From Spongiactinospora sp. TRM90649 (GTDB lineage Bacteria; Actinomycetota; Actinomycetes; Streptosporangiales; Streptosporangiaceae): a stretch of DNA of 64,000 nt. The stretch covers positions 62,001-126,000 of the forward strand of contig NZ_JARLTC010000029.1 of NCBI RefSeq assembly GCF_029382225.1, given 5' to 3'. Made by a program: the position numbers and the translations under genes. Shown piece by piece: positions 1 to 64,000 of this stretch. A model generated the notes under the pieces. It was given only the letters and a program-made list of their open reading frames with translations, made no database searches and was not told the DNA's origin. Numbering within the stretch: the stretch's first letter is position 1; each line of letters opens with the position of its first letter.

Positions 1-1
1 G

Positions 2-1876
<1,875 letters not shown>

Positions 1877-1925
1877 CCGCGCCCTGCCGCGGAGGTGATG
1901 GGAGACGGCTGCGACCCCGGTTCAG

Positions 1926-2813
1926 GTGACCGGCACGGTGCTGACCACGCGCCGGGTCGACGCCTACCATGCCCTGACGGTGGTGGCGCCGGGCATCGCC
2001 GAGAGCCTGCGGCCCGGCCACTTCGTGGCCGTGGCCGTGGGCGGTCCCCACTCCGCCATGCTCACCCGGCGTGCCTTCTCGGTCCACGACGTCAAACCCG
2101 ACTACGGGGGCACGGTGGAGCTGGTCTTCGCCGTGCGCGGCCCCGGCACCGCGTGGCTGGCCCGGCGCCGGGCGCGTGACACGATCGACGTGGTCGGGCC
2201 GCTCGGCCGTCCGTTCCCGCTGCCGCGCGACCCGGTCACGTGCGTGCTGGTCGGCGACGACTACGGCTCGGCGACGCTCTTCGGGCTCGCCGACGCGTTG
2301 CAGCGGCGCCGGTGCCGCGTCGACTTCGTGATCGGCGCGGGCTCGGCCGAGCGCGTCTTCGGCGCGCTGCGGGCCCGCCGGATGGGCGAGACCACCACCC
2401 TCACGACCGAGGACGGCTCGCTCGGCATGCGCGGCAGGGTGACCGATGTGCTGCCCGGTGTCATCGCGGACGCCCGGGCGGACGTCGTCTACGCGTGCGG
2501 CCCGATGGAGACGCTGCGCGGGGTCACCGCGGTCGCGATCGAGTTCGACATACCCGTGCAGGTGTCCGTGGAGGAGGCCATGGCGTGCGGGTTCGGCGTG
2601 TGCATGACCTGCGTGCTGCCGGTCATCGGAGACGACGGGATCACCCGGATGGTCCGCGCGTGCGCGGACGGACCGGTCTTCAGGGGTGAGAGGGTGCGCT
2701 TCGAAGACGTCGGGACGATCCCGTTCGACGCGGCGGGGGCGCCGGGCGCTCCGTCGGCGCCGGTGTCGCCCACGGGGCCTGGCGGAGGTGGCAGTCCCAG
2801 AAATGTCAGTTGA
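1926..2813 (+). CDS. pyrK: Dihydroorotate dehydrogenase B, electron-transfer (FAD/2Fe-2S) subunit
   Basis: A 295-residue PyrK-type iron-sulfur flavoprotein. In the family it carries electrons from the PyrD FMN through a [2Fe-2S] cluster and FAD to NAD+. Visible are the FAD-binding RAFS motif near residue 53, a nucleotide-binding domain containing YACGPMETLRG, and the Cys-x4-Cys-x2-Cys stretch ACGFGVCMTC near residues 220-229 with a later Cys near 246. The GTG at 1926 is the only plausible start, because the frame is closed by a stop at 1896. The best Shine-Dalgarno-like sequence (GGAGG, 1891-1895) is unusually far upstream. The gene overlaps pyrD by 11 nt, which implies coupled translation of the two subunits. 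Confidence 0.93.
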   Translation: MTGTVLTTRRVDAYHALTVVAPGIAESLRPGHFVAVAVGGPHSAMLTRRAFSVHDVKPDYGGTVELVFAVRGPGTAWLARRRARDTIDVVGPLGRPFPLPRDPVTCVLVGDDYGSATLFGLADALQRRRCRVDFVIGAGSAERVFGALRARRMGETTTLTTEDGSLGMRGRVTDVLPGVIADARADVVYACGPMETLRGVTAVAIEFDIPVQVSVEEAMACGFGVCMTCVLPVIGDDGITRMVRACADGPVFRGERVRFEDVGTIPFDAAGAPGAPSAPVSPTGPGGGGSPRNVS

Positions 2814-3834
2814 TATGCGGACTTACCTGGCGCATGTGGAGCTGGCCAATCCCATCACCACCGCGGCGGGCTGCGCCTCCTCCGGGCGGGAGCTCGCCCA
2901 GTTCTTCGACCTGAACCGCATCGGCGCGCTGGTGACCCGCTCGATCACGATGGCCCCCCGCGCCGGGCGCCCCACGCCCCGCATGGCCGAGACGCCCTCA
3001 GGGCTCCTCAACGCCGTCGGACTGCAGGGCCCGGGCATCGATGCCTTCCTGGACCGCGAACTGCCCTGGCTGGCCCACAGGGGCGTGCGCACGGTGGTCT
3101 CCATCGGCGGGGGGACCGTCAACGAGTACGGCGCGCTCGCGCGGCGCCTCACCGACGCCCCGGGCGTGACCGGCGTGGAGGTCAACCTCGCCTGCCCCAA
3201 CATCGAGGACCGCGGCAAGGTGTTCTCCAGAGACCCCGCCGCCGCGGCCGAGGTGATCTCCTCGGTCCGCGCCCTGATGCGCTACGACGTACCGGTGATC
3301 GCCAAGCTCTCGCCGGACGTGGCCGACATCGTCGCCGTCGCCCGCGCGTGCGTGGACGGCGGGGCCGACGCCCTGTCCATGATCAACACCCCGCTCGCGA
3401 TGAGCATCGACACCGAGACGCTGCGCCCCTCGCTGGCCGCGGTGACCGGCGGCCTGTCGGGGCCCGCCGTGCGCCCGCTGGCGGTGCGCTGCGTGTGGCA
3501 GGTCTACGCCGCGCTGCCCGGCGTGCCGATCTTGGGCGTCGGCGGCGTGCTCACCGGCAGAGACGCCTTCGAGCTGATCCTCGCGGGCGCCTGCGTGGTC
3601 GGCGTCGGCACCGCCCTGTTCCACGACCCCTACGCCTGCCTGCGCATCCTGCGCGAGCTGGAGGAGCTGCTGTCCGCACGCGGCTTCCAGCGCCTGGCCG
3701 ACGCCGTCGGCCTGGCCCATCACCACCCGCCGGGAGGCGGCGCGCGCCCGCGCCCGGACGTGCTGCCGGAACCCGGCGCACCCGGCTTCGCGCCCGGCAC
3801 CGGCGGAACCGATATGGAGGAGAGTTCGCTTTGA
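2803..3834 (+). CDS. pyrD: Dihydroorotate dehydrogenase, class 1B catalytic subunit
   Basis: A 343-residue FMN TIM-barrel enzyme oxidising dihydroorotate to orotate. NLACPN near residue 129 carries the class 1 active-site cysteine; class 2 enzymes use serine instead. The adjacent pyrK supports subclass 1B, which uses NAD+ through PyrK. The glycine-rich FMN phosphate site is seen in GVGGVLTG and GVGTALF. The ATG at 2803 has GGAGG at 2784-2788; a GTG at 2788 and an ATG at 2815 are in frame but less well placed. About 30 residues after the barrel are rich in Pro, Gly and Arg and look like a low-complexity tail. It overlaps pyrK by 11 nt and pyrF by 4 nt. Confidence 0.95.
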   Translation: MSVDMRTYLAHVELANPITTAAGCASSGRELAQFFDLNRIGALVTRSITMAPRAGRPTPRMAETPSGLLNAVGLQGPGIDAFLDRELPWLAHRGVRTVVSIGGGTVNEYGALARRLTDAPGVTGVEVNLACPNIEDRGKVFSRDPAAAAEVISSVRALMRYDVPVIAKLSPDVADIVAVARACVDGGADALSMINTPLAMSIDTETLRPSLAAVTGGLSGPAVRPLAVRCVWQVYAALPGVPILGVGGVLTGRDAFELILAGACVVGVGTALFHDPYACLRILRELEELLSARGFQRLADAVGLAHHHPPGGGARPRPDVLPEPGAPGFAPGTGGTDMEESSL

Positions 3835-4532
3835 CGTCCGCACCCATCGCCGTCGCCCTGGACGCGCCCGACCTGGAGACCGCGGCCCGCTGGGCGGCCC
3901 TGGTGACCCCGCACGTGACCACGGTCAAGGTGGGCCTCGAACTCTACCTGCGCTACGGCCCCGACGTGATCGCCTCCGTGCGCGGCGCCAGCGGCGTGAA
4001 CGTCTTCCTGGACCTGAAGCTCCACGACATCCCCAACACCGTCGCGGGGGCGGCCAGGGCCGTCGCCAGGCTGCGTCCTACGATCCTCACCGTCCACGCC
4101 ACGGGCGGACCGGCGATGATCCGCGCCGCGAGCGAGGCCGCGCCCAACACCCGGATCGCGGCCGTGACGCTGCTGACCTCGCTGTCCGACGCCGATCTCG
4201 AACGCGTCGGGGTGAACGGGCCCCCGGTCGACGCGGTGCGCCGGCTTTCGGTGCTGGCGGTCGGCGCGGGCGCACGGGCTCTGGTCTGCTCGCCGCGCGA
4301 GGTCGCCGCCGTCCGGGCCGAGGTCGGGCCGGACATCACGCTGATCACGCCGGGCGTGCGGCCCGCCGGAGCCGACACTCAGGACCAGGCGCGCGTGGCG
4401 ACGCCCGAGCAGGCGCTCGCCGACGGCGCGGACCTTCTCGTGATCGGAAGGCCCATCACCGGATCCGCCGATCCCGGTGCCGCTGCGGCAACCATAGCGG
4501 CTGCGCTGAGGCGCACGATCACGACCCCCTGA
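3831..4532 (+). CDS. pyrF: Orotidine 5'-phosphate decarboxylase
   Basis: A 233-residue enzyme catalysing OMP to UMP, the last step of de novo UMP synthesis. The active-site signature DLKLHDIPNTV lies near residues 62-72, and the phosphate-binding end of the barrel is seen in ITPGVRPAGADTQDQ and LLVIGRPIT. The start is TTG at 3831, overlapping the pyrD stop as TTGA. It is chosen because GGAGGAGAG at 3816-3824 is correctly spaced and the encoded protein begins MTSAPIAVALDAPD, as family members do. This is the last gene of the carB-pyrK-pyrD-pyrF unit visible here. About 170 nt without a gene follow before mihF. Confidence 0.95.
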   Translation: MTSAPIAVALDAPDLETAARWAALVTPHVTTVKVGLELYLRYGPDVIASVRGASGVNVFLDLKLHDIPNTVAGAARAVARLRPTILTVHATGGPAMIRAASEAAPNTRIAAVTLLTSLSDADLERVGVNGPPVDAVRRLSVLAVGAGARALVCSPREVAAVRAEVGPDITLITPGVRPAGADTQDQARVATPEQALADGADLLVIGRPITGSADPGAAAATIAAALRRTITTP

Positions 4533-4704
4533 AATCGCGGTGGTGAGGGCCTTTTGATAGACAAAGCGCTATTTCTCTGTCACGGAGAGTCATGAACGAG
4601 ATTTTGTGAGCACCGAAACGCCCCTTGACGTTGCTTGAAGGTCAATGACCAGCTAGTTTCCCTTCCCGTCCGAGTACATCGACAGAAATTCGAGGTGACC
4701 CGGC

Positions 4705-5028
4705 GTGGCTCTTCCTCCCCTGACCCCCGAGCAGCGCGCCGCAGCCCTTGAGAAGGCTGCGAAGGCCCGCAAGGAGCGTGCCGAGGTCAAGAACCGGCTC
4801 AAGCACGGCGCGGTTTCTCTGGCTGAGGTGCTGAAGGATGGTCAGACCGACGACGTCATCGGCAAGATGAAGGTGTCGGCGCTGTTGGAGTCGCTCCCTG
4901 GTGTGGGCAAGGTCCGTGCCAAGCAGCTCATGGAGCGGCTCGGTATCGCCGAGTCCCGCCGCGTGCGGGGGCTCGGCGCGAACCAGCGGGCTTCGCTGGA
5001 GCGCGAGTTCGGCGCTTCCGAGAGCTGA
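4705..5028 (+). CDS. mihF: Actinobacterial integration host factor (nucleoid-associated protein)
   Basis: A 107-residue basic protein of the mIHF/sIHF family, which binds DNA as a monomer and shapes the actinobacterial nucleoid; it is unrelated in fold to E. coli IHF. The N-terminal helix is rich in Ala, Glu and Lys. The helix-two-turn-helix region contains LPGVGKVRAKQLMERLGI, the signature part of the family, followed by RRVRGLG. The start is GTG at 4705 with GAGGTGA at 4692-4698. The position directly upstream of gmk-rpoZ is the classical actinobacterial context. The 172 nt before it hold a TTGACG (4625-4630) without a convincingly spaced -10, so I do not call the promoter. Confidence 0.96.
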   Translation: MALPPLTPEQRAAALEKAAKARKERAEVKNRLKHGAVSLAEVLKDGQTDDVIGKMKVSALLESLPGVGKVRAKQLMERLGIAESRRVRGLGANQRASLEREFGASES

Positions 5029-5070
5029 TCTCGGAAGAGTCTTGAGGAATTAGTTTCGGGGGGGTATGGA

Positions 5071-5754
5071 GTGACCGGTACGTCCTGGCCCGGAAACGCC
5101 CGGGCCCACCGCGCCGCCGATTCGGGTGGCGCGGAGGCGCGTGCAGGTGGCTCCATGCCCTCCAGGGAAGACCCCGGGCTTTCCGGGGGCCTTCCGTCGC
5201 GGGGCCGTGGAAGGCGCCTGACGGTCCTGTCCGGGCCGTCCGGTGTCGGCAAGTCCACGGTCGTCGCCGAGCTCCGGCGGGCGCACCCCGAGGTGTGGCT
5301 GTCGGTCTCGGTGACGACGCGCGAGCCCAGGCCGGGCGAGACGCACGGGGTCGAGTACTTCTTCGCCGACGACGCCGAGTTCGACCGCCTGGTCGCCGGT
5401 GGCGAGCTGCTCGAATGGGCGGAGTTCGCCGGCAACCGGTACGGCACGCCGCGCGGTCCCGTCATTTCCCGCCTGGAGGCGGGCGTTCCCACCGTCCTGG
5501 AGATCGACCTCCAGGGCGCCAGGCAGGTCCGCGAGTCCATGCCGGAGGCGCTGCTGGTGTTCCTGGCGCCACCGACCTGGCAGGAGCTGGAGAAGCGCCT
5601 TCGCGGGCGCGGCACCGAGCCGGAAGACGTCATCGCGAGACGCCTTGAGGCGGGCAGGGTGGAGATGGCCGCCGAAAAGGAGTTCGACGTGACCCTCGTC
5701 AACACGACGGTCCAGGACGTGTGCCACCGCCTGATAGCCTTGATGAGCGCGTAG
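5071..5754 (+). CDS. gmk: Guanylate kinase
   Basis: Converts GMP and ATP to GDP and ADP in purine nucleotide metabolism. The P-loop is GPSGVGKST (about residues 52-60 from this start). The GMP-binding segment contains [17 protein letters not shown], and the lid contains [13 protein letters not shown]. With the GTG at 5071 the protein has 227 residues, with about 45 disordered residues before the kinase domain. The in-frame ATG at 5155 gives 199 residues, closer to the usual length, but has a poor ribosome site. A G-rich stretch (5058-5064) precedes 5071, so I keep that start with moderate certainty. The gene lies 42 nt after mihF and 29 nt before rpoZ. Confidence 0.94.
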
Positions 5755-5783
5755 CAGCTCACCCAGACGAGAGGTCCATCAAC

Positions 5784-6047
5784 GTGGCAGGCACTGCCCC
5801 GGTTGCCGAAGGCATCACCAACCCGCCGATCGACCAGCTTCTCGACGTGGTCGACAGCAAGTACAGCCTCGTGATCATGGGCGCCAAGCGGGCGCGCCAG
5901 ATCAACGCCTACTACTCCCAGCTCGGCGAGGGTCTGCTGGAGTACGTGGGCCCCCTGGTCGAGACCCACGCCCAGGAGAAGCCGCTGTCCATCGCGCTGC
6001 GCGAGGTCAGCGAGAACCTGCTCACGTCCGACCCGATCGAGGGCTGA
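5784..6047 (+). CDS. rpoZ: DNA-directed RNA polymerase omega subunit
   Basis: An 87-residue omega subunit, which assists folding and assembly of the RNA polymerase beta-prime subunit. The protein starts [20 protein letters not shown] and contains the conserved segments [19 protein letters not shown] and [10 protein letters not shown]. The GTG start at 5784 is supported by GAGAGG at 5769-5774; a longer in-frame reading back to 5721 would overlap gmk and has no family support. The spacing of 29 nt to gmk and 10 nt to coaBC suggests one transcript. Confidence 0.96.
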
Positions 6048-6057
6048 AGTCGCCCGG

Positions 6058-7257
6058 GTGTCCCAAGTCGTTCTGGGCGTGAGCGGCGGCATCGCCGCCT
6101 ACAAGGCGTGTGAGCTGCTCCGCCTGTTCACCGAGTCGGGCCATGCCGTCCGGGTGGTGCCCACTCGCGAGGCCCTGCGCTTCGTCGGCGAGCCGACCTG
6201 GGCGGCCCTGTCGGGCAATCCCGTCTCCGCCGAGGTGTGGGACGGCGTGCACGAGGTGCCGCACGTCCGCATCGGCCAGGAGGCCGACCTCGTGGTCGTC
6301 GCCCCGGCCACCGCCGACGTGCTGGCCAAGGCCGCCCACGGCCTCGCCTCCGACCTGCTCACCAACACGCTGCTCACGGCCAGGTGCCCGGTCGTCTTCG
6401 CGCCCGCCATGCACACCGAGATGTGGGAGCACCCGGCCACCCGCGCCAACGTCGCGACCCTGCGCGAGCGCGGGTCGCTGGTCATCGATCCCGCCGTGGG
6501 CAGGCTGACCGGCGCCGACAGCGGCCGCGGCCGGCTTCCGGAGCCCACCGAGATCTTCGAGTTGTGCGCGCGGGTGCTGGCCGGCCGTACCACCGACCTG
6601 GCGGGCCGCCACATCGTCGTGTCGGCGGGCGGTACCCGCGAGGCGATCGACCCGGTCCGCTTCATCGGCAACCGCTCCTCGGGCCTGCAGGGATACGCCC
6701 TGGCCCGCACGGCGCTGGCCAGGGGCGCGCGCGTCACCCTGGTGGCCGCCAACGTCGCCCTGCCCGACCCCGCAGGGGCCGAGGTGGTGCGCGTCGAGTC
6801 GGCCAGGGAGCTGCGGGAGGCCGTGGTCACCGCGGCCGACGCCGCCGACGCGGTGGTCATGGCGGCGGCGGTTGCCGACTTCCGCCCCTCCGTGTCCGGC
6901 GACTCCAAGATCAAAAAGACCGCGCGCGAGCCCGATCCCATTCATCTGGTGAAGAACCCCGACATCCTCGCGGAACTGGGGGAGCGGCGGCGCGACGGCC
7001 TGCTCAAGCCCGGCGTGGTCATCGTCGGCTTCGCCGCCGAGACCGACGACGTGCTCGCCAACGGCCGCGCCAAGCTGGCCCGCAAGGGCTGCGACCTGCT
7101 GGTGGTCAACCAGGTCGGCGCCGGTCTGGCGTTCGGCACCCCGGACAACGCGGCCGTCGTCCTGGCCGCCGACGGCGAGCAGGTGGAGATCCCCAGGGGC
7201 CCCAAGGAGGCGCTCGCCGGCACCGTCTGGGACCTGGTCTCCGCCCGCCTGTCCTGA
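6058..7257 (+). CDS. coaBC: Bifunctional phosphopantothenoylcysteine decarboxylase / phosphopantothenate-cysteine ligase
   Basis: A 399-residue two-domain enzyme of coenzyme A synthesis. The N-terminal CoaC flavoprotein half (about 1-180) shows GVSGGIAAYKA, the active-site histidine region EVPHVRIGQEADL and the substrate clamp PAMHTEMWEHPA. The C-terminal CoaB half (about 190-399) shows SAGGTREAIDPVRFIGNRSS, AAVADFRP and the KIKK lysines used in ligation. CoaB uses CTP to join cysteine to 4'-phosphopantothenate, and CoaC then decarboxylates the product. The GTG at 6058 lies 10 nt after rpoZ with only a weak ribosome site. Confidence 0.96.
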   Translation: MSQVVLGVSGGIAAYKACELLRLFTESGHAVRVVPTREALRFVGEPTWAALSGNPVSAEVWDGVHEVPHVRIGQEADLVVVAPATADVLAKAAHGLASDLLTNTLLTARCPVVFAPAMHTEMWEHPATRANVATLRERGSLVIDPAVGRLTGADSGRGRLPEPTEIFELCARVLAGRTTDLAGRHIVVSAGGTREAIDPVRFIGNRSSGLQGYALARTALARGARVTLVAANVALPDPAGAEVVRVESARELREAVVTAADAADAVVMAAAVADFRPSVSGDSKIKKTAREPDPIHLVKNPDILAELGERRRDGLLKPGVVIVGFAAETDDVLANGRAKLARKGCDLLVVNQVGAGLAFGTPDNAAVVLAADGEQVEIPRGPKEALAGTVWDLVSARLS

Positions 7258-7309
7258 AACGCCCCGCGGTGCGTGCCGCCCGCCTGGTTCCCGATATGAG
7301 GGCCGTACA

Positions 7310-7336
7310 GTCGACACAGTCGACACAAGTCGACAC
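7310..7336 (+). repeat. Three direct repeats of GTCGACAC upstream of a small gene
   Basis: GTCGACAC occurs at 7310-7317, 7319-7326 and 7329-7336, with spacings of 9 and 10 bp, in the 200-nt gap between coaBC and the small PH-like gene at 7458. Each copy contains the palindrome GTCGAC. This could be a binding site for a regulator or a simple slippage expansion. I see no promoter hexamers clearly associated with it. Confidence 0.5.
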
Positions 7337-7457
7337 GGCCATTGCGGCGCGCGGGGAGCGGACGGATACTCGCCGCAGGGGTCCGCCCGTCGCACGGCCG
7401 CGCGCACGGCCGTCATGGGCGTCCGAGGTCGCCTTGAGGGCGTGGAGGAGGCTGAAG

Positions 7458-7826
7458 ATGCCGGTGAGCGGCACGGTTCGCGCGCGCTGCAGGGCGCTGC
7501 TGCGCCCGGGAGAGGCAATCCGTTACATCTTCCCCGCACTGTCGGCCGGTTCGCCCGGCGTGGCGCACTTCCTGGTGGCCGTCACCGACACCTCGGTCCT
7601 GGTGATCTCCACCCGGATGTTCAGCAGGGAGCAGCCCGTCGCGGTCTACGCCGCGCATCCCCGCCGCACCCGCCTGGGCCCGGTGGACCACTCGCTCGGG
7701 CCCGTGATCAATCTGGGCGGGATGGCGCTGGAGATCGAGGAGGAGTACATCCCCGTGGTGTGCGCGGCCGACGCCGAGGTATTCGCCCCCGAGAGCCTCC
7801 CGGCCGACCCATTACCCGACCTATGA
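7458..7826 (+). CDS. Conserved actinobacterial hypothetical protein, PH-like
   Basis: A 122-residue protein with no motif that fixes a function. The layout is a short N-terminal helix (RARCRALLRPGE), strand-rich repeats (YIFPALSAG, FLVAVTDTSVLVISTRMF) and a Pro/Asp-rich end finishing PADPLPDL. The pattern of an LLRPGE turn followed by beta strands with VAVTD..VLVIS resembles bacterial pleckstrin-homology-like domains; that likeness is inference. The ATG at 7458 is fixed by GGAGGAGG at 7444-7451. It sits alone between coaBC and metK, without signal peptide or membrane segment. Confidence 0.75.
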   Translation: MPVSGTVRARCRALLRPGEAIRYIFPALSAGSPGVAHFLVAVTDTSVLVISTRMFSREQPVAVYAAHPRRTRLGPVDHSLGPVINLGGMALEIEEEYIPVVCAADAEVFAPESLPADPLPDL

Positions 7827-7976
7827 GCCCCATATCAGTGCCGATGATCTCGCGAGCCCGCTTGACGCCCCTGAGGCCGTAGTATCGAAGGCGACCGGGT
7901 GCTCACCCACGCGACGTGACCGTATACGGCCGCGCCGGGTTTGATCCGGGTTTCGCCGCGCGACCTCGGGTCGGGC

Positions 7977-7982
7977 TAGACT
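7977..7982 (+). promoter_or_regulatory. Candidate -10 element (TAGACT) for metK
   Basis: TAGACT matches the actinobacterial -10 consensus TANNNT and lies 73 nt before the metK start codon. No good -35 hexamer is found 16-18 nt upstream. I searched the 229-nt leader for SAM riboswitch architecture and did not recognise one. Confidence 0.35.
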
Positions 7983-8055
7983 GCGGCGAAGCATCCGCGG
8001 TGTGCCCCCGCATGTCGCGCCAGTCGTCAGCAGCCGCTGCATAGGAGCCACTCAG

Positions 8056-9249
<1,194 letters not shown>

Positions 9250-9279
9250 GCCGCACCTTCGCGGCCACGGACTTACTCC

Positions 9280-9323
9280 CTTCCGCCCCGCCTTCCTCAC
9301 AGGCCAGAGGAGCGGGGCGGAAG
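9280..9323 (+). terminator. Hairpin terminator after metK
   Basis: A perfect 12-bp stem, CTTCCGCCCCGC (9280-9291) against GCGGGGCGGAAG (9312-9323). Inside the 20-nt loop, CCTC and GAGG can also pair. There is no T-run after it, as is usual for actinobacterial hairpin terminators. It closes metK before the regulator pair. Confidence 0.75.
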
Positions 9324-9402
9324 TGCGAGCACGCCTGGACATCTCGCGCCCAGCGCTCCAGGATTGTAAATCGCAGATCTTCGGGGAGTGGGTGACCTGC
9401 GC

Positions 9403-11757
9403 ATGATGTCGAGTGGGCGGCCGGACCTGCCCGCCGACCTGACGAGCTTCGTCGGCCGTCGGCGGGAGACCGCCGACATCCGGCGCACCCTGGAAAGGTC
9501 CCGTCTGGTCACTCTGACCGGGATCGCCGGGGTGGGCAAGACCCGAGTGGCGCTGAAGGCCGCAGAGAGCATGCGGCGGGCCTTCGCCGACGGCGTCCTG
9601 TTCGTCGAGTTGTCGAGCCTGGCCGACCCCGAGCGGCTGGCCCAGGTCATCGCTCGTGAACTTGAGATCCCCGACCAGTCGGCGTCCTCCTCCGCCGACA
9701 TGCTCGCCCGTTACCTCGCCGACCGGCAGCTCCTGCTGGTCCTCGACACCTGCGAGCACCTGGTCGAGTCCTGCTCGCGCCTGGTCGGCGGGCTACTGGC
9801 CGCCGCGCGCGGGCTGCGTGTGCTGGCCACCAGCAGGCAGCCGCTGGGCGCCCCCGGCGAGCACTGCCTGGTGATCAGGCCGATGGCGGTGCCCGAGCCC
9901 GGCCAGGCCGCCAGCCTGGAGGAACTGGCCGACTGCGAGTCCGTGGTGCTGTTCCGCGACCGCGTGGCCACCGTCGATCCCGGTTTCGAGCTGACCGAGC
10001 AGAACGCCCCGGCCGTCGCCGAGCTGTGCCGCCGCCTGGGCGGCATCCCGCTCGCGCTGGAACTGGCCGCCGTTCGCGCCCGCTCGCTGCCGGTCGAGCG
10101 CATCCTCACCCTGCTCGACGAGCGCTTCTGGCTGGCCGAGGAGGACGCCTCCGCCGGTGATCCGCGGCACCGCACCATGCAGGCCGCCATCGCCTGGAGC
10201 CACGGGCTGTGCACCGCCGAGGAACGCCTGCTCTGGACCGGGCTCTCGATCTTCCCCGGCCGGTTCGACCTGCCGGCGGCCGAGGCCGTCTGCGCCCAGG
10301 ACGGCCTGCCCGCGCACGCGATCTACCCGGCCATCGACGGCCTGGTCGCCAAGTCGATCCTGGTGTGCTCGAAGGGGCCCGGCCGCACGACGTACCGGAT
10401 GCCCGACAGCCTGCGCGAGTTCGGCGCCGACCAGATGCCCGGCCCCGACCAGCGGCGGGCGCTGCTGGCCCGCCACCGCGACCACTACGCCGAGCTGGCC
10501 GTGGCCGCCTCGGCCGTGCCGCCGCGCGGCGACCAGGCCGAGGAGTGGAAGCAGGTCCGCGCCGAATGGCCCAACCTGCGGGCCGCGCTGGAGTTCTGCG
10601 CGGCCGACCCGGCAGAGACCGCCGAGGGCGTCCGGCTGGTGATCTCGCTGACCTTCCTGTGGATCGCCTGCGGCATGGGCCGTGAGGGCCGCCACTACAT
10701 GGAGTGGTTCGTCGGGGTGGCCCGGCTCGACGGCGTCACCCGCGTGCAGCTCCTGCTGCTGCTGGCCTACGCCATGGTGGCCCAGGGCGACCTGCGCTCC
10801 TCGCGCGAGACCCTGGAGGAGTGCGCCGAGGTGGTCCAGCACCTCGACGACCCGCTCTCGCGCACCCACCTGGTCAAGATGCGCGGCACGCTCGCCTACG
10901 CCGAGGGCGACCTCGCCGCGGCCGACGCCAACCTCACCGAGGCCATCGGCCTGCTGCACAACGGCCAGTCCGACCTGCTGGTGCTGGCCGCCATGGTGGA
11001 ACTGGGCATCACCCGCCTGTGGCTCGACCGCATCGACGAGGCGGCCGAGGTGTTACGTGAGTGCAAGCGCGAGTGCGAGGAGTCCGGCCAGTCGTGGGCG
11101 CGCTCCTGGGCCGACCTCGGGCTCAGCCTGGTGCTGCGGGCCACCGGCGAGCTGCCGGGGGCGCTGGCGCTGGCCAGGAGCGCGCTGCGCACCCAGCGGC
11201 GGCTGCACGACGCCAGCGGCGCGTCGCTGTGCCTGGAACTGGTCGCCTGGCTGGCCACCGGCCAGGAGGACCCGGTCTGGGTCACCCGCCTGCTGCACGC
11301 CGCGCACGGGCAGTGGCGCCAGGTGCGCCGCCCGCTGTACGGCTCCCCGCACTTCCTGGCCGAGCACGCCCGCTGCGAGGAGCGCCTGCGCCGCGCCATC
11401 CCGCCCGCCGAGTACGAGGAGGCCGCGGCGGAGGGCAGCGCGATGTCCATGGACGAGGCGATCGCCTACGCGCTCGACGAGTCGGCGGGCGTCCAGGTGG
11501 CCGCCCCCCGCGACCGCGCCGCGCCGCTCTCCCCGAGAGAGCTGGAGGTCGCCGACCTCGTGGCGGACGGCCTGACCAACAAGGAGATCGCGCAGCGGCT
11601 CGTGGTCGGGCGCAGGACCATTGACACCCACGTCGAGCACATTTTGGCGAAGCTCGACTTCTCCTCGCGCAGCCAGATCGCCGCCTGGGCGATCAGGCAC
11701 CGGGAAGGAGGTGGAGGATGGCCGAGCGACGGCACGGCAATCTCCCAGCGGAAATGA
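9403..11757 (+). CDS. STAND-type ATPase with C-terminal LuxR DNA-binding domain
   Basis: A 784-residue predicted transcriptional regulator. The order is: short leader with LTSFVGRRRE; NB-ARC-like ATPase with P-loop GIAGVGKT (about 40-47) and Walker B LLVLDTCEHL; winged-helix region (YRMPDSLREFG); a long helical middle of TPR-like repeats (about 370-650); and a LuxR helix-turn-helix SPRELEVADLVADG...NKEIAQRLVVGRRTID near 712-750. Family members sense a ligand or partner through the repeats and bind DNA when ATP-loaded; no ligand can be named here. Starts at GTG 9388, ATG 9403 and ATG 9406 are all possible; I chose 9403 because GGGGAG at 9383-9388 then has room. Its end overlaps the next, related gene by 40 nt. 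Confidence 0.9.
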   Translation: MMSSGRPDLPADLTSFVGRRRETADIRRTLERSRLVTLTGIAGVGKTRVALKAAESMRRAFADGVLFVELSSLADPERLAQVIARELEIPDQSASSSADMLARYLADRQLLLVLDTCEHLVESCSRLVGGLLAAARGLRVLATSRQPLGAPGEHCLVIRPMAVPEPGQAASLEELADCESVVLFRDRVATVDPGFELTEQNAPAVAELCRRLGGIPLALELAAVRARSLPVERILTLLDERFWLAEEDASAGDPRHRTMQAAIAWSHGLCTAEERLLWTGLSIFPGRFDLPAAEAVCAQDGLPAHAIYPAIDGLVAKSILVCSKGPGRTTYRMPDSLREFGADQMPGPDQRRALLARHRDHYAELAVAASAVPPRGDQAEEWKQVRAEWPNLRAALEFCAADPAETAEGVRLVISLTFLWIACGMGREGRHYMEWFVGVARLDGVTRVQLLLLLAYAMVAQGDLRSSRETLEECAEVVQHLDDPLSRTHLVKMRGTLAYAEGDLAAADANLTEAIGLLHNGQSDLLVLAAMVELGITRLWLDRIDEAAEVLRECKRECEESGQSWARSWADLGLSLVLRATGELPGALALARSALRTQRRLHDASGASLCLELVAWLATGQEDPVWVTRLLHAAHGQWRQVRRPLYGSPHFLAEHARCEERLRRAIPPAEYEEAAAEGSAMSMDEAIAYALDESAGVQVAAPRDRAAPLSPRELEVADLVADGLTNKEIAQRLVVGRRTIDTHVEHILAKLDFSSRSQIAAWAIRHREGGGGWPSDGTAISQRK

Positions 11758-13301
11758 CGAGTTTCATCGGGCGTACCGGTGAACTGAGCACCGCGAGCCG
11801 GATGTTCGCGGGCGGGCGGCTGGTGACGGTCACCGGACCGGCAGGGGTCGGCAAGAGCCGCCTCGCGCTGCGCGTCGCCGACGGCCTGCGCAGACGCTTC
11901 CCCGACGGGCTGTGGCACGTCGAGCTGTCCCCGATCGTGCCCGCGCACGTGCGTCCAACCGGCGGGCCCGGCCCAGTGACGGCGATCGCCGAGGCGCTGG
12001 GCCTCGCGGAGCGCGAGGGGCGGCCGGGCCGCTCGGCGCGCGACTGGGGCGACCGCCGTCCGGCCAGAGAGCGCCGTGACGGCCCCGAGGGCCGATCGCC
12101 CGCGGGCTGGGCGCCGCACGTCCCGCACGACGGCCGCACCGGCCGCAGGGCCGACCGCGAGGAGGCCGCGCGCCGCGACCTGGAGCACCACGAGCACGAC
12201 GAACCCGGGTGGTGGGAGCGCGAGGGCCACGACATCGTCGCGCGGGCGCTGCGCGACCGCCGGGCGCTGATCCTGCTCGACACCTGCGAGCACCTGCTCG
12301 GCGAGGTCGCGCCGCTGATCGAGGAACTGCTCGCGCAGGCTCCCCGGGTGTGCGTGCTGGCCACCGGCCGCAGCCCGCTCGGGCTGGCCGGCGAGCGGGT
12401 GCTGCGCCTCGACCCGCTCCCGCTCACCGACCTCGCGCGTCCCGACCCCTCCTGCCCTTCGGTGGCGCTGTTCGCCGAGCGGGCGGTGGCCGTCGATCCC
12501 GACTTCTCCCTGACGCCCGGCGTGCTGAGCACCGTGACGCAGGTCTGCACCTGCCTGGACGGCCTGCCGCTGGCGATCGAGCTGGCCGCCGCGCGCACCC
12601 GCTCGCTGTCCATCGGCGAGCTGCTCGAACGCCTCGACGACATGACCACCATGCCCGGCTGGGGCGCCTACACCGCCTCGCCGCGCCACCGCGACCTGCG
12701 CGGCGCGATCGCGTGGAGCCACGAGCTGTGCCGGCCCGACCAGCGGCAGCTCTGGGAGGCGCTGGCCGTCATCGAGGGCGGCTTCGGCCTGGACACGGCC
12801 CGGCGGGCGGTGACCCGCGAGGGGGTCCTGGTCAGTGGGCAGGCGCTGGACGAACTGGTCGACCGCTCGATCCTGCTGCGCTCCGACGACCTCGGCGGGC
12901 AGCCGCGCTACCGGATGCTGGAGACCTACCGGCGCTTCTTCCTCGACCCGAGTTTCGGTCCGGTGGGCCGTACCGTCGTCGATCACAGGTTCGCCGTGGA
13001 GCGCTGGAGCCGCGCCTATCCGGGGTCGGCGACGACCTCGCTGGCCTGCGCGCCGCAGCCGGTGGCGGCGGCGCCGGTGCGCATCGGGCGTCCGGTGACG
13101 GGCACGCTGACGCCGCGCGAGCTGGAGGTCGCCGAGCTGATCGCGGAGGGCCTGTCCAATCCGCAGATCGCCGTGCGGCTCTTGATCGCTAAGCGTACTG
13201 TGGACGCGCACGTCCGGAACATCCTCGCCAAGGGCGGGCTCGCTTCGCGCACCCAGGTGGCCGCCTGGTTCGCCGAACGCACACAATGGGCCGACGCCTA
13301 G
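11718..13301 (+). CDS. Short STAND-type ATPase with LuxR domain, lacking the repeat sensor region
   Basis: A 527-residue relative of the preceding gene. It has TSFIGRTGE, P-loop GPAGVGKS (about 38-45), Walker B LILLDTCEHL and a C-terminal LuxR domain TPRELEVAELIAEG...NPQIAVRLLIAKRTVD (about 458-500). Two things differ from its neighbour. The TPR-like middle is gone, with only about 40 residues between the winged-helix region and the DNA-binding domain. About 75 extra, highly charged residues rich in Arg, Asp, Glu and His (nt about 12015-12230) sit between P-loop and Walker B. The ATG at 11718 has AGGAGGTGGAG just upstream and lies inside the previous gene, implying coupled translation of a regulator pair. 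Confidence 0.9.
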   Translation: MAERRHGNLPAEMTSFIGRTGELSTASRMFAGGRLVTVTGPAGVGKSRLALRVADGLRRRFPDGLWHVELSPIVPAHVRPTGGPGPVTAIAEALGLAEREGRPGRSARDWGDRRPARERRDGPEGRSPAGWAPHVPHDGRTGRRADREEAARRDLEHHEHDEPGWWEREGHDIVARALRDRRALILLDTCEHLLGEVAPLIEELLAQAPRVCVLATGRSPLGLAGERVLRLDPLPLTDLARPDPSCPSVALFAERAVAVDPDFSLTPGVLSTVTQVCTCLDGLPLAIELAAARTRSLSIGELLERLDDMTTMPGWGAYTASPRHRDLRGAIAWSHELCRPDQRQLWEALAVIEGGFGLDTARRAVTREGVLVSGQALDELVDRSILLRSDDLGGQPRYRMLETYRRFFLDPSFGPVGRTVVDHRFAVERWSRAYPGSATTSLACAPQPVAAAPVRIGRPVTGTLTPRELEVAELIAEGLSNPQIAVRLLIAKRTVDAHVRNILAKGGLASRTQVAAWFAERTQWADA

Positions 13302-13348
13302 GCACTTTTCCGGATGTGCGATTTCTCCCGGGCCACAACACTATGTGA

Positions 13349-13472
13349 GGCCAGTGGGTGACGAGATGTGCCAATGTGTTTCCGCAGCGCTCAGGCGCCG
13401 AGCGGGAGGGGTCCCCCGCCGCCTGAGGAAACTAGGGTGGATCGCTCCAGTTCCGGGCGGCACCCACTGGCC
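13349..13472. repeat. Widely spaced perfect 12-bp inverted repeat
   Basis: GGCCAGTGGGTG (13349-13360) is the exact reverse complement of CACCCACTGGCC (13461-13472). The arms flank the terminator hairpin at 13390-13427 in the gap between the regulator pair and priA. There is no target-site duplication outside the arms and no coding potential between them, so a miniature transposon is not supported. Confidence 0.55.
13390..13427 (+). terminator. Hairpin terminator after the STAND regulator pair
   Basis: An 8-bp perfect stem, CTCAGGCG (13390-13397) against CGCCTGAG (13420-13427), with an inner G-run/C-run that can extend the pairing. It lies about 90 nt after the stop of the second regulator and 85 nt before priA. 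Confidence 0.6.
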
Positions 13473-13500
13473 AAAACACTTCCCGGTGCGGCGGGTCTGG

Positions 13501-13506
13501 TAGGAC
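13501..13506 (+). promoter_or_regulatory. Candidate -10 (TAGGAC) placing priA start at +1
   Basis: TAGGAC ends exactly 6 nt before the GTG start of priA, the same geometry as seven TANNNT hexamers elsewhere in this window. The last base is C rather than T, so this is the weakest member of the set. No Shine-Dalgarno sequence is present. Confidence 0.35.
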
Positions 13507-13512
13507 AGGTGC

Positions 13513-16056
13513 GTGAGCAAGGGGAGCGGCGCACCGGCCGGCAGAGGAGAGCAGGGCGAGCTGATCGCCGCGCCCGCGCCGCGCGTGACACCTGGTGGGG
13601 GGGCGGGCCGCGAGCCCGCCAAGGGAGCGCCGGAACCGGCGCCGCAGGCCCCGGTCGCCCGGGTCATCGTGGACAACCCGCTGCCGCACCTCGACCGTGA
13701 GTTCGACTACCTGGTGCCGGCCTCCCTGCACGACAAGGCGGTTCCCGGCTGCCGGGTCCGCGTCCGCTTCGCGGGCAAACTGATCGACGGGTTCCTGCTG
13801 GAGCGCACCGAGCACAGCGGCCACACCGGCAGGCTCACCCCCCTGGAACGCGTGATCTCCCCAGAGCCCGTCCTCACCTCCGAGATCGCCGCCCTCGCCC
13901 GCGCCGTAGCCGACCGCTACGCCGGCACCCGCGCCGACGTCCTCCGCCTCGCCATCCCCCCTCGCCACGCCCGCGTAGAAGCCGAACCCCACGGCGTCCC
14001 CCCCTCCGAGGGGGATTCCCCCGACGCCTCGCCCCATCCGGGGGTAACCCCACCCTCGGGCGACTCTGCCGACGCGCACGGGTCCGCCCCCTCCGGCGAT
14101 GCGTCCGACCCGGTGACGTCCTGGACGTCACCCGGGTCCTCGTCTTCGGAGGGTTCCGGCGAAGTGAGCGCGGCCGATTCTCCCGAGTGGGACGCCCCCG
14201 TGCCGCCCTCAGGCCCTCCTCGGCCCCCGTCTGCGGGCGCTTCGTCCGGCCTGGCGATGCCTTCGGGGTCTCCCGGTGGGGCGGTGCGCCGAGGGGTTGT
14301 GGCGGCGGGGGCTTCGTGGCACTCCGGTGTGACCGCTGCCTTTGAGGCACCGTCTTCGAGGGGGGCCCGTGGTGCGAACCCGGCCCCTTCCTCCGGCGGT
14401 TCCGCTGCCGCCGGGTCTCCCTCCTCCGAGGGGGTGGGGGATGAGGTTTGGGGGGCTTATCCGGCGGGGCGGGCGTTTTTGGGGGCGTTGGTGGATGGGC
14501 GGGCGCCTCGGGCGGTGTGGTCGGCTTTGCCGGGGGAGTGGGAGGGGCGGCCGTATGGGGTGCCGGAGTGGGCCGTGGCCGTGGCGGTGGCGGCCCGTGC
14601 GGCCCTGACGGCGGGCAGGGGGACGCTGGTCGTCGTCCCCGACGGCAAGGACGTGGCGCTCGCCGATGAGGCGCTGAGCGCCGTCCTGGGCCCCGGCAGG
14701 CATGTCGCGCTGACCGCCGACCTCGGCCCCGCCGAGCGGTACCGGAGGTGGCTGCGGGTGCTGCGCGGTGAGGCCCGCGTCGTGGCGGGTACCAGGGCCG
14801 CCGTCTTCGCCCCCGTCCCAGACCTCGGCCTCGCCGTGGTCTGGGACGACGGTGACGACCTGCTGTCGGAGCCGCTGGCGCCGTACTGCCACGCCAGGGA
14901 GGTCCTGGCGCTGCGCGCCCACCAGACCGGCGCGGCCCTGCTGATCGGCGGATACGCCCGTACGGCCGAGGCCACGCGCCTGGTGGGCGAGGGCTGGGCG
15001 CGTCCGATCGTGGCCTCCCGCGCCACGGTCCGGGCGCGCGCCCCCCGGGTGCGCCCGGCGGGCGAGGACGCCGAGCTGGCGCGCGATGAGGCGGCGCGCG
15101 CGGCCCGGCTGCCCACCATCGCCTGGCGCGCCCTGCGGGCCGGGCTGGAACGCGGCCCAGTGCTCGTCCAGGTGCCGCGCCGGGGCTATCTGCCGGTGCT
15201 GGCCTGCCAGGGGTGCCGCGCCGCCGCCCGGTGCGTCCAGGAGCCCGCTGGGCCCGGCGGGCCCCGCTGCGGCGGCCCGCTGGCGCTGCGCGGCGGCCAC
15301 GCCATGCCGTACTGCCACTGGTGCGGCCGGATCGCGGGCGAGTGGCGCTGCCCCACCTGCGGCTCCGGGCGCGTGCGGGCGGCGGTGGTCGGAGCCCGGC
15401 GCACCGCCGAGGAACTGGGCAGGGCCTTCCCCCAGGTGACCGTCCGCACGTCCGGCCGTGATGGCGTGCTGGCCCGCGTCGGCCCCGGCCGGGCGCTCGT
15501 GGTGGCCACCCCCGGCGCCGAGCCCGTCGCCGCCGGAGGCTACGCGGCCGGGGTCCTGCTGGACGGCTGGGCGCTGCTCGGCCGCCCCGACCTCCGAGCG
15601 GCCGAGGAGACCATGCGCCGCTGGATGAACGCGGCGGCGCTGCTCCGCCCCGGCGGCGAGCTGGTCGTGCTGGCCGACACCGCGCTGCCCGCCGTGCAGG
15701 CGCTGCTGCGCTGGGACCCGGTCACCCACGCCGAGCGGGAGCTGTCCGAGCGGATAGAACTCGCTTTCCCCCCGGCGGTACGCCTGGCGTCGCTGACCGG
15801 CGTCCCGGCGGCCGTCAGGGAGATGCTGGGCGAGGTGGCCCTGCCGCCGGGGGCGCAGGTGCTCGGCCCGGTCCCCGTGGAGGCGCCACGCCGAGCGGCG
15901 GCCGGGGAAACCGCCAGGGAACGCGCGCTGATCAGGGTGCACCGGGGCGGCGGAACCGCGCTGGCGGTGGCGCTGAAAGCGGCGGCGGGGGCGCGTTCGG
16001 CGCGGAAGGCGGCGGATGTCGTCCGGGTATGTGTCGATCCGATGGAAGGGATCTAG
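13513..16056 (+). CDS. priA: PriA-family primosomal protein N' with degenerate helicase motifs
   Basis: An 847-residue PriA homologue. The N-terminal DNA-binding part (about 50-155) reads VIVDNPLPHLDREFDYLVPA and FAGKLIDGFLLERT. The helicase core follows from about residue 312. The cysteine-rich zinc region is CQGC...RC...YCHWC...CPTC (about 565-620). Where PriA helicases have a GxxGSGKT Walker A and a DEEH box, this protein has LPGEWEGRPYG and VVWDDGDD. ATPase/helicase activity is therefore doubtful, as is typical of actinobacterial PriA. About 155 residues rich in Ser, Gly, Pro and Ala (nt about 13984-14447) are inserted between the two halves. The GTG start at 13513 has no ribosome site. 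Confidence 0.9.
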   Translation: MSKGSGAPAGRGEQGELIAAPAPRVTPGGGAGREPAKGAPEPAPQAPVARVIVDNPLPHLDREFDYLVPASLHDKAVPGCRVRVRFAGKLIDGFLLERTEHSGHTGRLTPLERVISPEPVLTSEIAALARAVADRYAGTRADVLRLAIPPRHARVEAEPHGVPPSEGDSPDASPHPGVTPPSGDSADAHGSAPSGDASDPVTSWTSPGSSSSEGSGEVSAADSPEWDAPVPPSGPPRPPSAGASSGLAMPSGSPGGAVRRGVVAAGASWHSGVTAAFEAPSSRGARGANPAPSSGGSAAAGSPSSEGVGDEVWGAYPAGRAFLGALVDGRAPRAVWSALPGEWEGRPYGVPEWAVAVAVAARAALTAGRGTLVVVPDGKDVALADEALSAVLGPGRHVALTADLGPAERYRRWLRVLRGEARVVAGTRAAVFAPVPDLGLAVVWDDGDDLLSEPLAPYCHAREVLALRAHQTGAALLIGGYARTAEATRLVGEGWARPIVASRATVRARAPRVRPAGEDAELARDEAARAARLPTIAWRALRAGLERGPVLVQVPRRGYLPVLACQGCRAAARCVQEPAGPGGPRCGGPLALRGGHAMPYCHWCGRIAGEWRCPTCGSGRVRAAVVGARRTAEELGRAFPQVTVRTSGRDGVLARVGPGRALVVATPGAEPVAAGGYAAGVLLDGWALLGRPDLRAAEETMRRWMNAAALLRPGGELVVLADTALPAVQALLRWDPVTHAERELSERIELAFPPAVRLASLTGVPAAVREMLGEVALPPGAQVLGPVPVEAPRRAAAGETARERALIRVHRGGGTALAVALKAAAGARSARKAADVVRVCVDPMEGI

Positions 16057-16116
16057 TCCGTGGCTTTTCCGGCGTATCGCCAAACGCCCCGATTCGCCGC
16101 GCCCTCAGTAAGCCGT

Positions 16117-16122
16117 TAGTTT
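16117..16122 (+). promoter_or_regulatory. -10 element (TAGTTT) of a probably leaderless transcript
   Basis: TAGTTT matches TANNNT and ends 6 nt before the GTG at 16129, so transcription would begin at or next to the start codon. No Shine-Dalgarno sequence is present. No conserved -35 is visible. Confidence 0.55.
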
Positions 16123-16128
16123 CTCCCT

Positions 16129-17832
16129 GTGTCGATCGAATGGGTGAATAGAGCCATCGACGATCTGCGCGTTTGGGGGCGCGCGCACGGCGTCGACGTG
16201 GACGTTGACGAAGTGCGGCTGCTCTGCGACTACGCCAGCGACTATCTGGAGGTCAGGCGTCTCGGCGACTTCGCCACCGAGACGTTCGAAGAGCTGCTGC
16301 TGTCCATCTATCCGCGCAAGGTGATCGCGCCGCCGGAGAGTGCTCGCGAGACCCTGGCCGCCGCCCGCACGCTGGTCGACTTCCTGCAGTCGGCGGCGCA
16401 CGTCACCGGGGCCACGGCGGTGCGGATGCGCGCCACGCTCGACCGCATCGAGCCGGAGATGCCCGCCGCCCTGGCCGACACCTCCCGCTACGGCATGGCC
16501 AAGAGCATCTTCAGCGCCATCGGCCCCGAGGCGCTCGACGACCCCGCTCCCGTGACCCTCACGTCCGAGCGGCGGGCCGCCGAGGACGCCACCGAATCCC
16601 TCGACGAGTTCTGCGAGTGCGCGGGCTGCTCGCCGCTGCCCGCCGTACGGCTGGTCTCCCGCGCCCGCCTGGCCGAGGCGGCCCGGGAGGTCCCCCTCCT
16701 GGCCGACGTCCACCGCCTGGCCGACTGGATGCTCGCGGGCGGCCGGGTGCCCACGGTCAGGGGCACGCTGCGGGTCAAGGACGCCGCGCGCGCCCGCGCC
16801 GAGCTGGCGGTGCCCGAGCCCGCGCTGCTGTGGGGGCTGGCCGTCTACACCGGTGTGGTGGAGGTCGCGCGGGCGTCGGCGACGCCTGGCGACGCGTTCG
16901 CGCCGCCGTCCCGGCGCGACGACGACGACCTGCTCGACCACTGGGCGGGCACGGTCGAGTTCCTGGTCGAGAAGGCGACCTCCGGCTCTGTCACCGGCAG
17001 GCCCGCGCTCGACGAGAAGCTGTTCGACCTGTGCGACATGCTCTACCGGGTCCAGGCCCCCGTCATGCCCCAGGTGGTCGCCGACCACCTGGGCGACGCC
17101 GGGCCGGAGGCCGACGAGGAGGGCTCGACCGGCCTCGGCCACGCGGTGGAACGGCTGGCCTACTGCGGTCTCGTCGAGTCCGTCGGCGGCGGCCTGCTGA
17201 TGCTGACGCCACTCGGCGTGTGGGGGATGCGGGAGCTTTACCGCGATCTCGGCATGGACGCCCCGGAGGCCCCCGACCTCGCCGGGGCGGGCGCGCACGA
17301 CCTGATCGACGCGCTGCTCAGCGGGGTGCCCGCCGAGCTGGCCGAGCACGACATCGCCCGCTGGGTGGCCAATCGCACGCCGCAGAGCGCGGCGGCGGAC
17401 CTGCTGGCGGCCGCCGGGGGCAAGCCCGCGGTGGCGCGCGGTCTCGCCGTCACGATCGTGGACCGGCTCGGGGCGGAGGCCGAGCCCGCCGTGCGCGAGC
17501 ATCTGGCCGATCCGGAGCTGCGCCCGCACGCGATCCACTGGCTCACCTCGCGCGGCCTGCCCGCCCCGGCGCTCACCCAGGAGGAGCTGCTGTGGATGAG
17601 CGTGGACATGCTGGCCCTGGCGATGCCGGGGGCCGGTGACGACCTCGACGAGTTCGCCGCCAACATCGCCGCCTCAGGCCCGCCCGCGCACATGATCGAG
17701 GAGATGTGGCGGGTGGACCACCCCGACGTCGTCGAGGTCCTCGACCTGCTCGGCAGGGCCCTGACGGACGACACGGTTGCCAAGGTGGCGCGCAAGGCGG
17801 CGTTCAAAGCCAGGTCCCGATCCATCGGATGA
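16129..17832 (+). CDS. Protein of unknown function, paralogue 1 (567 residues)
   Basis: I do not recognise a named family. The protein is soluble and mostly alpha-helical. An N-terminal part of about 140 residues (MSIEWVNRAIDDLRVWG...) has no counterpart in the neighbour. Residues about 160-567 align with the next gene. Shared landmarks are a short cysteine cluster (CECAGCSPLP near 163), LAYCGLVES followed by LTPLGVWGMREL (about 340-370), helical repeats that may be HEAT-like, and the end DHPDVVEVLDLL...VAKVARKAAFKARSRSIG. The basic tail with ARKAAFKARS could bind nucleic acid; that is inference. It begins a two-gene unit after priA and has its own leaderless-type promoter. Confidence 0.8.
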   Translation: MSIEWVNRAIDDLRVWGRAHGVDVDVDEVRLLCDYASDYLEVRRLGDFATETFEELLLSIYPRKVIAPPESARETLAAARTLVDFLQSAAHVTGATAVRMRATLDRIEPEMPAALADTSRYGMAKSIFSAIGPEALDDPAPVTLTSERRAAEDATESLDEFCECAGCSPLPAVRLVSRARLAEAAREVPLLADVHRLADWMLAGGRVPTVRGTLRVKDAARARAELAVPEPALLWGLAVYTGVVEVARASATPGDAFAPPSRRDDDDLLDHWAGTVEFLVEKATSGSVTGRPALDEKLFDLCDMLYRVQAPVMPQVVADHLGDAGPEADEEGSTGLGHAVERLAYCGLVESVGGGLLMLTPLGVWGMRELYRDLGMDAPEAPDLAGAGAHDLIDALLSGVPAELAEHDIARWVANRTPQSAAADLLAAAGGKPAVARGLAVTIVDRLGAEAEPAVREHLADPELRPHAIHWLTSRGLPAPALTQEELLWMSVDMLALAMPGAGDDLDEFAANIAASGPPAHMIEEMWRVDHPDVVEVLDLLGRALTDDTVAKVARKAAFKARSRSIG

Positions 17833-17858
17833 CGTACTCCGCTGTGGCCGGTGTGCAG

Positions 17859-17864
17859 TAAGTT
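17859..17864 (+). promoter_or_regulatory. -10 element (TAAGTT) of a probably leaderless transcript
   Basis: TAAGTT matches TANNNT and ends 6 nt before the GTG at 17871, repeating the geometry of the paralogous gene upstream (TAGTTT before 16129). The two promoter regions even share the core AGTTT. Confidence 0.55.
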
Positions 17865-17870
17865 TCGTGA

Positions 17871-19328
17871 GTGGCAAAGAGCGCGAACAAGGGAAACGTC
17901 GTCGATCTCGCCGAGTTGCGCGGCGCCGCCGCGGACCTGGGCCTGGGCGGGCTGCCCGACCTCAGCGGCATGGAGCACGCGGCCGAGGCCGACGGCCTGG
18001 CGGACGCCGGTGACGAGGGCGCGGGCGCGGGTGCCGTGGGGTGCTCCTGCCCGGACTGCGACTCCGAGGTGCTCAGCTTCCCGCCGGTCGTGCTGCTGCC
18101 CGACGCCGAACTGGCCGCCGCCGTCCCGGCGGTGCCGCTGGTCGCCGACGCCCGCGCGCTCGCCGCGTGGACCGGCTCAAGGGAGCTGACCGGCGAGCGC
18201 CTGCTGACGCTCGCCGACGCCAGGGCGGCCGTCGCCGAGCTGGGGCTGCCGGTCCCCGCCGAGACCCTCGGCACGGCGGTCTCGGCGCGCGAGGTGCCGC
18301 TGGTCCACCTGCTCTGGGTGGTCGCGGTCAACACCGGCCTGGTGCGGATCACCGGCACGCTGGCCGAGCCGGGGCCGCTCACCGACACCGCCACGCTCGA
18401 CTTCTGGGACGGCGTGGTGATGGACGTCCTCGACCGCGCCGACGACGGCCTGACCGGCTCGGCCGTCGTGGACGACCACCTGGCCGAGATGCTCGCCACG
18501 ATGTACTCCGTGAGCGCGGGCATCGCACAGGCCACCCTGGTCAAGGGCATCCTGCAGTCGCACGAGGTGGCCTGCGAGGCGCGGCCCGCCGACATGCGCC
18601 GCCTGAACGCCGAGCTGCCGGAGGAGCTGGCCCGCGCGCTCGGCCTGCTGGCCTACTGCGGGCTGCTGGAGGAGACCGCGGGCGCCCGGCACCGCCTCAC
18701 CCCGCTCGGCCTGTGGGCGGTGCGTCAGGACCTCCTGCGCGAGGGCCACGACGCGCCCACCGTCGAGGAGGTCGCGGTGTTCGCCGACCTCACCGCGCTC
18801 GACCTGGTCGAGGCGCTGGTCGCGGGCGAGGGCGCGCCGAGCGCGGTCGCGGTGTGGCTGGAGCGCCGCACGGCGCACGAGGCCGCGCACGAGCTGATCG
18901 GCGTCGCCGCGCAGGGCACACCCGGCCGGCGGGCCACCGCGGTGACCGTCCTGGAGGAGCTGGGCCCCGAGGCGGAGGCCCCCTTCCGGGCCGCGCTCGA
19001 CCACCCGGTCATGTGGCGTTACGCGGCCTCCTGGCTGCACGTCCGCGACCTGCCCGCGCCCGCGCTGAGCCCCGCCGACGGCAACTGGATCGCGGTCGAC
19101 ACGCTCGCGTCGCTGCTCTACATCGACGGCGGCCCCGAGGAGATGGCGGGCTTCGACGCTCTCACCTCCCAGGAGGAGCTGGCCCGGCTGGTGGAGGAGA
19201 TGCCGGGCGTCGACCACCCCGACGCGGTGGCCGCGCTCGACATGCTGGCCGCGCACCACCCCGACGAGGAGATCGCCAAGGCGGCCCGCAAGTCGGCGAT
19301 GCGGGCGCGGTCCCAGGCGATCGGCTGA
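17871..19328 (+). CDS. Protein of unknown function, paralogue 2 (485 residues)
   Basis: A shorter paralogue of the preceding gene. It begins with a short basic leader (MAKSANKGNVVDLAELRG), then a cysteine cluster CSCPDCDSEVLSFPP near residues 58-72, LAYCGLLEET with LTPLGLWAVRQDLL near 262-285, a helical region, and the end DHPDAVAALDML...IAKAARKSAMRARSQAIG. The aligned blocks keep order and spacing, so the pair arose by duplication; the extra N-terminal domain of paralogue 1 is absent. No membrane segment, signal peptide or catalytic motif is visible. The cysteines could bind a metal, but there are only three. The GTG at 17871 is 38 nt after paralogue 1 and has its own -10. Confidence 0.8.
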   Translation: MAKSANKGNVVDLAELRGAAADLGLGGLPDLSGMEHAAEADGLADAGDEGAGAGAVGCSCPDCDSEVLSFPPVVLLPDAELAAAVPAVPLVADARALAAWTGSRELTGERLLTLADARAAVAELGLPVPAETLGTAVSAREVPLVHLLWVVAVNTGLVRITGTLAEPGPLTDTATLDFWDGVVMDVLDRADDGLTGSAVVDDHLAEMLATMYSVSAGIAQATLVKGILQSHEVACEARPADMRRLNAELPEELARALGLLAYCGLLEETAGARHRLTPLGLWAVRQDLLREGHDAPTVEEVAVFADLTALDLVEALVAGEGAPSAVAVWLERRTAHEAAHELIGVAAQGTPGRRATAVTVLEELGPEAEAPFRAALDHPVMWRYAASWLHVRDLPAPALSPADGNWIAVDTLASLLYIDGGPEEMAGFDALTSQEELARLVEEMPGVDHPDAVAALDMLAAHHPDEEIAKAARKSAMRARSQAIG

Positions 19329-19380
19329 CCGTCCCGGCGGGGGCCTGAAGCGTTACGCCCGGGTGGTGGGCGGCCCGCCG

Positions 19381-19386
19381 TAGACT
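19381..19386 (+). promoter_or_regulatory. Candidate -10 element (TAGACT) for def-fmt
   Basis: TAGACT matches the actinobacterial consensus and lies 40 nt before the def start codon, giving a leader of about 33 nt that contains the ribosome site GGAG (19416-19419). The -35 region is GC-rich and unclear. Confidence 0.4.
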
Positions 19387-19426
19387 GGGCAGATCCCGAT
19401 CGTGTGACGTGAAACGGAGTGGCCCG

Positions 19427-19975
19427 TTGGCTATCCAGCCGATCCGCCTGTTCCCCGACCCGGTGCTGCGCACCCCGGCGGACCCGGTGGTGGACTTCGA
19501 CAAGGAGCTGCGCAAGCTCGTCAAGGACCTCACCGACACGATGATGGACGCGCCCGGCGCGGGCCTGGCGGCCCCCCAGATCGGCGTGAGCCTGCGGGTC
19601 TTCACCTACTACGTGGACGAGCAGCTCGGCCACGTGATCAACCCCGACCTCGATCTGGGCGGCGAGCTCGACGAGGAGGGCGAGGAGGGCTGCCTGTCCT
19701 TCCCCGGGCTGTCGTTCCCGACCCCGCGCGCGATCCGCGCCGTGGCCAAGGGCTTCAACATGTACGGTGACCCGGTGACACTTGAGGGCACCGACCTGAT
19801 GGCCCGCTGCTTCCAGCACGAGACCGACCACCTCGACGGCGTGCTGTTCATCGACCGGATGGACGCCGCCACCCGCAAGCAGGCGATGAAGGCCGTCCGC
19901 GAGGCCGAGTGGAGCGGCATGGCCCCGCCCGCGGTGAAGCTGTCCCCGCACCCCATGCACGGTAAGGCGCTGTAG
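19427..19975 (+). CDS. def: Peptide deformylase
   Basis: A 182-residue metallo-enzyme that removes the formyl group from nascent proteins. All three family motifs are present: [18 protein letters not shown] (metal-binding Cys) and QHETDHLDG (two metal-binding His and the catalytic Glu). The start is TTG at 19427, giving [18 protein letters not shown], with GGAG at 19416-19419; the in-frame GTG at 19409 would place that site inside the gene. It lies 4 nt before fmt. The two enzymes act at opposite ends of the same formyl-methionine cycle, so co-transcription makes sense. Confidence 0.96.
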
Positions 19976-19979
19976 GGCC

Positions 19980-20909
19980 GTGCGCCTGGTCTTCGCGGGC
20001 ACCCCGGAAACCGCCGTACCGTCGCTGCGCGCCGTACTGGGGTCCTCCCGGCACGAGGTCGCGGCGGTCGTCACCCGCCCCGACGCCCCGTCGGGCCGGG
20101 GCCGCAGGGTCCATCCCAGCCCGGTCGCCGAGGTGGCCGAGGAGGCGGGCGTCCCTGTGCTGCGCCCGGCCAAGGCGGGCGACCCGGAGTTCCTCGACCG
20201 GCTGCGCGCGATCGCGCCCGACTGCTGCCCGGTCGTGGCCTACGGCGCGCTGCTGCCGCAGTCGGCGCTCGACGTGCCCCGCCTGGGGTGGGTCAACCTG
20301 CACTTCTCGCTGCTGCCCGCCTGGCGCGGGGCGGCTCCGGTGCAGCACTCGGTGCTCAGCGGTGACGAGATCACCGGCGCGGCCACCTTCCAGATCGTCA
20401 AGGAGCTCGACGCGGGCCCGGTGTTCGGGGTGGTGACCGAGGAGGTCAGGCCGTCCGACACCAGCGGCGAGCTGCTGGGCCGCCTCGCCGTCTCGGGGGC
20501 CGAGCTGCTGCTCGCCACCCTCGACGGCATCGAGGACGGCACCGTGCACGCCCGCCCGCAGCCGGCCGAGGGGGTCTCCTACGCCCCTAAGATCAGCGTG
20601 GAGGACGCGCGGGTCGACTGGTCCGCCCCTGCCTTCCGCGTCGATCGCCTGGTGCGCGCCTGCACGCCCGCGCCGGGCGCCTGGACCGAGTTCCGGGGCG
20701 CGCGGGTCAAGCTCGGCCCGGTCGGCGCGGCCCCCGACGTCGCCGGGCTGGGTCCCGGCGAGATCCTGGCCACGAAGTCCCGGGTGGTCGTGGGGACCGC
20801 CGGGCACGCGGTGGAGCTGAGCGAGGTCCAGCCGCAGGGCAAGCGCCCGATGACGGCCGCCGAGTGGGCCAGGGGCGTCCGCGTCACGGGCGACGATCAC
20901 TTCAAGTAG
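19980..20909 (+). CDS. fmt: Methionyl-tRNA formyltransferase
   Basis: A 309-residue enzyme that formylates initiator Met-tRNA using 10-formyltetrahydrofolate. The N-terminal catalytic domain begins [18 protein letters not shown] and carries the folate-site block [17 protein letters not shown] near residues 104-120. The C-terminal OB-fold tRNA-binding domain spans about 205-309 and ends [19 protein letters not shown]. The GTG at 19980 follows the def stop by 4 nt without a separate strong ribosome site, consistent with translational coupling. Confidence 0.96.
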
Positions 20910-20950
20910 CGGCACTTTCAGGCAGCGGTACTTTCGAACAGCGGCACCGC
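20908..20950 (+). repeat. Three imperfect repeats at exact 16-bp steps between fmt and rsmB
   Basis: AGCGGCACTTTC (20908), AGCGGTACTTTC (20924) and AGCGGCACCGC (20940) occur at a strict 16-bp period, starting on the last bases of fmt and running into the 69-nt gap before rsmB. Their role is unknown; a protein site or slippage product are both possible. Confidence 0.5.
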
Positions 20951-20978
20951 GGGCAACGGTGGTCGGGTAAGGACGGGA

Positions 20979-22427
20979 ATGGCGCAGCGAGGGGGCCGGC
21001 GAGGACGCGACGGCGGGGCGGGCCGGCCGCGAAGGCCGTCGGGGCCGGGCAGACCGGTCCGTGACGAGGCCCGCAACGCCGCCTACGACGTGCTGCGCGC
21101 CGTCGACGAACGCGACGCCTACGCGAACCTGATGATGCCACGCCTGCTCCACGACCGCGGCCTGGCCGGGCGCGACGCCGCGCTGGCCACCGAGCTGGCC
21201 TACGGTACGCTGCGCGGCCTCGGCGCCTACGACGAGATCATCGCGGCCTGCAGCGACCGGCCGCCCGAGGAGATCGACCCGCCGCTGCTCGACGCCGTCC
21301 GGATCGGCGTCCACCAGTTGCTGCGCACCCGCGTTCCCCCGCACGCCGCCGTGGGCACGACGGTCGACCTCGTGCGCCTGCGCGTCGGGGCCGGGCCGTC
21401 CCGCTACGCCAACGCGGTGCTCCGCAAGGTGTCCACCCGCACGCTCCCGGAGTGGCTGGAGATCGTCGCCCCCGGCCGCGACGACGATCCGGTGGGGCAC
21501 CTGGCGGTCTCCCACAGCCATCCCCGGTGGATCGTCTCCGCACTGCGCGACGCGCTCGAAGCGGGCGAGGCCGCAGAGAAGTGGGACGACGCCGTCTGGG
21601 AGGAGACCGGGGCGCTGCTGCGGGCCGACAACGAGCGGCCCAGGGTCACGCTGGTCGCCAGGCCCGGCCGGGCGACGGTGGAGGAACTGGCCGATCACGG
21701 TGCCGAGCCCGCCGTCTACTCCCCCTACGGCGCCTACCTGCCGGAGGGCGACCCCGCCTCGATCCCGGCGGTCGCCGAGGGGCGCGCCGCCGTCCAGGAC
21801 GAGGCCAGCCAGCTCGTCGCGCTGGCGCTGACGCGTGTGCCGGTCACCGGCTCCGATGGGCGCTGGCTCGACATGTGCGCGGGCCCCGGCGGCAAGGCCG
21901 GGCTGCTCGACGCCCTCGCCGCCGGTTCCGGCGGGCGGCTGGTGGCCGCCGACGCGCAGCCGCACCGGGCCCGCCTGGCCCGGCAGGCCGTTCGGGAGGC
22001 CGGGGTGATCGTCGCCGACGGCACGCGGCCCTCCTGGCGGCCGGGTGCGTTCGACCGGGTGCTGCTGGACGCCCCCTGCACGGGGCTGGGCGCGCTGCGG
22101 CGGCGGCCGGAGGCTCGCTGGCGGCGGGCGCCCGAGAGCCTGCCGGAGCTGGTCGACCTGCAACGCGAGCTGCTCGCCTCGGCCCTCGACTCGGTCCGCC
22201 CGGGCGGCGTGGTGGCCTACGTCACCTGCTCGCCGCACCTGGCCGAGACGCGCGACGTGGTGGAGACCGTCCTCGCGGGCAGAGACGACGCCGAGCCGCT
22301 CGCGGCCCCGTCGTTCCTGCCGGAGGTCACCGGCCTCGGCGACGGGCCGTACGCCCGGTTCTGGCCGCACCGGCACGGCACCGACGCGATGTTCCTGGCC
22401 CTGTTGCGCCGCCGCGACCCGGGCTGA
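20979..22427 (+). CDS. rsmB: 16S rRNA (cytosine-967-C5)-methyltransferase
   Basis: A 482-residue RsmB/Sun-type enzyme. After a basic Gly/Arg-rich leader (1-25), a NusB-like RNA-binding domain spans about 28-165 (RNAAYDVLRAVDERDAYAN). The Rossmann methyltransferase domain runs from about 250, with the SAM site DMCAGPGGKAG (about 297-307), DAPCTGLGALRRRPEARW holding one conserved Cys, and VTCSPHLAET holding the second. The family uses S-adenosylmethionine to methylate C967 of 16S rRNA. The ATG at 20979 is preceded by a GGACGGGA-like site. A TetR gene begins 2 nt after the stop. Confidence 0.95.
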   Translation: MAQRGGRRGRDGGAGRPRRPSGPGRPVRDEARNAAYDVLRAVDERDAYANLMMPRLLHDRGLAGRDAALATELAYGTLRGLGAYDEIIAACSDRPPEEIDPPLLDAVRIGVHQLLRTRVPPHAAVGTTVDLVRLRVGAGPSRYANAVLRKVSTRTLPEWLEIVAPGRDDDPVGHLAVSHSHPRWIVSALRDALEAGEAAEKWDDAVWEETGALLRADNERPRVTLVARPGRATVEELADHGAEPAVYSPYGAYLPEGDPASIPAVAEGRAAVQDEASQLVALALTRVPVTGSDGRWLDMCAGPGGKAGLLDALAAGSGGRLVAADAQPHRARLARQAVREAGVIVADGTRPSWRPGAFDRVLLDAPCTGLGALRRRPEARWRRAPESLPELVDLQRELLASALDSVRPGGVVAYVTCSPHLAETRDVVETVLAGRDDAEPLAAPSFLPEVTGLGDGPYARFWPHRHGTDAMFLALLRRRDPG

Positions 22428-22429
22428 GC

Positions 22430-23023
22430 ATGCCGGGGCGCCCCAGGAGCATCAGCGACGAGCGCCTGATGGCGGCGCTGGCCGTGGCCATCGGCAGGGT
22501 CGGCCCCGCCCGGCTGACGCTCGCCGACGTCGCGGCGGAGGCGGGTGTCTCCACGGGCATGCTGGTGCGGCGGCACGGCACCAAACGGGGGCTGCTGCTG
22601 GCGTTCCTGCGCCACGGCCGTGAGCACGGCATGCCGGCCAGGCGCATGCGCGAGGTCTTCGAGGCGGCGGCCGACCCGGTCGAGGGGCTGATCGGCGCGG
22701 TGATCGACGGCGCGGGCGCCGGCCTGCCGCCCGCCGAGTTCGCCAACCACCTGGCGTTCCTCAACCTGGAGCTGGCCGACGACGAGTTCCGCGGGCTGCT
22801 GGCCGAGTTCGACGACGCCGTCCGCGCCGAGCTCGCCTCGTTCATCGCCGAGGCGGTCGCGGGCGGCTTCCTGGTGGTCGCCGACGTCGACGCGCTGGCC
22901 GCGGCGGTCAACTCGCTGCGCAACGGCACCCAGATCACCTGGGCGACGACCCGGCGCACCACCCTGGCCGCCGCCATGCGCCGCGACCTGACGACGCTGC
23001 TCGCGCCCTACCGGACGGCCTGA
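22430..23023 (+). CDS. TetR-family transcriptional regulator
   Basis: A 197-residue regulator. The N-terminal DNA-binding helices are [19 protein letters not shown] followed by [18 protein letters not shown] (about residues 24-60). The rest is an all-helical ligand-binding domain without an identifiable ligand, ending in a TetR_C-like block ([13 protein letters not shown]). The ATG at 22430 is only 2 nt after the rsmB stop, so the regulator is probably expressed with rsmB. No obvious palindromic operator is seen nearby. The PAP2 gene after it has its own promoter, and the regulated target cannot be told. Confidence 0.88.
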
Positions 23024-23071
23024 GCCCGCGAGCCATGCTTTCCCACCGGCCCCGTTCTCATCCTGCGTGGG

Positions 23072-23077
23072 TACGGT
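23072..23077 (+). promoter_or_regulatory. -10 element (TACGGT) of a probably leaderless transcript
   Basis: TACGGT matches TANNNT and ends 6 nt before the ATG at 23084 of the PAP2 gene. No ribosome site lies in front of that ATG. Confidence 0.5.
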
Positions 23078-23083
23078 GGTCGG

Positions 23084-24067
23084 ATGGGCGTGGACCTGTT
23101 CGACGAGCTGCACCGGGCCGAGATCGGGCCGATCCTCGCGGTGCAGGAGCTGCCCGGCTGGCTCGCGCCGATCATGTGGGCGGCCTCCGCGGTCGGCACC
23201 GACGGCGCGGTGCTGGCCCTGCTGGCCACGCTGTACTGGTGCGTCAGCCCGCGGATGGGCATCAGGCTCGCCGTGCTGGTGCTGCTCTCGGCCGGGTTGA
23301 ACGCGGTGGCCAAACTGGTCTTCCACGCCCCGCGCCCGGCGTGGATCGACGCGCGGGTGTGGGTCGGGTCGGGGGAGGGGTCCTTCGGCCTGCCGTCCGG
23401 GCACGCGCAGACCTCGGTGCTGGCCTGCGGGGCGTTCGCCTCGCTGGTCCGCCGCCCTGCGGTGTGGTGGGCGGCGGGCGTGGTGGCCGCCCTGATCTCC
23501 TTCTCCCGCGTCTACCTGGGCCTCCACTTCATCTCCGACGTGGTCGCCGGGGCGCTGATCGGCGCGCTGCTGCTGGTCCTGTACCTGCGGTACGGCGACC
23601 GCCTGGCCGACCGCTGGCGCCTGCTGCCGCTGCCCGCCCAGATCCTGCTGTCGGCGGTCGTGGCCGCCGCCCTGCTGGTCCTGGGAGTGCTGGCCGACGC
23701 CCTCTGGCAGGGTTGGTCGCTGCCATCCGCCTGGAGCGGGGGCGGCGCCCGCGACCCCGCCGGGCTCGACCGGGTCATCGTCATGTCCGGGGCGCTGTTC
23801 GGCACCCTGGCCGGGGCGTCGGTGATGCGCGAGCTGGGCTGGTTCTCCGCCTCCGGCGGGGTGGGCGTGCGGGTGCTGCGCTGGCTGCTCGGCATGGCGG
23901 GCGCGGTCGCGCTGTGGGCGCTGTGCGGGGGGCTCGGCGACTCGATGGCGGCGGGGGTGCTCCGCTACACCGTCGTGGCGGCGTGGGCCGTGCTCGGCGC
24001 GCCGCTGGCGTTCGCCCGGCTCGGGCTGGTGCAGGCGCGTGCCACGAGCGGGCGGCGGGCCCCGTAG
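23084..24067 (+). CDS. PAP2-family membrane phosphatase
   Basis: A 327-residue integral membrane protein with several hydrophobic helices. The phosphatidate-phosphatase-2 catalytic motifs are complete and in order: KLVFHAPRP (motif 1, about 80-88), PSGH (motif 2, near 105-108) and [13 protein letters not shown] (motif 3, about 146-158). The active site would face outside, and substrates in the family are lipid phosphates or isoprenyl diphosphates such as undecaprenyl diphosphate. The C-terminal third has additional membrane segments not needed for catalysis. The specific substrate is not shown by sequence. Confidence 0.9.
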
Positions 24068-24089
24068 CCGGGTGGTCCTCCGGGGCCAA

Positions 24090-24095
24090 TAGACT
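24090..24095 (+). promoter_or_regulatory. Candidate -10 element (TAGACT) for rpe
   Basis: TAGACT lies 10 nt before the rpe ATG, so the transcript would have a leader of only about 4 nt. No Shine-Dalgarno sequence is present. Confidence 0.45.
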
Positions 24096-24105
24096 TTCGG
24101 CCATC

Positions 24106-24771
24106 ATGGCCGTACAGATCTCGCCCAGCATCCTGTCCGCCGACTTCTCCCGGCTCGCCGACGAGGCCGCCGCCGTGTCCAACGCGGACTGGCTACACGT
24201 CGACGTGATGGACAATCACTTCGTGCCCAACCTCACCCTGGGCCTGCCCGTGGTGGAGTCCCTGCTCAAGGCCACCTCCACCCCGATCGACTGCCACCTC
24301 ATGATCGAGGACCCGGACCGCTGGGCCCCCGCCTACGCCGAGGCCGGGGCGGGCAGCGTGACGGTGCACATCGAGGCCGCCAAGGCCCCGGTGCGCACGC
24401 TCCGCCAGATCCGCTCGGCGGGTGCGCGCGCGGGGCTGGCGCTCAACCCGGCCACCGCCGTCGAGCCGTACGAAGACCTGCTCGGCGAGATCGACATGCT
24501 GCTGCTGATGACGGTCGAGCCCGGCTTCGGCGGGCAGCGCTTCCTCGACGTGGTGCTGCCCAAGGTCCGCAGGTCGCGCGACCTGATCGCGGCGCACGGC
24601 GGCCAGGTGTGGCTCCAGGTGGACGGCGGGGTGTCCGCGGAGACCATCGAGCGCTGCGCCGAGGCGGGGGCCGACGTCTTCGTGGCGGGCAGCGCCGTCT
24701 ACGGGGCCGACGACCCGGCCAAAGCCGTGGACGCGCTGCGGTCCCTGGCCGAGGGCGCGTCCGCTAGCTGA
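24106..24771 (+). CDS. rpe: Ribulose-phosphate 3-epimerase
   Basis: A 221-residue TIM-barrel enzyme interconverting ribulose 5-phosphate and xylulose 5-phosphate in the pentose phosphate pathway. It starts [17 protein letters not shown]. Metal-ligand regions are [18 protein letters not shown] and CHLMI; the phosphate-binding end contains [17 protein letters not shown] and GSAVYG. The ATG at 24106 is chosen because it gives the family N-terminus. The last 8 nt overlap the 3' end of the convergent importer gene. The neighbouring downstream rib operon uses its product, ribulose 5-phosphate, as a precursor (RibBA). Confidence 0.96.
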
Positions 24772-25795
24772 GCGCCGGGTCCAGCACCACGTCCTCGCCC
24801 CGCGTAAAGGGCCGTTCTGGGAAGTGGCAGGCGGTGAGGTGCTCCTCGCCGCCGCCTTCCACCCGCGTCAGCGGCGGCTCCTCCGTGGCGCACCTGTCCT
24901 GGGCCTTCCAGCAGCGGGTGCGGAACCGGCAGCCGGACGGCGGGTCGATCGGCGACGGCACGTCCCCGGCCAGCCTGATCCGCTCCCTCGGCGGCGCGTC
25001 CAGCTCCGCCTCCGGCACGGCCGACAGCAGCGCGTGCGTGTACGGGTGGCGGGGCCGCTCATACAGAGACTCCCGGTCGCCGATCTCGACGATCTTCCCG
25101 AGGTACATCACCGCGACCCGCTCGGAGAAATGCCGCACCACCGCGAGGTCGTGCGCGATGAACAGGAACGCGATGCCCAGCTCCCGCTGCAGCCGCTGGA
25201 GCAGATTGACCACCTGCGCCTGGATCGAGACGTCCAGCGCCGACACCGGCTCGTCGGCGATGATCAGCCTGGGCTGCAGGGCCAGTGCGCGGGCCACCCC
25301 GATACGCTGCCGCTGACCGCCGGAGAACTCGTGCGGGAACCGGTTGTAGTGCTCGGGGTTCAGCCCGACGATCTCCAGCAGCTCGCGCACCCTGCGGTCG
25401 CGCCCGCCGGGAGGGTCGATGCCGTTGATCTCCATCGGGCCCCGGATGATCCCGCCCACCGTGTGCCGGGGGTTGAGCGAGGAGTAGGGGTCCTGGAAGA
25501 TCATCTGGATCTCCGACCGGATCGGCCGCAGCTCGCGCCGCCCGGCGTGGGTGATGTCCCTGCCCCGGTACCTGATGGTGCCCGAGGTGGGCTCCAGCAG
25601 GCGCGCGGCGAGCCGTCCGGTGGTGGACTTGCCGCACCCGGACTCGCCGACCAGGCCCAGGCTCTCCCCGGCGCGCACGGTCAGGTCCACGCCGTCCACC
25701 GCGTGGACCGCGGCGACCTGCCGCCGCACCAGGAGTCCTCCCATCACGGGGAAGTGCTTGGTCAGGCCGGAGATCTCCAGCAGTGTGTCCGTCAC
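24764..25795 (-). CDS. Oligopeptide-type ABC transporter ATP-binding protein (OppF-like)
   Basis: A 343-residue ATPase subunit. Walker A is GESGCGKST (about 55-63), the Q-loop is [13 protein letters not shown], the ABC signature is [14 protein letters not shown], and Walker B is [16 protein letters not shown]-terminal oligopeptide/dipeptide extension holds the cysteine cluster [15 protein letters not shown], which can bind an iron-sulfur cluster in some relatives. The GTG at 25795 overlaps the oppD-like stop as GTGA. This is the last gene of a five-gene import operon; it converges on rpe with an 8-nt overlap and no visible terminator between them. Confidence 0.94.
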
Positions 25796-26814
25796 AGGTG
25801 TTCCTTGACCTTGTGGAGGAAGATGTCGCTCTTCTGGGCCGGGGTCAGGTAGCAGGCGTCGCCGTGGCCGCGGTGGGGGGACAGCTCGGGGCGTTCGTGC
25901 CGGCACAGTTCGGGGCCCGCCAGGGCGACGTGGTCGCAGCGGGGGTGGAAGGGGCAGCCGGGCGGCACGTTGATCAGGCTGGGCGGCGTGCCGCGCACGG
26001 GCACCAGCGGTACGTCCACCGGCGAGCGCAGCCGTGGCAGCGACGACAGCAGCCCCCAGGTGTAGGGATGCCGGGGGGAGCCCAGGACCTCCCGGACGGT
26101 GCCCCGCTCGACCGCCCGGCCCGCGTACATCACCAGGATCTCGTGCGCGGCGGAGGCGACCACCCCGAGGTCGTGGGTGATCATGATGATCGAGGTGCCG
26201 GTCTGCTCCTGCAGGTCGCGCAGCAGGTCGAGGATCTGGGCCTGCACGGTCACGTCGAGCGCGGTGGTCGGCTCGTCGGCGATCAGCAGGTCGGGGTCGC
26301 AGACCAGGGCCATGGCGATCATAACGCGCTGCCGCATGCCGCCGGAGAACTGGTGCGGGAAGTCGTCCACGCGTCTGGCGGGCTGCGGGATGCCCACCCG
26401 GCCCAGCATCTCCACGGCCCGCGCCCGCGCCGCCGCGCGGCCCGCCCCGGTGTGCTTGGCGTACGTCTCGGCGATCTGCCGCCCGACGGTGTGGTACGGC
26501 GAGAGCGAGGTGAGCGGGTCCTGGAAGATCATCGCGATCTTGTTGCCGCGCAGCCGTTCCAGCTCGTGCCGGTTCGCGCCGATCAGCTCCCTGCCCTCCA
26601 GCAGGATCTCGCCGCTGATGCTGGTGAACGCCGGGTTGTGCAGGCCGAGGATGGCCAGGTTGGTCACCGACTTGCCGGATCCGGACTCGCCGACGATCCC
26701 CAGGGTGGTGCCCTTCTCCACGTCGAAGGAGAGCCCGTCGACCGCGTGGACGAGGCCGTCCTCGGTGGAGAAGTCGATGGTCAGGTCGCGGACCGACAGA
26801 AACGGGGCAGTCAA
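25792..26814 (-). CDS. Oligopeptide-type ABC transporter ATP-binding protein (OppD-like)
   Basis: A 340-residue ATPase subunit forming a heterodimer with the OppF-like protein. Walker A is GESGSGKSV (about 39-47), the Q-loop is [14 protein letters not shown], the signature is [14 protein letters not shown], and Walker B is [14 protein letters not shown]. The C-terminal extension has [10 protein letters not shown]. The start is TTG at 26814 (minus strand), with AGGAG 8 nt upstream. It lies 10 nt from the permease stop. Confidence 0.94.
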
Positions 26815-26824
26815 CGCAGGGCTC

Positions 26825-27802
26825 CTAGTTAAGCCGGACGCGGGGGTCGATGAAGGCGTAGGCGGCGTCCACGACGATGTTGAACAGCACGATGGCCGTC
26901 GCCGCCACCAGCACCACGCCGAGCAGCATGGGCAGGTCCTGGTTGATCACGGCCTTGATGGACAGCTCGCCGACGCCGTGCAGGCTGAAGGTCTGCTCGG
27001 TGATGATCGCGCCGCCGAGCAGCGTGCCCAGGTCGACGCCGAAGATGGTGATCACCGGCCCCATCGCGCCGCGCCAGGCGAAGCGCAGGAACACCGTCCT
27101 GGCCGCCATGCCCTTGGCCCGCGCGGTGCGCACGTAGTCCTCGCCGAGCTGCTCCACCATGGACGACCGGGTCATCCTGGTGTAGTTGGCGGTGAAGATG
27201 ATCGACAGCACCAGCCAGGGCAGCAGCAGCCCGCTGAACCACTGGAACGGGTTCTCGGTCAGCGGGGTGTAGGTGGGGCGCTCGATGATCTGGAGCTGGT
27301 CCACCAGGATCCAGGTGGCCAGCACGCCGACGAAGTAGATCTGCATCGAGGCGCCGATCAGCGACGCCGAGCTGGCGATCTTGTCGGCCGCGGTGCCCTG
27401 CCGGGCGGCGGCGATCATGCCCATCCCGACGCCGAAGGCCAGGAAGACGACGGCCGCGCCGAAGGTGAGCGACAGCGTGGTGGGGAAGCGGTCCACCAGG
27501 GCCTCGAAGATGGGCTGCTGGTTGACGAACGAGTAGCCCAGGCACGGCGCGTCGCAGCGGCCGTACGTCAGGTCGCGGCCCACGAAGACGCCGACCAGCC
27601 AGTGCCAGTACTGCAGGAAGACCGGTTCGTCGATGCCCAGATTGCGCCGGACCAGCGCGAGGTTCTCCGGCGTGCAGATCCGGCCGCACGCGAACGCGGC
27701 GGGGTCCCTGGGAATCGCGAAGAACAGGAAGTAGGTGACGGCGCTGATGATCAGCAGGATCACCGCTGCGCCGAGGATCCGGCGGATCAGGAATCGGTAC
27801 AT
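26825..27802 (-). CDS. ABC transporter permease (OppB/DppB-like)
   Basis: A 325-residue membrane protein with six predicted helices, the first at about residues 9-30 ([20 protein letters not shown]). The EAA loop that contacts the ATPases is seen at [20 protein letters not shown]. The segment of about 100 residues between helices 1 and 2 is the usual extracytoplasmic loop and contains three cysteines. It is translated after the binding-protein gene, but 165 nt with two large hairpins separate them. The ATG at 27802 has a GGAG site just upstream. Confidence 0.93.
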
Positions 27803-27884
27803 GGAGTCTCCGGTGGGCCCGTGCGGCGGAGGGCTCCGCCCGCCGGGCGTGGGGTTCTCGCGGGACGGGCGCGGGCGCCCGGTT

Positions 27885-27917
27885 CACCCGGTGGGCGGGC
27901 CGCCCGCCCACCGGGTG
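27885..27917 (-). repeat. Perfect 15-bp hairpin in the importer operon
   Basis: The arms 27885-27899 and 27903-27917 are exact reverse complements (CACCCGGTGGGCGGG against CCCGCCCACCGGGTG) with a 3-nt loop. It lies between the binding-protein gene and the downstream permease gene. In transport operons such a structure often protects the abundant upstream mRNA or partly terminates transcription. Confidence 0.7.
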
Positions 27918-27924
27918 TGGAAGG

Positions 27925-27965
27925 GTTCACGCGGCGGACGGGAAGCGCGCCGCCGCCGCGTGAAC
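27925..27965 (-). terminator. Perfect 13-bp hairpin immediately after the binding-protein gene
   Basis: GTTCACGCGGCGG (27925-27937) is the exact reverse complement of CCGCCGCGTGAAC (27953-27965). It starts 2 nt after the stop codon of the binding-protein gene on the minus strand. With the neighbouring 15-bp hairpin it forms a tandem structure likely to reduce expression of the downstream permease and ATPase genes relative to the binding protein. Confidence 0.6.
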
Positions 27966-27967
27966 GG

Positions 27968-29752
27968 TCACGGCTGCTTGACGTAGACGTTGGTCGGGGA
28001 CTGCTGGCCCTGGATCGGGTCGAACCGCACGCCGCCCAGGCCCGAGCCGAAGATCCCGAAGTACGCCTTGTAGCTCTCGGGCACGATCGGGGCCCGCTCC
28101 ATGATCATCTTGTCCAGCGCGGCCCAGGCCTTGCCCGCCTCGGCGGGGTCGGCGATCGCGTTGGCCTTGTCGATGGCCGCGTTCACCTCGGGGTCGTTGA
28201 GGTGGGAGTAGTTGACCTGCTGGTCGGCGATCTTCCGGCCGTCGTAGGTCAGCGAGATCGCGGTCGAGCCGGTCGGCCAGTCCGTCGCCCAGCCGCCCCA
28301 GTACACGTCGTAAGGGTTGTCCACCTTGCCGATGGCGTCGTAGTAGGTGGCGGCGTTAAGCGGCTTGGCGACCACCTTGAAACCGGCCTTCTCCAGCCCG
28401 GTCTTGATCGCCACCGAGATCTTCTCCTGAGCCGGCGTCTGGTTGTAGGCGTAGACGACGGTCGGGTTGGCCTGCCCGGCCTCGGCCAGCAGCTTCTTGG
28501 CCTTCTCGGGGTCGCCCTGCGGCTTGGTGAGCTGGCCGTACAGGTCGAAGGGCTCGTGGCCGAGCACGGTCGGGCTGATGATCGTGCTGGCGTACTTACC
28601 CAGGCCCAGCTCACCACCCTGCAATTGGCGGACCTGCTGCATCGGGAACGCCGTGATGATCGCCTGGCGGACCTTGACGTCCTTCACCCGGGTGGTGTTG
28701 ATGTTGTAGAACGTGGTGAACGGCGTCAGCCCCTGCATGCTGCGCTTCATGACCTCCGGGTCCGCGAGCACCTGCTGGATACGCTCGGTGGCCACCGGGT
28801 TGTGGAAGGTCATCGTGTTCTTGTCCGGGCCGTTGTCCGCGATGAAGCGGTCGGTGGACTGCAGTTGCTGCACCCCGAACTCCATGTGCCACTTGTCCGG
28901 GTAGGCGTTCCTGATCGGATCGGTGGCCGGGTCCCAGTGCTCGTTGCGCTCCAGGTCCATGGACTTGTCGGTGATGTGGCTGACGATCTTGTAGGGGCCG
29001 GAGGAGAACGGCTGCTTGTCGTACTTCTCCTTGGTGTCCTGCTCCTTGGGCACGGCGCCGTAGCCTGTCATCGCCACGGTGAAGTTGAAGTCCGGGTGGA
29101 CGGAGTTCAGGTGGAAGACGATCGTCTTGTCGTCCACCGCCTCGATGGTGTCCAGGTGCTCGCCGTCATACGGGCCGGTGTACTTCTTGCCCTCGGGCAG
29201 CAGCCACTCCTCGGCGTACGCCGGGCCCTCGGGCGTGAACGGCGCGTAGATCCGCTCGAAGGTGTGCTTGATGTCGGCGCTGGTGATCGGCGACCCGTCC
29301 TGCCACTTCAGGTTGTCCTTCAGGGTGAACTTCCAGGTCTTGCCGCCGTCCTCGGTGGTCCCCGAGTCGGTCGCCAGGTCACCGACCAGCTTGATGCCGC
29401 CGTCCGTGGCGATCTTGTACTCGGTGAGCTGCCGGGTGAACAGCTTGGACGCCATGGCGTTGTAGTTCAGCCAGATCCGCGCCGGGTCCAGATGTGAGAA
29501 GTCGTCACGGTCGATCATGTTGACCGTGCCGCCCTTGACCGCGCCGGGCTCCGGGGCCGCCGGGCCGGTGGAGTCCTGTGCGGTGCCCACGCTGATCTTG
29601 CTGATCGCCTGGGCGTCCTGGGACTTGCTCGGCGAAGCGGCCGACTTGGCGGGACCGCCGCCCCCGCCCCCCTGGGCGCACGCGGACAGCGCCAGCGCGC
29701 CGGCGGCCAGCGTCGCGATGGCCGAGGACGCCCGCTTGCGGGAATATCTCAT
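27968..29752 (-). CDS. Extracellular solute-binding lipoprotein, family 5 (oligopeptide type)
   Basis: A 594-residue binding protein. The signal peptide has basic residues MRYSRKR, a hydrophobic stretch and lipobox LSAC with the modified Cys at residue 25. A Gly/Ser/Lys-rich linker follows, then a family-5 domain ([20 protein letters not shown] ... [18 protein letters not shown] ... YVYWGG-like region as [12 protein letters not shown]). It captures a peptide or similar solute outside the membrane for the OppBC permease; the ligand cannot be inferred. The ATG at 29752 has AAGGAAGGAAG in front. Two perfect hairpins follow its stop. Confidence 0.93.
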
Positions 29753-29802
29753 CTCTTCCTTCCTTACCGGGAGGTCTTGTCGATCAGGTCGTACGGCTCG
29801 GG

Positions 29803-30810
29803 TCACCGGCGCGTCTTGGGGTCGAGCGCGTCCCGGACGGAGTCGCCGAGCAGGTTGAAGGCGAGCACGAAGATCACCAGGGACAGGCCCGGGAAGATCA
29901 GGAACGTGATGTCGTCGCGGTACACCTCGGCGCCCCGCTGGATCAGGCGGCCCCAGTCAGGGGTCGGCTCGACGATGCCGACGCCCAGGAAGGACAGCCC
30001 CGCCTCGGCCGTCACGAAGGCCGGGAGCAGCAGGGTCGCCTGGATGATGATCGGCGTCCAGAGGTTGGGGAGCAGCTCTTTGAACACGATCCGCGCCGGG
30101 GACGCCCCGGTCACCCGAGCGGCCTCCACGAACTCCCGTTCGCGCAGGGAGAGCACCTGTCCCCGCAGCAGGCGCGCGATCGTCGCCCAGCCGAACAGGG
30201 TGAGCACACTGATCAGCGAGACGGCGCGCAGCCAGACCGGGGTCTCCTCGTTCGGTGAGACGAACACCGTCTCGATCACCGGCATGAACGCGATGAAGAA
30301 CAGGACCGAGGGGAACGAGAGCAGGATGTCGATTCCGCGCCCGATCAGATAGTCGGTCTTACCGCCGGCGTAACCCGCGACCAGGCCCACCACCACGCCG
30401 ATCAGCGTGGTCAGCAGGGTGGCGGCGCCGGCGATGAGCAGCGAGGTCCGGATTCCGTAGACCAGCAGCATGAAAACGTCGCGGCCGAGGCCGGGTTCCA
30501 GGCCGAACCAGAATTCCGAGCTGATGCCACCATTCGGCAACAACGGGTAACCGTACTCGTTGAGCAGGCCCTCCCGATCCTGGCCGTACTGGGCGTAGGG
30601 GTCCTTTCCATATAGCGCCGATATCAGTGGCGCGGTGAGCGCGACGAGGAAGAAGAACAGCACCACGAACGCGGAGATCACCCCGGCGCGGTCGCGGCGG
30701 AACCGCAGCCACATGAGCTGACCGGGCGAACGGCCGGCGGTCGTCGGGTCGGCCGGACGCCCGGTGGGCTCGGCGGTCGCCTCGGGCATGGCCGGTGCGG
30801 GCATGGTCAT
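29803..30810 (-). CDS. ABC transporter permease (OppC/DppC-like), first gene of importer operon
   Basis: A 335-residue permease. A Pro/Thr-rich cytoplasmic leader of about 40 residues precedes helix 1 (AGVISAFVVLFFFLVALTA). An extracytoplasmic segment contains SEFWFGLEPGLGRDVF, typical of OppC N-termini (LGTDxxGRDV). Four or five more helices follow, with the EAA loop REFVEAARVTGASPARIVFK. The ATG at 30810 (minus strand) is preferred because GGAG lies 11 nt before it; an in-frame ATG at 30873 lacks a ribosome site. The operon order is permease C, binding protein, permease B, two ATPases. Confidence 0.92.
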   Translation of the reverse strand: MTMPAPAMPEATAEPTGRPADPTTAGRSPGQLMWLRFRRDRAGVISAFVVLFFFLVALTAPLISALYGKDPYAQYGQDREGLLNEYGYPLLPNGGISSEFWFGLEPGLGRDVFMLLVYGIRTSLLIAGAATLLTTLIGVVVGLVAGYAGGKTDYLIGRGIDILLSFPSVLFFIAFMPVIETVFVSPNEETPVWLRAVSLISVLTLFGWATIARLLRGQVLSLREREFVEAARVTGASPARIVFKELLPNLWTPIIIQATLLLPAFVTAEAGLSFLGVGIVEPTPDWGRLIQRGAEVYRDDITFLIFPGLSLVIFVLAFNLLGDSVRDALDPKTRR

Positions 30811-30943
30811 CGTCGCGCGGACTCCCAGGTCGGATGCCGGGGAACGGTACGAATCCCGGCTACCGGAAACCATCGCAAGCGCGACCGCGAAAAATCAACG
30901 GCTAATCGGAAAAATGCTCCGCTTCCTTAATTTCGTTGTAAAG

Positions 30944-30949
30944 AGTATA
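30944..30949 (-). promoter_or_regulatory. Candidate -10 element (TATACT) of the importer operon
   Basis: Read on the minus strand this is TATACT, near-consensus and set in the most A+T-rich stretch of the window (about 30880-31070). It lies 134 nt before the chosen permease start. The -35 is weak, which fits an activator-dependent promoter. Confidence 0.5.
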
Positions 30950-31035
30950 GCTGCTTGTAGTCACATATTCGTTGACCTGGGCCGCCGCTGTGAGGCACAC
31001 TAAAACAAGGCTGCAAGCGGTTATTCACGGATTTG

Positions 31036-31062
31036 TGACACGGTCATGACACGTCAATGACA
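31036..31062. repeat. Three TGACA direct repeats at exact 11-bp steps
   Basis: TGACA occurs at 31036, 31047 and 31058, in the extended form (G/A)TGACA(C/A). It lies between the end of the SpoIIE-type gene and the importer promoter, about 100-125 bp upstream of the presumed importer start site. Direct repeats at one per helical turn are typical of response-regulator or SARP-type activator sites. The palindrome GTCATGAC (31043-31050) overlaps the middle repeat. Confidence 0.6.
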
Positions 31063-31084
31063 AATCGTCCGGGGTATTTTCCGG

Positions 31085-33202
31085 TCACGCTCCGCCGGGC
31101 CGCGGCGTGTGCGGCGGCTGCAGCACCAGCAGCGCGATGTCGTCGATCGGTGCGTCGGGGGAGAACGCGTGCGTGGCGTCGCGCAGCCGCTCGGCGATCT
31201 CCCGGGCGCCCAGCCTGCGGCAGTGCGACAGCAGGATCGCCAGGCCGTCGTCATCGTCGAGCTGGCGCCCGCCGTGCCTGCGCTCGGTCACGCCGTCGGT
31301 CGCGCAGACCAGCGTGTCGCCGGGGCGCAGCAGGAAGGACTCGGCGAAGAACCCCGGGGTCTCGGTGATGCCGACGAGGATCTGCTGGGTGGCGATGCGG
31401 CTGACGTTGCCGTCTGCGAGCATGCGCAGCGGCGGCGGGTGGCCCGCGCAGGCGATGGTGCACGACACCCCGCCGCCCGCGGCGGGGCGCAGCTCGCCGT
31501 ACACCAGGCTGAGGAACTGGTCGCGGTCGCCGTCGTCGTCCAGCAGGGCGCGGTTGAGCCTGCCCAGCGTGGCGGCGATGCCGTAGCCCTCCCTGGCGAG
31601 CAGCCGCAGGGTGGTGCGGGCCATGCCGGTGACCCCTGCGGCCTCCGGGCCGTGGCCGCAGGCGTCGCCCAGCGCGAACCGCCACGCGCCCTGCCCGGCC
31701 TGGTGCACGTCGTAGAAGTCGCCGCCGACGCTGCTGTCCGGGCCCGCGGGCTCGTAGACGATGGCGCACTCGACGCCGGGGATCGTGGCGTCTCTGGCGG
31801 GCATCAGGCTGCGCTGCAGCATGCTGGAGATCGCCGCCTCCCGGGTGTAGCGGCGGGCGATGTGCACGGCCCGCCCGACCCTGCGGCAGAGGTCTTCGGC
31901 CAGGCGGACGACGCCGCTGTCCGGGGCGCGCCCGCCGCCGAGTAACAGCAGGCCGACCAGCTCGGGGCCGACCCGGATCGGCAGGCTCAGCGCCATGCCG
32001 GGGACGGCTCCCGCGGGCAGCGCCCCGGCGGGCAGCAGCCTTCGCACGTCGTCCACGCGCCGCTCGTCGGCGTGGCAGACGTGGGCCAGCCGGGCGCCCT
32101 CCGGGCCGGTCAGGTAGACCGCCGACCACGGGGCCACCCTCGGCACCAGGAGCTGGGCGGTCAGGGCGGCGATGAGCCGCTCGTCGAGGATGCCGGACAG
32201 CAGGTCGCTGGCCTCGGCCAGGAAGGACAGGCCGCCCCGGTGGGCGCGCTCGGCCTCGGCGAGCCAGGCGCGCTCCAGGGTCGCGGCCACCCGGTCGGCG
32301 ACGGGCTCCAGGGCGCGCGCGGCGGGCTCGCCGAACGCCTCCTCGCGGGCGGAGACGAGGACCAGGGCGCCCGCCGTCCGGCCGCCGGTGAGCAGCGGCG
32401 CGACGACCGCGCTGCGTGCCGAGCCGCCGAAGGCGCGCACCCCCGGCGGGTCGAGCACCACGGCCCCTGGCCGCTGGAACGCCTCGCCGGACGGCACCCG
32501 CCTGGGCGGCGCGGACGCCCCGGCGGAGGAGGCCGCGAGGTCGAGGTGGGCCGCGTCGGCGCCGGTCAGCAGGATGTGCGCGTCGCCGCCGAACATGCCG
32601 GAGACGACCTGCGCCACCCGGTCGAGCAGGTCGGTCACCTGGCCGCCGCCCTCCAGGGTGTCGCGCAGGCGGCGCTGCCAGGCGTCGGTGGTCTCCTCGC
32701 GCTCGGCCGGGGCGGGCGGGATCATGGCGGGCGGAGCCGGGGCGGCGGCGGCCCCGCGCAGGTCGATCCGGAACCACACGGTCTTGCGGGAACGGGCGTA
32801 GGTGACGCCCCAGGCGTCGGCGATCACCCGGGTCAGCGCGAGGCCCCGCCCGCCGCGGCCGCGCGCGAGGTCCTTGCGCCGGGGCGGCGCGTCGGGGACG
32901 GTGCGTGTGGGATGGCGGTCCTCGACCTCGACCGACACCCAGGCGCCGGGCTCGCAGCGGCACACCACGTCGAGGCCGGTGCCCGCGTGGACCAGGGCGT
33001 TGGTGACCAGCTCGCTGGTGAGCAGCTCGATGTCGGCGGCGGTGCCGTCGGGGTCGCGCGTCTCGCCGCCCTCCCCGGTTTCCGCGGAGACGGGATCCCA
33101 CAGGCCCCACTCGGCGAGGGTCCGCCGGACGAAGCGGCGTGCCGCGGCGGCGGTGTTGGGCAGATTCGGGAAGGCGGCCCGTGATTCGAGTGGAATCTTC
33201 AC
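31085..33202 (-). CDS. HATPase-GAF-SpoIIE phosphatase (anti-sigma system regulator)
   Basis: A 705-residue multidomain signalling protein. The N-terminal GHKL ATPase domain of the RsbW type (about 15-155) shows ELLTSELVTNALVHAGT and RGRGGRGLALTRVIADAWG. A GAF-like sensory part follows (about 190-460, DAHILLTGADAAHLDL... and LVPRVAPWSAVYLTG). The C-terminal PP2C/SpoIIE phosphatase (about 490-700) shows SVGGDFYDV, LGDACGHGPEAA and CATDGVTE metal ligands. Relatives phosphorylate and dephosphorylate anti-sigma antagonists, controlling stress sigma factors. No membrane segment is seen. The GTG at 33202 has AGGAGAGG upstream. It is divergent from a receiver protein, a likely partner. Confidence 0.92.
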   Translation of the reverse strand: MKIPLESRAAFPNLPNTAAAARRFVRRTLAEWGLWDPVSAETGEGGETRDPDGTAADIELLTSELVTNALVHAGTGLDVVCRCEPGAWVSVEVEDRHPTRTVPDAPPRRKDLARGRGGRGLALTRVIADAWGVTYARSRKTVWFRIDLRGAAAAPAPPAMIPPAPAEREETTDAWQRRLRDTLEGGGQVTDLLDRVAQVVSGMFGGDAHILLTGADAAHLDLAASSAGASAPPRRVPSGEAFQRPGAVVLDPPGVRAFGGSARSAVVAPLLTGGRTAGALVLVSAREEAFGEPAARALEPVADRVAATLERAWLAEAERAHRGGLSFLAEASDLLSGILDERLIAALTAQLLVPRVAPWSAVYLTGPEGARLAHVCHADERRVDDVRRLLPAGALPAGAVPGMALSLPIRVGPELVGLLLLGGGRAPDSGVVRLAEDLCRRVGRAVHIARRYTREAAISSMLQRSLMPARDATIPGVECAIVYEPAGPDSSVGGDFYDVHQAGQGAWRFALGDACGHGPEAAGVTGMARTTLRLLAREGYGIAATLGRLNRALLDDDGDRDQFLSLVYGELRPAAGGGVSCTIACAGHPPPLRMLADGNVSRIATQQILVGITETPGFFAESFLLRPGDTLVCATDGVTERRHGGRQLDDDDGLAILLSHCRRLGAREIAERLRDATHAFSPDAPIDDIALLVLQPPHTPRPGGA

Positions 33203-33435
33203 GGCCTCTCCTAAAATGTCACTCGATGTGGCTGCCCTCTCACGCCTAGGGTGACAGGCTGAGAGCATTCGTACCGCAAGAGTCACTGAGATGGCGACAT
33301 GAAATCCACATCGGTATCCGCAGGCCCCCCGGCCGCTGAGGTTCGTCAAGTCGGTCTCACGGGTCGCGCCCGTCCGTCGCCGCCCGGCCCCGGCGGGGCC
33401 GCAGAGCGCTCCGCCGGCGCGGTGGAGGGCCGCGC

Positions 33436-34050
33436 GTGACGGGCGCGGAGGCGGTTTTGCTGGTCGACGACCAGGAGACCAACCTGGTGGCGCTGGAGGC
33501 CATCCTGACGCCGCTCGGCCTGCCCCTGGTCCGCGCGGGGAGCGGTCAGGAGGCGATGCGGGCCATGCTGCGGCGTGAGTTCGCGGTGGTGCTGCTCGAT
33601 GTCCTGATGCCCGGGATGGACGGCTTCGAGACCGCCGCCCACATCAAGCGCCTCGACGAGACGAAAGACGTCCCGATCATCTTCCTTACGGGTGCGGAGG
33701 GCGATCGCGACCATACCTACCGCGGCTACTCGGCCGGGGCGGCCGACTTCCTGGGCAAGCCGTTCGACCCTTGGGTGCTCCGCGCCAAGGTCAGCGTGTT
33801 CATCGACCTGCACCGCAAGAACCGCCAGTTGCGCGAGCAGGCCGACACGATGCGGCGCCTGGCCGCCCGCGCGGCCGTGGGCGAGGGCGAGCCGGGCCGT
33901 TACGCGGAGTTCGGGGCCCGGCTGACGGCCGTGGAGCGGCAGCTCGGCGTGTTCGGCGCGACCCCGTGCCGGGGGCACGACCTCGCCCTGCGCGAGTTGG
34001 CCGCGCGGGTGAACTCGCTGGCCGCGCTGCTGGAGACCCCGTCCGGCTAG
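33436..34050 (+). CDS. Stand-alone response regulator receiver protein with coiled-coil tail
   Basis: A 204-residue protein. The receiver domain spans about 1-125: VLLVDDQETN (acidic pocket), VVLLDVLMPGMDG with the phospho-accepting Asp near 55, IIFLTGAEG (switch Thr) and LGKPFDP (conserved Lys). After it comes LHRKNRQLREQADTMRRLAAR, a probable coiled coil, then a helical tail without any DNA-binding or catalytic motif. The GTG at 33436 has GGAGGG at 33424-33429. It is divergent from the SpoIIE-type gene across 233 nt. Receivers of this form often feed SpoIIE phosphatases; that pairing is inference, and no histidine kinase is nearby. Confidence 0.9.
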   Translation: MTGAEAVLLVDDQETNLVALEAILTPLGLPLVRAGSGQEAMRAMLRREFAVVLLDVLMPGMDGFETAAHIKRLDETKDVPIIFLTGAEGDRDHTYRGYSAGAADFLGKPFDPWVLRAKVSVFIDLHRKNRQLREQADTMRRLAARAAVGEGEPGRYAEFGARLTAVERQLGVFGATPCRGHDLALRELAARVNSLAALLETPSG

Positions 34051-34121
34051 AGCCCTGGTCGAGATGGGGGCCACCCCTGGCGCGCGCTTTAGGCGCGCAT
34101 GGCACACTGGAGGAAGAGCGA

Positions 34122-34248
34122 GCGTGCTCCGGGGTCGGTGAAATTCCGAACCGGCGGTGAAAGTCCGCGACCCGGCCGAATCCATCGGCCGGTGGACCTG
34201 GTGAAATTCCGGGACCGACGGTGAGAGTCCGGATGGGAGGCGGCACGC
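34122..34248 (+). ncRNA. FMN riboswitch (RFN element)
   Basis: The sequence follows the RFN consensus: GGGGTCGGTGAAATTCCGAA, then CCGGCGGTGAAAGTCCGCGA, a variable stem (CCGGCCGAATCCATCGGCCGG), TGGTGAAATTCCGGGACC and GACGGTGAGAGTCCGGATGG. The closing stem P1 is GCGTGC (34122-34127) with GCACGC (34243-34248). It lies 117 nt before ribD and would lower expression of the riboflavin operon when FMN binds. The 3' strand of P1 can also pair downstream (34257-34262), giving a plausible switch. Confidence 0.95.
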
Positions 34249-34286
34249 GAGCGGCGGCGTGCCTTGGCGCGCTCGCCGTGCCAAGG
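34241..34286 (+). promoter_or_regulatory. Expression platform of the FMN riboswitch
   Basis: Downstream of the aptamer several helices compete. GCACGC (34243-34248) pairs with GCGTGC at 34257-34262, or the longer stretch 34242-34253 pairs with 34270-34282. CCTTGGC (34262-34268) pairs perfectly with GCCAAGG (34280-34286). None is followed by a T-run. The platform may act by GC-rich termination or by a longer-range effect on the ribD ribosome site at 34348-34358. Confidence 0.5.
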
Positions 34287-34364
34287 TGTGTTCACGCGCA
34301 CCCTCGAAGCAAGCCCCGGGGCCCGCCACGGCTCGTCAGCCGATGGCGAGGAGGAGGGCAGAGG

Positions 34365-35453
34365 GTGAGCGATCTCATTCACATGCGCCGCGCGATCGAG
34401 CTCGCCGCGGGCGGGCTCGGGACGACGAGTCCCAATCCGGTCGTCGGGTGCGTGATCCTCGACTCCGCAGGGCAGGTGGCCGGCGAGGGCTTCCACGCCC
34501 ACGCGGGCGGCCCTCACGCCGAGGTCGCCGGGCTCGCCCAGGCCGGCGCGCGGGCGCGCGGCGGAACCGCATACGTCTCACTCGAACCGTGCGACCACAC
34601 CGGCCGCACCGGGCCCTGCACGCTGGCGCTGCTGCGGGCGGGCGTGCGCCGGGTCGTGGTGGCCGCCACCGATCCCAACCCGGTCGCCTCGGGCGGCTCC
34701 GCGCGGCTGCGCGCGAACGGCGTGGTCGTCGAGATCGGGCTGCTGGAGCGCGAGGCCGAGGCCGGGAACGCCGAGTGGCTGGTCCGGATCCGCCACGGCC
34801 GTCCCCACGTGACCTGGAAGTTCGCCGCCACGCTCGACGGCCGCTCGGCCGCCGCCGACGGCACCAGCAAATGGATCACCTCGCCCGAGGCGCGGGCCGA
34901 TGTCCACCGGCTGCGGGCCAGGAGCGACGCCGTCGTCGCCGGGATCGGCACGGTGCTGGCCGACGACCCCCTCCTGACCGCGCGTCCCCCGCTGCCGCGC
35001 CCGTCCGGGCCGCCGCTGCGGGTGGTCGTCGACTCCGAGGGACGCACCCCTCCGGGCGCCAGGGTCCTGTCGGACGACGCTCCCACGCTGGTCGCGGTGG
35101 CCGCCGACGCCGCGCCGGGGCCGCTGGGCGACGCCGAGGTGCTACGGCTGCCGCGCGCGGCCGGAGGGCGCCTCGATCTGCGCGCGCTCCTCACCGAACT
35201 CCACAAAAGAGACATTGTCGGCGTGTTCCTGGAAGGCGGGCCGGTGCTCGCGGGTTCCTTCATGGAGCAAGGACTGATCGACCGCGTGGTCGGCTACCTC
35301 GCCCCCGCGCTGCTCGGGGCCGGTGCCGCCGCCCTCGGCCCGGCCGGGGTGCGGACGATCGGGCGGGCACACCGGCTGGTCTATGAGGAAGTGACCGCCG
35401 TCGGGCCCGACCTGCGGGTCGTCGCCCGGCCGGCGCCGAGTGAGGAGAACTGA
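34365..35453 (+). CDS. ribD: Bifunctional diaminohydroxyphosphoribosylaminopyrimidine deaminase / reductase
   Basis: A 362-residue two-domain riboflavin enzyme. The N-terminal deaminase (about 1-145) has the zinc site PHAEVAGL and EPCDHTGRTGPCT. The C-terminal NADPH-dependent reductase (about 148-362) shows VTWKFAATLDGRSAAADGTS, SDAVVAGIGTVLADDPLLTAR and FLEGGPVLAGSF. The GTG at 34365 (MSDLIHMRRAIELAAGG) is fixed by GAGGAGGAGGG at 34348-34358. It is the first gene of the FMN-riboswitch-controlled operon, and ribE begins 5 nt after its stop. Confidence 0.96.
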   Translation: MSDLIHMRRAIELAAGGLGTTSPNPVVGCVILDSAGQVAGEGFHAHAGGPHAEVAGLAQAGARARGGTAYVSLEPCDHTGRTGPCTLALLRAGVRRVVVAATDPNPVASGGSARLRANGVVVEIGLLEREAEAGNAEWLVRIRHGRPHVTWKFAATLDGRSAAADGTSKWITSPEARADVHRLRARSDAVVAGIGTVLADDPLLTARPPLPRPSGPPLRVVVDSEGRTPPGARVLSDDAPTLVAVAADAAPGPLGDAEVLRLPRAAGGRLDLRALLTELHKRDIVGVFLEGGPVLAGSFMEQGLIDRVVGYLAPALLGAGAAALGPAGVRTIGRAHRLVYEEVTAVGPDLRVVARPAPSEEN

Positions 35454-35458
35454 AGGAG

Positions 35459-36067
35459 ATGTTCACCGGAATCATTGAAGAACTGGGCGAAGTGGTCGCG
35501 GTCGAGACGCGGGGGGAAGCCGCGCGGCTTGCCGTACGCGGGCCGGTCGTCACCGGCGACGCCGTCCACGGGGCGTCGATCGCGGTCAACGGCGTTTGCC
35601 TGACCGTCGCGGGCCTGGACGGCGACGTGTTCACCGCCGACGTGATGCGCGAGACCCTGCGGCGCAGCACGCTGGGCGGGCTCACCGGGGGCTCCAGGGT
35701 GAACCTGGAGCGCGCGGTGCGCGCCGACGCGCGGCTCGGCGGCCACATCGTGCAGGGCCACGTGGACGGCACGGGCGTGGTGCTGTCCAGGGAACCGGGG
35801 GAGCACTGGCACGACGTCCGCGTCTCCCTCCCCGACGACATCGCACGCTATGTGGTGGAAAAAGGGTCGATCGCGGTGGACGGCGTGAGCCTAACCGTGG
35901 CCGCCCTGGGGCCCGGCGAGTTCGCCGTCGCGCTCATCCCCACGACCCTGGACCTGACCACCCTCGGCCTGCGGGAACCGGGCGACCCGGTCAACCTGGA
36001 GGTCGACGTGATCGCCAAGTACGTCGAGAGCCTGACCGTCGCGCACCGCCCGGAGGTCCGGGCATGA
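35459..36067 (+). CDS. ribE: Riboflavin synthase, alpha chain
   Basis: A 202-residue enzyme that dismutates two 6,7-dimethyl-8-ribityllumazine molecules to riboflavin. The internal duplication is plain. Half 1 starts [12 protein letters not shown] and has VNGVCLTV and [11 protein letters not shown]. Half 2 has [12 protein letters not shown] and [11 protein letters not shown], ending [12 protein letters not shown]. The ATG at 35459 gives the invariant MFTGI start, with GAGGAGAA at 35442-35449 as ribosome site. The stop overlaps the next start as ATGA. Confidence 0.97.
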
Positions 36068-36710
36068 CCTGGGCCACGGCGGGCTTCGACCTGTTCGGCC
36101 AGCACGTGGTGTGGGCCGACCTGGCGGGCAACCTGTGCGCCCTGGCGACGGTGGTGCTGGCCATCCGGCGCACCATCTGGACCTGGCCGGTCCAGCTCAC
36201 CGGGGCGGTGCTGCTGTTCGCCGCCTCGATCAGCGCCCACATCACCGGAAACGCACTAAAGCAGGTGATGTTCGGCGCGCTGGCCGTGTACGGCTGGTGG
36301 AAGTGGTCACGCGGCATGCGGGAACGGCGCACGCTGGCCGTCCGCCCGGGCACGACCCGGGAGCGCACCGCGCTGATCGGCGTCATGGTCGCCGCCACCT
36401 TCGTGGTCGCGCTGGTCTTCCACCTGGTGAACGAGAACCTGTTCGAGATCTCTTGGAACCCGCTGCCGGACGCCTACATCTTCGTGGGCAGCGCGGTGGC
36501 GACCTTCGCCCAAGGACGGGCCCTGATCGACTTCTGGTGGATCTGGGTGCTCGTGGACGTGGTGGGCGTGCCGCTGGCGTTCGGCGGCGGACTGGTGGTA
36601 TCCGGCATCGTCTACGGGGTCTTCCTCGTGCTCGTCGCCGTGGGATTCATTACCTGGATGCGGGAGTACCGGGCCGGTACGGCGGCGCCGGTGGACAAGG
36701 TGGTAAGCGC

Positions 36711-36714
<4 letters not shown>
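36064..36714 (+). CDS. ribM: PnuC-family transporter, probably riboflavin facilitator (RibM/PnuX type)
   Basis: A 216-residue integral membrane protein with about six to seven helices and the PnuC features [25 protein letters not shown] and [17 protein letters not shown]. PnuC proteins usually move nicotinamide riboside. Members located inside FMN-riboswitch rib operons of actinomycetes (PnuX, and RibM of roseoflavin producers) move riboflavin. Here it lies between ribE and ribBA with ATGA overlaps on both sides, so the flavin role is strongly indicated by context. Substrate choice itself is inference. Confidence 0.88.
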
Positions 36715-38395
<1,681 letters not shown>

Positions 38396-38404
38396 GCGTC
38401 CGTG

Positions 38405-38447
38405 CCCGGCGTGACGGCCGAGGCTCCGGCCCGGAGGTCACGCGGGG
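38405..38447 (+). terminator. Hairpin after ribH, candidate rib operon terminator
   Basis: GCGTGAC (38409-38415) pairs with GTCACGC (38437-38443), and the flanking C-run and G-run add to the stem. Inside, GGCCG (38416-38420) pairs with CGGCC (38427-38431), giving a branched GC-rich hairpin 10 nt after the ribH stop. Confidence 0.55.
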
Positions 38448-38502
38448 GAACACGGCCGGCGCGAAAGCCCAGGTGATCCGCGAGACCGCCGAGGGTGTGC
38501 GG

Positions 38503-38508
38503 TAGGTT
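38503..38508 (+). promoter_or_regulatory. Candidate -10 element (TAGGTT) for the PH-domain gene
   Basis: TAGGTT matches TANNNT, 72 nt before the ATG at 38581. The predicted start site lies just in front of the perfect 14-bp hairpin at 38522-38555, which would sit at the 5' end of the transcript. Confidence 0.4.
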
Positions 38509-38521
38509 GCCTTGCGTCTTT

Positions 38522-38555
38522 GCCGTCGCACGGGCCCGCGCGCCCGTGCGACGGC
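38522..38555 (+). terminator. Perfect 14-bp hairpin in the leader of the PH-domain gene
   Basis: GCCGTCGCACGGGC (38522-38535) is the exact reverse complement of GCCCGTGCGACGGC (38542-38555), with a 6-nt loop, followed by TTCCC. It could be a second terminator of the rib operon or a structured 5' leader of the next gene; position alone does not decide. Confidence 0.5.
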
Positions 38556-38580
38556 TTCCCGCGACGACGGAGCGCCGCAG

Positions 38581-39033
38581 ATGTCTGAGATCGTCACCCC
38601 GCCCAGCCTGCCCGTCACGTGGCGGCCGCGCAGAGGGCGGCTGGTGGCGTACGGCTTCGCGGCGGCGGCGATCATCGGATCGGTGGTCCTCGCGATCGCG
38701 CTGCCCGCGCCCTTCGGTCTCGCGGACAAGGCGTTCATGGTCATCCTGGGGTGCGTGTTCGCGGGGGTCCTGCACCTGCTCGGGCGATGCCGCGTCGAGG
38801 CCGACGACAGGGGGGTCACCCTGGTCAACGCGCTGCGCACGCACAGTTACACCTGGCCGGAGGTCCTCGACGTCACGCTCGTGGACGGCGAGCCGTGGGC
38901 GAAGATCGACTTCGCGGACGGCTCCACCGTGGGCGCGATGGGCATCCAGGGGTCGGAGAAGGAGCGCGCGCGGCGGCAGGTGGCCGAGCTGACCGCGCTC
39001 ATCCACGAGCGCGGCGAGGCCGGAGAGCCCTGA
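38581..39033 (+). CDS. Small membrane protein with PH-like domain
   Basis: A 150-residue protein. Two membrane helices lie near residues 22-42 (LVAYGFAAAAIIGSVVLAIA) and 48-65 (KAFMVILGCVFAGVLHLL). A PH-like beta domain follows: CRVEADDRGVTLVNALRTHSYTWPEVLDVTLVDG...AKIDFADGSTVGAMGI, then a charged helix. Proteins of this form commonly occur right after ribH in actinomycetes. Function is unknown. The ATG at 38581 has GGAG 9 nt upstream. Confidence 0.8.
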   Translation: MSEIVTPPSLPVTWRPRRGRLVAYGFAAAAIIGSVVLAIALPAPFGLADKAFMVILGCVFAGVLHLLGRCRVEADDRGVTLVNALRTHSYTWPEVLDVTLVDGEPWAKIDFADGSTVGAMGIQGSEKERARRQVAELTALIHERGEAGEP

Positions 39034-39130
39034 TCTGCAACTTGCAGGTGTTCGTCCACAGGGTTTCGCGTTTGAGCGCGCCGAGATCCACAGGTACGGC
39101 GGGCTTCGCCCCGCTCCGCGCGAGCGCGCG

Positions 39131-39136
39131 TAGCCT
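39131..39136 (+). promoter_or_regulatory. -10 element (TAGCCT) of a probably leaderless transcript
   Basis: TAGCCT matches TANNNT and ends 6 nt before the GTG at 39143 of the MoxR gene. The intervening GAGAAG resembles a ribosome site but is too close to act as one. Confidence 0.45.
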
Positions 39137-39142
39137 GAGAAG

Positions 39143-40033
39143 GTGCCGCGCGCGACCACCACCGTCTCCGCCATCGAGTCCCCCGCCGGGCTCGCCGAAC
39201 TCCTCGACGCCCACGCCTACCTCGCCGACGAGGGCCTGGCCACCGCCTGCTTCCTGGCGCTGCGGATGCGCAGGCCGCTGTTCCTGGAGGGCGAGGCCGG
39301 GGTCGGCAAGACCGAGCTGGCGAAGACCCTCGCGGCCGTGCTGGGCGCCCCGCTGATCCGGCTGCAGTGCTACGAGGGCCTCGACGCCGCCCAGGCCCTC
39401 TACGACTGGGACTTCCCGCGCCAGCTCCTGCACCTCAAGGCCGCCGAGGCGGCAGGGGCCACCGATCCGGCCGCGCTGGAGGGCGAGCTCTACGACCGCC
39501 GCTTCCTGATCGCCAGGCCGCTGCTGGCCGCGCTGGAGACCCAGCCCAGTGTGCTGCTGGTCGACGAGATCGACCGGGGCGACGACGAGTTCGAGGCGTT
39601 CCTGCTGGAGATCCTCTCCGACTACACGATCTCCGTGCCCGAACTGGGCACGATCCGCGCCGAGACCCCACCGGTCGTCGTCGTCACCTCCAACCGCACC
39701 CGCGAGGTCCACGACGCGCTGAAGCGCCGCTGCCTCTACCACTGGCTCGAACACCCCTCCTACGACCGCGAGGTCGCCATCCTCCTGCGCCGCCTCCCCG
39801 CCTGCGGCCCCGCCCTGGCCGCCCAGGTCGCCGCGGCGGCGGGCCGCCTGCGCACGGCCGACCTCGTCAAGCCCCCCGGCGTCGCCGAGACCCTCGACTG
39901 GGCCGAGGCCCTCCTCACCCTGGGCGCCCGCGACCTAGACCCCGACCTCGCCGCCGCCACCCTCGGCGCTCTCCTCAAACACCGCGACGACCAGTCCACG
40001 GTCCTTCGCACCGGACTCCTGCGCCATGAGTGA
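39143..40033 (+). CDS. MoxR-type AAA ATPase (CoxD-like)
   Basis: A 296-residue AAA+ ATPase. Walker A is GEAGVGKTE (about 49-57), Walker B is VLLVDEIDRGDDEFEAFLLE, sensor 1 is VVTSNRTREV and an arginine-finger region is HDALKRRCLYHW. Such ATPases pair with VWA proteins as chaperones inserting metals or cofactors. The order MoxR, VWA, XdhC, MobA-like matches the cox/xdh maturation genes, so a CoxD-like role is likely. The GTG at 39143 is preceded by a -10 element. Its stop overlaps a GTG of the next frame by 4 nt. Confidence 0.9.
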   Translation: MPRATTTVSAIESPAGLAELLDAHAYLADEGLATACFLALRMRRPLFLEGEAGVGKTELAKTLAAVLGAPLIRLQCYEGLDAAQALYDWDFPRQLLHLKAAEAAGATDPAALEGELYDRRFLIARPLLAALETQPSVLLVDEIDRGDDEFEAFLLEILSDYTISVPELGTIRAETPPVVVVTSNRTREVHDALKRRCLYHWLEHPSYDREVAILLRRLPACGPALAAQVAAAAGRLRTADLVKPPGVAETLDWAEALLTLGARDLDPDLAAATLGALLKHRDDQSTVLRTGLLRHE

Positions 40034-40132
40034 CCCCACCGTCCGCACCGCGACGGCGACCGGCGCGCCGACCTTCGGAGCCGGGAGGCGGCGGCCGGCC
40101 GATCGGCGCGGGGTGGCGGGTCATGAGTGACC
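40025..40132 (+). repeat. Duplicated start-codon context CATGAGTGACC
   Basis: The 11-mer CATGAGTGACC occurs at 40025-40035 and again at 40122-40132. The second copy is the start chosen for the VWA gene. The first opens a 34-codon frame in another phase that ends at 40130. The 97-nt spacing is not a multiple of three, so this is not a simple in-frame duplication. Confidence 0.45.
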
Positions 40133-41259
40133 GCTCCATTCACTCTCACGGTGGCGGCGTCTCCGATGGAGACGGGGGGCGGGTTGTGGGGGCGCTCGTT
40201 GGGTTCGTCAGGACTCTGCGGGCGGCCGGGGTGGGGGCCGATCATGAGCGGGCGCAGAACATGGTGCGGGCCGCCGCCGTCCTTGGGGCGGCCGAGCCGG
40301 GCGACCTCTACTGGGCCGGTCGGCTCACGCTCTGTGCCTCGCCGGACGACCTCGCCCGATACGACCGGTGCTTCGCCGCCTACTTCGGCGGGGCGTGGCC
40401 CGGGCGGGCGCCCGCCGTCCCGCCGACCGTTACGATCACCCGGCACACCGTCTCCGCCGACGGCTCCCAGGGCCGCGAGGCGGGCGAGGCCGAGCCGATG
40501 GCCGTCGCCGCGACCGACGCCGAGTACCTGCGCAGGCGCGACGTGGCCGCGCTCAGCGCCGCCGAGCGGGCCGAGGTGCACCGGATGCTCGCGCTGCTGC
40601 GCGCCGGCCGCGCCCGCCGGACCTTCCGCAGGTTCGCCCCCTCCCACCGGGGCGCGCTCGACGAGCGCCGCACCGTCAGGGAGGCGCTGCGCCGGGGCGG
40701 GGAGATCGCGCTGCTGCGCCGCCGTGCCCACCGCGAGCGCCCCCGGGCCGTCGCGCTGCTGATCGACGTCAGCGGCTCCATGGCCCCCTACGCCGACACC
40801 CTGCTGCGCTTCGCGCACGCCATGGTCCGATCCGAGCCGCGCGCCACCGAGGTCTTCAGCGTCGGCACCCGGCTGACCCGCCTGACCGCCGAGATGCGCC
40901 ACCGCGACGCCGGCCTCGCCATGGCCGCGGTGTCCGCCGCCATCCCCGACTGGAGCGGCGGCACCCGGTTGGGCGAGGAGCTGAAGGAGTTCCTGGCCTC
41001 GCACCACGGACGCGGCGCCATCGTGGTGATCGCCTCCGACGGCTGGGAACGCGGCGACGCGACGCTGCTGGGCGCCCAGATGGCCCGCCTGTCCCGGCTG
41101 GCCCACCGGGTGATCTGGGTCAATCCGCACAAGGGGCACGCGGGCTACGAACCGCTCACCGCGGGGATGCGCGCGGCGCTGCCGTATCTGGACGACTTCG
41201 TGGCAGGCCACAGCCTCGCCGCGTATGAGGAACTCGCAGGAAGGCTCGCGGATGCGTGA
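40123..41259 (+). CDS. VWA-domain protein (CoxE-like)
   Basis: A 378-residue protein. A helical N-terminal half has SDGDGGRVVGALVGFVRTLR and a basic stretch (LLRAGRARRTFRRF). The C-terminal von Willebrand A domain (about 205-375) has the metal-ion site LLIDVSGSMAPYAD, later SGGTRLGEEL and IASDGWERGD. It matches the CoxE/VWA family that works with MoxR ATPases. The ATG at 40123 is preferred (MSDRSIHSHGG); a GTG at 40030 overlapping the MoxR stop gives 409 residues with a Pro/Arg-rich extension and cannot be excluded. The 3' end overlaps xdhC by 8 nt. Confidence 0.88.
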   Translation: MSDRSIHSHGGGVSDGDGGRVVGALVGFVRTLRAAGVGADHERAQNMVRAAAVLGAAEPGDLYWAGRLTLCASPDDLARYDRCFAAYFGGAWPGRAPAVPPTVTITRHTVSADGSQGREAGEAEPMAVAATDAEYLRRRDVAALSAAERAEVHRMLALLRAGRARRTFRRFAPSHRGALDERRTVREALRRGGEIALLRRRAHRERPRAVALLIDVSGSMAPYADTLLRFAHAMVRSEPRATEVFSVGTRLTRLTAEMRHRDAGLAMAAVSAAIPDWSGGTRLGEELKEFLASHHGRGAIVVIASDGWERGDATLLGAQMARLSRLAHRVIWVNPHKGHAGYEPLTAGMRAALPYLDDFVAGHSLAAYEELAGRLADA

Positions 41260-42388
41260 CGTGCTCACTCAAATAGTCAGATGGTGGTCCGAGGGGCAGA
41301 AGTTCGGCCTCGCCACCGTGGTGGGAACGTTCCGGAGCGCCCCGCGCCCGGCCGGTGCGGCGATGGCCGTGCTCGGCGGCGAGGCGGTCGGCAGCGTCTC
41401 GGGCGGCTGCGTGGAGGGCGCGGTCTATGAGCTGGCCGAGGAGGTCACCGCCTCCGGCGAGCCGGTGCTGCGCCGCTACGGCGTGAGCGACGACGACGCC
41501 TTCTCCGTGGGCCTGACCTGTGGCGGCATCATCGACATCCTGGTCGAGCCGGTCTCCCGCGACACCTACCCAGAGCTGGGGGCGGTCGCCGAGTCCATCG
41601 CCGCGCGCGAGCCGGTGGCCGTCGCCACGGTGCTTTCCGGGCCGGGCCGGGTGGGCGCCCGCCGGGTGATCTGGCCGGGCCGCGCGTCCGGGTCGCTCGG
41701 CCTCGACCGTCTCGACGCCGCCATCGACGACGACGCCCGGGGCATGCTGGCCCAGGGCCTGACCGGCGTCCGCAGGTACGGCGGGCAGGGCGAGCGCAGG
41801 CTCGACGACCTGTCGGTGTTCGTGCAGTCCTTCGCCCCGGCCCCCAGAATGCTCGTCTTCGGCGCCATCGACTTCGCCGCCGCCGTGGCCAGGGTCGGTA
41901 AGTTCCTCGGCTACCACGTCGTGGTCTGTGACGCCCGGCCGGTGTTCGCCACCACCAAGCGCTTCCCCGAGGCCGACGAGGTCGTGGTGAAGTGGCCGCA
42001 CGACTACCTCACCACGGTCGCGGTCGACGAGCGAACGGTGATCTGCGTGCTGACCCACGACCCCAAGTTCGACGTGCCGCTGCTGGAGGTGGCCCTGCGC
42101 ACCAACGCCGGGTACGTGGGCGCGATGGGCTCGCGCCGCACCCACGAAGACCGTCTCACGCGGCTGCGCGAGGCGGGCATGACCGAGGCGGAGCTGGCCC
42201 GGCTGCGCTCACCGATCGGCCTCGACCTCGGCGCCCGCACCCCGGAGGAGACCGCGGTGGCCATCGCCGCCGAGCTGATCCAACTCCGCTGGGGCGGCTC
42301 TGGCCGTCCGCTCACCGACACCACCGGCCGCATCCACGGCGACGCCCTCGATGCCCTCGATGCCCACGATGCCCACGGCGATGGCTGA
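41252..42388 (+). CDS. XdhC/CoxI-family molybdoenzyme maturation protein
   Basis: A 378-residue protein. The N-terminal XdhC_CoxI domain has LATVVGTFRSAPRPAGAAMA and SGGCVEGAVYELA, with LTCGGIIDILVE. The C-terminal Rossmann-type domain has MLVFGAIDFAAAVARV, VCDARPVFAT and GYVGAMGSRRTHEDRLTRLR. XdhC binds molybdenum cofactor and passes its sulfurated form to xanthine or CO dehydrogenase family enzymes. The ATG at 41252 has AGGAAGG at 41238-41244. The C-terminus contains a short repeat (ALDALDAHDAHG) encoded by GATGCCC repeats at the junction with the next gene. Confidence 0.92.
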   Translation: MRDVLTQIVRWWSEGQKFGLATVVGTFRSAPRPAGAAMAVLGGEAVGSVSGGCVEGAVYELAEEVTASGEPVLRRYGVSDDDAFSVGLTCGGIIDILVEPVSRDTYPELGAVAESIAAREPVAVATVLSGPGRVGARRVIWPGRASGSLGLDRLDAAIDDDARGMLAQGLTGVRRYGGQGERRLDDLSVFVQSFAPAPRMLVFGAIDFAAAVARVGKFLGYHVVVCDARPVFATTKRFPEADEVVVKWPHDYLTTVAVDERTVICVLTHDPKFDVPLLEVALRTNAGYVGAMGSRRTHEDRLTRLREAGMTEAELARLRSPIGLDLGARTPEETAVAIAAELIQLRWGGSGRPLTDTTGRIHGDALDALDAHDAHGDG

Positions 42389-43013
42389 GCGGCCGGTGCC
42401 GACCGGCGATCCGACGGCGGGGCTGCTGCTGGCGGCCGGCGCGGGCTCGCGGCTCGGCGTGCCCAAGGCGCGGGTCGAGTTCGCGGGGGAGCGGCTGGTC
42501 GATCGGGGTGTGCGGGTGCTGCGGGAGGCCGGGTGCCATCCCGTGGTGGTCGTGCTGGGCGCGGCGCGGGTCCCGGTCGAGGGGGCGGTCGTGGTGCACA
42601 ACCCAGACTGGAGCACCGGCATGGGCTCCTCGCTGCGGGCCGGTCTGGACGCGCTCCCGTCCGAGGCCGGACGGGTCGTGATCACACTGGTCGACCAGCC
42701 CGGGATCGGCCCCGAGGCGGTCACGCGGCTGGTCGAGGCGGCGCGGGCGGGAGCCGTCCTGGCCGTCGCCACATACGGCGGCGCGCCCCGCAACCCCGTC
42801 CTGATCACCCGCGAGCACATGGCCGCCGTCGCGCGGTCTGCCACCGGCGACGCCGGGGCGCGGGGCTACCTGCGCGCCAACGCCACCCTGGTGACCCGCG
42901 TGCCCTGCGACGACATCGCCGACCCCGCCGACATCGACACCCCCGAAGACCTCGCCGCCCTCACCGGCGGCACGGCCAGGCGCGCCGCTCAGCCGCCGGA
43001 CACCGGGTCATAG
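42381..43013 (+). CDS. MobA-like nucleotidyltransferase (probable molybdenum cofactor cytidylyl- or guanylyltransferase)
   Basis: A 210-residue NTP-transferase-3 protein. The nucleotide-binding start is GLLLAAGAGSRLGVPKARVEF, followed by STGMGSSLRAGLD and the acidic motif VITLVDQPGIGP, and late GGAPRNPVLI. Members of this branch (MocA, MobA-like) add CMP or GMP to molybdenum cofactor for xanthine or CO dehydrogenase family enzymes, which agrees with the adjacent XdhC. The ATG at 42381 overlaps xdhC by 8 nt; an ATG at 42351 is also in frame. Its 3' end overlaps the convergent gene by 25 nt. Confidence 0.87.
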   Translation: MAERPVPTGDPTAGLLLAAGAGSRLGVPKARVEFAGERLVDRGVRVLREAGCHPVVVVLGAARVPVEGAVVVHNPDWSTGMGSSLRAGLDALPSEAGRVVITLVDQPGIGPEAVTRLVEAARAGAVLAVATYGGAPRNPVLITREHMAAVARSATGDAGARGYLRANATLVTRVPCDDIADPADIDTPEDLAALTGGTARRAAQPPDTGS

Positions 43014-43903
43014 CGTAGGCCTGCGGTGGCCGCTCGGTGGTCGCTGCCGGGGGCGGGTTCGACCGAGGCCTCTGTTGCGGCGAGGCCGCGGTAGAGGATG
43101 TGGTCGGGGCGGGTGATGGGGAAGCCGGCGGGCCAGGTGAAGCCGAAGCCGGTGCCCGCCTCCAGTTGGGCGTCCTCCAGCGGGGGGACCAGGCCGCTGC
43201 GCCGCCGGTCGGTGGTCGCGGTGTTGAGGTCGCCGAGGAGCAGCAGGTGCTCGCTGCGGTCGCCCTCCACCAGCCGCCTGGCGGCGTCGAGGGTCTGGTC
43301 GCGGCGCACGGTGTGGCCCGGTCTGGCCGAGGCCAGGTGCATGACGTAGACCGTCACGTCGCCGCCGGGGGCGCGCACCACCGCGCGCAGCCCGCGATCC
43401 CAGCCGAGGCCGACGTCGATGGGGCGGGCCGAGGCGATGGGATGGCGGCTCCACAGCCCGACCGTGCCCACCGTGTAGCTGCTCGGGTAGTCCGCGCCGA
43501 GCGCGGCCCTGACCTTCCGCAGCGCCGGCCGGGTCATCTCTTGCAGGCCCACGAGGTCGCGCCCGCCGGCCACCGCCCGCACGGTCGCGCCGGGCCTGCC
43601 GTTGGACGCGCCCACGTTGAGCGTCGCGACGGAAAGGTCGCTGGGCCCGCCCGGCGGGCTGCGCAGCAGGGCCGGGCCGAACATCACGCCCCACACGGCC
43701 GCCGGGACCAGCGACGCCGCCATGGGCCGCCAGCAGCGGGTGCAGCAGGCCGCCAGCAGCAGCACGGGCACCGCGGCGCCCAGCCAGGGCAGCAGGCTCT
43801 CCACGACGGGCATGACACCGCCGAGGTCCGGGAACAGCCGGTGACCGCCCAGCAACAGCGCGACGACACCGGCGACCACCATGATCGTCCTCTTCAGCAG
43901 CAC
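42989..43903 (-). CDS. Membrane-anchored endonuclease/exonuclease/phosphatase family protein
   Basis: A 304-residue protein. Three hydrophobic helices occupy about residues 5-85. An EEP-fold catalytic domain follows: LSVATLNVGASNG, LVGLQEMTRPAL (metal-binding Glu), LLLLGDLNTATTDRR, PDHILYRG and GSDHRAATAGL (catalytic Asp/His). The catalytic domain is probably outside the membrane. Substrate may be nucleic acid, phospholipid or another phosphodiester; sequence does not decide. The GTG at 43903 (minus strand) has GGGGAAGG just before it. It converges on the MobA-like gene with a 25-nt overlap. Confidence 0.85.
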   Translation of the reverse strand: MLLKRTIMVVAGVVALLLGGHRLFPDLGGVMPVVESLLPWLGAAVPVLLLAACCTRCWRPMAASLVPAAVWGVMFGPALLRSPPGGPSDLSVATLNVGASNGRPGATVRAVAGGRDLVGLQEMTRPALRKVRAALGADYPSSYTVGTVGLWSRHPIASARPIDVGLGWDRGLRAVVRAPGGDVTVYVMHLASARPGHTVRRDQTLDAARRLVEGDRSEHLLLLGDLNTATTDRRRSGLVPPLEDAQLEAGTGFGFTWPAGFPITRPDHILYRGLAATEASVEPAPGSDHRAATAGLRYDPVSGG

Positions 43904-43996
43904 ACCTTCCCCGTCCGCCCGGCCCGCGCCGTCTCTACCCGGAATGGGTAAGGCTATGAGGTGGGTGCTGCCGTCGTCAGGCCGACACACGACGGA

Positions 43997-44028
43997 TACC
44001 CTGACACAGAACCGAACATGATTCTGTG
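43997..44028 (+). promoter_or_regulatory. Promoter with inverted repeat before the F420-type oxidoreductase gene
   Basis: TACCCT (43997-44002) is a TANNNT -10 element. Immediately downstream CACAGAA (44005-44011) and TTCTGTG (44022-44028) form a perfect 7-bp inverted repeat with 10-nt spacing. This is a good shape for a repressor site just after the start of transcription. The ribosome site AGGAGG follows at 44033. Confidence 0.5.
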
Positions 44029-44047
44029 CTTCAGGAGGATCGCCGGC

Positions 44048-45088
44048 ATGCGCATCGGTATGGCCCTCGGGTATTCCAAGGGATTCAAGGAGACGGTGGC
44101 AGAACTCGCGGATCATGAGAGGGCCGGGCTCGACATCGTTTTCGTGGCCGAGGCGTACAGCTTCGACGCCGTCAGCCAAATGGGCTACATCGCCGCCAAG
44201 ACCGAACGGCTGTTGATCGCCTCCGGCATCCTGCCGATCTACACGCGCACGCCCGCGCTGCTGGCGATGACGGCGGCCGGCCTCGACTCCGTGTCCGACG
44301 GCAGGTTCGTGCTGGGCATCGGCACCTCGGGGCCGCAGGTCATCGAGGGGTTCCACGGCGTGCCGTACACCGCCCCGATCGCCCGCACCCGCGAGGTCAT
44401 CGAGATCTGTCGCAAGGTCTGGCGGCGCGAGCGCCTGGAGTACGACGGGCGGTACTACACGCTGCCGCTGCCGGAGGGGATGGGCACCGGGCTCGGCAAG
44501 CCGCTCAAGCTGATCAACCATCCGCTCCGGGCGCGGATCCCGATCGTGGTGGCCGCGATCGGCCCGAAGAACGTGGCGATGGCCGCCGAACTGGCCGAGG
44601 GCTGGGAGCCGATCTTCTACCTGCCCGAGAAGGCCGCCGACGTGTGGGGGGCGTCGCTCGCCGAGGGCGCCGCGCGGCGCGACCCCGAGCTGGGGACGCT
44701 CGACGTCGTGGCGCAGGCCCCGCTCGCGATCGGCGAGGACGTGACCGGCCTGCGCGACCTCGTGCGGCCGACGCTGGCCCTCTACATCGGCGGGATGGGG
44801 GCGCGGGGCCGCAACTTCTACAACGACCTGGCCCGCCGCTACGGCTACGAGCGGGAGGCCGAGCGGATCCAGGACCTCTACCTGGAGGGCAAGAAGGACG
44901 AGGCCGCCGCGCTGGTGCCGGACGACCTGCTGGAGAGGATCTCGCTGATCGGCCCCGAGGGGTTCGTCCGCGACCGGATCGCGGCGATGCGCGAGTCGGG
45001 CGTCACCACGATCAACGTCACGCCCATCGCCGACACCCGCGCCGAGCGGGTCAAGCTGATCGAGCGGGTGAAGGAACTGGCCGGCTGA
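44048..45088 (+). CDS. LLM-class F420-dependent oxidoreductase
   Basis: A 346-residue luciferase-like TIM-barrel protein. Family features are MRIGMALGYSKGF at the start, FVAEAYSFDAVSQMGYIAA, LIASGILPIYTRTPALLAMTA, GRFVLGIGTSGPQVIEG and IVVAAIGPKNVAMAAELAEG. Relatives use coenzyme F420 as hydride carrier; the substrate cannot be read from sequence. The ATG at 44048 is set by AGGAGG at 44033-44038; a longer frame from 43961 lacks a ribosome site. It has its own promoter with a candidate operator and ends before a tandem hairpin terminator. Confidence 0.9.
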   Translation: MRIGMALGYSKGFKETVAELADHERAGLDIVFVAEAYSFDAVSQMGYIAAKTERLLIASGILPIYTRTPALLAMTAAGLDSVSDGRFVLGIGTSGPQVIEGFHGVPYTAPIARTREVIEICRKVWRRERLEYDGRYYTLPLPEGMGTGLGKPLKLINHPLRARIPIVVAAIGPKNVAMAAELAEGWEPIFYLPEKAADVWGASLAEGAARRDPELGTLDVVAQAPLAIGEDVTGLRDLVRPTLALYIGGMGARGRNFYNDLARRYGYEREAERIQDLYLEGKKDEAAALVPDDLLERISLIGPEGFVRDRIAAMRESGVTTINVTPIADTRAERVKLIERVKELAG

Positions 45089-45103
45089 GCCGGCGACCGG
45101 GAA

Positions 45104-45131
45104 CCCCGCCCCCGGAAGTGCGGGGGCGGGG
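45104..45131. terminator. Perfect 11-bp hairpin, terminator between convergent genes
   Basis: CCCCGCCCCCG (45104-45114) pairs exactly with CGGGGGCGGGG (45121-45131), with a 6-nt loop. It starts 16 nt after the stop of the F420-type oxidoreductase. Confidence 0.7.
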
Positions 45132-45167
45132 GCCGCCGTGCGTGGGGGCACGGGGGTCCACGGCGGC
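45132..45167. terminator. Second hairpin of the tandem terminator
   Basis: GCCGCCGTG (45132-45140) pairs exactly with CACGGCGGC (45159-45167). It abuts the preceding hairpin and lies between two convergent genes. A further 6-bp pair, GTGCCC (45210) with GGGCAC (45229), lies next to the stop of the minus-strand GH9 gene. Confidence 0.6.
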
Positions 45168-45241
45168 ACACCCGTCAGGGAGGAAGGGCGGGGTCCGGCC
45201 ACCGGGGCGGTGCCCAACATATCCCACCGGGCACTTGACTT

Positions 45242-47131
45242 TCAGTCATCTTCAAAAGTCAGTGAATCGTTGGACATTACGGTCAGAGCGTAGAGTCCCA
45301 CGGCGGCGAAATCGGCCGCCGGTTCCGATGTCTGCCAGGCGCGGACGTCGTCCACGTAGCGGGCGCCGTGGCCGGTGAACTCCCGGTTCGCGTCCACGCC
45401 GGAGGCCGGGCACGGCTTCATCTCCTCGAAGGGCTCATCCAGGCCGTCGGCGAACTGCTCGGTGGCGTTCGGCCCGTTGACCACCGCGCCCACGGCCGTG
45501 CGCCCGGTCAGATTCGCCACCTGGTGGTGCGGGCAGCGCTCGCCGTCACCGCCGACGCCGACCACGAACGAGACCCCCCAGGGATTGGCTCCCAGCGCCC
45601 AGTCCCGCTGCCGCCCGGCGAAGCCGTCGTACCGCTCGTCGCCGGTGACCGCCCGGTAGAGCCGCGCCGTCGCGGCCAGCCCGAACGCGTGCGGCACCGC
45701 GTCGAAGTCGTCGTACCGCGCCCCGCCCCCGAACGGATCCCGCGCCGCTCGCCGGGCCCCGCGCTCCACCTGCCCCCGCAGGTCCGCCACCAGCCCCCGC
45801 ACCACCTCGGGGGAGGAGGGGGACGGGCCGTTGAGGCGGAGGGCGCGGATCAGGTCGGCGTGGGCCAGGGCGCTGACGTCGTAGAGGTTGAGGGTGTCGC
45901 CGCCGGACTCGTGTTCGCGGTACTCCTCGGACCAGCGGACGGCCTGCGCGAGCCACTCGCCGGCGCGGAGGTCGCCGAGGCGCAGCGCGGCGAGGGACAG
46001 TTCGGCCGCGCCGAGTTCCATGTCGTCGCGCCAGGCGCTCTCGGGGTAGAACGCGTACGGCAGGGACGTGACGAGCCGTCCCACCCGCGTGGTGCGGGCC
46101 GACGCGTACACCGAGGCGGCCTTGGAGAGCAGGTCGCGAGCCCGTGCCGGGTCCGGCTCGGTCTGGGAGGCCAGGGCGAAGGCGGCGGCCGTGCGCCCGG
46201 CGAGGTTCGGGCTGATCGGCTTTCCCGGCGGTGCGGCGCGGAAGACCGGGCGGTCGCGGATGAAGCGCCGGTCCTCGCCGGTGTCGGCGTCGTCGGCCTG
46301 GGGGAGCCGCCAGACGTCGTGGTCGCCGACGAAGGTCCCGGCCTTGTCGCCCGCGCCGATGCCCACCTGGATGTAGAGCGTGCGGGTCCGTTCGTCCCAC
46401 ATCTTGTCCAGCCAGGCGAGCCCGTGCGCGGCCTCCGCGCCCAGCCGCGCGTCGGCGGCGGCTCCGCCGTCTCGCTTGGCCGCCCACATCAGCGTGTCCA
46501 CGTACGCCATGATGTGGGTGAACTTCAGGTAGTCGCCCGCGTCGAACCAGCCGCCCTCGACGTCCACCCGGGGGCCGCCGGCGGGGCGCAGGGCGCCCTT
46601 GATCTGGTCGCTCTCCCGTCCGGCGAAACGCGGCCATTCGTAGACCGCGGCGGAGCGGTCGCGCAAGTGGGCGGGACGGCGGCCGAGCGGCCCCGCGGGG
46701 ACGTTCGCCCCGTCGCGCTGGCCGGTGAAGAACGTGAGGATCCGCCCGGCCGGCAGGACGCCCGGCGCCGGGGCCACCTGGAACCGTGCCCGGGCCGGGC
46801 CCGCCTTGATCAGGTAGTCGCCGGGCGTGCGGACCCCCGACAGGTCGAGGTCGTACACGTGGCGATATCTGGAGTTCCAGGCGCCCCGGTCACGGCCGGT
46901 ACGCCCGGCGAGCACCACCCGGCCGTTCCGGTCCTGGACGGTGAACGGCCCGGCTCCCGGCTTCCCGGTCATCAGATACGCGTGCTTGGACTCGGCGGGC
47001 GCGAACCCCGCCCGGCTCACCCGCAGGTGCCCGGCGGGCGCGGCCTGCGCCCTCGCGGCCACCGGCTGGACCCCCGGGCCGCACAGCATCAGCGCCGACA
47101 GCGCGGCGACGGCGGGCAGGCGGCGACTCAT
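45242..47131 (-). CDS. Secreted glycoside hydrolase family 9 protein (cellulase-like)
   Basis: A 629-residue secreted enzyme. A signal peptide (MSRRLPAVAALSALMLCGPG) is followed by an N-terminal Ig-like CelD_N domain (about 35-130). The (alpha/alpha)6-barrel catalytic domain then runs to the end. Catalytic landmarks of GH9 are present: EGGWFDAGDYLKF with the nucleophile-activating Asp near 190, the NPWGVSFVVGVG block followed by CPHHQ, and TSEPAADFAAVGLYAL carrying the acid Glu near 602. GH9 enzymes cut beta-1,4-glucans or exo-glucosamine/cello-oligomers. No carbohydrate-binding module is attached. The ATG at 47131 has GGAG 6 nt upstream. Confidence 0.9.
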   Translation of the reverse strand: MSRRLPAVAALSALMLCGPGVQPVAARAQAAPAGHLRVSRAGFAPAESKHAYLMTGKPGAGPFTVQDRNGRVVLAGRTGRDRGAWNSRYRHVYDLDLSGVRTPGDYLIKAGPARARFQVAPAPGVLPAGRILTFFTGQRDGANVPAGPLGRRPAHLRDRSAAVYEWPRFAGRESDQIKGALRPAGGPRVDVEGGWFDAGDYLKFTHIMAYVDTLMWAAKRDGGAAADARLGAEAAHGLAWLDKMWDERTRTLYIQVGIGAGDKAGTFVGDHDVWRLPQADDADTGEDRRFIRDRPVFRAAPPGKPISPNLAGRTAAAFALASQTEPDPARARDLLSKAASVYASARTTRVGRLVTSLPYAFYPESAWRDDMELGAAELSLAALRLGDLRAGEWLAQAVRWSEEYREHESGGDTLNLYDVSALAHADLIRALRLNGPSPSSPEVVRGLVADLRGQVERGARRAARDPFGGGARYDDFDAVPHAFGLAATARLYRAVTGDERYDGFAGRQRDWALGANPWGVSFVVGVGGDGERCPHHQVANLTGRTAVGAVVNGPNATEQFADGLDEPFEEMKPCPASGVDANREFTGHGARYVDDVRAWQTSEPAADFAAVGLYALTVMSNDSLTFEDD

Positions 47132-47285
47132 CGGCGCTCCATCGGATCGATCTCGGGGTGTGATACCTGCTCTGTGCTGCACGGGGACGCTAGTCGGGCC
47201 GGGGGAGCAGGGTCAAACCCCCTGTCATCCCCCATCGTGATACCAGGTACGGAAGGGTGCCTGCCCCTACCAGGGTGACGTGCCG

Positions 47286-47291
47286 TACATT
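47286..47291 (+). promoter_or_regulatory. -10 element (TACATT) of a probably leaderless transcript
   Basis: TACATT matches TANNNT and ends 6 nt before the ATG at 47298. This geometry decides the start of the M24 peptidase in favour of that ATG over the in-frame GTG at 47280. Confidence 0.55.
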
Positions 47292-47297
47292 CGGCGC

Positions 47298-48377
47298 ATG
47301 CCCGCCAACCATGCCGAACGACGCGAGCGCGCGGCAGCGCTGCTCCCGGCGGTGAACGCCGACGCGCTCCTGGTCACCAAGCCGGTCAACGTCCGCTACC
47401 TCACCGGGCTGGTCAGCACGAACGCCGCACTGCTGCTGCACGCCGACGGCACGGCGGCGCTGGCCACCGACCTGCGCTACATCGAGACCGCACGGCGGGT
47501 CTGCGCGGACATCCGGGTCGTCCTGGAGCGGGACACCTCAGGCGCCCTCGCCCGGCTCGCCGACCCGGCGCGGCTGGCCGTCGAGGGCCACCACATGCCG
47601 GTCGCCGAGTTCCTCAGGATCGCCGAGGAGGGGGCGAGTGCCGGAGCGGGCGCTCCCGAGCCGGTCTCCGGCCTGGTGGAGGGCCTGCGGGTGGTGAAGG
47701 ACGAGGAGGAGATCGACTTGATCCGCACCGCCTGCGCGATCACCGACCAGGCGTTCGCCGACGTGCTCGGCGCGATCAGGCCCGGCGTCACCGAGCGCGA
47801 GATCGCCCGCATGCTGGAGGGGCGGATGCTGGAGCTGGGCGCCGACCGGCCCGCCTTCGACTCGATCGTCGCCGCCGGTCCGAACGGCGCCGTGCCGCAC
47901 CACACGCCCACCGACCGGCCGGTGGCCGCCGGGGAGCTGGTCACCATGGATTTCGGCGCCCTGCACGCCGGGTATCACGCCGACATGACCAGGACGGTCG
48001 CCGTCGGCGCGCCCGCCGGCTGGCAGCGCGAGCTGTACGACCTGGTGCGCGCCGCGCAGCGCGCGGGACGTGACGCCGTGAAGCCCGGCGCGACCGTCCA
48101 CGACGTGGACGCGAGCGCCCGCGAGGTCATCGAAACGGCAGGGCGGGGCGAGCACTTCGGCCACGGTCTCGGGCACGGCGTCGGCCTGGAGATCCACGAG
48201 GTGCCGTTTCTGGGCCCTGGCAAGCCCGGTAGGATAGAGGATCGAGTTCCGATCACCGTCGAGCCGGGGGTTTACCTTCCCGGCAAGGGCGGGGTTCGCA
48301 TCGAGGACACGCTCGTGGCACGCGTCGACCGACCGGAGCTCCTCACCCACACGACCAGAGAGCTGCTGATCCTGTGA
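47298..48377 (+). CDS. M24 family metallopeptidase (Xaa-Pro aminopeptidase/dipeptidase type)
   Basis: A 359-residue cytoplasmic peptidase. A creatinase-like N-terminal domain (about 1-125, [20 protein letters not shown]) precedes the pita-bread catalytic domain with all five metal ligands: [17 protein letters not shown] (two Asp), [15 protein letters not shown] (His), [10 protein letters not shown] (Glu) and [10 protein letters not shown] (Glu). It removes residues next to proline. It lies directly upstream of efp, a common arrangement and functionally apt because EF-P rescues ribosomes at proline runs. The ATG at 47298 has no ribosome site but a correctly spaced -10 element. Confidence 0.93.
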
Positions 48378-48414
48378 CAAGCGGGGGCGGCAGCCGTACG
48401 CAGGAGACAAGCGA

Positions 48415-48975
48415 GTGGCGACGACCAACGACCTCAAGAACGGCATTGTGCTTCGGCTGGACGGCGGCGAGCTGTGGACGGTCGTGGAGTTCCAGCACGT
48501 CAAGCCCGGTAAGGGTGGCGCGTTCGTGCGCACCAAGCTCAAGCACGTCCTGTCCGGCAAAGTCGTCGACAAGACCTTCAACGCCGGCGTGAAGGTGGAA
48601 GTGGCCAACGTCGACAAGCGTGAGATGCAGTACTCCTACCCGGACGGCGACGACTTCGTGTTCATGGACACCGAGACCTACGACATGGTCCAGGTGCCGA
48701 GGGCGACCGTCGGCTCGGCCGCCGACTACCTGCTGGAGAACATGCTGGCCACGGTGGCGTTCAACGAGGGCGTGGCGCTCTACGTAGACATGCCCGCCGC
48801 CGTCGAGCTGACCGTCTCGCACACCGAGCCGGGCCTGCAGGGCGACCGCTCCACCGGCGGCACCAAGCCGGCCACCCTGGAGACCGGCGCGGAGATCAAG
48901 GTGCCGCTGTTCATCACCACCGGCGAGAAGGTCAAGGTCGACACCCGCACCGGCGACTACCTCGGCCGCGCCTGA
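48415..48975 (+). CDS. efp: Translation elongation factor P
   Basis: A 186-residue three-domain OB-fold protein that relieves ribosome stalling at polyproline. The KOW-like N domain has the loop [18 protein letters not shown], whose lysine (in PGKGG) is the tip that reaches the peptidyl-transferase centre. No EpmA/EpmB-type modification genes are nearby, consistent with actinobacterial EF-P that often acts unmodified. Domain III ends in [24 protein letters not shown]. The GTG at 48415 has GGAGA at 48402-48406. The stop overlaps the nusB start by one base (TGATG). Confidence 0.97.
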
Positions 48976-49385
48976 TGACAGCTCGGGGCAAGGCCCGGCG
49001 CCGAGCACTTGACATCCTCTTCGAGGCCGAGCTGCGCGGTGAGGATCCCGGCAAGATCCTCGCCGAGCGGCTGGAGCGGGCCGAGCCGCCCGTCAACGAG
49101 TACACCGCCACGCTGGTCGAGGGCGTGGTGCGGCACCGCGCCCGGATCGACGAGCTGATCTCGACCTACTCCGAGGGCTGGAGCCTGGACCGCATGCCGG
49201 CGGTCGACCGCAACGTGCTGCGCGGCGGGTCCTACGAACTGCTGTGGATGCCCGGCGTCCCCGAGGGAGTCGTGATCAGCGAGTGGGTCCATCTGGCCTC
49301 CGAGCTGTCGACCGACGAGTCTCCGCAGTTCATCAACGGCATCCTGGCCAGGTTCAAGGAGCTCAAGCCGAGCCTCAGCCTGTGA
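48975..49385 (+). CDS. nusB: Transcription antitermination factor NusB
   Basis: A 136-residue all-helical RNA-binding factor for rRNA antitermination and maturation. Family features are RGKARRRALDILFEAELRG, the long helix with TATLVEGVVRHRARID, MPAVDRNVLRGGSYELLWMP and FINGILARFKEL. The ATG at 48975 shares one base with the efp stop. In many actinomycetes efp-nusB leads into the pyr operon; here a methyltransferase gene follows after 85 nt instead. Confidence 0.96.
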   Translation: MTARGKARRRALDILFEAELRGEDPGKILAERLERAEPPVNEYTATLVEGVVRHRARIDELISTYSEGWSLDRMPAVDRNVLRGGSYELLWMPGVPEGVVISEWVHLASELSTDESPQFINGILARFKELKPSLSL

Positions 49386-49470
49386 GCCCGATGCGACGGG
49401 AAGGGCGCTCCCCGGCGTAGGCTGGCCTGACTGGACGTTCCCGGTGCGGGGGCGCGGTCAAGGGAGGACT

Positions 49471-50238
49471 GTGACGTTGCGGACGGATGGTGTCACCCGG
49501 CAGCCGGCGACGCCGGCGGCGCGGACCGCCGTGCTGTGGGGCGCGTTGCGCGCGGTGCTGGCGGAGCGGACCTCGGCCACCGGGCGGGAACGGCTCGACA
49601 TCATCGACGCCGGGGGCGGCACGGGCGGCTTCGCCGTACCGCTGGCCGGTCTGGGTCACGCGGTCACCGTGGTCGATCCGAGCCCCGACTCGCTGGCCGC
49701 GCTGGAGCGCCGCGCGGCCGAGGCGGGCGTGGCGGTGCGCGCGCTGCAGGGCGACGCCGCCGACCTCGGCGACCTGCTCCCCGAGGGCGCCGCCGATTTG
49801 GTGCTGTGCCACAGCGTGCTGGAGTACGTGGACGATCCGTCGGCCGCGCTGCGCGCGGTGGCCCGGCTGCTGCGGCCTGGCGGCGTGGTGAGCCTGCTGG
49901 CCGCCAACCCGGTCGCCACGGCGCTGCACCGGGCGCTGACCGGGCGGTTCGACGAGGCCAGGCAGGTCCTGGGCGACACGCAGGGGCGCTGGGGCGACCG
50001 CGACCCCACTCCGCGCCGGTTCACCCGTGAGGAGCTGGGCGCCCTGCTCGCCGCCTCCGGGTTCACCGTGGGCGACGTGCACGGCGTCCGGGTGTTCGCC
50101 GACCTGGTCCCGAGCCGTCTGGTGGACGGCGAGCCCGGCGCCGCCGAGGCCCTGGTCGCCCTGGAGGAGGCCGCCGCCGCCCATCCGGTGCTGCGCGAGA
50201 TCGCCACCCAGACCCACCTGCTGGCGACCCGGGGGTGA
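49471..50238 (+). CDS. Class I SAM-dependent methyltransferase
   Basis: A 255-residue soluble methyltransferase. Motif I is IIDAGGGTGGFAVPLAGLG, motif II is VTVVDPSPDSL, and motif IV is ADLVLCHSVLEYVDDP, followed by VARLLRPGGVVSLLAANP. The acceptor is not identifiable from sequence. The GTG at 49471 lies 3 nt after AGGGAGG, rather close; TTG at 49477 would be better spaced and would shorten the protein by two residues. It is followed by dinB, which has its own promoter. Confidence 0.88.
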   Translation: MTLRTDGVTRQPATPAARTAVLWGALRAVLAERTSATGRERLDIIDAGGGTGGFAVPLAGLGHAVTVVDPSPDSLAALERRAAEAGVAVRALQGDAADLGDLLPEGAADLVLCHSVLEYVDDPSAALRAVARLLRPGGVVSLLAANPVATALHRALTGRFDEARQVLGDTQGRWGDRDPTPRRFTREELGALLAASGFTVGDVHGVRVFADLVPSRLVDGEPGAAEALVALEEAAAAHPVLREIATQTHLLATRG

Positions 50239-50277
50239 ACCCGGCACGGCGTGAGTAGACTCGAACACCCGTTCGCC

Positions 50278-50283
50278 TAGGAT
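50278..50283 (+). promoter_or_regulatory. -10 element (TAGGAT) of a probably leaderless dinB transcript
   Basis: TAGGAT matches TANNNT and ends 6 nt before the GTG at 50290. I did not find a clear LexA-type (GAAC...GTTC) site near it; the GAAC and GTTC at 50263 and 50271 are spaced too closely for the usual SOS box. Confidence 0.5.
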
Positions 50284-50289
50284 GGTGCC

Positions 50290-51528
50290 GTGTCCCGGAA
50301 GCAGCAGGTTCCCAGGGTCGCCGCGATCCGGCCGGCCGACGACACCGGCTGCCCCATCCTGCACGTCGACATGGACGCCTTCTACGCGAGCGTCGAGCTG
50401 CTCGAACGCCCCGAGCTGACGGGCACCCCGGTGATCGTCGGCGCCGCCGGGGCCCGCGGCGTGGTGCTCAGCGCCACCTATGAGGCCAGGAGATACGGCG
50501 TGCACTCGGCGATGCCGATGACACGCGCGATGCGCCTGTGCCCGCACGCCACGATCATCCCGCCCAGCCACGGTAAGTACTCCGAGGTGTCCAGGGGCGT
50601 GATGGAGATCTTCCATTCGGTCACCCCCCAGGTGGAGCCCATCGCCTCCGACGAGGCGTTCCTCGACGTCGGCGGCGCCCGGCGCAGGCTGGGCTCCCCG
50701 GCCGGGGTGGCCGCGCTGATCCGCGCCCAGGTGGCCGAGCGTTTCGGCATCACCTGCTCGGTCGGGGTGGCGAGCAGTAAATTCGTCGCCAAGCTGGCGT
50801 CCCGCCAGTGCAAGCCGGACGGCATGCTGGTGATCCCGGCCGACGGCGTGGTCGAGTTCCTGCACCCGCTGCCCGTGGGCGCGCTGTGGGGGGTCGGCGA
50901 CCGCACCGAGGAGGCGCTGCTCCGCCTGGGCATCAGAACCGTCGGCGACCTGGCCCGGGTGCCGGTGGCCACGCTGCGGCGCGAGCTGGGCCACGCGGCG
51001 GGCGGTCATCTGGCGGCCCTCGCCTGGGGGCGCGACGAGCGCGAGGTCACCCCGCACGTCCCCGACAAGAGCATCGGCGCCGAGGAGACCTTCCAGGCCG
51101 ACGTGGACGACCCCGAGGCGATCCGGCGCGAGCTGCTGCGCCTGTCGGAGAAGGTCGCCGCGCGGCTGCGCGCGGGCGGTCATGTGGGCCGCACGGTGAG
51201 CGTCAAGCTCCGCCGGGCCGATTTCACCACGATCACACGCTCCCGCACGCTGCGTGAGGCGACCGATGTCGCGCAGGAGATTTACGTCACAGCCTGCGGA
51301 TTGTACGCCGCGGCGGGGCTCGACCGGGTGCGCCTCCGGCTCGTCGGAGTGCGGATGGAGAACCTCCTGGCGGCCGAGGCGGCCGCGCGTCAGCTTACCC
51401 TTGGAGAACGAGAGTCCGGCTGGAGGGAGGCGGAACGCGCGATGGACAGGGCGGTCGCGAGGTTCGGACCGGGGGCCGTGCGCCCGGCCTCGCTGGTGCG
51501 GCCAAAGTTTGATGGAATGGATCTATGA
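50290..51528 (+). CDS. dinB: DNA polymerase IV (Y-family, DinB)
   Basis: A 412-residue translesion polymerase. Palm motifs are LHVDMDAFYASVELLERP and the catalytic SDEAFLDV; the finger region is GVVLSATYEARRYGV, with the thumb helix-hairpin-helix around LWGVGDRTEEALLRLGI and the little-finger domain to the end (about 250-350, VSVKLRRADFTTITRSRTL). No C-terminal beta-clamp motif (QLSLF-like) is obvious; RQLTLGE near 373 is a possible one. The GTG start is set by the upstream -10 element. Confidence 0.94.
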   Translation: MSRKQQVPRVAAIRPADDTGCPILHVDMDAFYASVELLERPELTGTPVIVGAAGARGVVLSATYEARRYGVHSAMPMTRAMRLCPHATIIPPSHGKYSEVSRGVMEIFHSVTPQVEPIASDEAFLDVGGARRRLGSPAGVAALIRAQVAERFGITCSVGVASSKFVAKLASRQCKPDGMLVIPADGVVEFLHPLPVGALWGVGDRTEEALLRLGIRTVGDLARVPVATLRRELGHAAGGHLAALAWGRDEREVTPHVPDKSIGAEETFQADVDDPEAIRRELLRLSEKVAARLRAGGHVGRTVSVKLRRADFTTITRSRTLREATDVAQEIYVTACGLYAAAGLDRVRLRLVGVRMENLLAAEAAARQLTLGERESGWREAERAMDRAVARFGPGAVRPASLVRPKFDGMDL

Positions 51529-51675
51529 CGTCACCTCCGGTTTGGTCTACGTTGGACGTTTTCTTTCGCCCGCGTCTACAGCCTCGTATTCTGGGGATAA
51601 CCGACCGCGAGGTTCGGACACCCCGTGTCGTCCGTTGCCGTCTTCCCCGTCCTGGGGCCGTCCTTGGGAGGCGCC

Positions 51676-52089
51676 GTGCCGCTCTCTGAGCACGAGCAGC
51701 GCCTGCTCGAACAGATCGAGCAGGCCCTCTACGCCGAGGACCCGAAGTGGGCCAATACCGTTCGAATCCGCGATCCACGCAACCACTACAAGCGCCGCCT
51801 GGTGAAGGCATCCATCGGGTTCCTTCTCGGCGTGGTCCTGCTGATGGTCGGCGTGGTTTCGCAAATCATCCTGCTCGGTGTCGGCGGCTTCGTGGTCATG
51901 CTCCTGGCGTGTCTATGGGGCCTGTCCAGTTGGAAGAAGATGAACGGGTTCGGTGACGCCACGGCGCCACAGGCCGGCCAGCCGGGGGCGGCGCCCCCAG
52001 GCGGGGCGGCCGGGCGGCGCGGCGGGCAGCGGCCCGGTTTCATGGAGCGCATGGAGGAGCGCTGGCGTCGTCGTCACGACGATCGCTGA
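51676..52089 (+). CDS. DUF3040 family small membrane protein
   Basis: A 137-residue actinobacterial protein of unknown function. The conserved N-terminus VPLSEHEQRLLEQIEQALYAEDPKW is diagnostic of DUF3040. Two membrane helices follow (SIGFLLGVVLLMVGVVSQII and LGVGGFVVMLLACLWGL), then a Gly/Ala/Pro-rich cytoplasmic tail ending in a very basic MEERWRRRHDD. Such genes usually lie near the division and wall cluster, as here. The GTG at 51676 has GGGAGG at 51666-51671. A -10-like TATTCT at 51587-51592 lies upstream. Confidence 0.88.
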   Translation: MPLSEHEQRLLEQIEQALYAEDPKWANTVRIRDPRNHYKRRLVKASIGFLLGVVLLMVGVVSQIILLGVGGFVVMLLACLWGLSSWKKMNGFGDATAPQAGQPGAAPPGGAAGRRGGQRPGFMERMEERWRRRHDDR

Positions 52090-52097
52090 GCGGTCCC

Positions 52098-52118
52098 GCC
52101 CGGCACGCGGAGCCGGGC
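52098..52118. terminator. Hairpin after the DUF3040 gene
   Basis: GCCCGGC (52098-52104) pairs exactly with GCCGGGC (52112-52118), with a 7-nt loop, 9 nt after the DUF3040 stop. Confidence 0.55.
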
Positions 52119-52135
52119 ATCTGAGCGCTTTCCGA

Positions 52136-52165
52136 GACCCGAGCGGGCGATTCGCCCCTCGGGTC
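52136..52165. terminator. Second hairpin between convergent genes
   Basis: GACCCGAG (52136-52143) pairs with CTCGGGTC (52158-52165), and inside GGGCG pairs with CGCCC around a 3-nt loop, leaving a single bulged C. The 13-bp stem can act in both directions. Confidence 0.6.
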
Positions 52166-52269
52166 CGATGCGCTCTCCGGCGTGCGCGCGTACGGGCGCT
52201 CACCCCTGTTCGACCTTGAAACCTCCGTAGAGAACCCCATGGAATCCTGCGGAGACCCGCGAGCACACC

Positions 52270-52301
52270 GATGGCCGCCCCCCTTCCCGGGAGCGGCCAT
52301 C
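52270..52301 (-). terminator. Hairpin terminator of the tgpA-DUF58-MoxR operon
   Basis: GATGGCCGC (52270-52278) is the exact reverse complement of GCGGCCATC (52293-52301). It lies 13 nt beyond the stop of the minus-strand transglutaminase gene. Confidence 0.65.
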
Positions 52302-52313
52302 CGCGTCGTTCGC

Positions 52314-54752
52314 TCAGCTCGTCCGGCGGACCCGGAGGTTCTCCAGCCGGTCGAAGCCGTCCATCACCCGCCCGCCCAGCGCGCGCAGCCGGCGCAGGGT
52401 GGACGGCGGCAGCAGCACCGCCCTGATCCGCCGCCCCCGGGAGACCTTGGCGGCCAGCGCCCGGCGCACCCGGTGCAGGTCCTCGCCCAGCGGGCGCTGC
52501 TCGCCGGGATCCCTGGCGAACATCATCCGCTCGGCGGCCCCGGAGATCCGCTCGATCGCCGCCGTGGACAGCGCGTCGAACCCGTATTCGCGGACCAGCC
52601 TGCGGGTCAGCGCCCTGGGCGTCTCGCTCGGCTCGCGGCTCAGCCCGTAGTCGAGCAGGGCGTCGTCGAACTCCGCCCACGCCGCCGCCACCGGGGAGAC
52701 CTGCCGCCGCCCGGTCCTGACCTCGGCCGGGGCGCCGCCCGGACCCCCACCGCCGTCACCGGACGCGGCCTCGGTGGCCGGCCTGGCCACCACCCGCAGC
52801 CTGCGCCTGCGCAGGACCACCCGCAGGGCGGCCGGGATCAGCACGATCAGCGCCAGCACCAGCGCGCCCAGGCCGAGCCTGACGGCGAGCGGGGTGCTCT
52901 GCTCCTCGGCGGGCAGCGGGCCGATGGTGCCCTCCCGGTCGATCAGCGCCGGGTTACGAGGCGTGTTCGGCCCGCCGCTGGGGGTGCCTGCCGGGTCGGT
53001 CTCGCTGCCGGTCGGCCCGGGGGAGGAGGTCGTCGGGCCGGGTTCGTCGGCCGGCGGGCGGGTGTAGTCGGGCACCCGTGCCGTGCCTTGCCCGCCGCTG
53101 CCCGAGGGCGTGGGCTCGAAGGCGAGCCAGCCCACCCCTTCGAAGTACAGCTCCGGCCATGCGTGCATGTCGTGGGTGCCCACCTGCCATCTCCCGCCGC
53201 CCAGCGAGGTGCCGCCGGTGTAGCCGGTCGCCACGCGGGCGGGGATGCCGAGGGTGCGGGCCATCACCGCCATCGCGGCGGCGAACTGCTCGCAGTAGCC
53301 GACCCTGCTGACCGTGATGAAGTCGAGCAGCGCGGAGTTGCTGTGCCCGCTCTGGGTGGAGAGGTTGTAGGTGAAGTCGCCGTCGCCGGTGAACCACTCC
53401 TGGAGCCGCACCGCCTTCTCGTAGTCGCTGCGCTTGCCGTCGGTGACCATCTCGGCCTGCCTGCGCACCTCCGGCGGCAGCGACTCGGGCAGCCGCAGGT
53501 AGCGGTCGGCGACCTCGGGGTCCGGCGCGGGCGCGGCCTTCAGCGTCTCCGGGCTGGGCCGGGGCTGCCTGCTCACCACCCGGTAGGAGAGGCCGCTGGC
53601 GTAGTCGCGCGTGGAGAAGACCATGAGGGTCGACTTGTCGGCGCGCCAGTCGCCCTCGGCGGTCACCCGCACCGCCGGGTACGGCAGCGGCAGGAACTGC
53701 AGTTCGTCGTCGATCTCCTCGCTGATCCGGATGTCGGTCCACGACTCCGTCACCGGCACGGTCGGCCCCTGCCCTGGCGGCTCGGGGAGCGTGCCCCGGT
53801 CCACCCTGTTGTCCGGGCTTCCCGACGGGTTCGACATGGTCCACACGTCGCCGTCGAACGTGTCCAGCGACCACATCCGCAGGTAGCGCGGGACGTCGTC
53901 GTTGTTGACGTAGGTCAGCACGGTGGCGTTCTCCGGCAGCGTGAGCTGCCCCTTCAGTCCCACGATGGGGTTGGGGATGCTGATCGTGTTGCCCTCGCCC
54001 TTGCCGTCGCCCGAGCCGATCCCGAAGGTGAACAGCGGATTCGGGTCGAGGGTGGGCAGCAGCGCGGGCACCAGGACGGCCAGCGCGATCGCGGTCACCC
54101 CGATCCGCTTGCCGGACAGCCGCAGCGGCCCGCCGGGCCCCGCAGGGCGTACCGCGCCCCGGGTCCTGCGGACCAGCACGGCCCGGCCCCAGTGCCCGAT
54201 CCGCTCACGCCCGTCGGCCAGCAGCAGCCCGGTGAAGCCGAGGGCGGCCAGGATGAACGCGGGCCAGGGCAACTGATCGGTGATGATCTCGGCGGGCACC
54301 ACGAACAGCGCCAGCAGGGGCAGCCCGGCCAGCGCGGCGCGCCGCAGCCGTACGGCGAGCAGGTCCACCAGGATCGTGATCAGCCCGATGCCCACGGTGG
54401 TGAACAGCACGATCGACTCGTTGGCGGGCACCGGGGGCGCGAAACGCTGGATGTCGGAGTAACCGGTGGAGATCAGTTTCGCCAGCGCGGCCACGGAGTC
54501 GATGGTGGGGAAGACCCGCGCCCACGCCTCGTCTCCGGTGAAGGTCGTGGTGAGGTAGATCCACAGCCCGGCGACCTGGGCCGCGGTGGCGAGCCACACG
54601 GGAAGGGCGAGCGAGGAGGCGCCCACGCCCACGGCCACGATGACGATCACCGCGCCGATGGTGCTCAGCAGCCACTGGCCGCCGTCGAAGAGCTGGTAGA
54701 GCGTGGTGGCCACGGCCAGGGTGGACAGCCCGGCGGCGATCGGCAGTCTCAT
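52314..54752 (-). CDS. Transglutaminase-like membrane protein (TgpA family)
   Basis: An 812-residue protein. About six membrane helices occupy residues 1-230. An extracytoplasmic part includes a transglutaminase-like core (about 400-560) with the triad carried by VGYCEQFAAAMAVMARTLG (Cys near 484), THDMHAWPELYFEG (His) and WLAFEPTPSG. A Pro/Gly/Ser/Thr-rich linker, a final membrane helix (LGALVLALIVLIPAALRVV) and a basic cytoplasmic DUF4129-like domain complete it. With DUF58 and MoxR it forms a three-gene unit widespread in actinomycetes; the substrate is unknown, possibly an envelope protein. The ATG at 54752 overlaps the DUF58 stop as ATGA. Confidence 0.92.
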   Translation of the reverse strand: MRLPIAAGLSTLAVATTLYQLFDGGQWLLSTIGAVIVIVAVGVGASSLALPVWLATAAQVAGLWIYLTTTFTGDEAWARVFPTIDSVAALAKLISTGYSDIQRFAPPVPANESIVLFTTVGIGLITILVDLLAVRLRRAALAGLPLLALFVVPAEIITDQLPWPAFILAALGFTGLLLADGRERIGHWGRAVLVRRTRGAVRPAGPGGPLRLSGKRIGVTAIALAVLVPALLPTLDPNPLFTFGIGSGDGKGEGNTISIPNPIVGLKGQLTLPENATVLTYVNNDDVPRYLRMWSLDTFDGDVWTMSNPSGSPDNRVDRGTLPEPPGQGPTVPVTESWTDIRISEEIDDELQFLPLPYPAVRVTAEGDWRADKSTLMVFSTRDYASGLSYRVVSRQPRPSPETLKAAPAPDPEVADRYLRLPESLPPEVRRQAEMVTDGKRSDYEKAVRLQEWFTGDGDFTYNLSTQSGHSNSALLDFITVSRVGYCEQFAAAMAVMARTLGIPARVATGYTGGTSLGGGRWQVGTHDMHAWPELYFEGVGWLAFEPTPSGSGGQGTARVPDYTRPPADEPGPTTSSPGPTGSETDPAGTPSGGPNTPRNPALIDREGTIGPLPAEEQSTPLAVRLGLGALVLALIVLIPAALRVVLRRRRLRVVARPATEAASGDGGGGPGGAPAEVRTGRRQVSPVAAAWAEFDDALLDYGLSREPSETPRALTRRLVREYGFDALSTAAIERISGAAERMMFARDPGEQRPLGEDLHRVRRALAAKVSRGRRIRAVLLPPSTLRRLRALGGRVMDGFDRLENLRVRRTS

Positions 54753-56001
54753 GACACGCCTCCCACGTGCGCCCGGCCCGCGCGGGCGGCGGCCTCCGGC
54801 CAGACCGAGGCGATGGACGTTCCGGCGGGCAGGCGCGCGACCCGCCAGCCGTACCCGGCGAGCACGGCCCTGGTCTGCTGGTACTGCTCGCTCTCCGGTG
54901 CGCCGGGGTCCTCCCACACGGCGGTGTCGAGCAGCACGGCGACGCCGGTGACGCTGCCGTGCCGCAGCCGGGCGAGCGGGGTGACCTCCTCCGGCCGCAG
55001 GCCGCCGAGCACCGCGACGATCAGGCCGTCGCCGCCGCCCTGGCGCAGCGCGTTGATCCCGAAGTCCAGAGTGCGGGTCTGGCTCTGGCGCACCACGGCC
55101 AGGGTGTCGAGCAGCGCGTGGCTCAACCCCGTGTCGGTGAGGTGCTCGGCCCCCTGGTCGGTGACCAGCCGCAGGCCCAGCCCTTCGTGGGCAAGGTGGA
55201 CCCCGATGGAGGCGGCGGCCGAGACGGCGATCTCGAACGAGGACCGGGGGCCTTCGCCCCGGTGGGCGATCCTGCGGGTGTCGAGCAGCAGCGCGCCCCG
55301 GCTCTGCCACTGCTGTTCCTCACGGCGCACCATCAGCTCGCCGTACCTGGCGGTGGAGCGCCAGTGCACCCTGCGCAGGTCGTCGCCCTGGCGGTACTCG
55401 CGCGGCGCGACGTCGTCGTCGCCGGCCGCGGCCACGCTCCTGGTACGGCTGTCGCCGCCGCCCGTCCACTCGCCGGACAGCCGGACGTGGGGGAGCGGCA
55501 CCACCTGCGGCATGACCACCAGCGTGTCGCTGATGGTGAACCCCCTGGCCAGTTCGACCAGCCCGAAGGGGTCGGTGATCCGTACCGACAGCGGCCCGAT
55601 CGGGAACCTGCCCCGCAGGTCTGAGCGCACCCGGTAGTCGATCTCGCGAACCCCGTGCGGCTCGACCCGGTCGAGCACGAACCTGGGCCGCGCGCCCAGC
55701 GCGTAGGGCACGGTGTCCTCGATCAGCAGCAGCCCGGTCGGCAGCCGCGTCACGTTCTCCAGCCGCAGCGTGACCGTGGCCTCCGCGCCGACCTCGGCCC
55801 GGTTCGGGTCCAGACGGCGCGCGCAGCTCAGCCGGTAACGCGTGCGGGCGACGACCAGCGCGGCGAGCAGCGGCAGCGTGACGATCAGGATGCCGATGCG
55901 CAGCAGATCGTGCTCGCCGAGCAGGACGGCGCACAGCAGCGCCGCGATCCCCGAGGCGAGGAACGACCTGCCCCGCGAGGTCAGCGCGGCGAGTCCGGCC
56001 C

Positions 56002-56005
<4 letters not shown>
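54749..56005 (-). CDS. DUF58 domain membrane protein
   Basis: A 418-residue protein. Two membrane helices (about 12-58, including GILIVTLPLLAALVVA) are followed by a beta-rich region with LRGRFPIGPLSVRITDPFGL and the DUF58 signature REYRQGDDLRRVHWRSTARYGELMVR. The rest folds like a VWA domain (ALLLDTRRI...) without a full metal site. DUF58 proteins pair with MoxR ATPases, and the signature histidine/tryptophan block is intact. The GTG at 56005 overlaps the MoxR stop, and its own stop overlaps tgpA. Function is unknown beyond this association. Confidence 0.9.
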
Positions 56006-57006
<1,001 letters not shown>

Positions 57007-57341
57007 CGGGCCTCCATGAGGGTGGTACGGCATGCCCCCGCGCGGGCGCTTTTGCGAGGGCCTTGCGTTTCTTTTCCATTGTGTGTACAGACACTACGTT
57101 GCCAGGGGTTCCCCGGCGACTTTTACCGGTTTCAACGGCTATTGCGGCTTTGTCGACGGCTTCCCCACCTCTCTCCACCACCGCCCTCCACCGCGGCCCG
57201 CATTCGCCGTGTGAAGGGTTATTCCGGCGCGCGACACGCCACGCCGACACGCGGGGGCGCCGCACCCCCGCTCCACTCCGCTCCACCGCTTTGAACTGCG
57301 AAAACGTCAGAGAAATGGCGAGGACACACGGCGACGATTAG

Positions 57342-57369
57342 TTGACGGTGGGGAGAAGTGGAGTATGGT
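57342..57369 (+). promoter_or_regulatory. Promoter of mraZ and the dcw cluster
   Basis: TTGACG (57342-57347) and TATGGT (57364-57369) are separated by 16 nt and match -35 and -10 elements. The predicted start near 57376 gives a leader of about 58 nt carrying GGAGG (57421-57425). The promoter is interleaved with the TGGNG repeats. Confidence 0.6.
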
Positions 57370-57383
57370 GGTGCGCAGTGGAG
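57349..57383 (+). repeat. MraZ-box array: four TGGNG repeats at exact 10-bp steps
   Basis: TGGGG (57349), TGGAG (57359), TGGTG (57369) and TGGAG (57379) lie exactly 10 bp apart and overlap the -10 element. In E. coli MraZ represses its own promoter by binding TGGGN direct repeats spaced in the same way, so autoregulation of this operon is strongly suggested. Confidence 0.75.
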
Positions 57384-57433
57384 GGCCGGTGATCTAGTAC
57401 CGAGCGCTCTGCTGGGCGCGGGAGGTGAGGCCG

Positions 57434-57865
57434 GTGTTCCTCGGCACACACCAACCACGCCTGGACGACAAGGGACGGCTGTTCCTGCCGGCGAAGTACC
57501 GTGAGGAGCTGGCGGAGGGTCTGGTGATCACCAAAGGCCAGGAGCGCTGCCTCTACGTTTTTCCCGTAGAGGAGTTCCAGCGCATCACCGAGGCTCTGCG
57601 CGCCGCGCCGGTGACCGCCAAGGCGGTCCGCGACTACAGCCGTGTTCTCTTCGCGAGCGCGTCCGACGAGGCCCCTGACAAACAGGGTCGGATCACGATT
57701 CCGCAGCCCCTTCGCCAGTATGCCGGGCTGACCCGCGATTGCGTGGTCATCGGGGCCAACACGCGGCTGGAGATCTGGGACGCGCGTGCCTGGGAGACCT
57801 ACCTGTCCGATCAAGAGCAGGCATTCGCCGATCTGTCGGAGGAGGTGCTGCCAGGGATTCTGTAG
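57434..57865 (+). CDS. mraZ: Transcriptional regulator MraZ
   Basis: A 143-residue AbrB-like DNA-binding protein made of two repeats: [24 protein letters not shown] (about 1-24) and [25 protein letters not shown] (about 74-98), each with the DxxGR signature. It forms a ring-shaped oligomer and represses the division/wall operon. The GTG at 57434 gives the canonical MFLGT start with GGAGG 8 nt upstream; an in-frame GTG at 57425 would overlap that site. It is the first gene of the dcw cluster; 237 nt separate it from rsmH. Confidence 0.95.
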
Positions 57866-58102
57866 AGACAACGGTCGAGACGTCGGTGAGACAAGTCGTT
57901 CGGCGAGGTCTCCACCCGCACCCACCGGCCCGCCAGCTGATGCACCTTCCCCGGTGTCAGGTGGTGGGCATCTTCAACCGGTTGCGGATGGGGACCTGGC
58001 CGGGCGGCCGGGTGGGGGCCCGTGAAGATCGGGATACACCGGCGGCTCGGCGGAAGCCGCGAACATCCGCGAGCACGAGCGGCGAGAGGGGGGTTTACGA
58101 TC

Positions 58103-59116
58103 ATGCGCTCGACCGATGAGAACGGTCAGCACGCCATCGACGGCCACGTGGGCCGGAGCGGTCATGTGCCGGTGATGCTGTCACGTGTGCTCGACCTCCT
58201 GGCGCCCGCACTGGAGCGGCCGGCCCCTGTGGTGGTCGACGCCAATCTGGGGCTGGGCGGCCACGCCGAGGCGCTGCTCGCGGCCCACCCTTCCCTCAGG
58301 CTGATCGGGATCGACCGCGACCCGGTGGCCATAGAGCGTTCCACCGAGCGCCTGGCGCCTTACGCCGAGCGTGCCACCCTGGTCCGCGCGGTCTCCAGCG
58401 AGCTGTCCTCGGTGCTCGCCGAGGCCGGCTGCCCGCGCGTCGACGCCGCGCTGTTCGACCTGGGCGTCTCCTCCCCGCAGCTCGACGAGTCCGAGCGGGG
58501 GTTCGCCTACTCCTACGACGCGCCGCTCGACATGCGGATGGACCGCGACCAGCCGCTGACGGCGGAGCGGGTGGTCAACACCTATTCGCCCGGCGACCTG
58601 GCCAGGGTGCTGCGCGACTACGGCGAGGAGCGGTTCGCCGCGCGCATCGCCCGCCTGATCGCCGAGGAACGCTCCCGCGAGCCCATCGTCTCGACGAAAC
58701 GGCTCGCCGACATCGTGCGGACGGCGATCCCCGCCGCGACCCGCCGTACCGGCGGCAACCCGGCGAAGAGGACTTTCCAAGCGTTGCGCATCGAGGTGAA
58801 CGGGGAGCTGTCCGCCCTTGAGACGGCACTTCCCGCCGCACTCGACGCGTTGACCCTTGGTGGGCGGGTAGTCGTGCTCGCCTACCACTCCCTTGAGGAC
58901 CGGCTCGCCAAGCAGGTCCTCGCGGCGCGAACCAAGGAGACGGGCCCGCCCGGCATGCCGGTGCCGCTGCCCGAGCACCAGCCGAGGTTCCGCCTGGTGA
59001 CGAGGGGAGCCGAGCTCCCCGACGAGGAGGAGGTCACGCGCAACCCGCGCGCGGCCTCGGCCCGCCTGCGGGCCGCAGAGAGGATCCGTGAGCCAGTTGA
59101 CGAAGACCGAGCGTGA
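58103..59116 (+). CDS. rsmH: 16S rRNA (cytosine-1402-N4)-methyltransferase
   Basis: A 337-residue MraW-type methyltransferase that modifies C1402 in the ribosomal P site. Landmarks are [14 protein letters not shown], the SAM site [14 protein letters not shown] with [31 protein letters not shown], and the late [14 protein letters not shown] and [13 protein letters not shown]. The ATG at 58103 is preceded by GAGAGGGGGG (58084-58093); an upstream GTG at 58022 adds 27 unrelated residues. Its last 29 nt overlap the ftsL gene. Confidence 0.95.
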
Positions 59117-59615
59117 GCTCCAGCGTGGAGTCCGCTCCCGCATGCCCCGTCAGCCCCGCGCCACCGCGACGAGGGTGGCCCCGGCGCGCCCGCGGCAGGA
59201 GCCCGTGCGTCCGAAGAGTCCCCGGCCGCGCCAGGAGGAGACCGTGTCTCCCAAGCCGGCCGGTCAGCCGAGCGCCCAGGTGTCCCGCATGGCCCGGCGC
59301 CGTACCGGCGGGCGCGCGCCGCGGGCGCCGTTCGTGCTGCTCCTGGTCGGCCTGCTGTGCGGCGGCCTGGTCAGCCTGCTGCTGCTGACCACCGTGCTGG
59401 CCCAGGACTCCGTCGAGGCCGACAAGCTGCGCAGCGACAACAAGCGGATCAAACTGGAGACCGAGCGCCAGCGGCTGGAGAACGTCAAGCAGGACACCGC
59501 GGCGGCGCTGGCGGAGCGCGCCGCGCGGCACGGCTCGCGCCCCGACCCCTCCTTCAACCCGTTGACATCCGATGAAGACCTTCCGGCCAAGGAAGCGGAG
59601 GACCCGAGCAGGTGA
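59088..59615 (+). CDS. ftsL: FtsL-like divisome protein
   Basis: A 175-residue bitopic membrane protein. About 80 basic, Pro/Arg-rich cytoplasmic residues precede one membrane helix ([21 protein letters not shown], about 80-100). A short extracytoplasmic coiled coil follows ([20 protein letters not shown], heptad Leu/Lys), then a disordered tail. Sequence similarity between FtsL proteins is low, so the call rests on this topology and the position between rsmH and ftsI. It would link FtsQ/DivIC to FtsW-FtsI. The GTG at 59088 has GAGAGG upstream. Confidence 0.88.
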
Positions 59616-61717
59616 TGAACGGCGGTGGCCGGGGTTCGGGGCCCGGTCGCGGCGGATCCGGCGCCGGCGCCCCTGGGGGGCCCGGCGCCGGGCGTCGTGT
59701 GCCCAAGGGCCCGCGCAGGCCGGGCAGAGACGGCCCGGCGCAGGGGGCACAAGGGGAGGGCCGCGCGCCGTACGACGGGCCGCCGCCGAAGACCGGGCGG
59801 GGTGACCCCGGCGCCCGCAACGTCCGTCCCGCCAGACCCGGCGGCGACGGCCCGCCTCATCCCACCGAGGAGCACACCAAGCCGCTGCGTTCCGGCGGCG
59901 AGGGCCGTACTCCCCGGCCGGGAGTCCCGAGGCCGCCCAGACCGCCGGGCCCTCCGAGACCGCCGCGCCCGCCCAAGCCGCCGACCGTGCTGCGACTGGG
60001 CAATCCACGCCGTCGCATCAGCATCGGCCTGCTCGCGATGACCTTCGTGCTGTCGATCCTGTCGGGCCGGCTGGTCCAGCTCCAAGGCCTCGACTCCAAG
60101 GTCTACGAGGCGCGGGCCGCCGAGCAGCGGGTGCAGCCGGAGATCCTGCCCGCCAGGCGCGGGCCCATCACCGACGCGGGCGGCCACGAGCTGGCCATCA
60201 CCGTCGAGGCGCGGGAGATCTCCGTCGATCCCGCGCGCGTCAGCGAGACCGCGCGCGGGGCCGTCGCGGCCATGCTGGCCAAGGAGCTCGCCAGGCCGCA
60301 GACCGAGATCGCCGCAAAGCTCGCCAAGACCGACACCCGCTACCAGCTCATCGCCAGGGGCGTCGATCCGGTCGTCGCCCAGCGGGTGATCGACCACGAC
60401 TACCGGGGCGTCGCCAGCAAGTCCCATTACCGCCGGGTCTATCCGGGCGACGATCTCGCGGGCAGCCTGATCGGGTTCGTCGGCTTCGACGGCGGCGGCC
60501 TGGCCGGGCTGGAGCGCGTCTACGACAAGGTCCTCGCCGGCCGCGACGGCGAGCAGAGCATCGAGATGGGCCGTGACGGTCAGCGCATCCCGATGACCAG
60601 GGAGAGCAGCAAGGCCCCCGTGCCCGGCCGCGAGGTCCGCCTGACCATCGACCGCGACATCCAGTGGGCGGCGCAGCGGGCGATCGCCCGCCAGGTCACG
60701 GCCACCGGGGCGCGCAGCGGCAGCGTGATCATCATGGACGTGCGCAACGGCCACGTCCTGGGCATGGCCAACGCCCCCGAACTCGACCTGAACAACTGGG
60801 AGAAGACCCCGCAGAAGGACTGGATCAACCGGGCGGTCGCCGAGGTCTACGAACCGGGCAGCACGAACAAGGTCATCACCGCCGCCGCCGCGCTGGAGGC
60901 GGGCGCGGTGCGCCCGGAGACGGTGTTCAACGTCCGCGACAACATCCGCTGCGCCGACCGCGTGCTGCGCGACTCCCACGCCCACAAGCCGGAACGCCTG
61001 ACCTTCTCCGGCATCGTGGCGACCTCCAGCAACGTCGGCACGATCATGGCCGCGCAGAAGATCGGCAACGAGGCCCTGCACCAGAAGCTCCGGGCGTTCG
61101 GGTTCGGCGTCAGGCCGGGCAGCGGGCTGCCCGGCGAGGAGGCCGGGCTGCTGCCGGCCTGGCAGAGCTGGTCGGGCAGCCAGGGCTGCACGGTCGCCTA
61201 CGGCCAGGGCGTGTCGGTCACCGCGCTGCAGATGGCCAGCGTCTACCAGACGATCGCCAACGGCGGGGTCCGGATCACACCGCAGATCGTGGCGGGCGTG
61301 GCCGGCGAGGACGGCAAGATCGTGCCCTCCAAGCCCGGCAAGCGCACCCGCGTGGTCGGCACCCGGACCGCCGAGGAGATCGCCGGAATGCTGGAGGCCG
61401 CCGTCGGGGAGGACGGCACCGGCACCCTGGCCGCCATCCCGGGCTACCGGGTGGCGGGCAAGACCGGCACGGCCATGCGTTATGACGAGGAGTGCCAGGG
61501 CTACTGTGGTTACACGGCGACGTTCGTCGGGTTCACCCCGGCCGACGATCCGAGGATCGTCGCGCTCGCCGTGCTCCAGGACCCTCGCAACGGGCACTAC
61601 GGCGGGCAGATCGCCGCGCCGGTGTTCAAGGACGTCATGACCTTCGCCTTAAAGAGCAGGAAGATTCCGCCTACCGGTACTACTCCGCCATCGGTGCGGA
61701 TACGCGCCGATGGGTGA
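59612..61717 (+). CDS. ftsI: Peptidoglycan transpeptidase FtsI (PBP3, division-specific)
   Basis: A 701-residue class B penicillin-binding protein that cross-links septal wall. The cytoplasmic leader of about 130 residues is almost entirely Gly, Pro and Arg and longer than usual. One membrane helix lies near 134-152 (ISIGLLAMTFVLSILSG), then the PBP dimer domain. The transpeptidase domain has SxxK as STNK near 416 (EPGSTNKVI), SSN near 471 and KTGT near 617 (VAGKTGTAM). The GTG at 59612 overlaps the ftsL stop; the next codon is ATG at 59615, also usable. GGAGG lies at 59597-59601. Confidence 0.95.
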   Translation: MMNGGGRGSGPGRGGSGAGAPGGPGAGRRVPKGPRRPGRDGPAQGAQGEGRAPYDGPPPKTGRGDPGARNVRPARPGGDGPPHPTEEHTKPLRSGGEGRTPRPGVPRPPRPPGPPRPPRPPKPPTVLRLGNPRRRISIGLLAMTFVLSILSGRLVQLQGLDSKVYEARAAEQRVQPEILPARRGPITDAGGHELAITVEAREISVDPARVSETARGAVAAMLAKELARPQTEIAAKLAKTDTRYQLIARGVDPVVAQRVIDHDYRGVASKSHYRRVYPGDDLAGSLIGFVGFDGGGLAGLERVYDKVLAGRDGEQSIEMGRDGQRIPMTRESSKAPVPGREVRLTIDRDIQWAAQRAIARQVTATGARSGSVIIMDVRNGHVLGMANAPELDLNNWEKTPQKDWINRAVAEVYEPGSTNKVITAAAALEAGAVRPETVFNVRDNIRCADRVLRDSHAHKPERLTFSGIVATSSNVGTIMAAQKIGNEALHQKLRAFGFGVRPGSGLPGEEAGLLPAWQSWSGSQGCTVAYGQGVSVTALQMASVYQTIANGGVRITPQIVAGVAGEDGKIVPSKPGKRTRVVGTRTAEEIAGMLEAAVGEDGTGTLAAIPGYRVAGKTGTAMRYDEECQGYCGYTATFVGFTPADDPRIVALAVLQDPRNGHYGGQIAAPVFKDVMTFALKSRKIPPTGTTPPSVRIRADG

Positions 61718-61727
61718 CGAGTGACGG

Positions 61728-61733
61728 TACGCT
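61728..61733 (+). promoter_or_regulatory. -10 element (TACGCT) before murE
   Basis: TACGCT matches TANNNT and ends 6 nt before the GTG at 61740, repeating the leaderless geometry seen elsewhere. It would give murE-murF an internal promoter within the dcw cluster. Confidence 0.45.
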
Positions 61734-61739
61734 CTCGCC

Positions 61740-63278
61740 GTGCGTCCCCCGTCTATGCGTCCAACGACCAGCCCGCGCCCGCTCTCGGGGCTCGCGGCTC
61801 TGCTCGGCGTGCCCTGTGAAGGACCTCGCGCCGCGGTGACCGGTATCACCCACGACTCCCGCCAGGTGAGGCGCGGAGACCTCTACGCCGCGCTGCCGGG
61901 GGCCAACTTCCACGGGTCGAGCTTCGCCGCGCAGGCGCTGTCCGCCGGGGCCGCCGCCGTCCTCACCGACCCGCGCGGCCACGACGCCGCGGCGGCGACC
62001 GGCCTGCCGGTGCTCGTGGTGCCCGACCCGAGGGCCGTGCTCGGCCGGGTCGCCTCGTGGATCTACGGCGACCCGTCGTCGGCGGTCACCGTCATCGGCG
62101 TCACCGGCACCAGCGGAAAGTCCACCAGCACCTTCCTGCTGGAGGCCGGGCTGCGCGCCGCCGGGCACCGCACCGGCCTGATCGGCGGCGTCGAGATCCG
62201 CGTGGGCGAGCGCACCATGCCCGCCCGGCTCACCACGCCCGAGGCCAGCGAGGTGCACGGCCTGCTGGCGCTGATGCGCGAGGAGGGCGTGACGGCCGCC
62301 GCGATGGAGGTCTCCAGCCACGCCCTCGCCCTCGACCGGGTCGACGGCGTCTTCTACGACGTGGCCCTGTTCACCAACCTGTCGCAGGACCACCTCGACT
62401 TCCACCGCGACATGGACGACTACTTCGCCACCAAGGCCCGCCTGTTCACCCCGGAGCTGAGCCGCACCGGCGCGGTCAACGTGGACGACCCCCACGGCCG
62501 CGAGCTGCTGCACGTGGCGAAGATCCCGCTGACCACGTTCTCCGCCGAGGGCGCCGCGAACGCCGAGTGGCGGGCGACCGACGTCAGGTACGGAGGCGAC
62601 GGCAGCACCTTCCGGATCGTGGGGCCGGGCGGCGTCGAGGCCGACGTCGCGGTGTCGCTGCCGGGGCCGTTCAACGTCGCCAACTCGCTCGGCGCCGTCG
62701 TGGCGCTGGTGGAGGCGGGCGTGCCGTTGCAGACCGCGGTCCACGGCGTGGGCTCCCTGCGGGGGGTCCCCGGCCGGATGGAGCGGGTCGAGACCGGCGG
62801 CGACTACCAGGTGATCGTGGACTACTCGCACAAACCCGGCGCCGTCGAGTCGGTGCTGCGGTCGTTGCGCACTGTTACGGCGGGCTCGCTCACCGTCGTG
62901 CTCGGCTGCGGCGGCGACCGCGACCGTGGCAAGCGCCCGCTGATGGGCCTCGCCGCCGCACGGCTGGCCGACGTGGCGATCCTGACGAGCGACAACCCCC
63001 GCTCCGAGGATCCGCTGGCCATCCTGGCCGCCATGCTCGAAGGGGCGCTCGACGTGCCGCCCCGCGACCGCGCACATGTGATCATGGAACCGGACCGCGC
63101 GGAGGCCATCGGCCTCGCCGTGCGACGCGCCGAGCCCGGCGACGTCGTCCTGATCGCCGGCAAGGGCCATGAGCAGGGCCAGTACATCGCCGGCGAGGTG
63201 GTCCCCTTCGACGACCGGCAGGTGGCCGCGCAGGCCGTCCGCCGCCGAGAACATATGGAGAGTAGGGAAGACGCATGA
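61740..63278 (+). CDS. murE: UDP-MurNAc-tripeptide synthetase (meso-diaminopimelate-adding MurE)
   Basis: A 512-residue Mur ligase that adds the third stem-peptide residue in cytoplasmic wall precursor synthesis. The N-terminal UDP-binding domain has THDSRQVRRGDLYAALPG. The ATP site is GVTGTSGKSTSTFLLEA (about 119-135); the catalytic centre includes EVSSHALALDRVDG and LSQDHLDFHRDM with the carbamylated-Lys region ATKARLF. DNPRSEDP near 418 is the signature of meso-diaminopimelate specificity. The GTG at 61740 lacks a ribosome site; an ATG at 61755 is also in frame. The stop overlaps murF as ATGA. Confidence 0.95.
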   Translation: MRPPSMRPTTSPRPLSGLAALLGVPCEGPRAAVTGITHDSRQVRRGDLYAALPGANFHGSSFAAQALSAGAAAVLTDPRGHDAAAATGLPVLVVPDPRAVLGRVASWIYGDPSSAVTVIGVTGTSGKSTSTFLLEAGLRAAGHRTGLIGGVEIRVGERTMPARLTTPEASEVHGLLALMREEGVTAAAMEVSSHALALDRVDGVFYDVALFTNLSQDHLDFHRDMDDYFATKARLFTPELSRTGAVNVDDPHGRELLHVAKIPLTTFSAEGAANAEWRATDVRYGGDGSTFRIVGPGGVEADVAVSLPGPFNVANSLGAVVALVEAGVPLQTAVHGVGSLRGVPGRMERVETGGDYQVIVDYSHKPGAVESVLRSLRTVTAGSLTVVLGCGGDRDRGKRPLMGLAAARLADVAILTSDNPRSEDPLAILAAMLEGALDVPPRDRAHVIMEPDRAEAIGLAVRRAEPGDVVLIAGKGHEQGQYIAGEVVPFDDRQVAAQAVRRREHMESREDA

Positions 63279-64000
63279 TCCCGATGCCGCTGGCCCGGGT
63301 CGCGGAGATAACATCCGGCGCCCTCACGGGCACCGCCGATCCTCGTGCGGTGGTGCGCGGCCCCGTCGTGATCGACTCGCGCGCCGCCGCGCCGGGATCC
63401 CTGTTCGTGGCGATCAAGGGCGCCCGCGTGGACGGCCACGACTTCGCCGAGGGGGCCCACCAGGCCGGGGCCGTCGCCGTGCTCGCCGCGCGCCCCACCG
63501 AGGCGCCCACCGTGATCGTGGGAGACGTGGTGGCCGCGCTGGCCTCCCTGGCCACCGCGGTCTGCCGGGAGCTTCCGCAGGCCACGGTGATCGGGGTGAC
63601 CGGCTCCTCGGGCAAGACCTCGACGAAAGACCTGCTGGCCGGGCTCACCGCGCTGATCGGCCCCACCGTCGCCCCGGTCGGATCGTTCAACAACGAGATC
63701 GGCCACCCGCTGACGGTGCTGCGGGCCGACGAGTCCACCCGCTTCATGGTGCTCGAACTGAGCGCCCGCAACGTGGGGCACATCGCCGACCTGGTCCGCA
63801 TCGCTCCGCCCAAGATCGGGGTGGTGCTCAATGTGGGCACCGCCCACCTCGGGGTCTTCGGCGGCCGTGACGTCATCGCCAAGGCCAAGGGCGAGCTGGT
63901 CGAGTCGCTGCCCGCCAGGGGCGGCGTCGCGGTGCTCAACGCCGACGACCCCCTCGTGCGGGCCATGGCCGACCGCACGGCCGCCCGCGTGACCCTGTTC
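63275..64000 (+). CDS. murF: UDP-MurNAc-tripeptide:D-Ala-D-Ala ligase MurF (3' truncated by window)
   Basis: The first 242 residues of MurF, which adds D-Ala-D-Ala to complete the wall precursor peptide. It starts MIPMPLARVAEITSGALTG, then VIDSRAAAPGSLFVAIKG in the UDP-binding domain. The ATP P-loop is GVTGSSGKTSTKDLLAG (about 107-123), and SFNNEIGHPLTVL and LNVGTAHLGVFGG lie in the central domain. The frame remains open at the window end, where about half of the usual length (450-480 residues) is missing. The ATG at 63275 overlaps the murE stop by 4 nt. Confidence 0.95.
   Translation, partial: MIPMPLARVAEITSGALTGTADPRAVVRGPVVIDSRAAAPGSLFVAIKGARVDGHDFAEGAHQAGAVAVLAARPTEAPTVIVGDVVAALASLATAVCRELPQATVIGVTGSSGKTSTKDLLAGLTALIGPTVAPVGSFNNEIGHPLTVLRADESTRFMVLELSARNVGHIADLVRIAPPKIGVVLNVGTAHLGVFGGRDVIAKAKGELVESLPARGGVAVLNADDPLVRAMADRTAARVTLF

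Follow-up and report, generated by a model that had tools for sequence, protein, structure and literature searches.

MraZ proteins carry tandem MraZ domains and assemble into ring oligomers, and in Corynebacterium glutamicum MraZ reportedly controls ftsEX. LacI and GalR are looping repressors, in which an operator at the promoter is combined with auxiliary operators in helical phase. E. coli MraZ represses its own cluster (cited in the sections of PMC8475190 drawn on here). In E. coli MG1655 three GTGGG units at 10-bp steps lie from -44 to -24 of the mraZ start codon, and we found no opposite-strand site in the 400 bp upstream of mraZ in this strain. The MraZ site of Mollicutes is described in the same sections of PMC8475190: AAAGTG[T/G] is directly repeated at the mraZ promoter. 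In M. genitalium, according to those sections, these repeats occur nowhere in the chromosome but at the mraZ promoter, and complementation of an mraZ mutant succeeded in cis only (PMC8475190).

Here we describe the mraZ-moxR gap of a Spongiactinospora-like actinomycete with a genome of 9.13 Mb. All coordinates are those of the whole 64,000-nucleotide stretch of DNA that was analysed, which we call the window. The gap holds a forward four-unit array next to mraZ and two minus-strand sites, A and B (Table 1). The array is like the E. coli Pmra operator in having GTGG-core direct repeats at 10-bp steps adjoining mraZ; unlike E. coli, this locus has four units and two inverted, phased sites. Direct repeats at the mraZ promoter are also what it shares with the Mollicutes site as described in the sections of PMC8475190 cited above, which mention no auxiliary sites of the kind found here. 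With C. glutamicum the likeness is that of an actinobacterial MraZ acting as a repressor, a role that is predicted in our case; the C. glutamicum target is said to be distant, whereas here the strict module has one copy outside the mraZ gap. Finally, the arrangement of a main operator on the promoter with helically phased auxiliary operators is that of LacI and GalR, from which it differs in the protein family (MraZ), in the rings, in the direct-repeat units and in the inverted orientation of the auxiliary sites, and in that looping is here a prediction.

Results

The mraZ product gave a Pfam MraZ match and was clearly homologous to the solved MraZ structure 1n0e (E 7.5e-22). Its DxKGR motif was invariant across the family sample, and an AlphaFold model of the protein had a mean pLDDT of 47 and was unusably poor. 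The closest MraZ loci were those of S. rosea and S. gelatinilytica, at 97% identity. We place the moxR start, probably, at GTG 57006, which follows a GGAGG ribosome-binding site, rather than at ATG 57033. Downstream of moxR are a DUF58 gene and then a transglutaminase-like gene, for which we kept the name TgpA from the initial annotation. The sole sigma-70-like promoter detected within the mraZ-moxR gap was the mraZ core promoter, the moxR promoter was assigned by conservation alone, and an Rfam search of the gap for RNA elements was negative up to E 5. A second minus-strand promoter over site A or B was considered and rejected, there being no recognisable hexamer pair at either place.

Table 1. 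Genes, promoters and predicted sites in and around the mraZ-moxR gap (window coordinates).
Feature	Coordinates	Strand	Remarks
mraZ	57434..57865	+	heads division (dcw) cluster; GTG start predicted from homologues
moxR (AAA_3)	56002..57006	-	first in divergent MoxR-DUF58-TgpA operon; start predicted
mraZ core promoter TTGACG-16-TATGGT	57342..57369	+	hexamers kept in relatives; overlapped by array
moxR -10 TAGTGT, probable	57091..57096	-	inside conserved promoter block
Main operator, four-unit array GGTGGGGAGAAGTGGAGTATGGTGGTGCGCAGTGGAG	57347..57383	+	unit T at 57349, 57359, 57369, 57379 (TGGGG, TGGAG, TGGTG, TGGAG)
Site A, auxiliary operator (predicted) GGTGGAGCGGAGTGGAG	57271..57287	-	first T 57285; units TGGAG 57285-57281, TGGAG 57275-57271
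Site B, auxiliary operator zone (predicted)	57163..57192	-	overlapping modules GGTGGAGGGCGGTGGTG (57192-57176), GGTGGAGAGAGGTGGGG (57179-57163); units TGGAG 57190-57186, TGGTG 57180-57176, AGGTG 57170-57166
Element beside A: TGAACTGC here, TGACCTGC in most relatives	57292..57299	+	7-8 bp from first T of A
Element GACACGCC, GACAC type	57233..57240	+	between A and B; conserved

The four-unit array lies over the mraZ promoter, ahead of the dcw cluster, and was kept in 80/80 named relatives. Throughout the 9.13-Mb genome, runs of at least three TGGNG units at 10-bp steps occurred solely in this array (the three-unit pattern gave two overlapping forward matches and no reverse match; the reversed-pattern control gave 1+1). 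The strict module RGTGGNGNNNAGTGGNG had four genome copies, three of them in the mraZ gap, two within the array and one at site A. The initial annotation had called the array solid and MraZ-type, overlapping the mraZ -10 and spaced at 10 bp as in E. coli, and all of this was borne out. Every unit that it named was found at the coordinates it gave; its description of B as TGGAG/TGGTG/AGGTG was thus correct in position, with the reservation that AGGTG is no TGGNG unit.

The distance from the array to the mraZ start fell into three clusters about 11-12 bp apart, which probably reflects clade history. Two forward four-unit arrays, at -157 and -105 from mraZ, were seen at locus L158 (family f19). 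In assembly G058, two contigs (C64 and C39; loci L166 and L167) held differing mraZ copies, each with an array and a site A, and the two copies may stem from a second strain within the assembly. The fourth copy of RGTGGNGNNNAGTGGNG, the sole one outside the mraZ gap, is at G000:C40:33712.

Sites A and B carry the array's two-unit module, including its GGTGG/AGTGG alternation, and array, A and B all have TGG-core direct repeats at 10-bp steps and share one module. When the 64-kb window was scanned with a position weight matrix made from the relatives' arrays, the four best matches, and five of the best six, were in the mraZ gap. A minus-strand two-unit TGGNG site was present in zone A of 62/80 and zone B of 56/80 named relatives, hundreds of times the density of such sites in the flanks. 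In the same 80 relatives a plus-strand TGGNG pair was absent from both zones, and pairs at 8, 9, 11 or 12 bp, as well as the reversed pattern, were rare there. We also scored 143 non-identical relatives, all with the array; the 99% shuffle level was passed by A in 96 of them and by B in 74, counts that depend on the threshold chosen, and by the plus-strand controls in 0 and 2.

The initial annotation had regarded the minus-strand arrays as weak, and they instead proved strongly conserved. The idea that they are chance matches in GC-rich DNA draws on the fact that lone TGGNG units and pairs are common in such DNA, and on the B of the window species, which is weaker than the stronger copy, GGTGGAGGAAAGTGGAG, found in many relatives. 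Set against the conservation, the strand bias, the genome-wide rarity of the module and the fixed spacing and phasing described below, it is hardly credible: a chance origin is refuted for A, and for B family-wide, and the window species' own B alone could be weak. Conversely, about a third of the genomes with the array had no A above threshold, and about half had no B, among them family f17 and most of f19. Since many array-bearing genomes, and even whole families, lack them, neither site is essential for MraZ function.

The first T of the array and that of site A are 64 bp apart. This distance was 63-66 bp in 86/96 genomes, and the remaining distances were one or two units longer (74/75 and 84/86). 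Among 38 representatives selected at <70% identity, identity was 83% in A, 86% in the array and 37% in the spacer between them; as the spacer has diverged while the distance has stayed fixed, it is the length that is conserved and not the sequence. The A+T content of this spacer was periodic at 10.75 bp, with a p value that is optimistic because the null was column shuffling, which ignores local correlation. Site B behaved differently from a fixed site: the array-to-B distances formed five clusters spaced one helical turn, and the A-to-B distances likewise clustered one turn apart, B being about 9-13 turns past A, so that B shifts by whole helical turns only (about 10.5-11 bp). The phasing of B at 10.5 bp was matched by none of 20000 random sets, and this held both for genus-level data and when repeated distances were entered a single time. 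A tree built from the coding DNA downstream placed at least 18 changes in the turn class of B (residual SD 1.4-1.5 bp). Units gained and lost on the 10-bp lattice may account for part of this whole-turn drift, so that the 18 changes are maybe not all independent tests of looping. Both auxiliary sites are therefore helically phased with the main operator.

Two further conserved elements accompany the sites (Table 1). The TGAACTGC/TGACCTGC element beside A was present in 70/96 genomes with A and 16/47 without it, and in different genera the GACACGCC element keeps a distance of 113-116 bp to the array. The GACAC of the latter resembles the WhiA core motif, and a sporulation regulator may act there. 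The fixed positions of these elements beside and between the sites would suit a role for A and B at the mraZ promoter that involves no bridging, either as decoys that buffer MraZ or by excluding a regulator at TGACCTGC or GACACGCC, and there is a precedent for another regulator in MtrA, which binds the Dietzia mraZ promoter (PMC9602371). Decoys, however, would need neither a fixed 64-65 bp step nor whole-turn phasing of B, and we consider a role of this kind quite improbable.

It had been proposed in the initial annotation that MraZ binds the minus-strand sites to control the divergent moxR-DUF58-TgpA operon, joining two envelope systems. Both sites do face moxR, and in most relatives they lie within its upstream region, but the proposal fits the rest of the evidence poorly. 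The conserved moxR -10 is about 80-190 bp downstream of A and B, and some 80 bp separate B from the moxR core promoter. The two sites neither overlap this core promoter nor are phased with it: no phasing relative to the moxR -10 was seen for any of the three (array, A, B), and the array was likewise unphased with the moxR start (p 0.2-0.4).

Genomes in which moxR has been displaced from mraZ bear on the same question (the sample includes one genome of family f2 and three of family f13). At L136/L226, where moxR is 3.1 kb off and a co-directional gene for an ABC-transporter ATPase is the upstream neighbour of mraZ, A and B are still at mraZ. At three loci of family f13 (L137, L166 and L223) a co-directional methyltransferase gene is upstream of mraZ and A and/or B are retained, while at L164/L165, where no moxR was found within 3 kb upstream of mraZ and a GatD-like gene is divergent, A is kept at 65 bp. 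Upstream of the displaced moxR genes of L136, L137 and L166 we found no site. The exception is L159: about 131 bp upstream of its displaced moxR, and on the moxR strand, there is a strong two-unit site scoring 20 bits, which speaks for control of moxR and is possibly a true moxR operator in that lineage.

The reverse case is given by genomes without MraZ. The Streptomyces-like family f18 (e.g., G044, G081 and G107; L190-L201) had no MraZ match and has kept the moxR operon, divergent from rsmH across a gap of mostly 1.0-1.3 kb, and the RGTGGNG module was found in this gap in 0/12 genomes. In G020, a member of the window's own family that lacks MraZ, there was no array before rsmH. Sites are thus present where MraZ is encoded and are lost along with it; because A and B stay at mraZ when moxR is displaced and vanish without MraZ, we conclude that they belong to MraZ and the mraZ promoter. 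Apart from L159, they do not track the moxR operon when it is split from mraZ. That A and B serve to control moxR is in our view unlikely, and a side effect of MraZ on moxR is possible in some lineages.

Discussion

From these patterns in the sequence we infer MraZ binding, cooperation, bridging and repression at this locus. We consider it likely that the mraZ/dcw promoter has A and B as auxiliary MraZ operators in phase with the array, serving an autorepression that would be cooperative and probably bridged or wrapped. MraZ bound at the four-unit array would cover the mraZ promoter and repress both mraZ and the downstream division cluster. It would also bind A and B, in which the two-unit module is the same but inverted; A has a fixed position about six turns (64-65 bp) upstream from the array, and about 9-13 further turns lead to B. 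Most likely, a ring-shaped MraZ oligomer would contact array, A and B together, the A-to-array DNA being wrapped and B reached by a loop, with repression that would be cooperative and in cis.

Several features point in this direction. Since the sites have stayed on one side of the helix despite drift of the intervening sequence, the MraZ ring most likely touches them jointly, and the fixed six-turn spacing, the whole-turn drift of B and the phased A+T patches argue for one protein assembly on one face of the DNA. Three conserved, predicted operators on one helix face suggest that MraZ bends or loops the DNA to shut off the cluster. The ring state, which we presume for MraZ of the 1n0e type, could serve contact with multiple sites; a constraint on looping is that a loop of about 62 bp demands strongly bent DNA. 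A more specific arrangement, quite possible in our opinion and offered tentatively, is that the array and the inverted A are gripped at once by a single MraZ ring or a stacked pair, with the A+T-phased DNA between them wrapped and B drawn in through a loop of whole turns; the result would be a closed repression complex over the division-cluster promoter, active in cis only. The cis-only complementation in M. genitalium would be compatible with such local assembly of MraZ and is no proof of it here.

MraZ structures in the PDB include 9qlr, 9qlg and 9sx6, and we found no MraZ-DNA structure paper in the literature searched. That literature, which omitted most subscription journals, also yielded no auxiliary, inverted, phased MraZ operators. 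The array itself is, by its sequence, the known MraZ operator, and the apparent novelty lies in auxiliary MraZ operators that are inverted and helically phased.

Direct control of the MoxR-transglutaminase operon by MraZ is probably not why A and B exist. MraZ is among the most widespread bacterial cell-division regulators, and auxiliary operators might help to explain why the M. genitalium mutant could be complemented in cis only. The helical register of these operators over much of the actinomycetes is a concrete clue that the MraZ ring contacts several DNA segments simultaneously.
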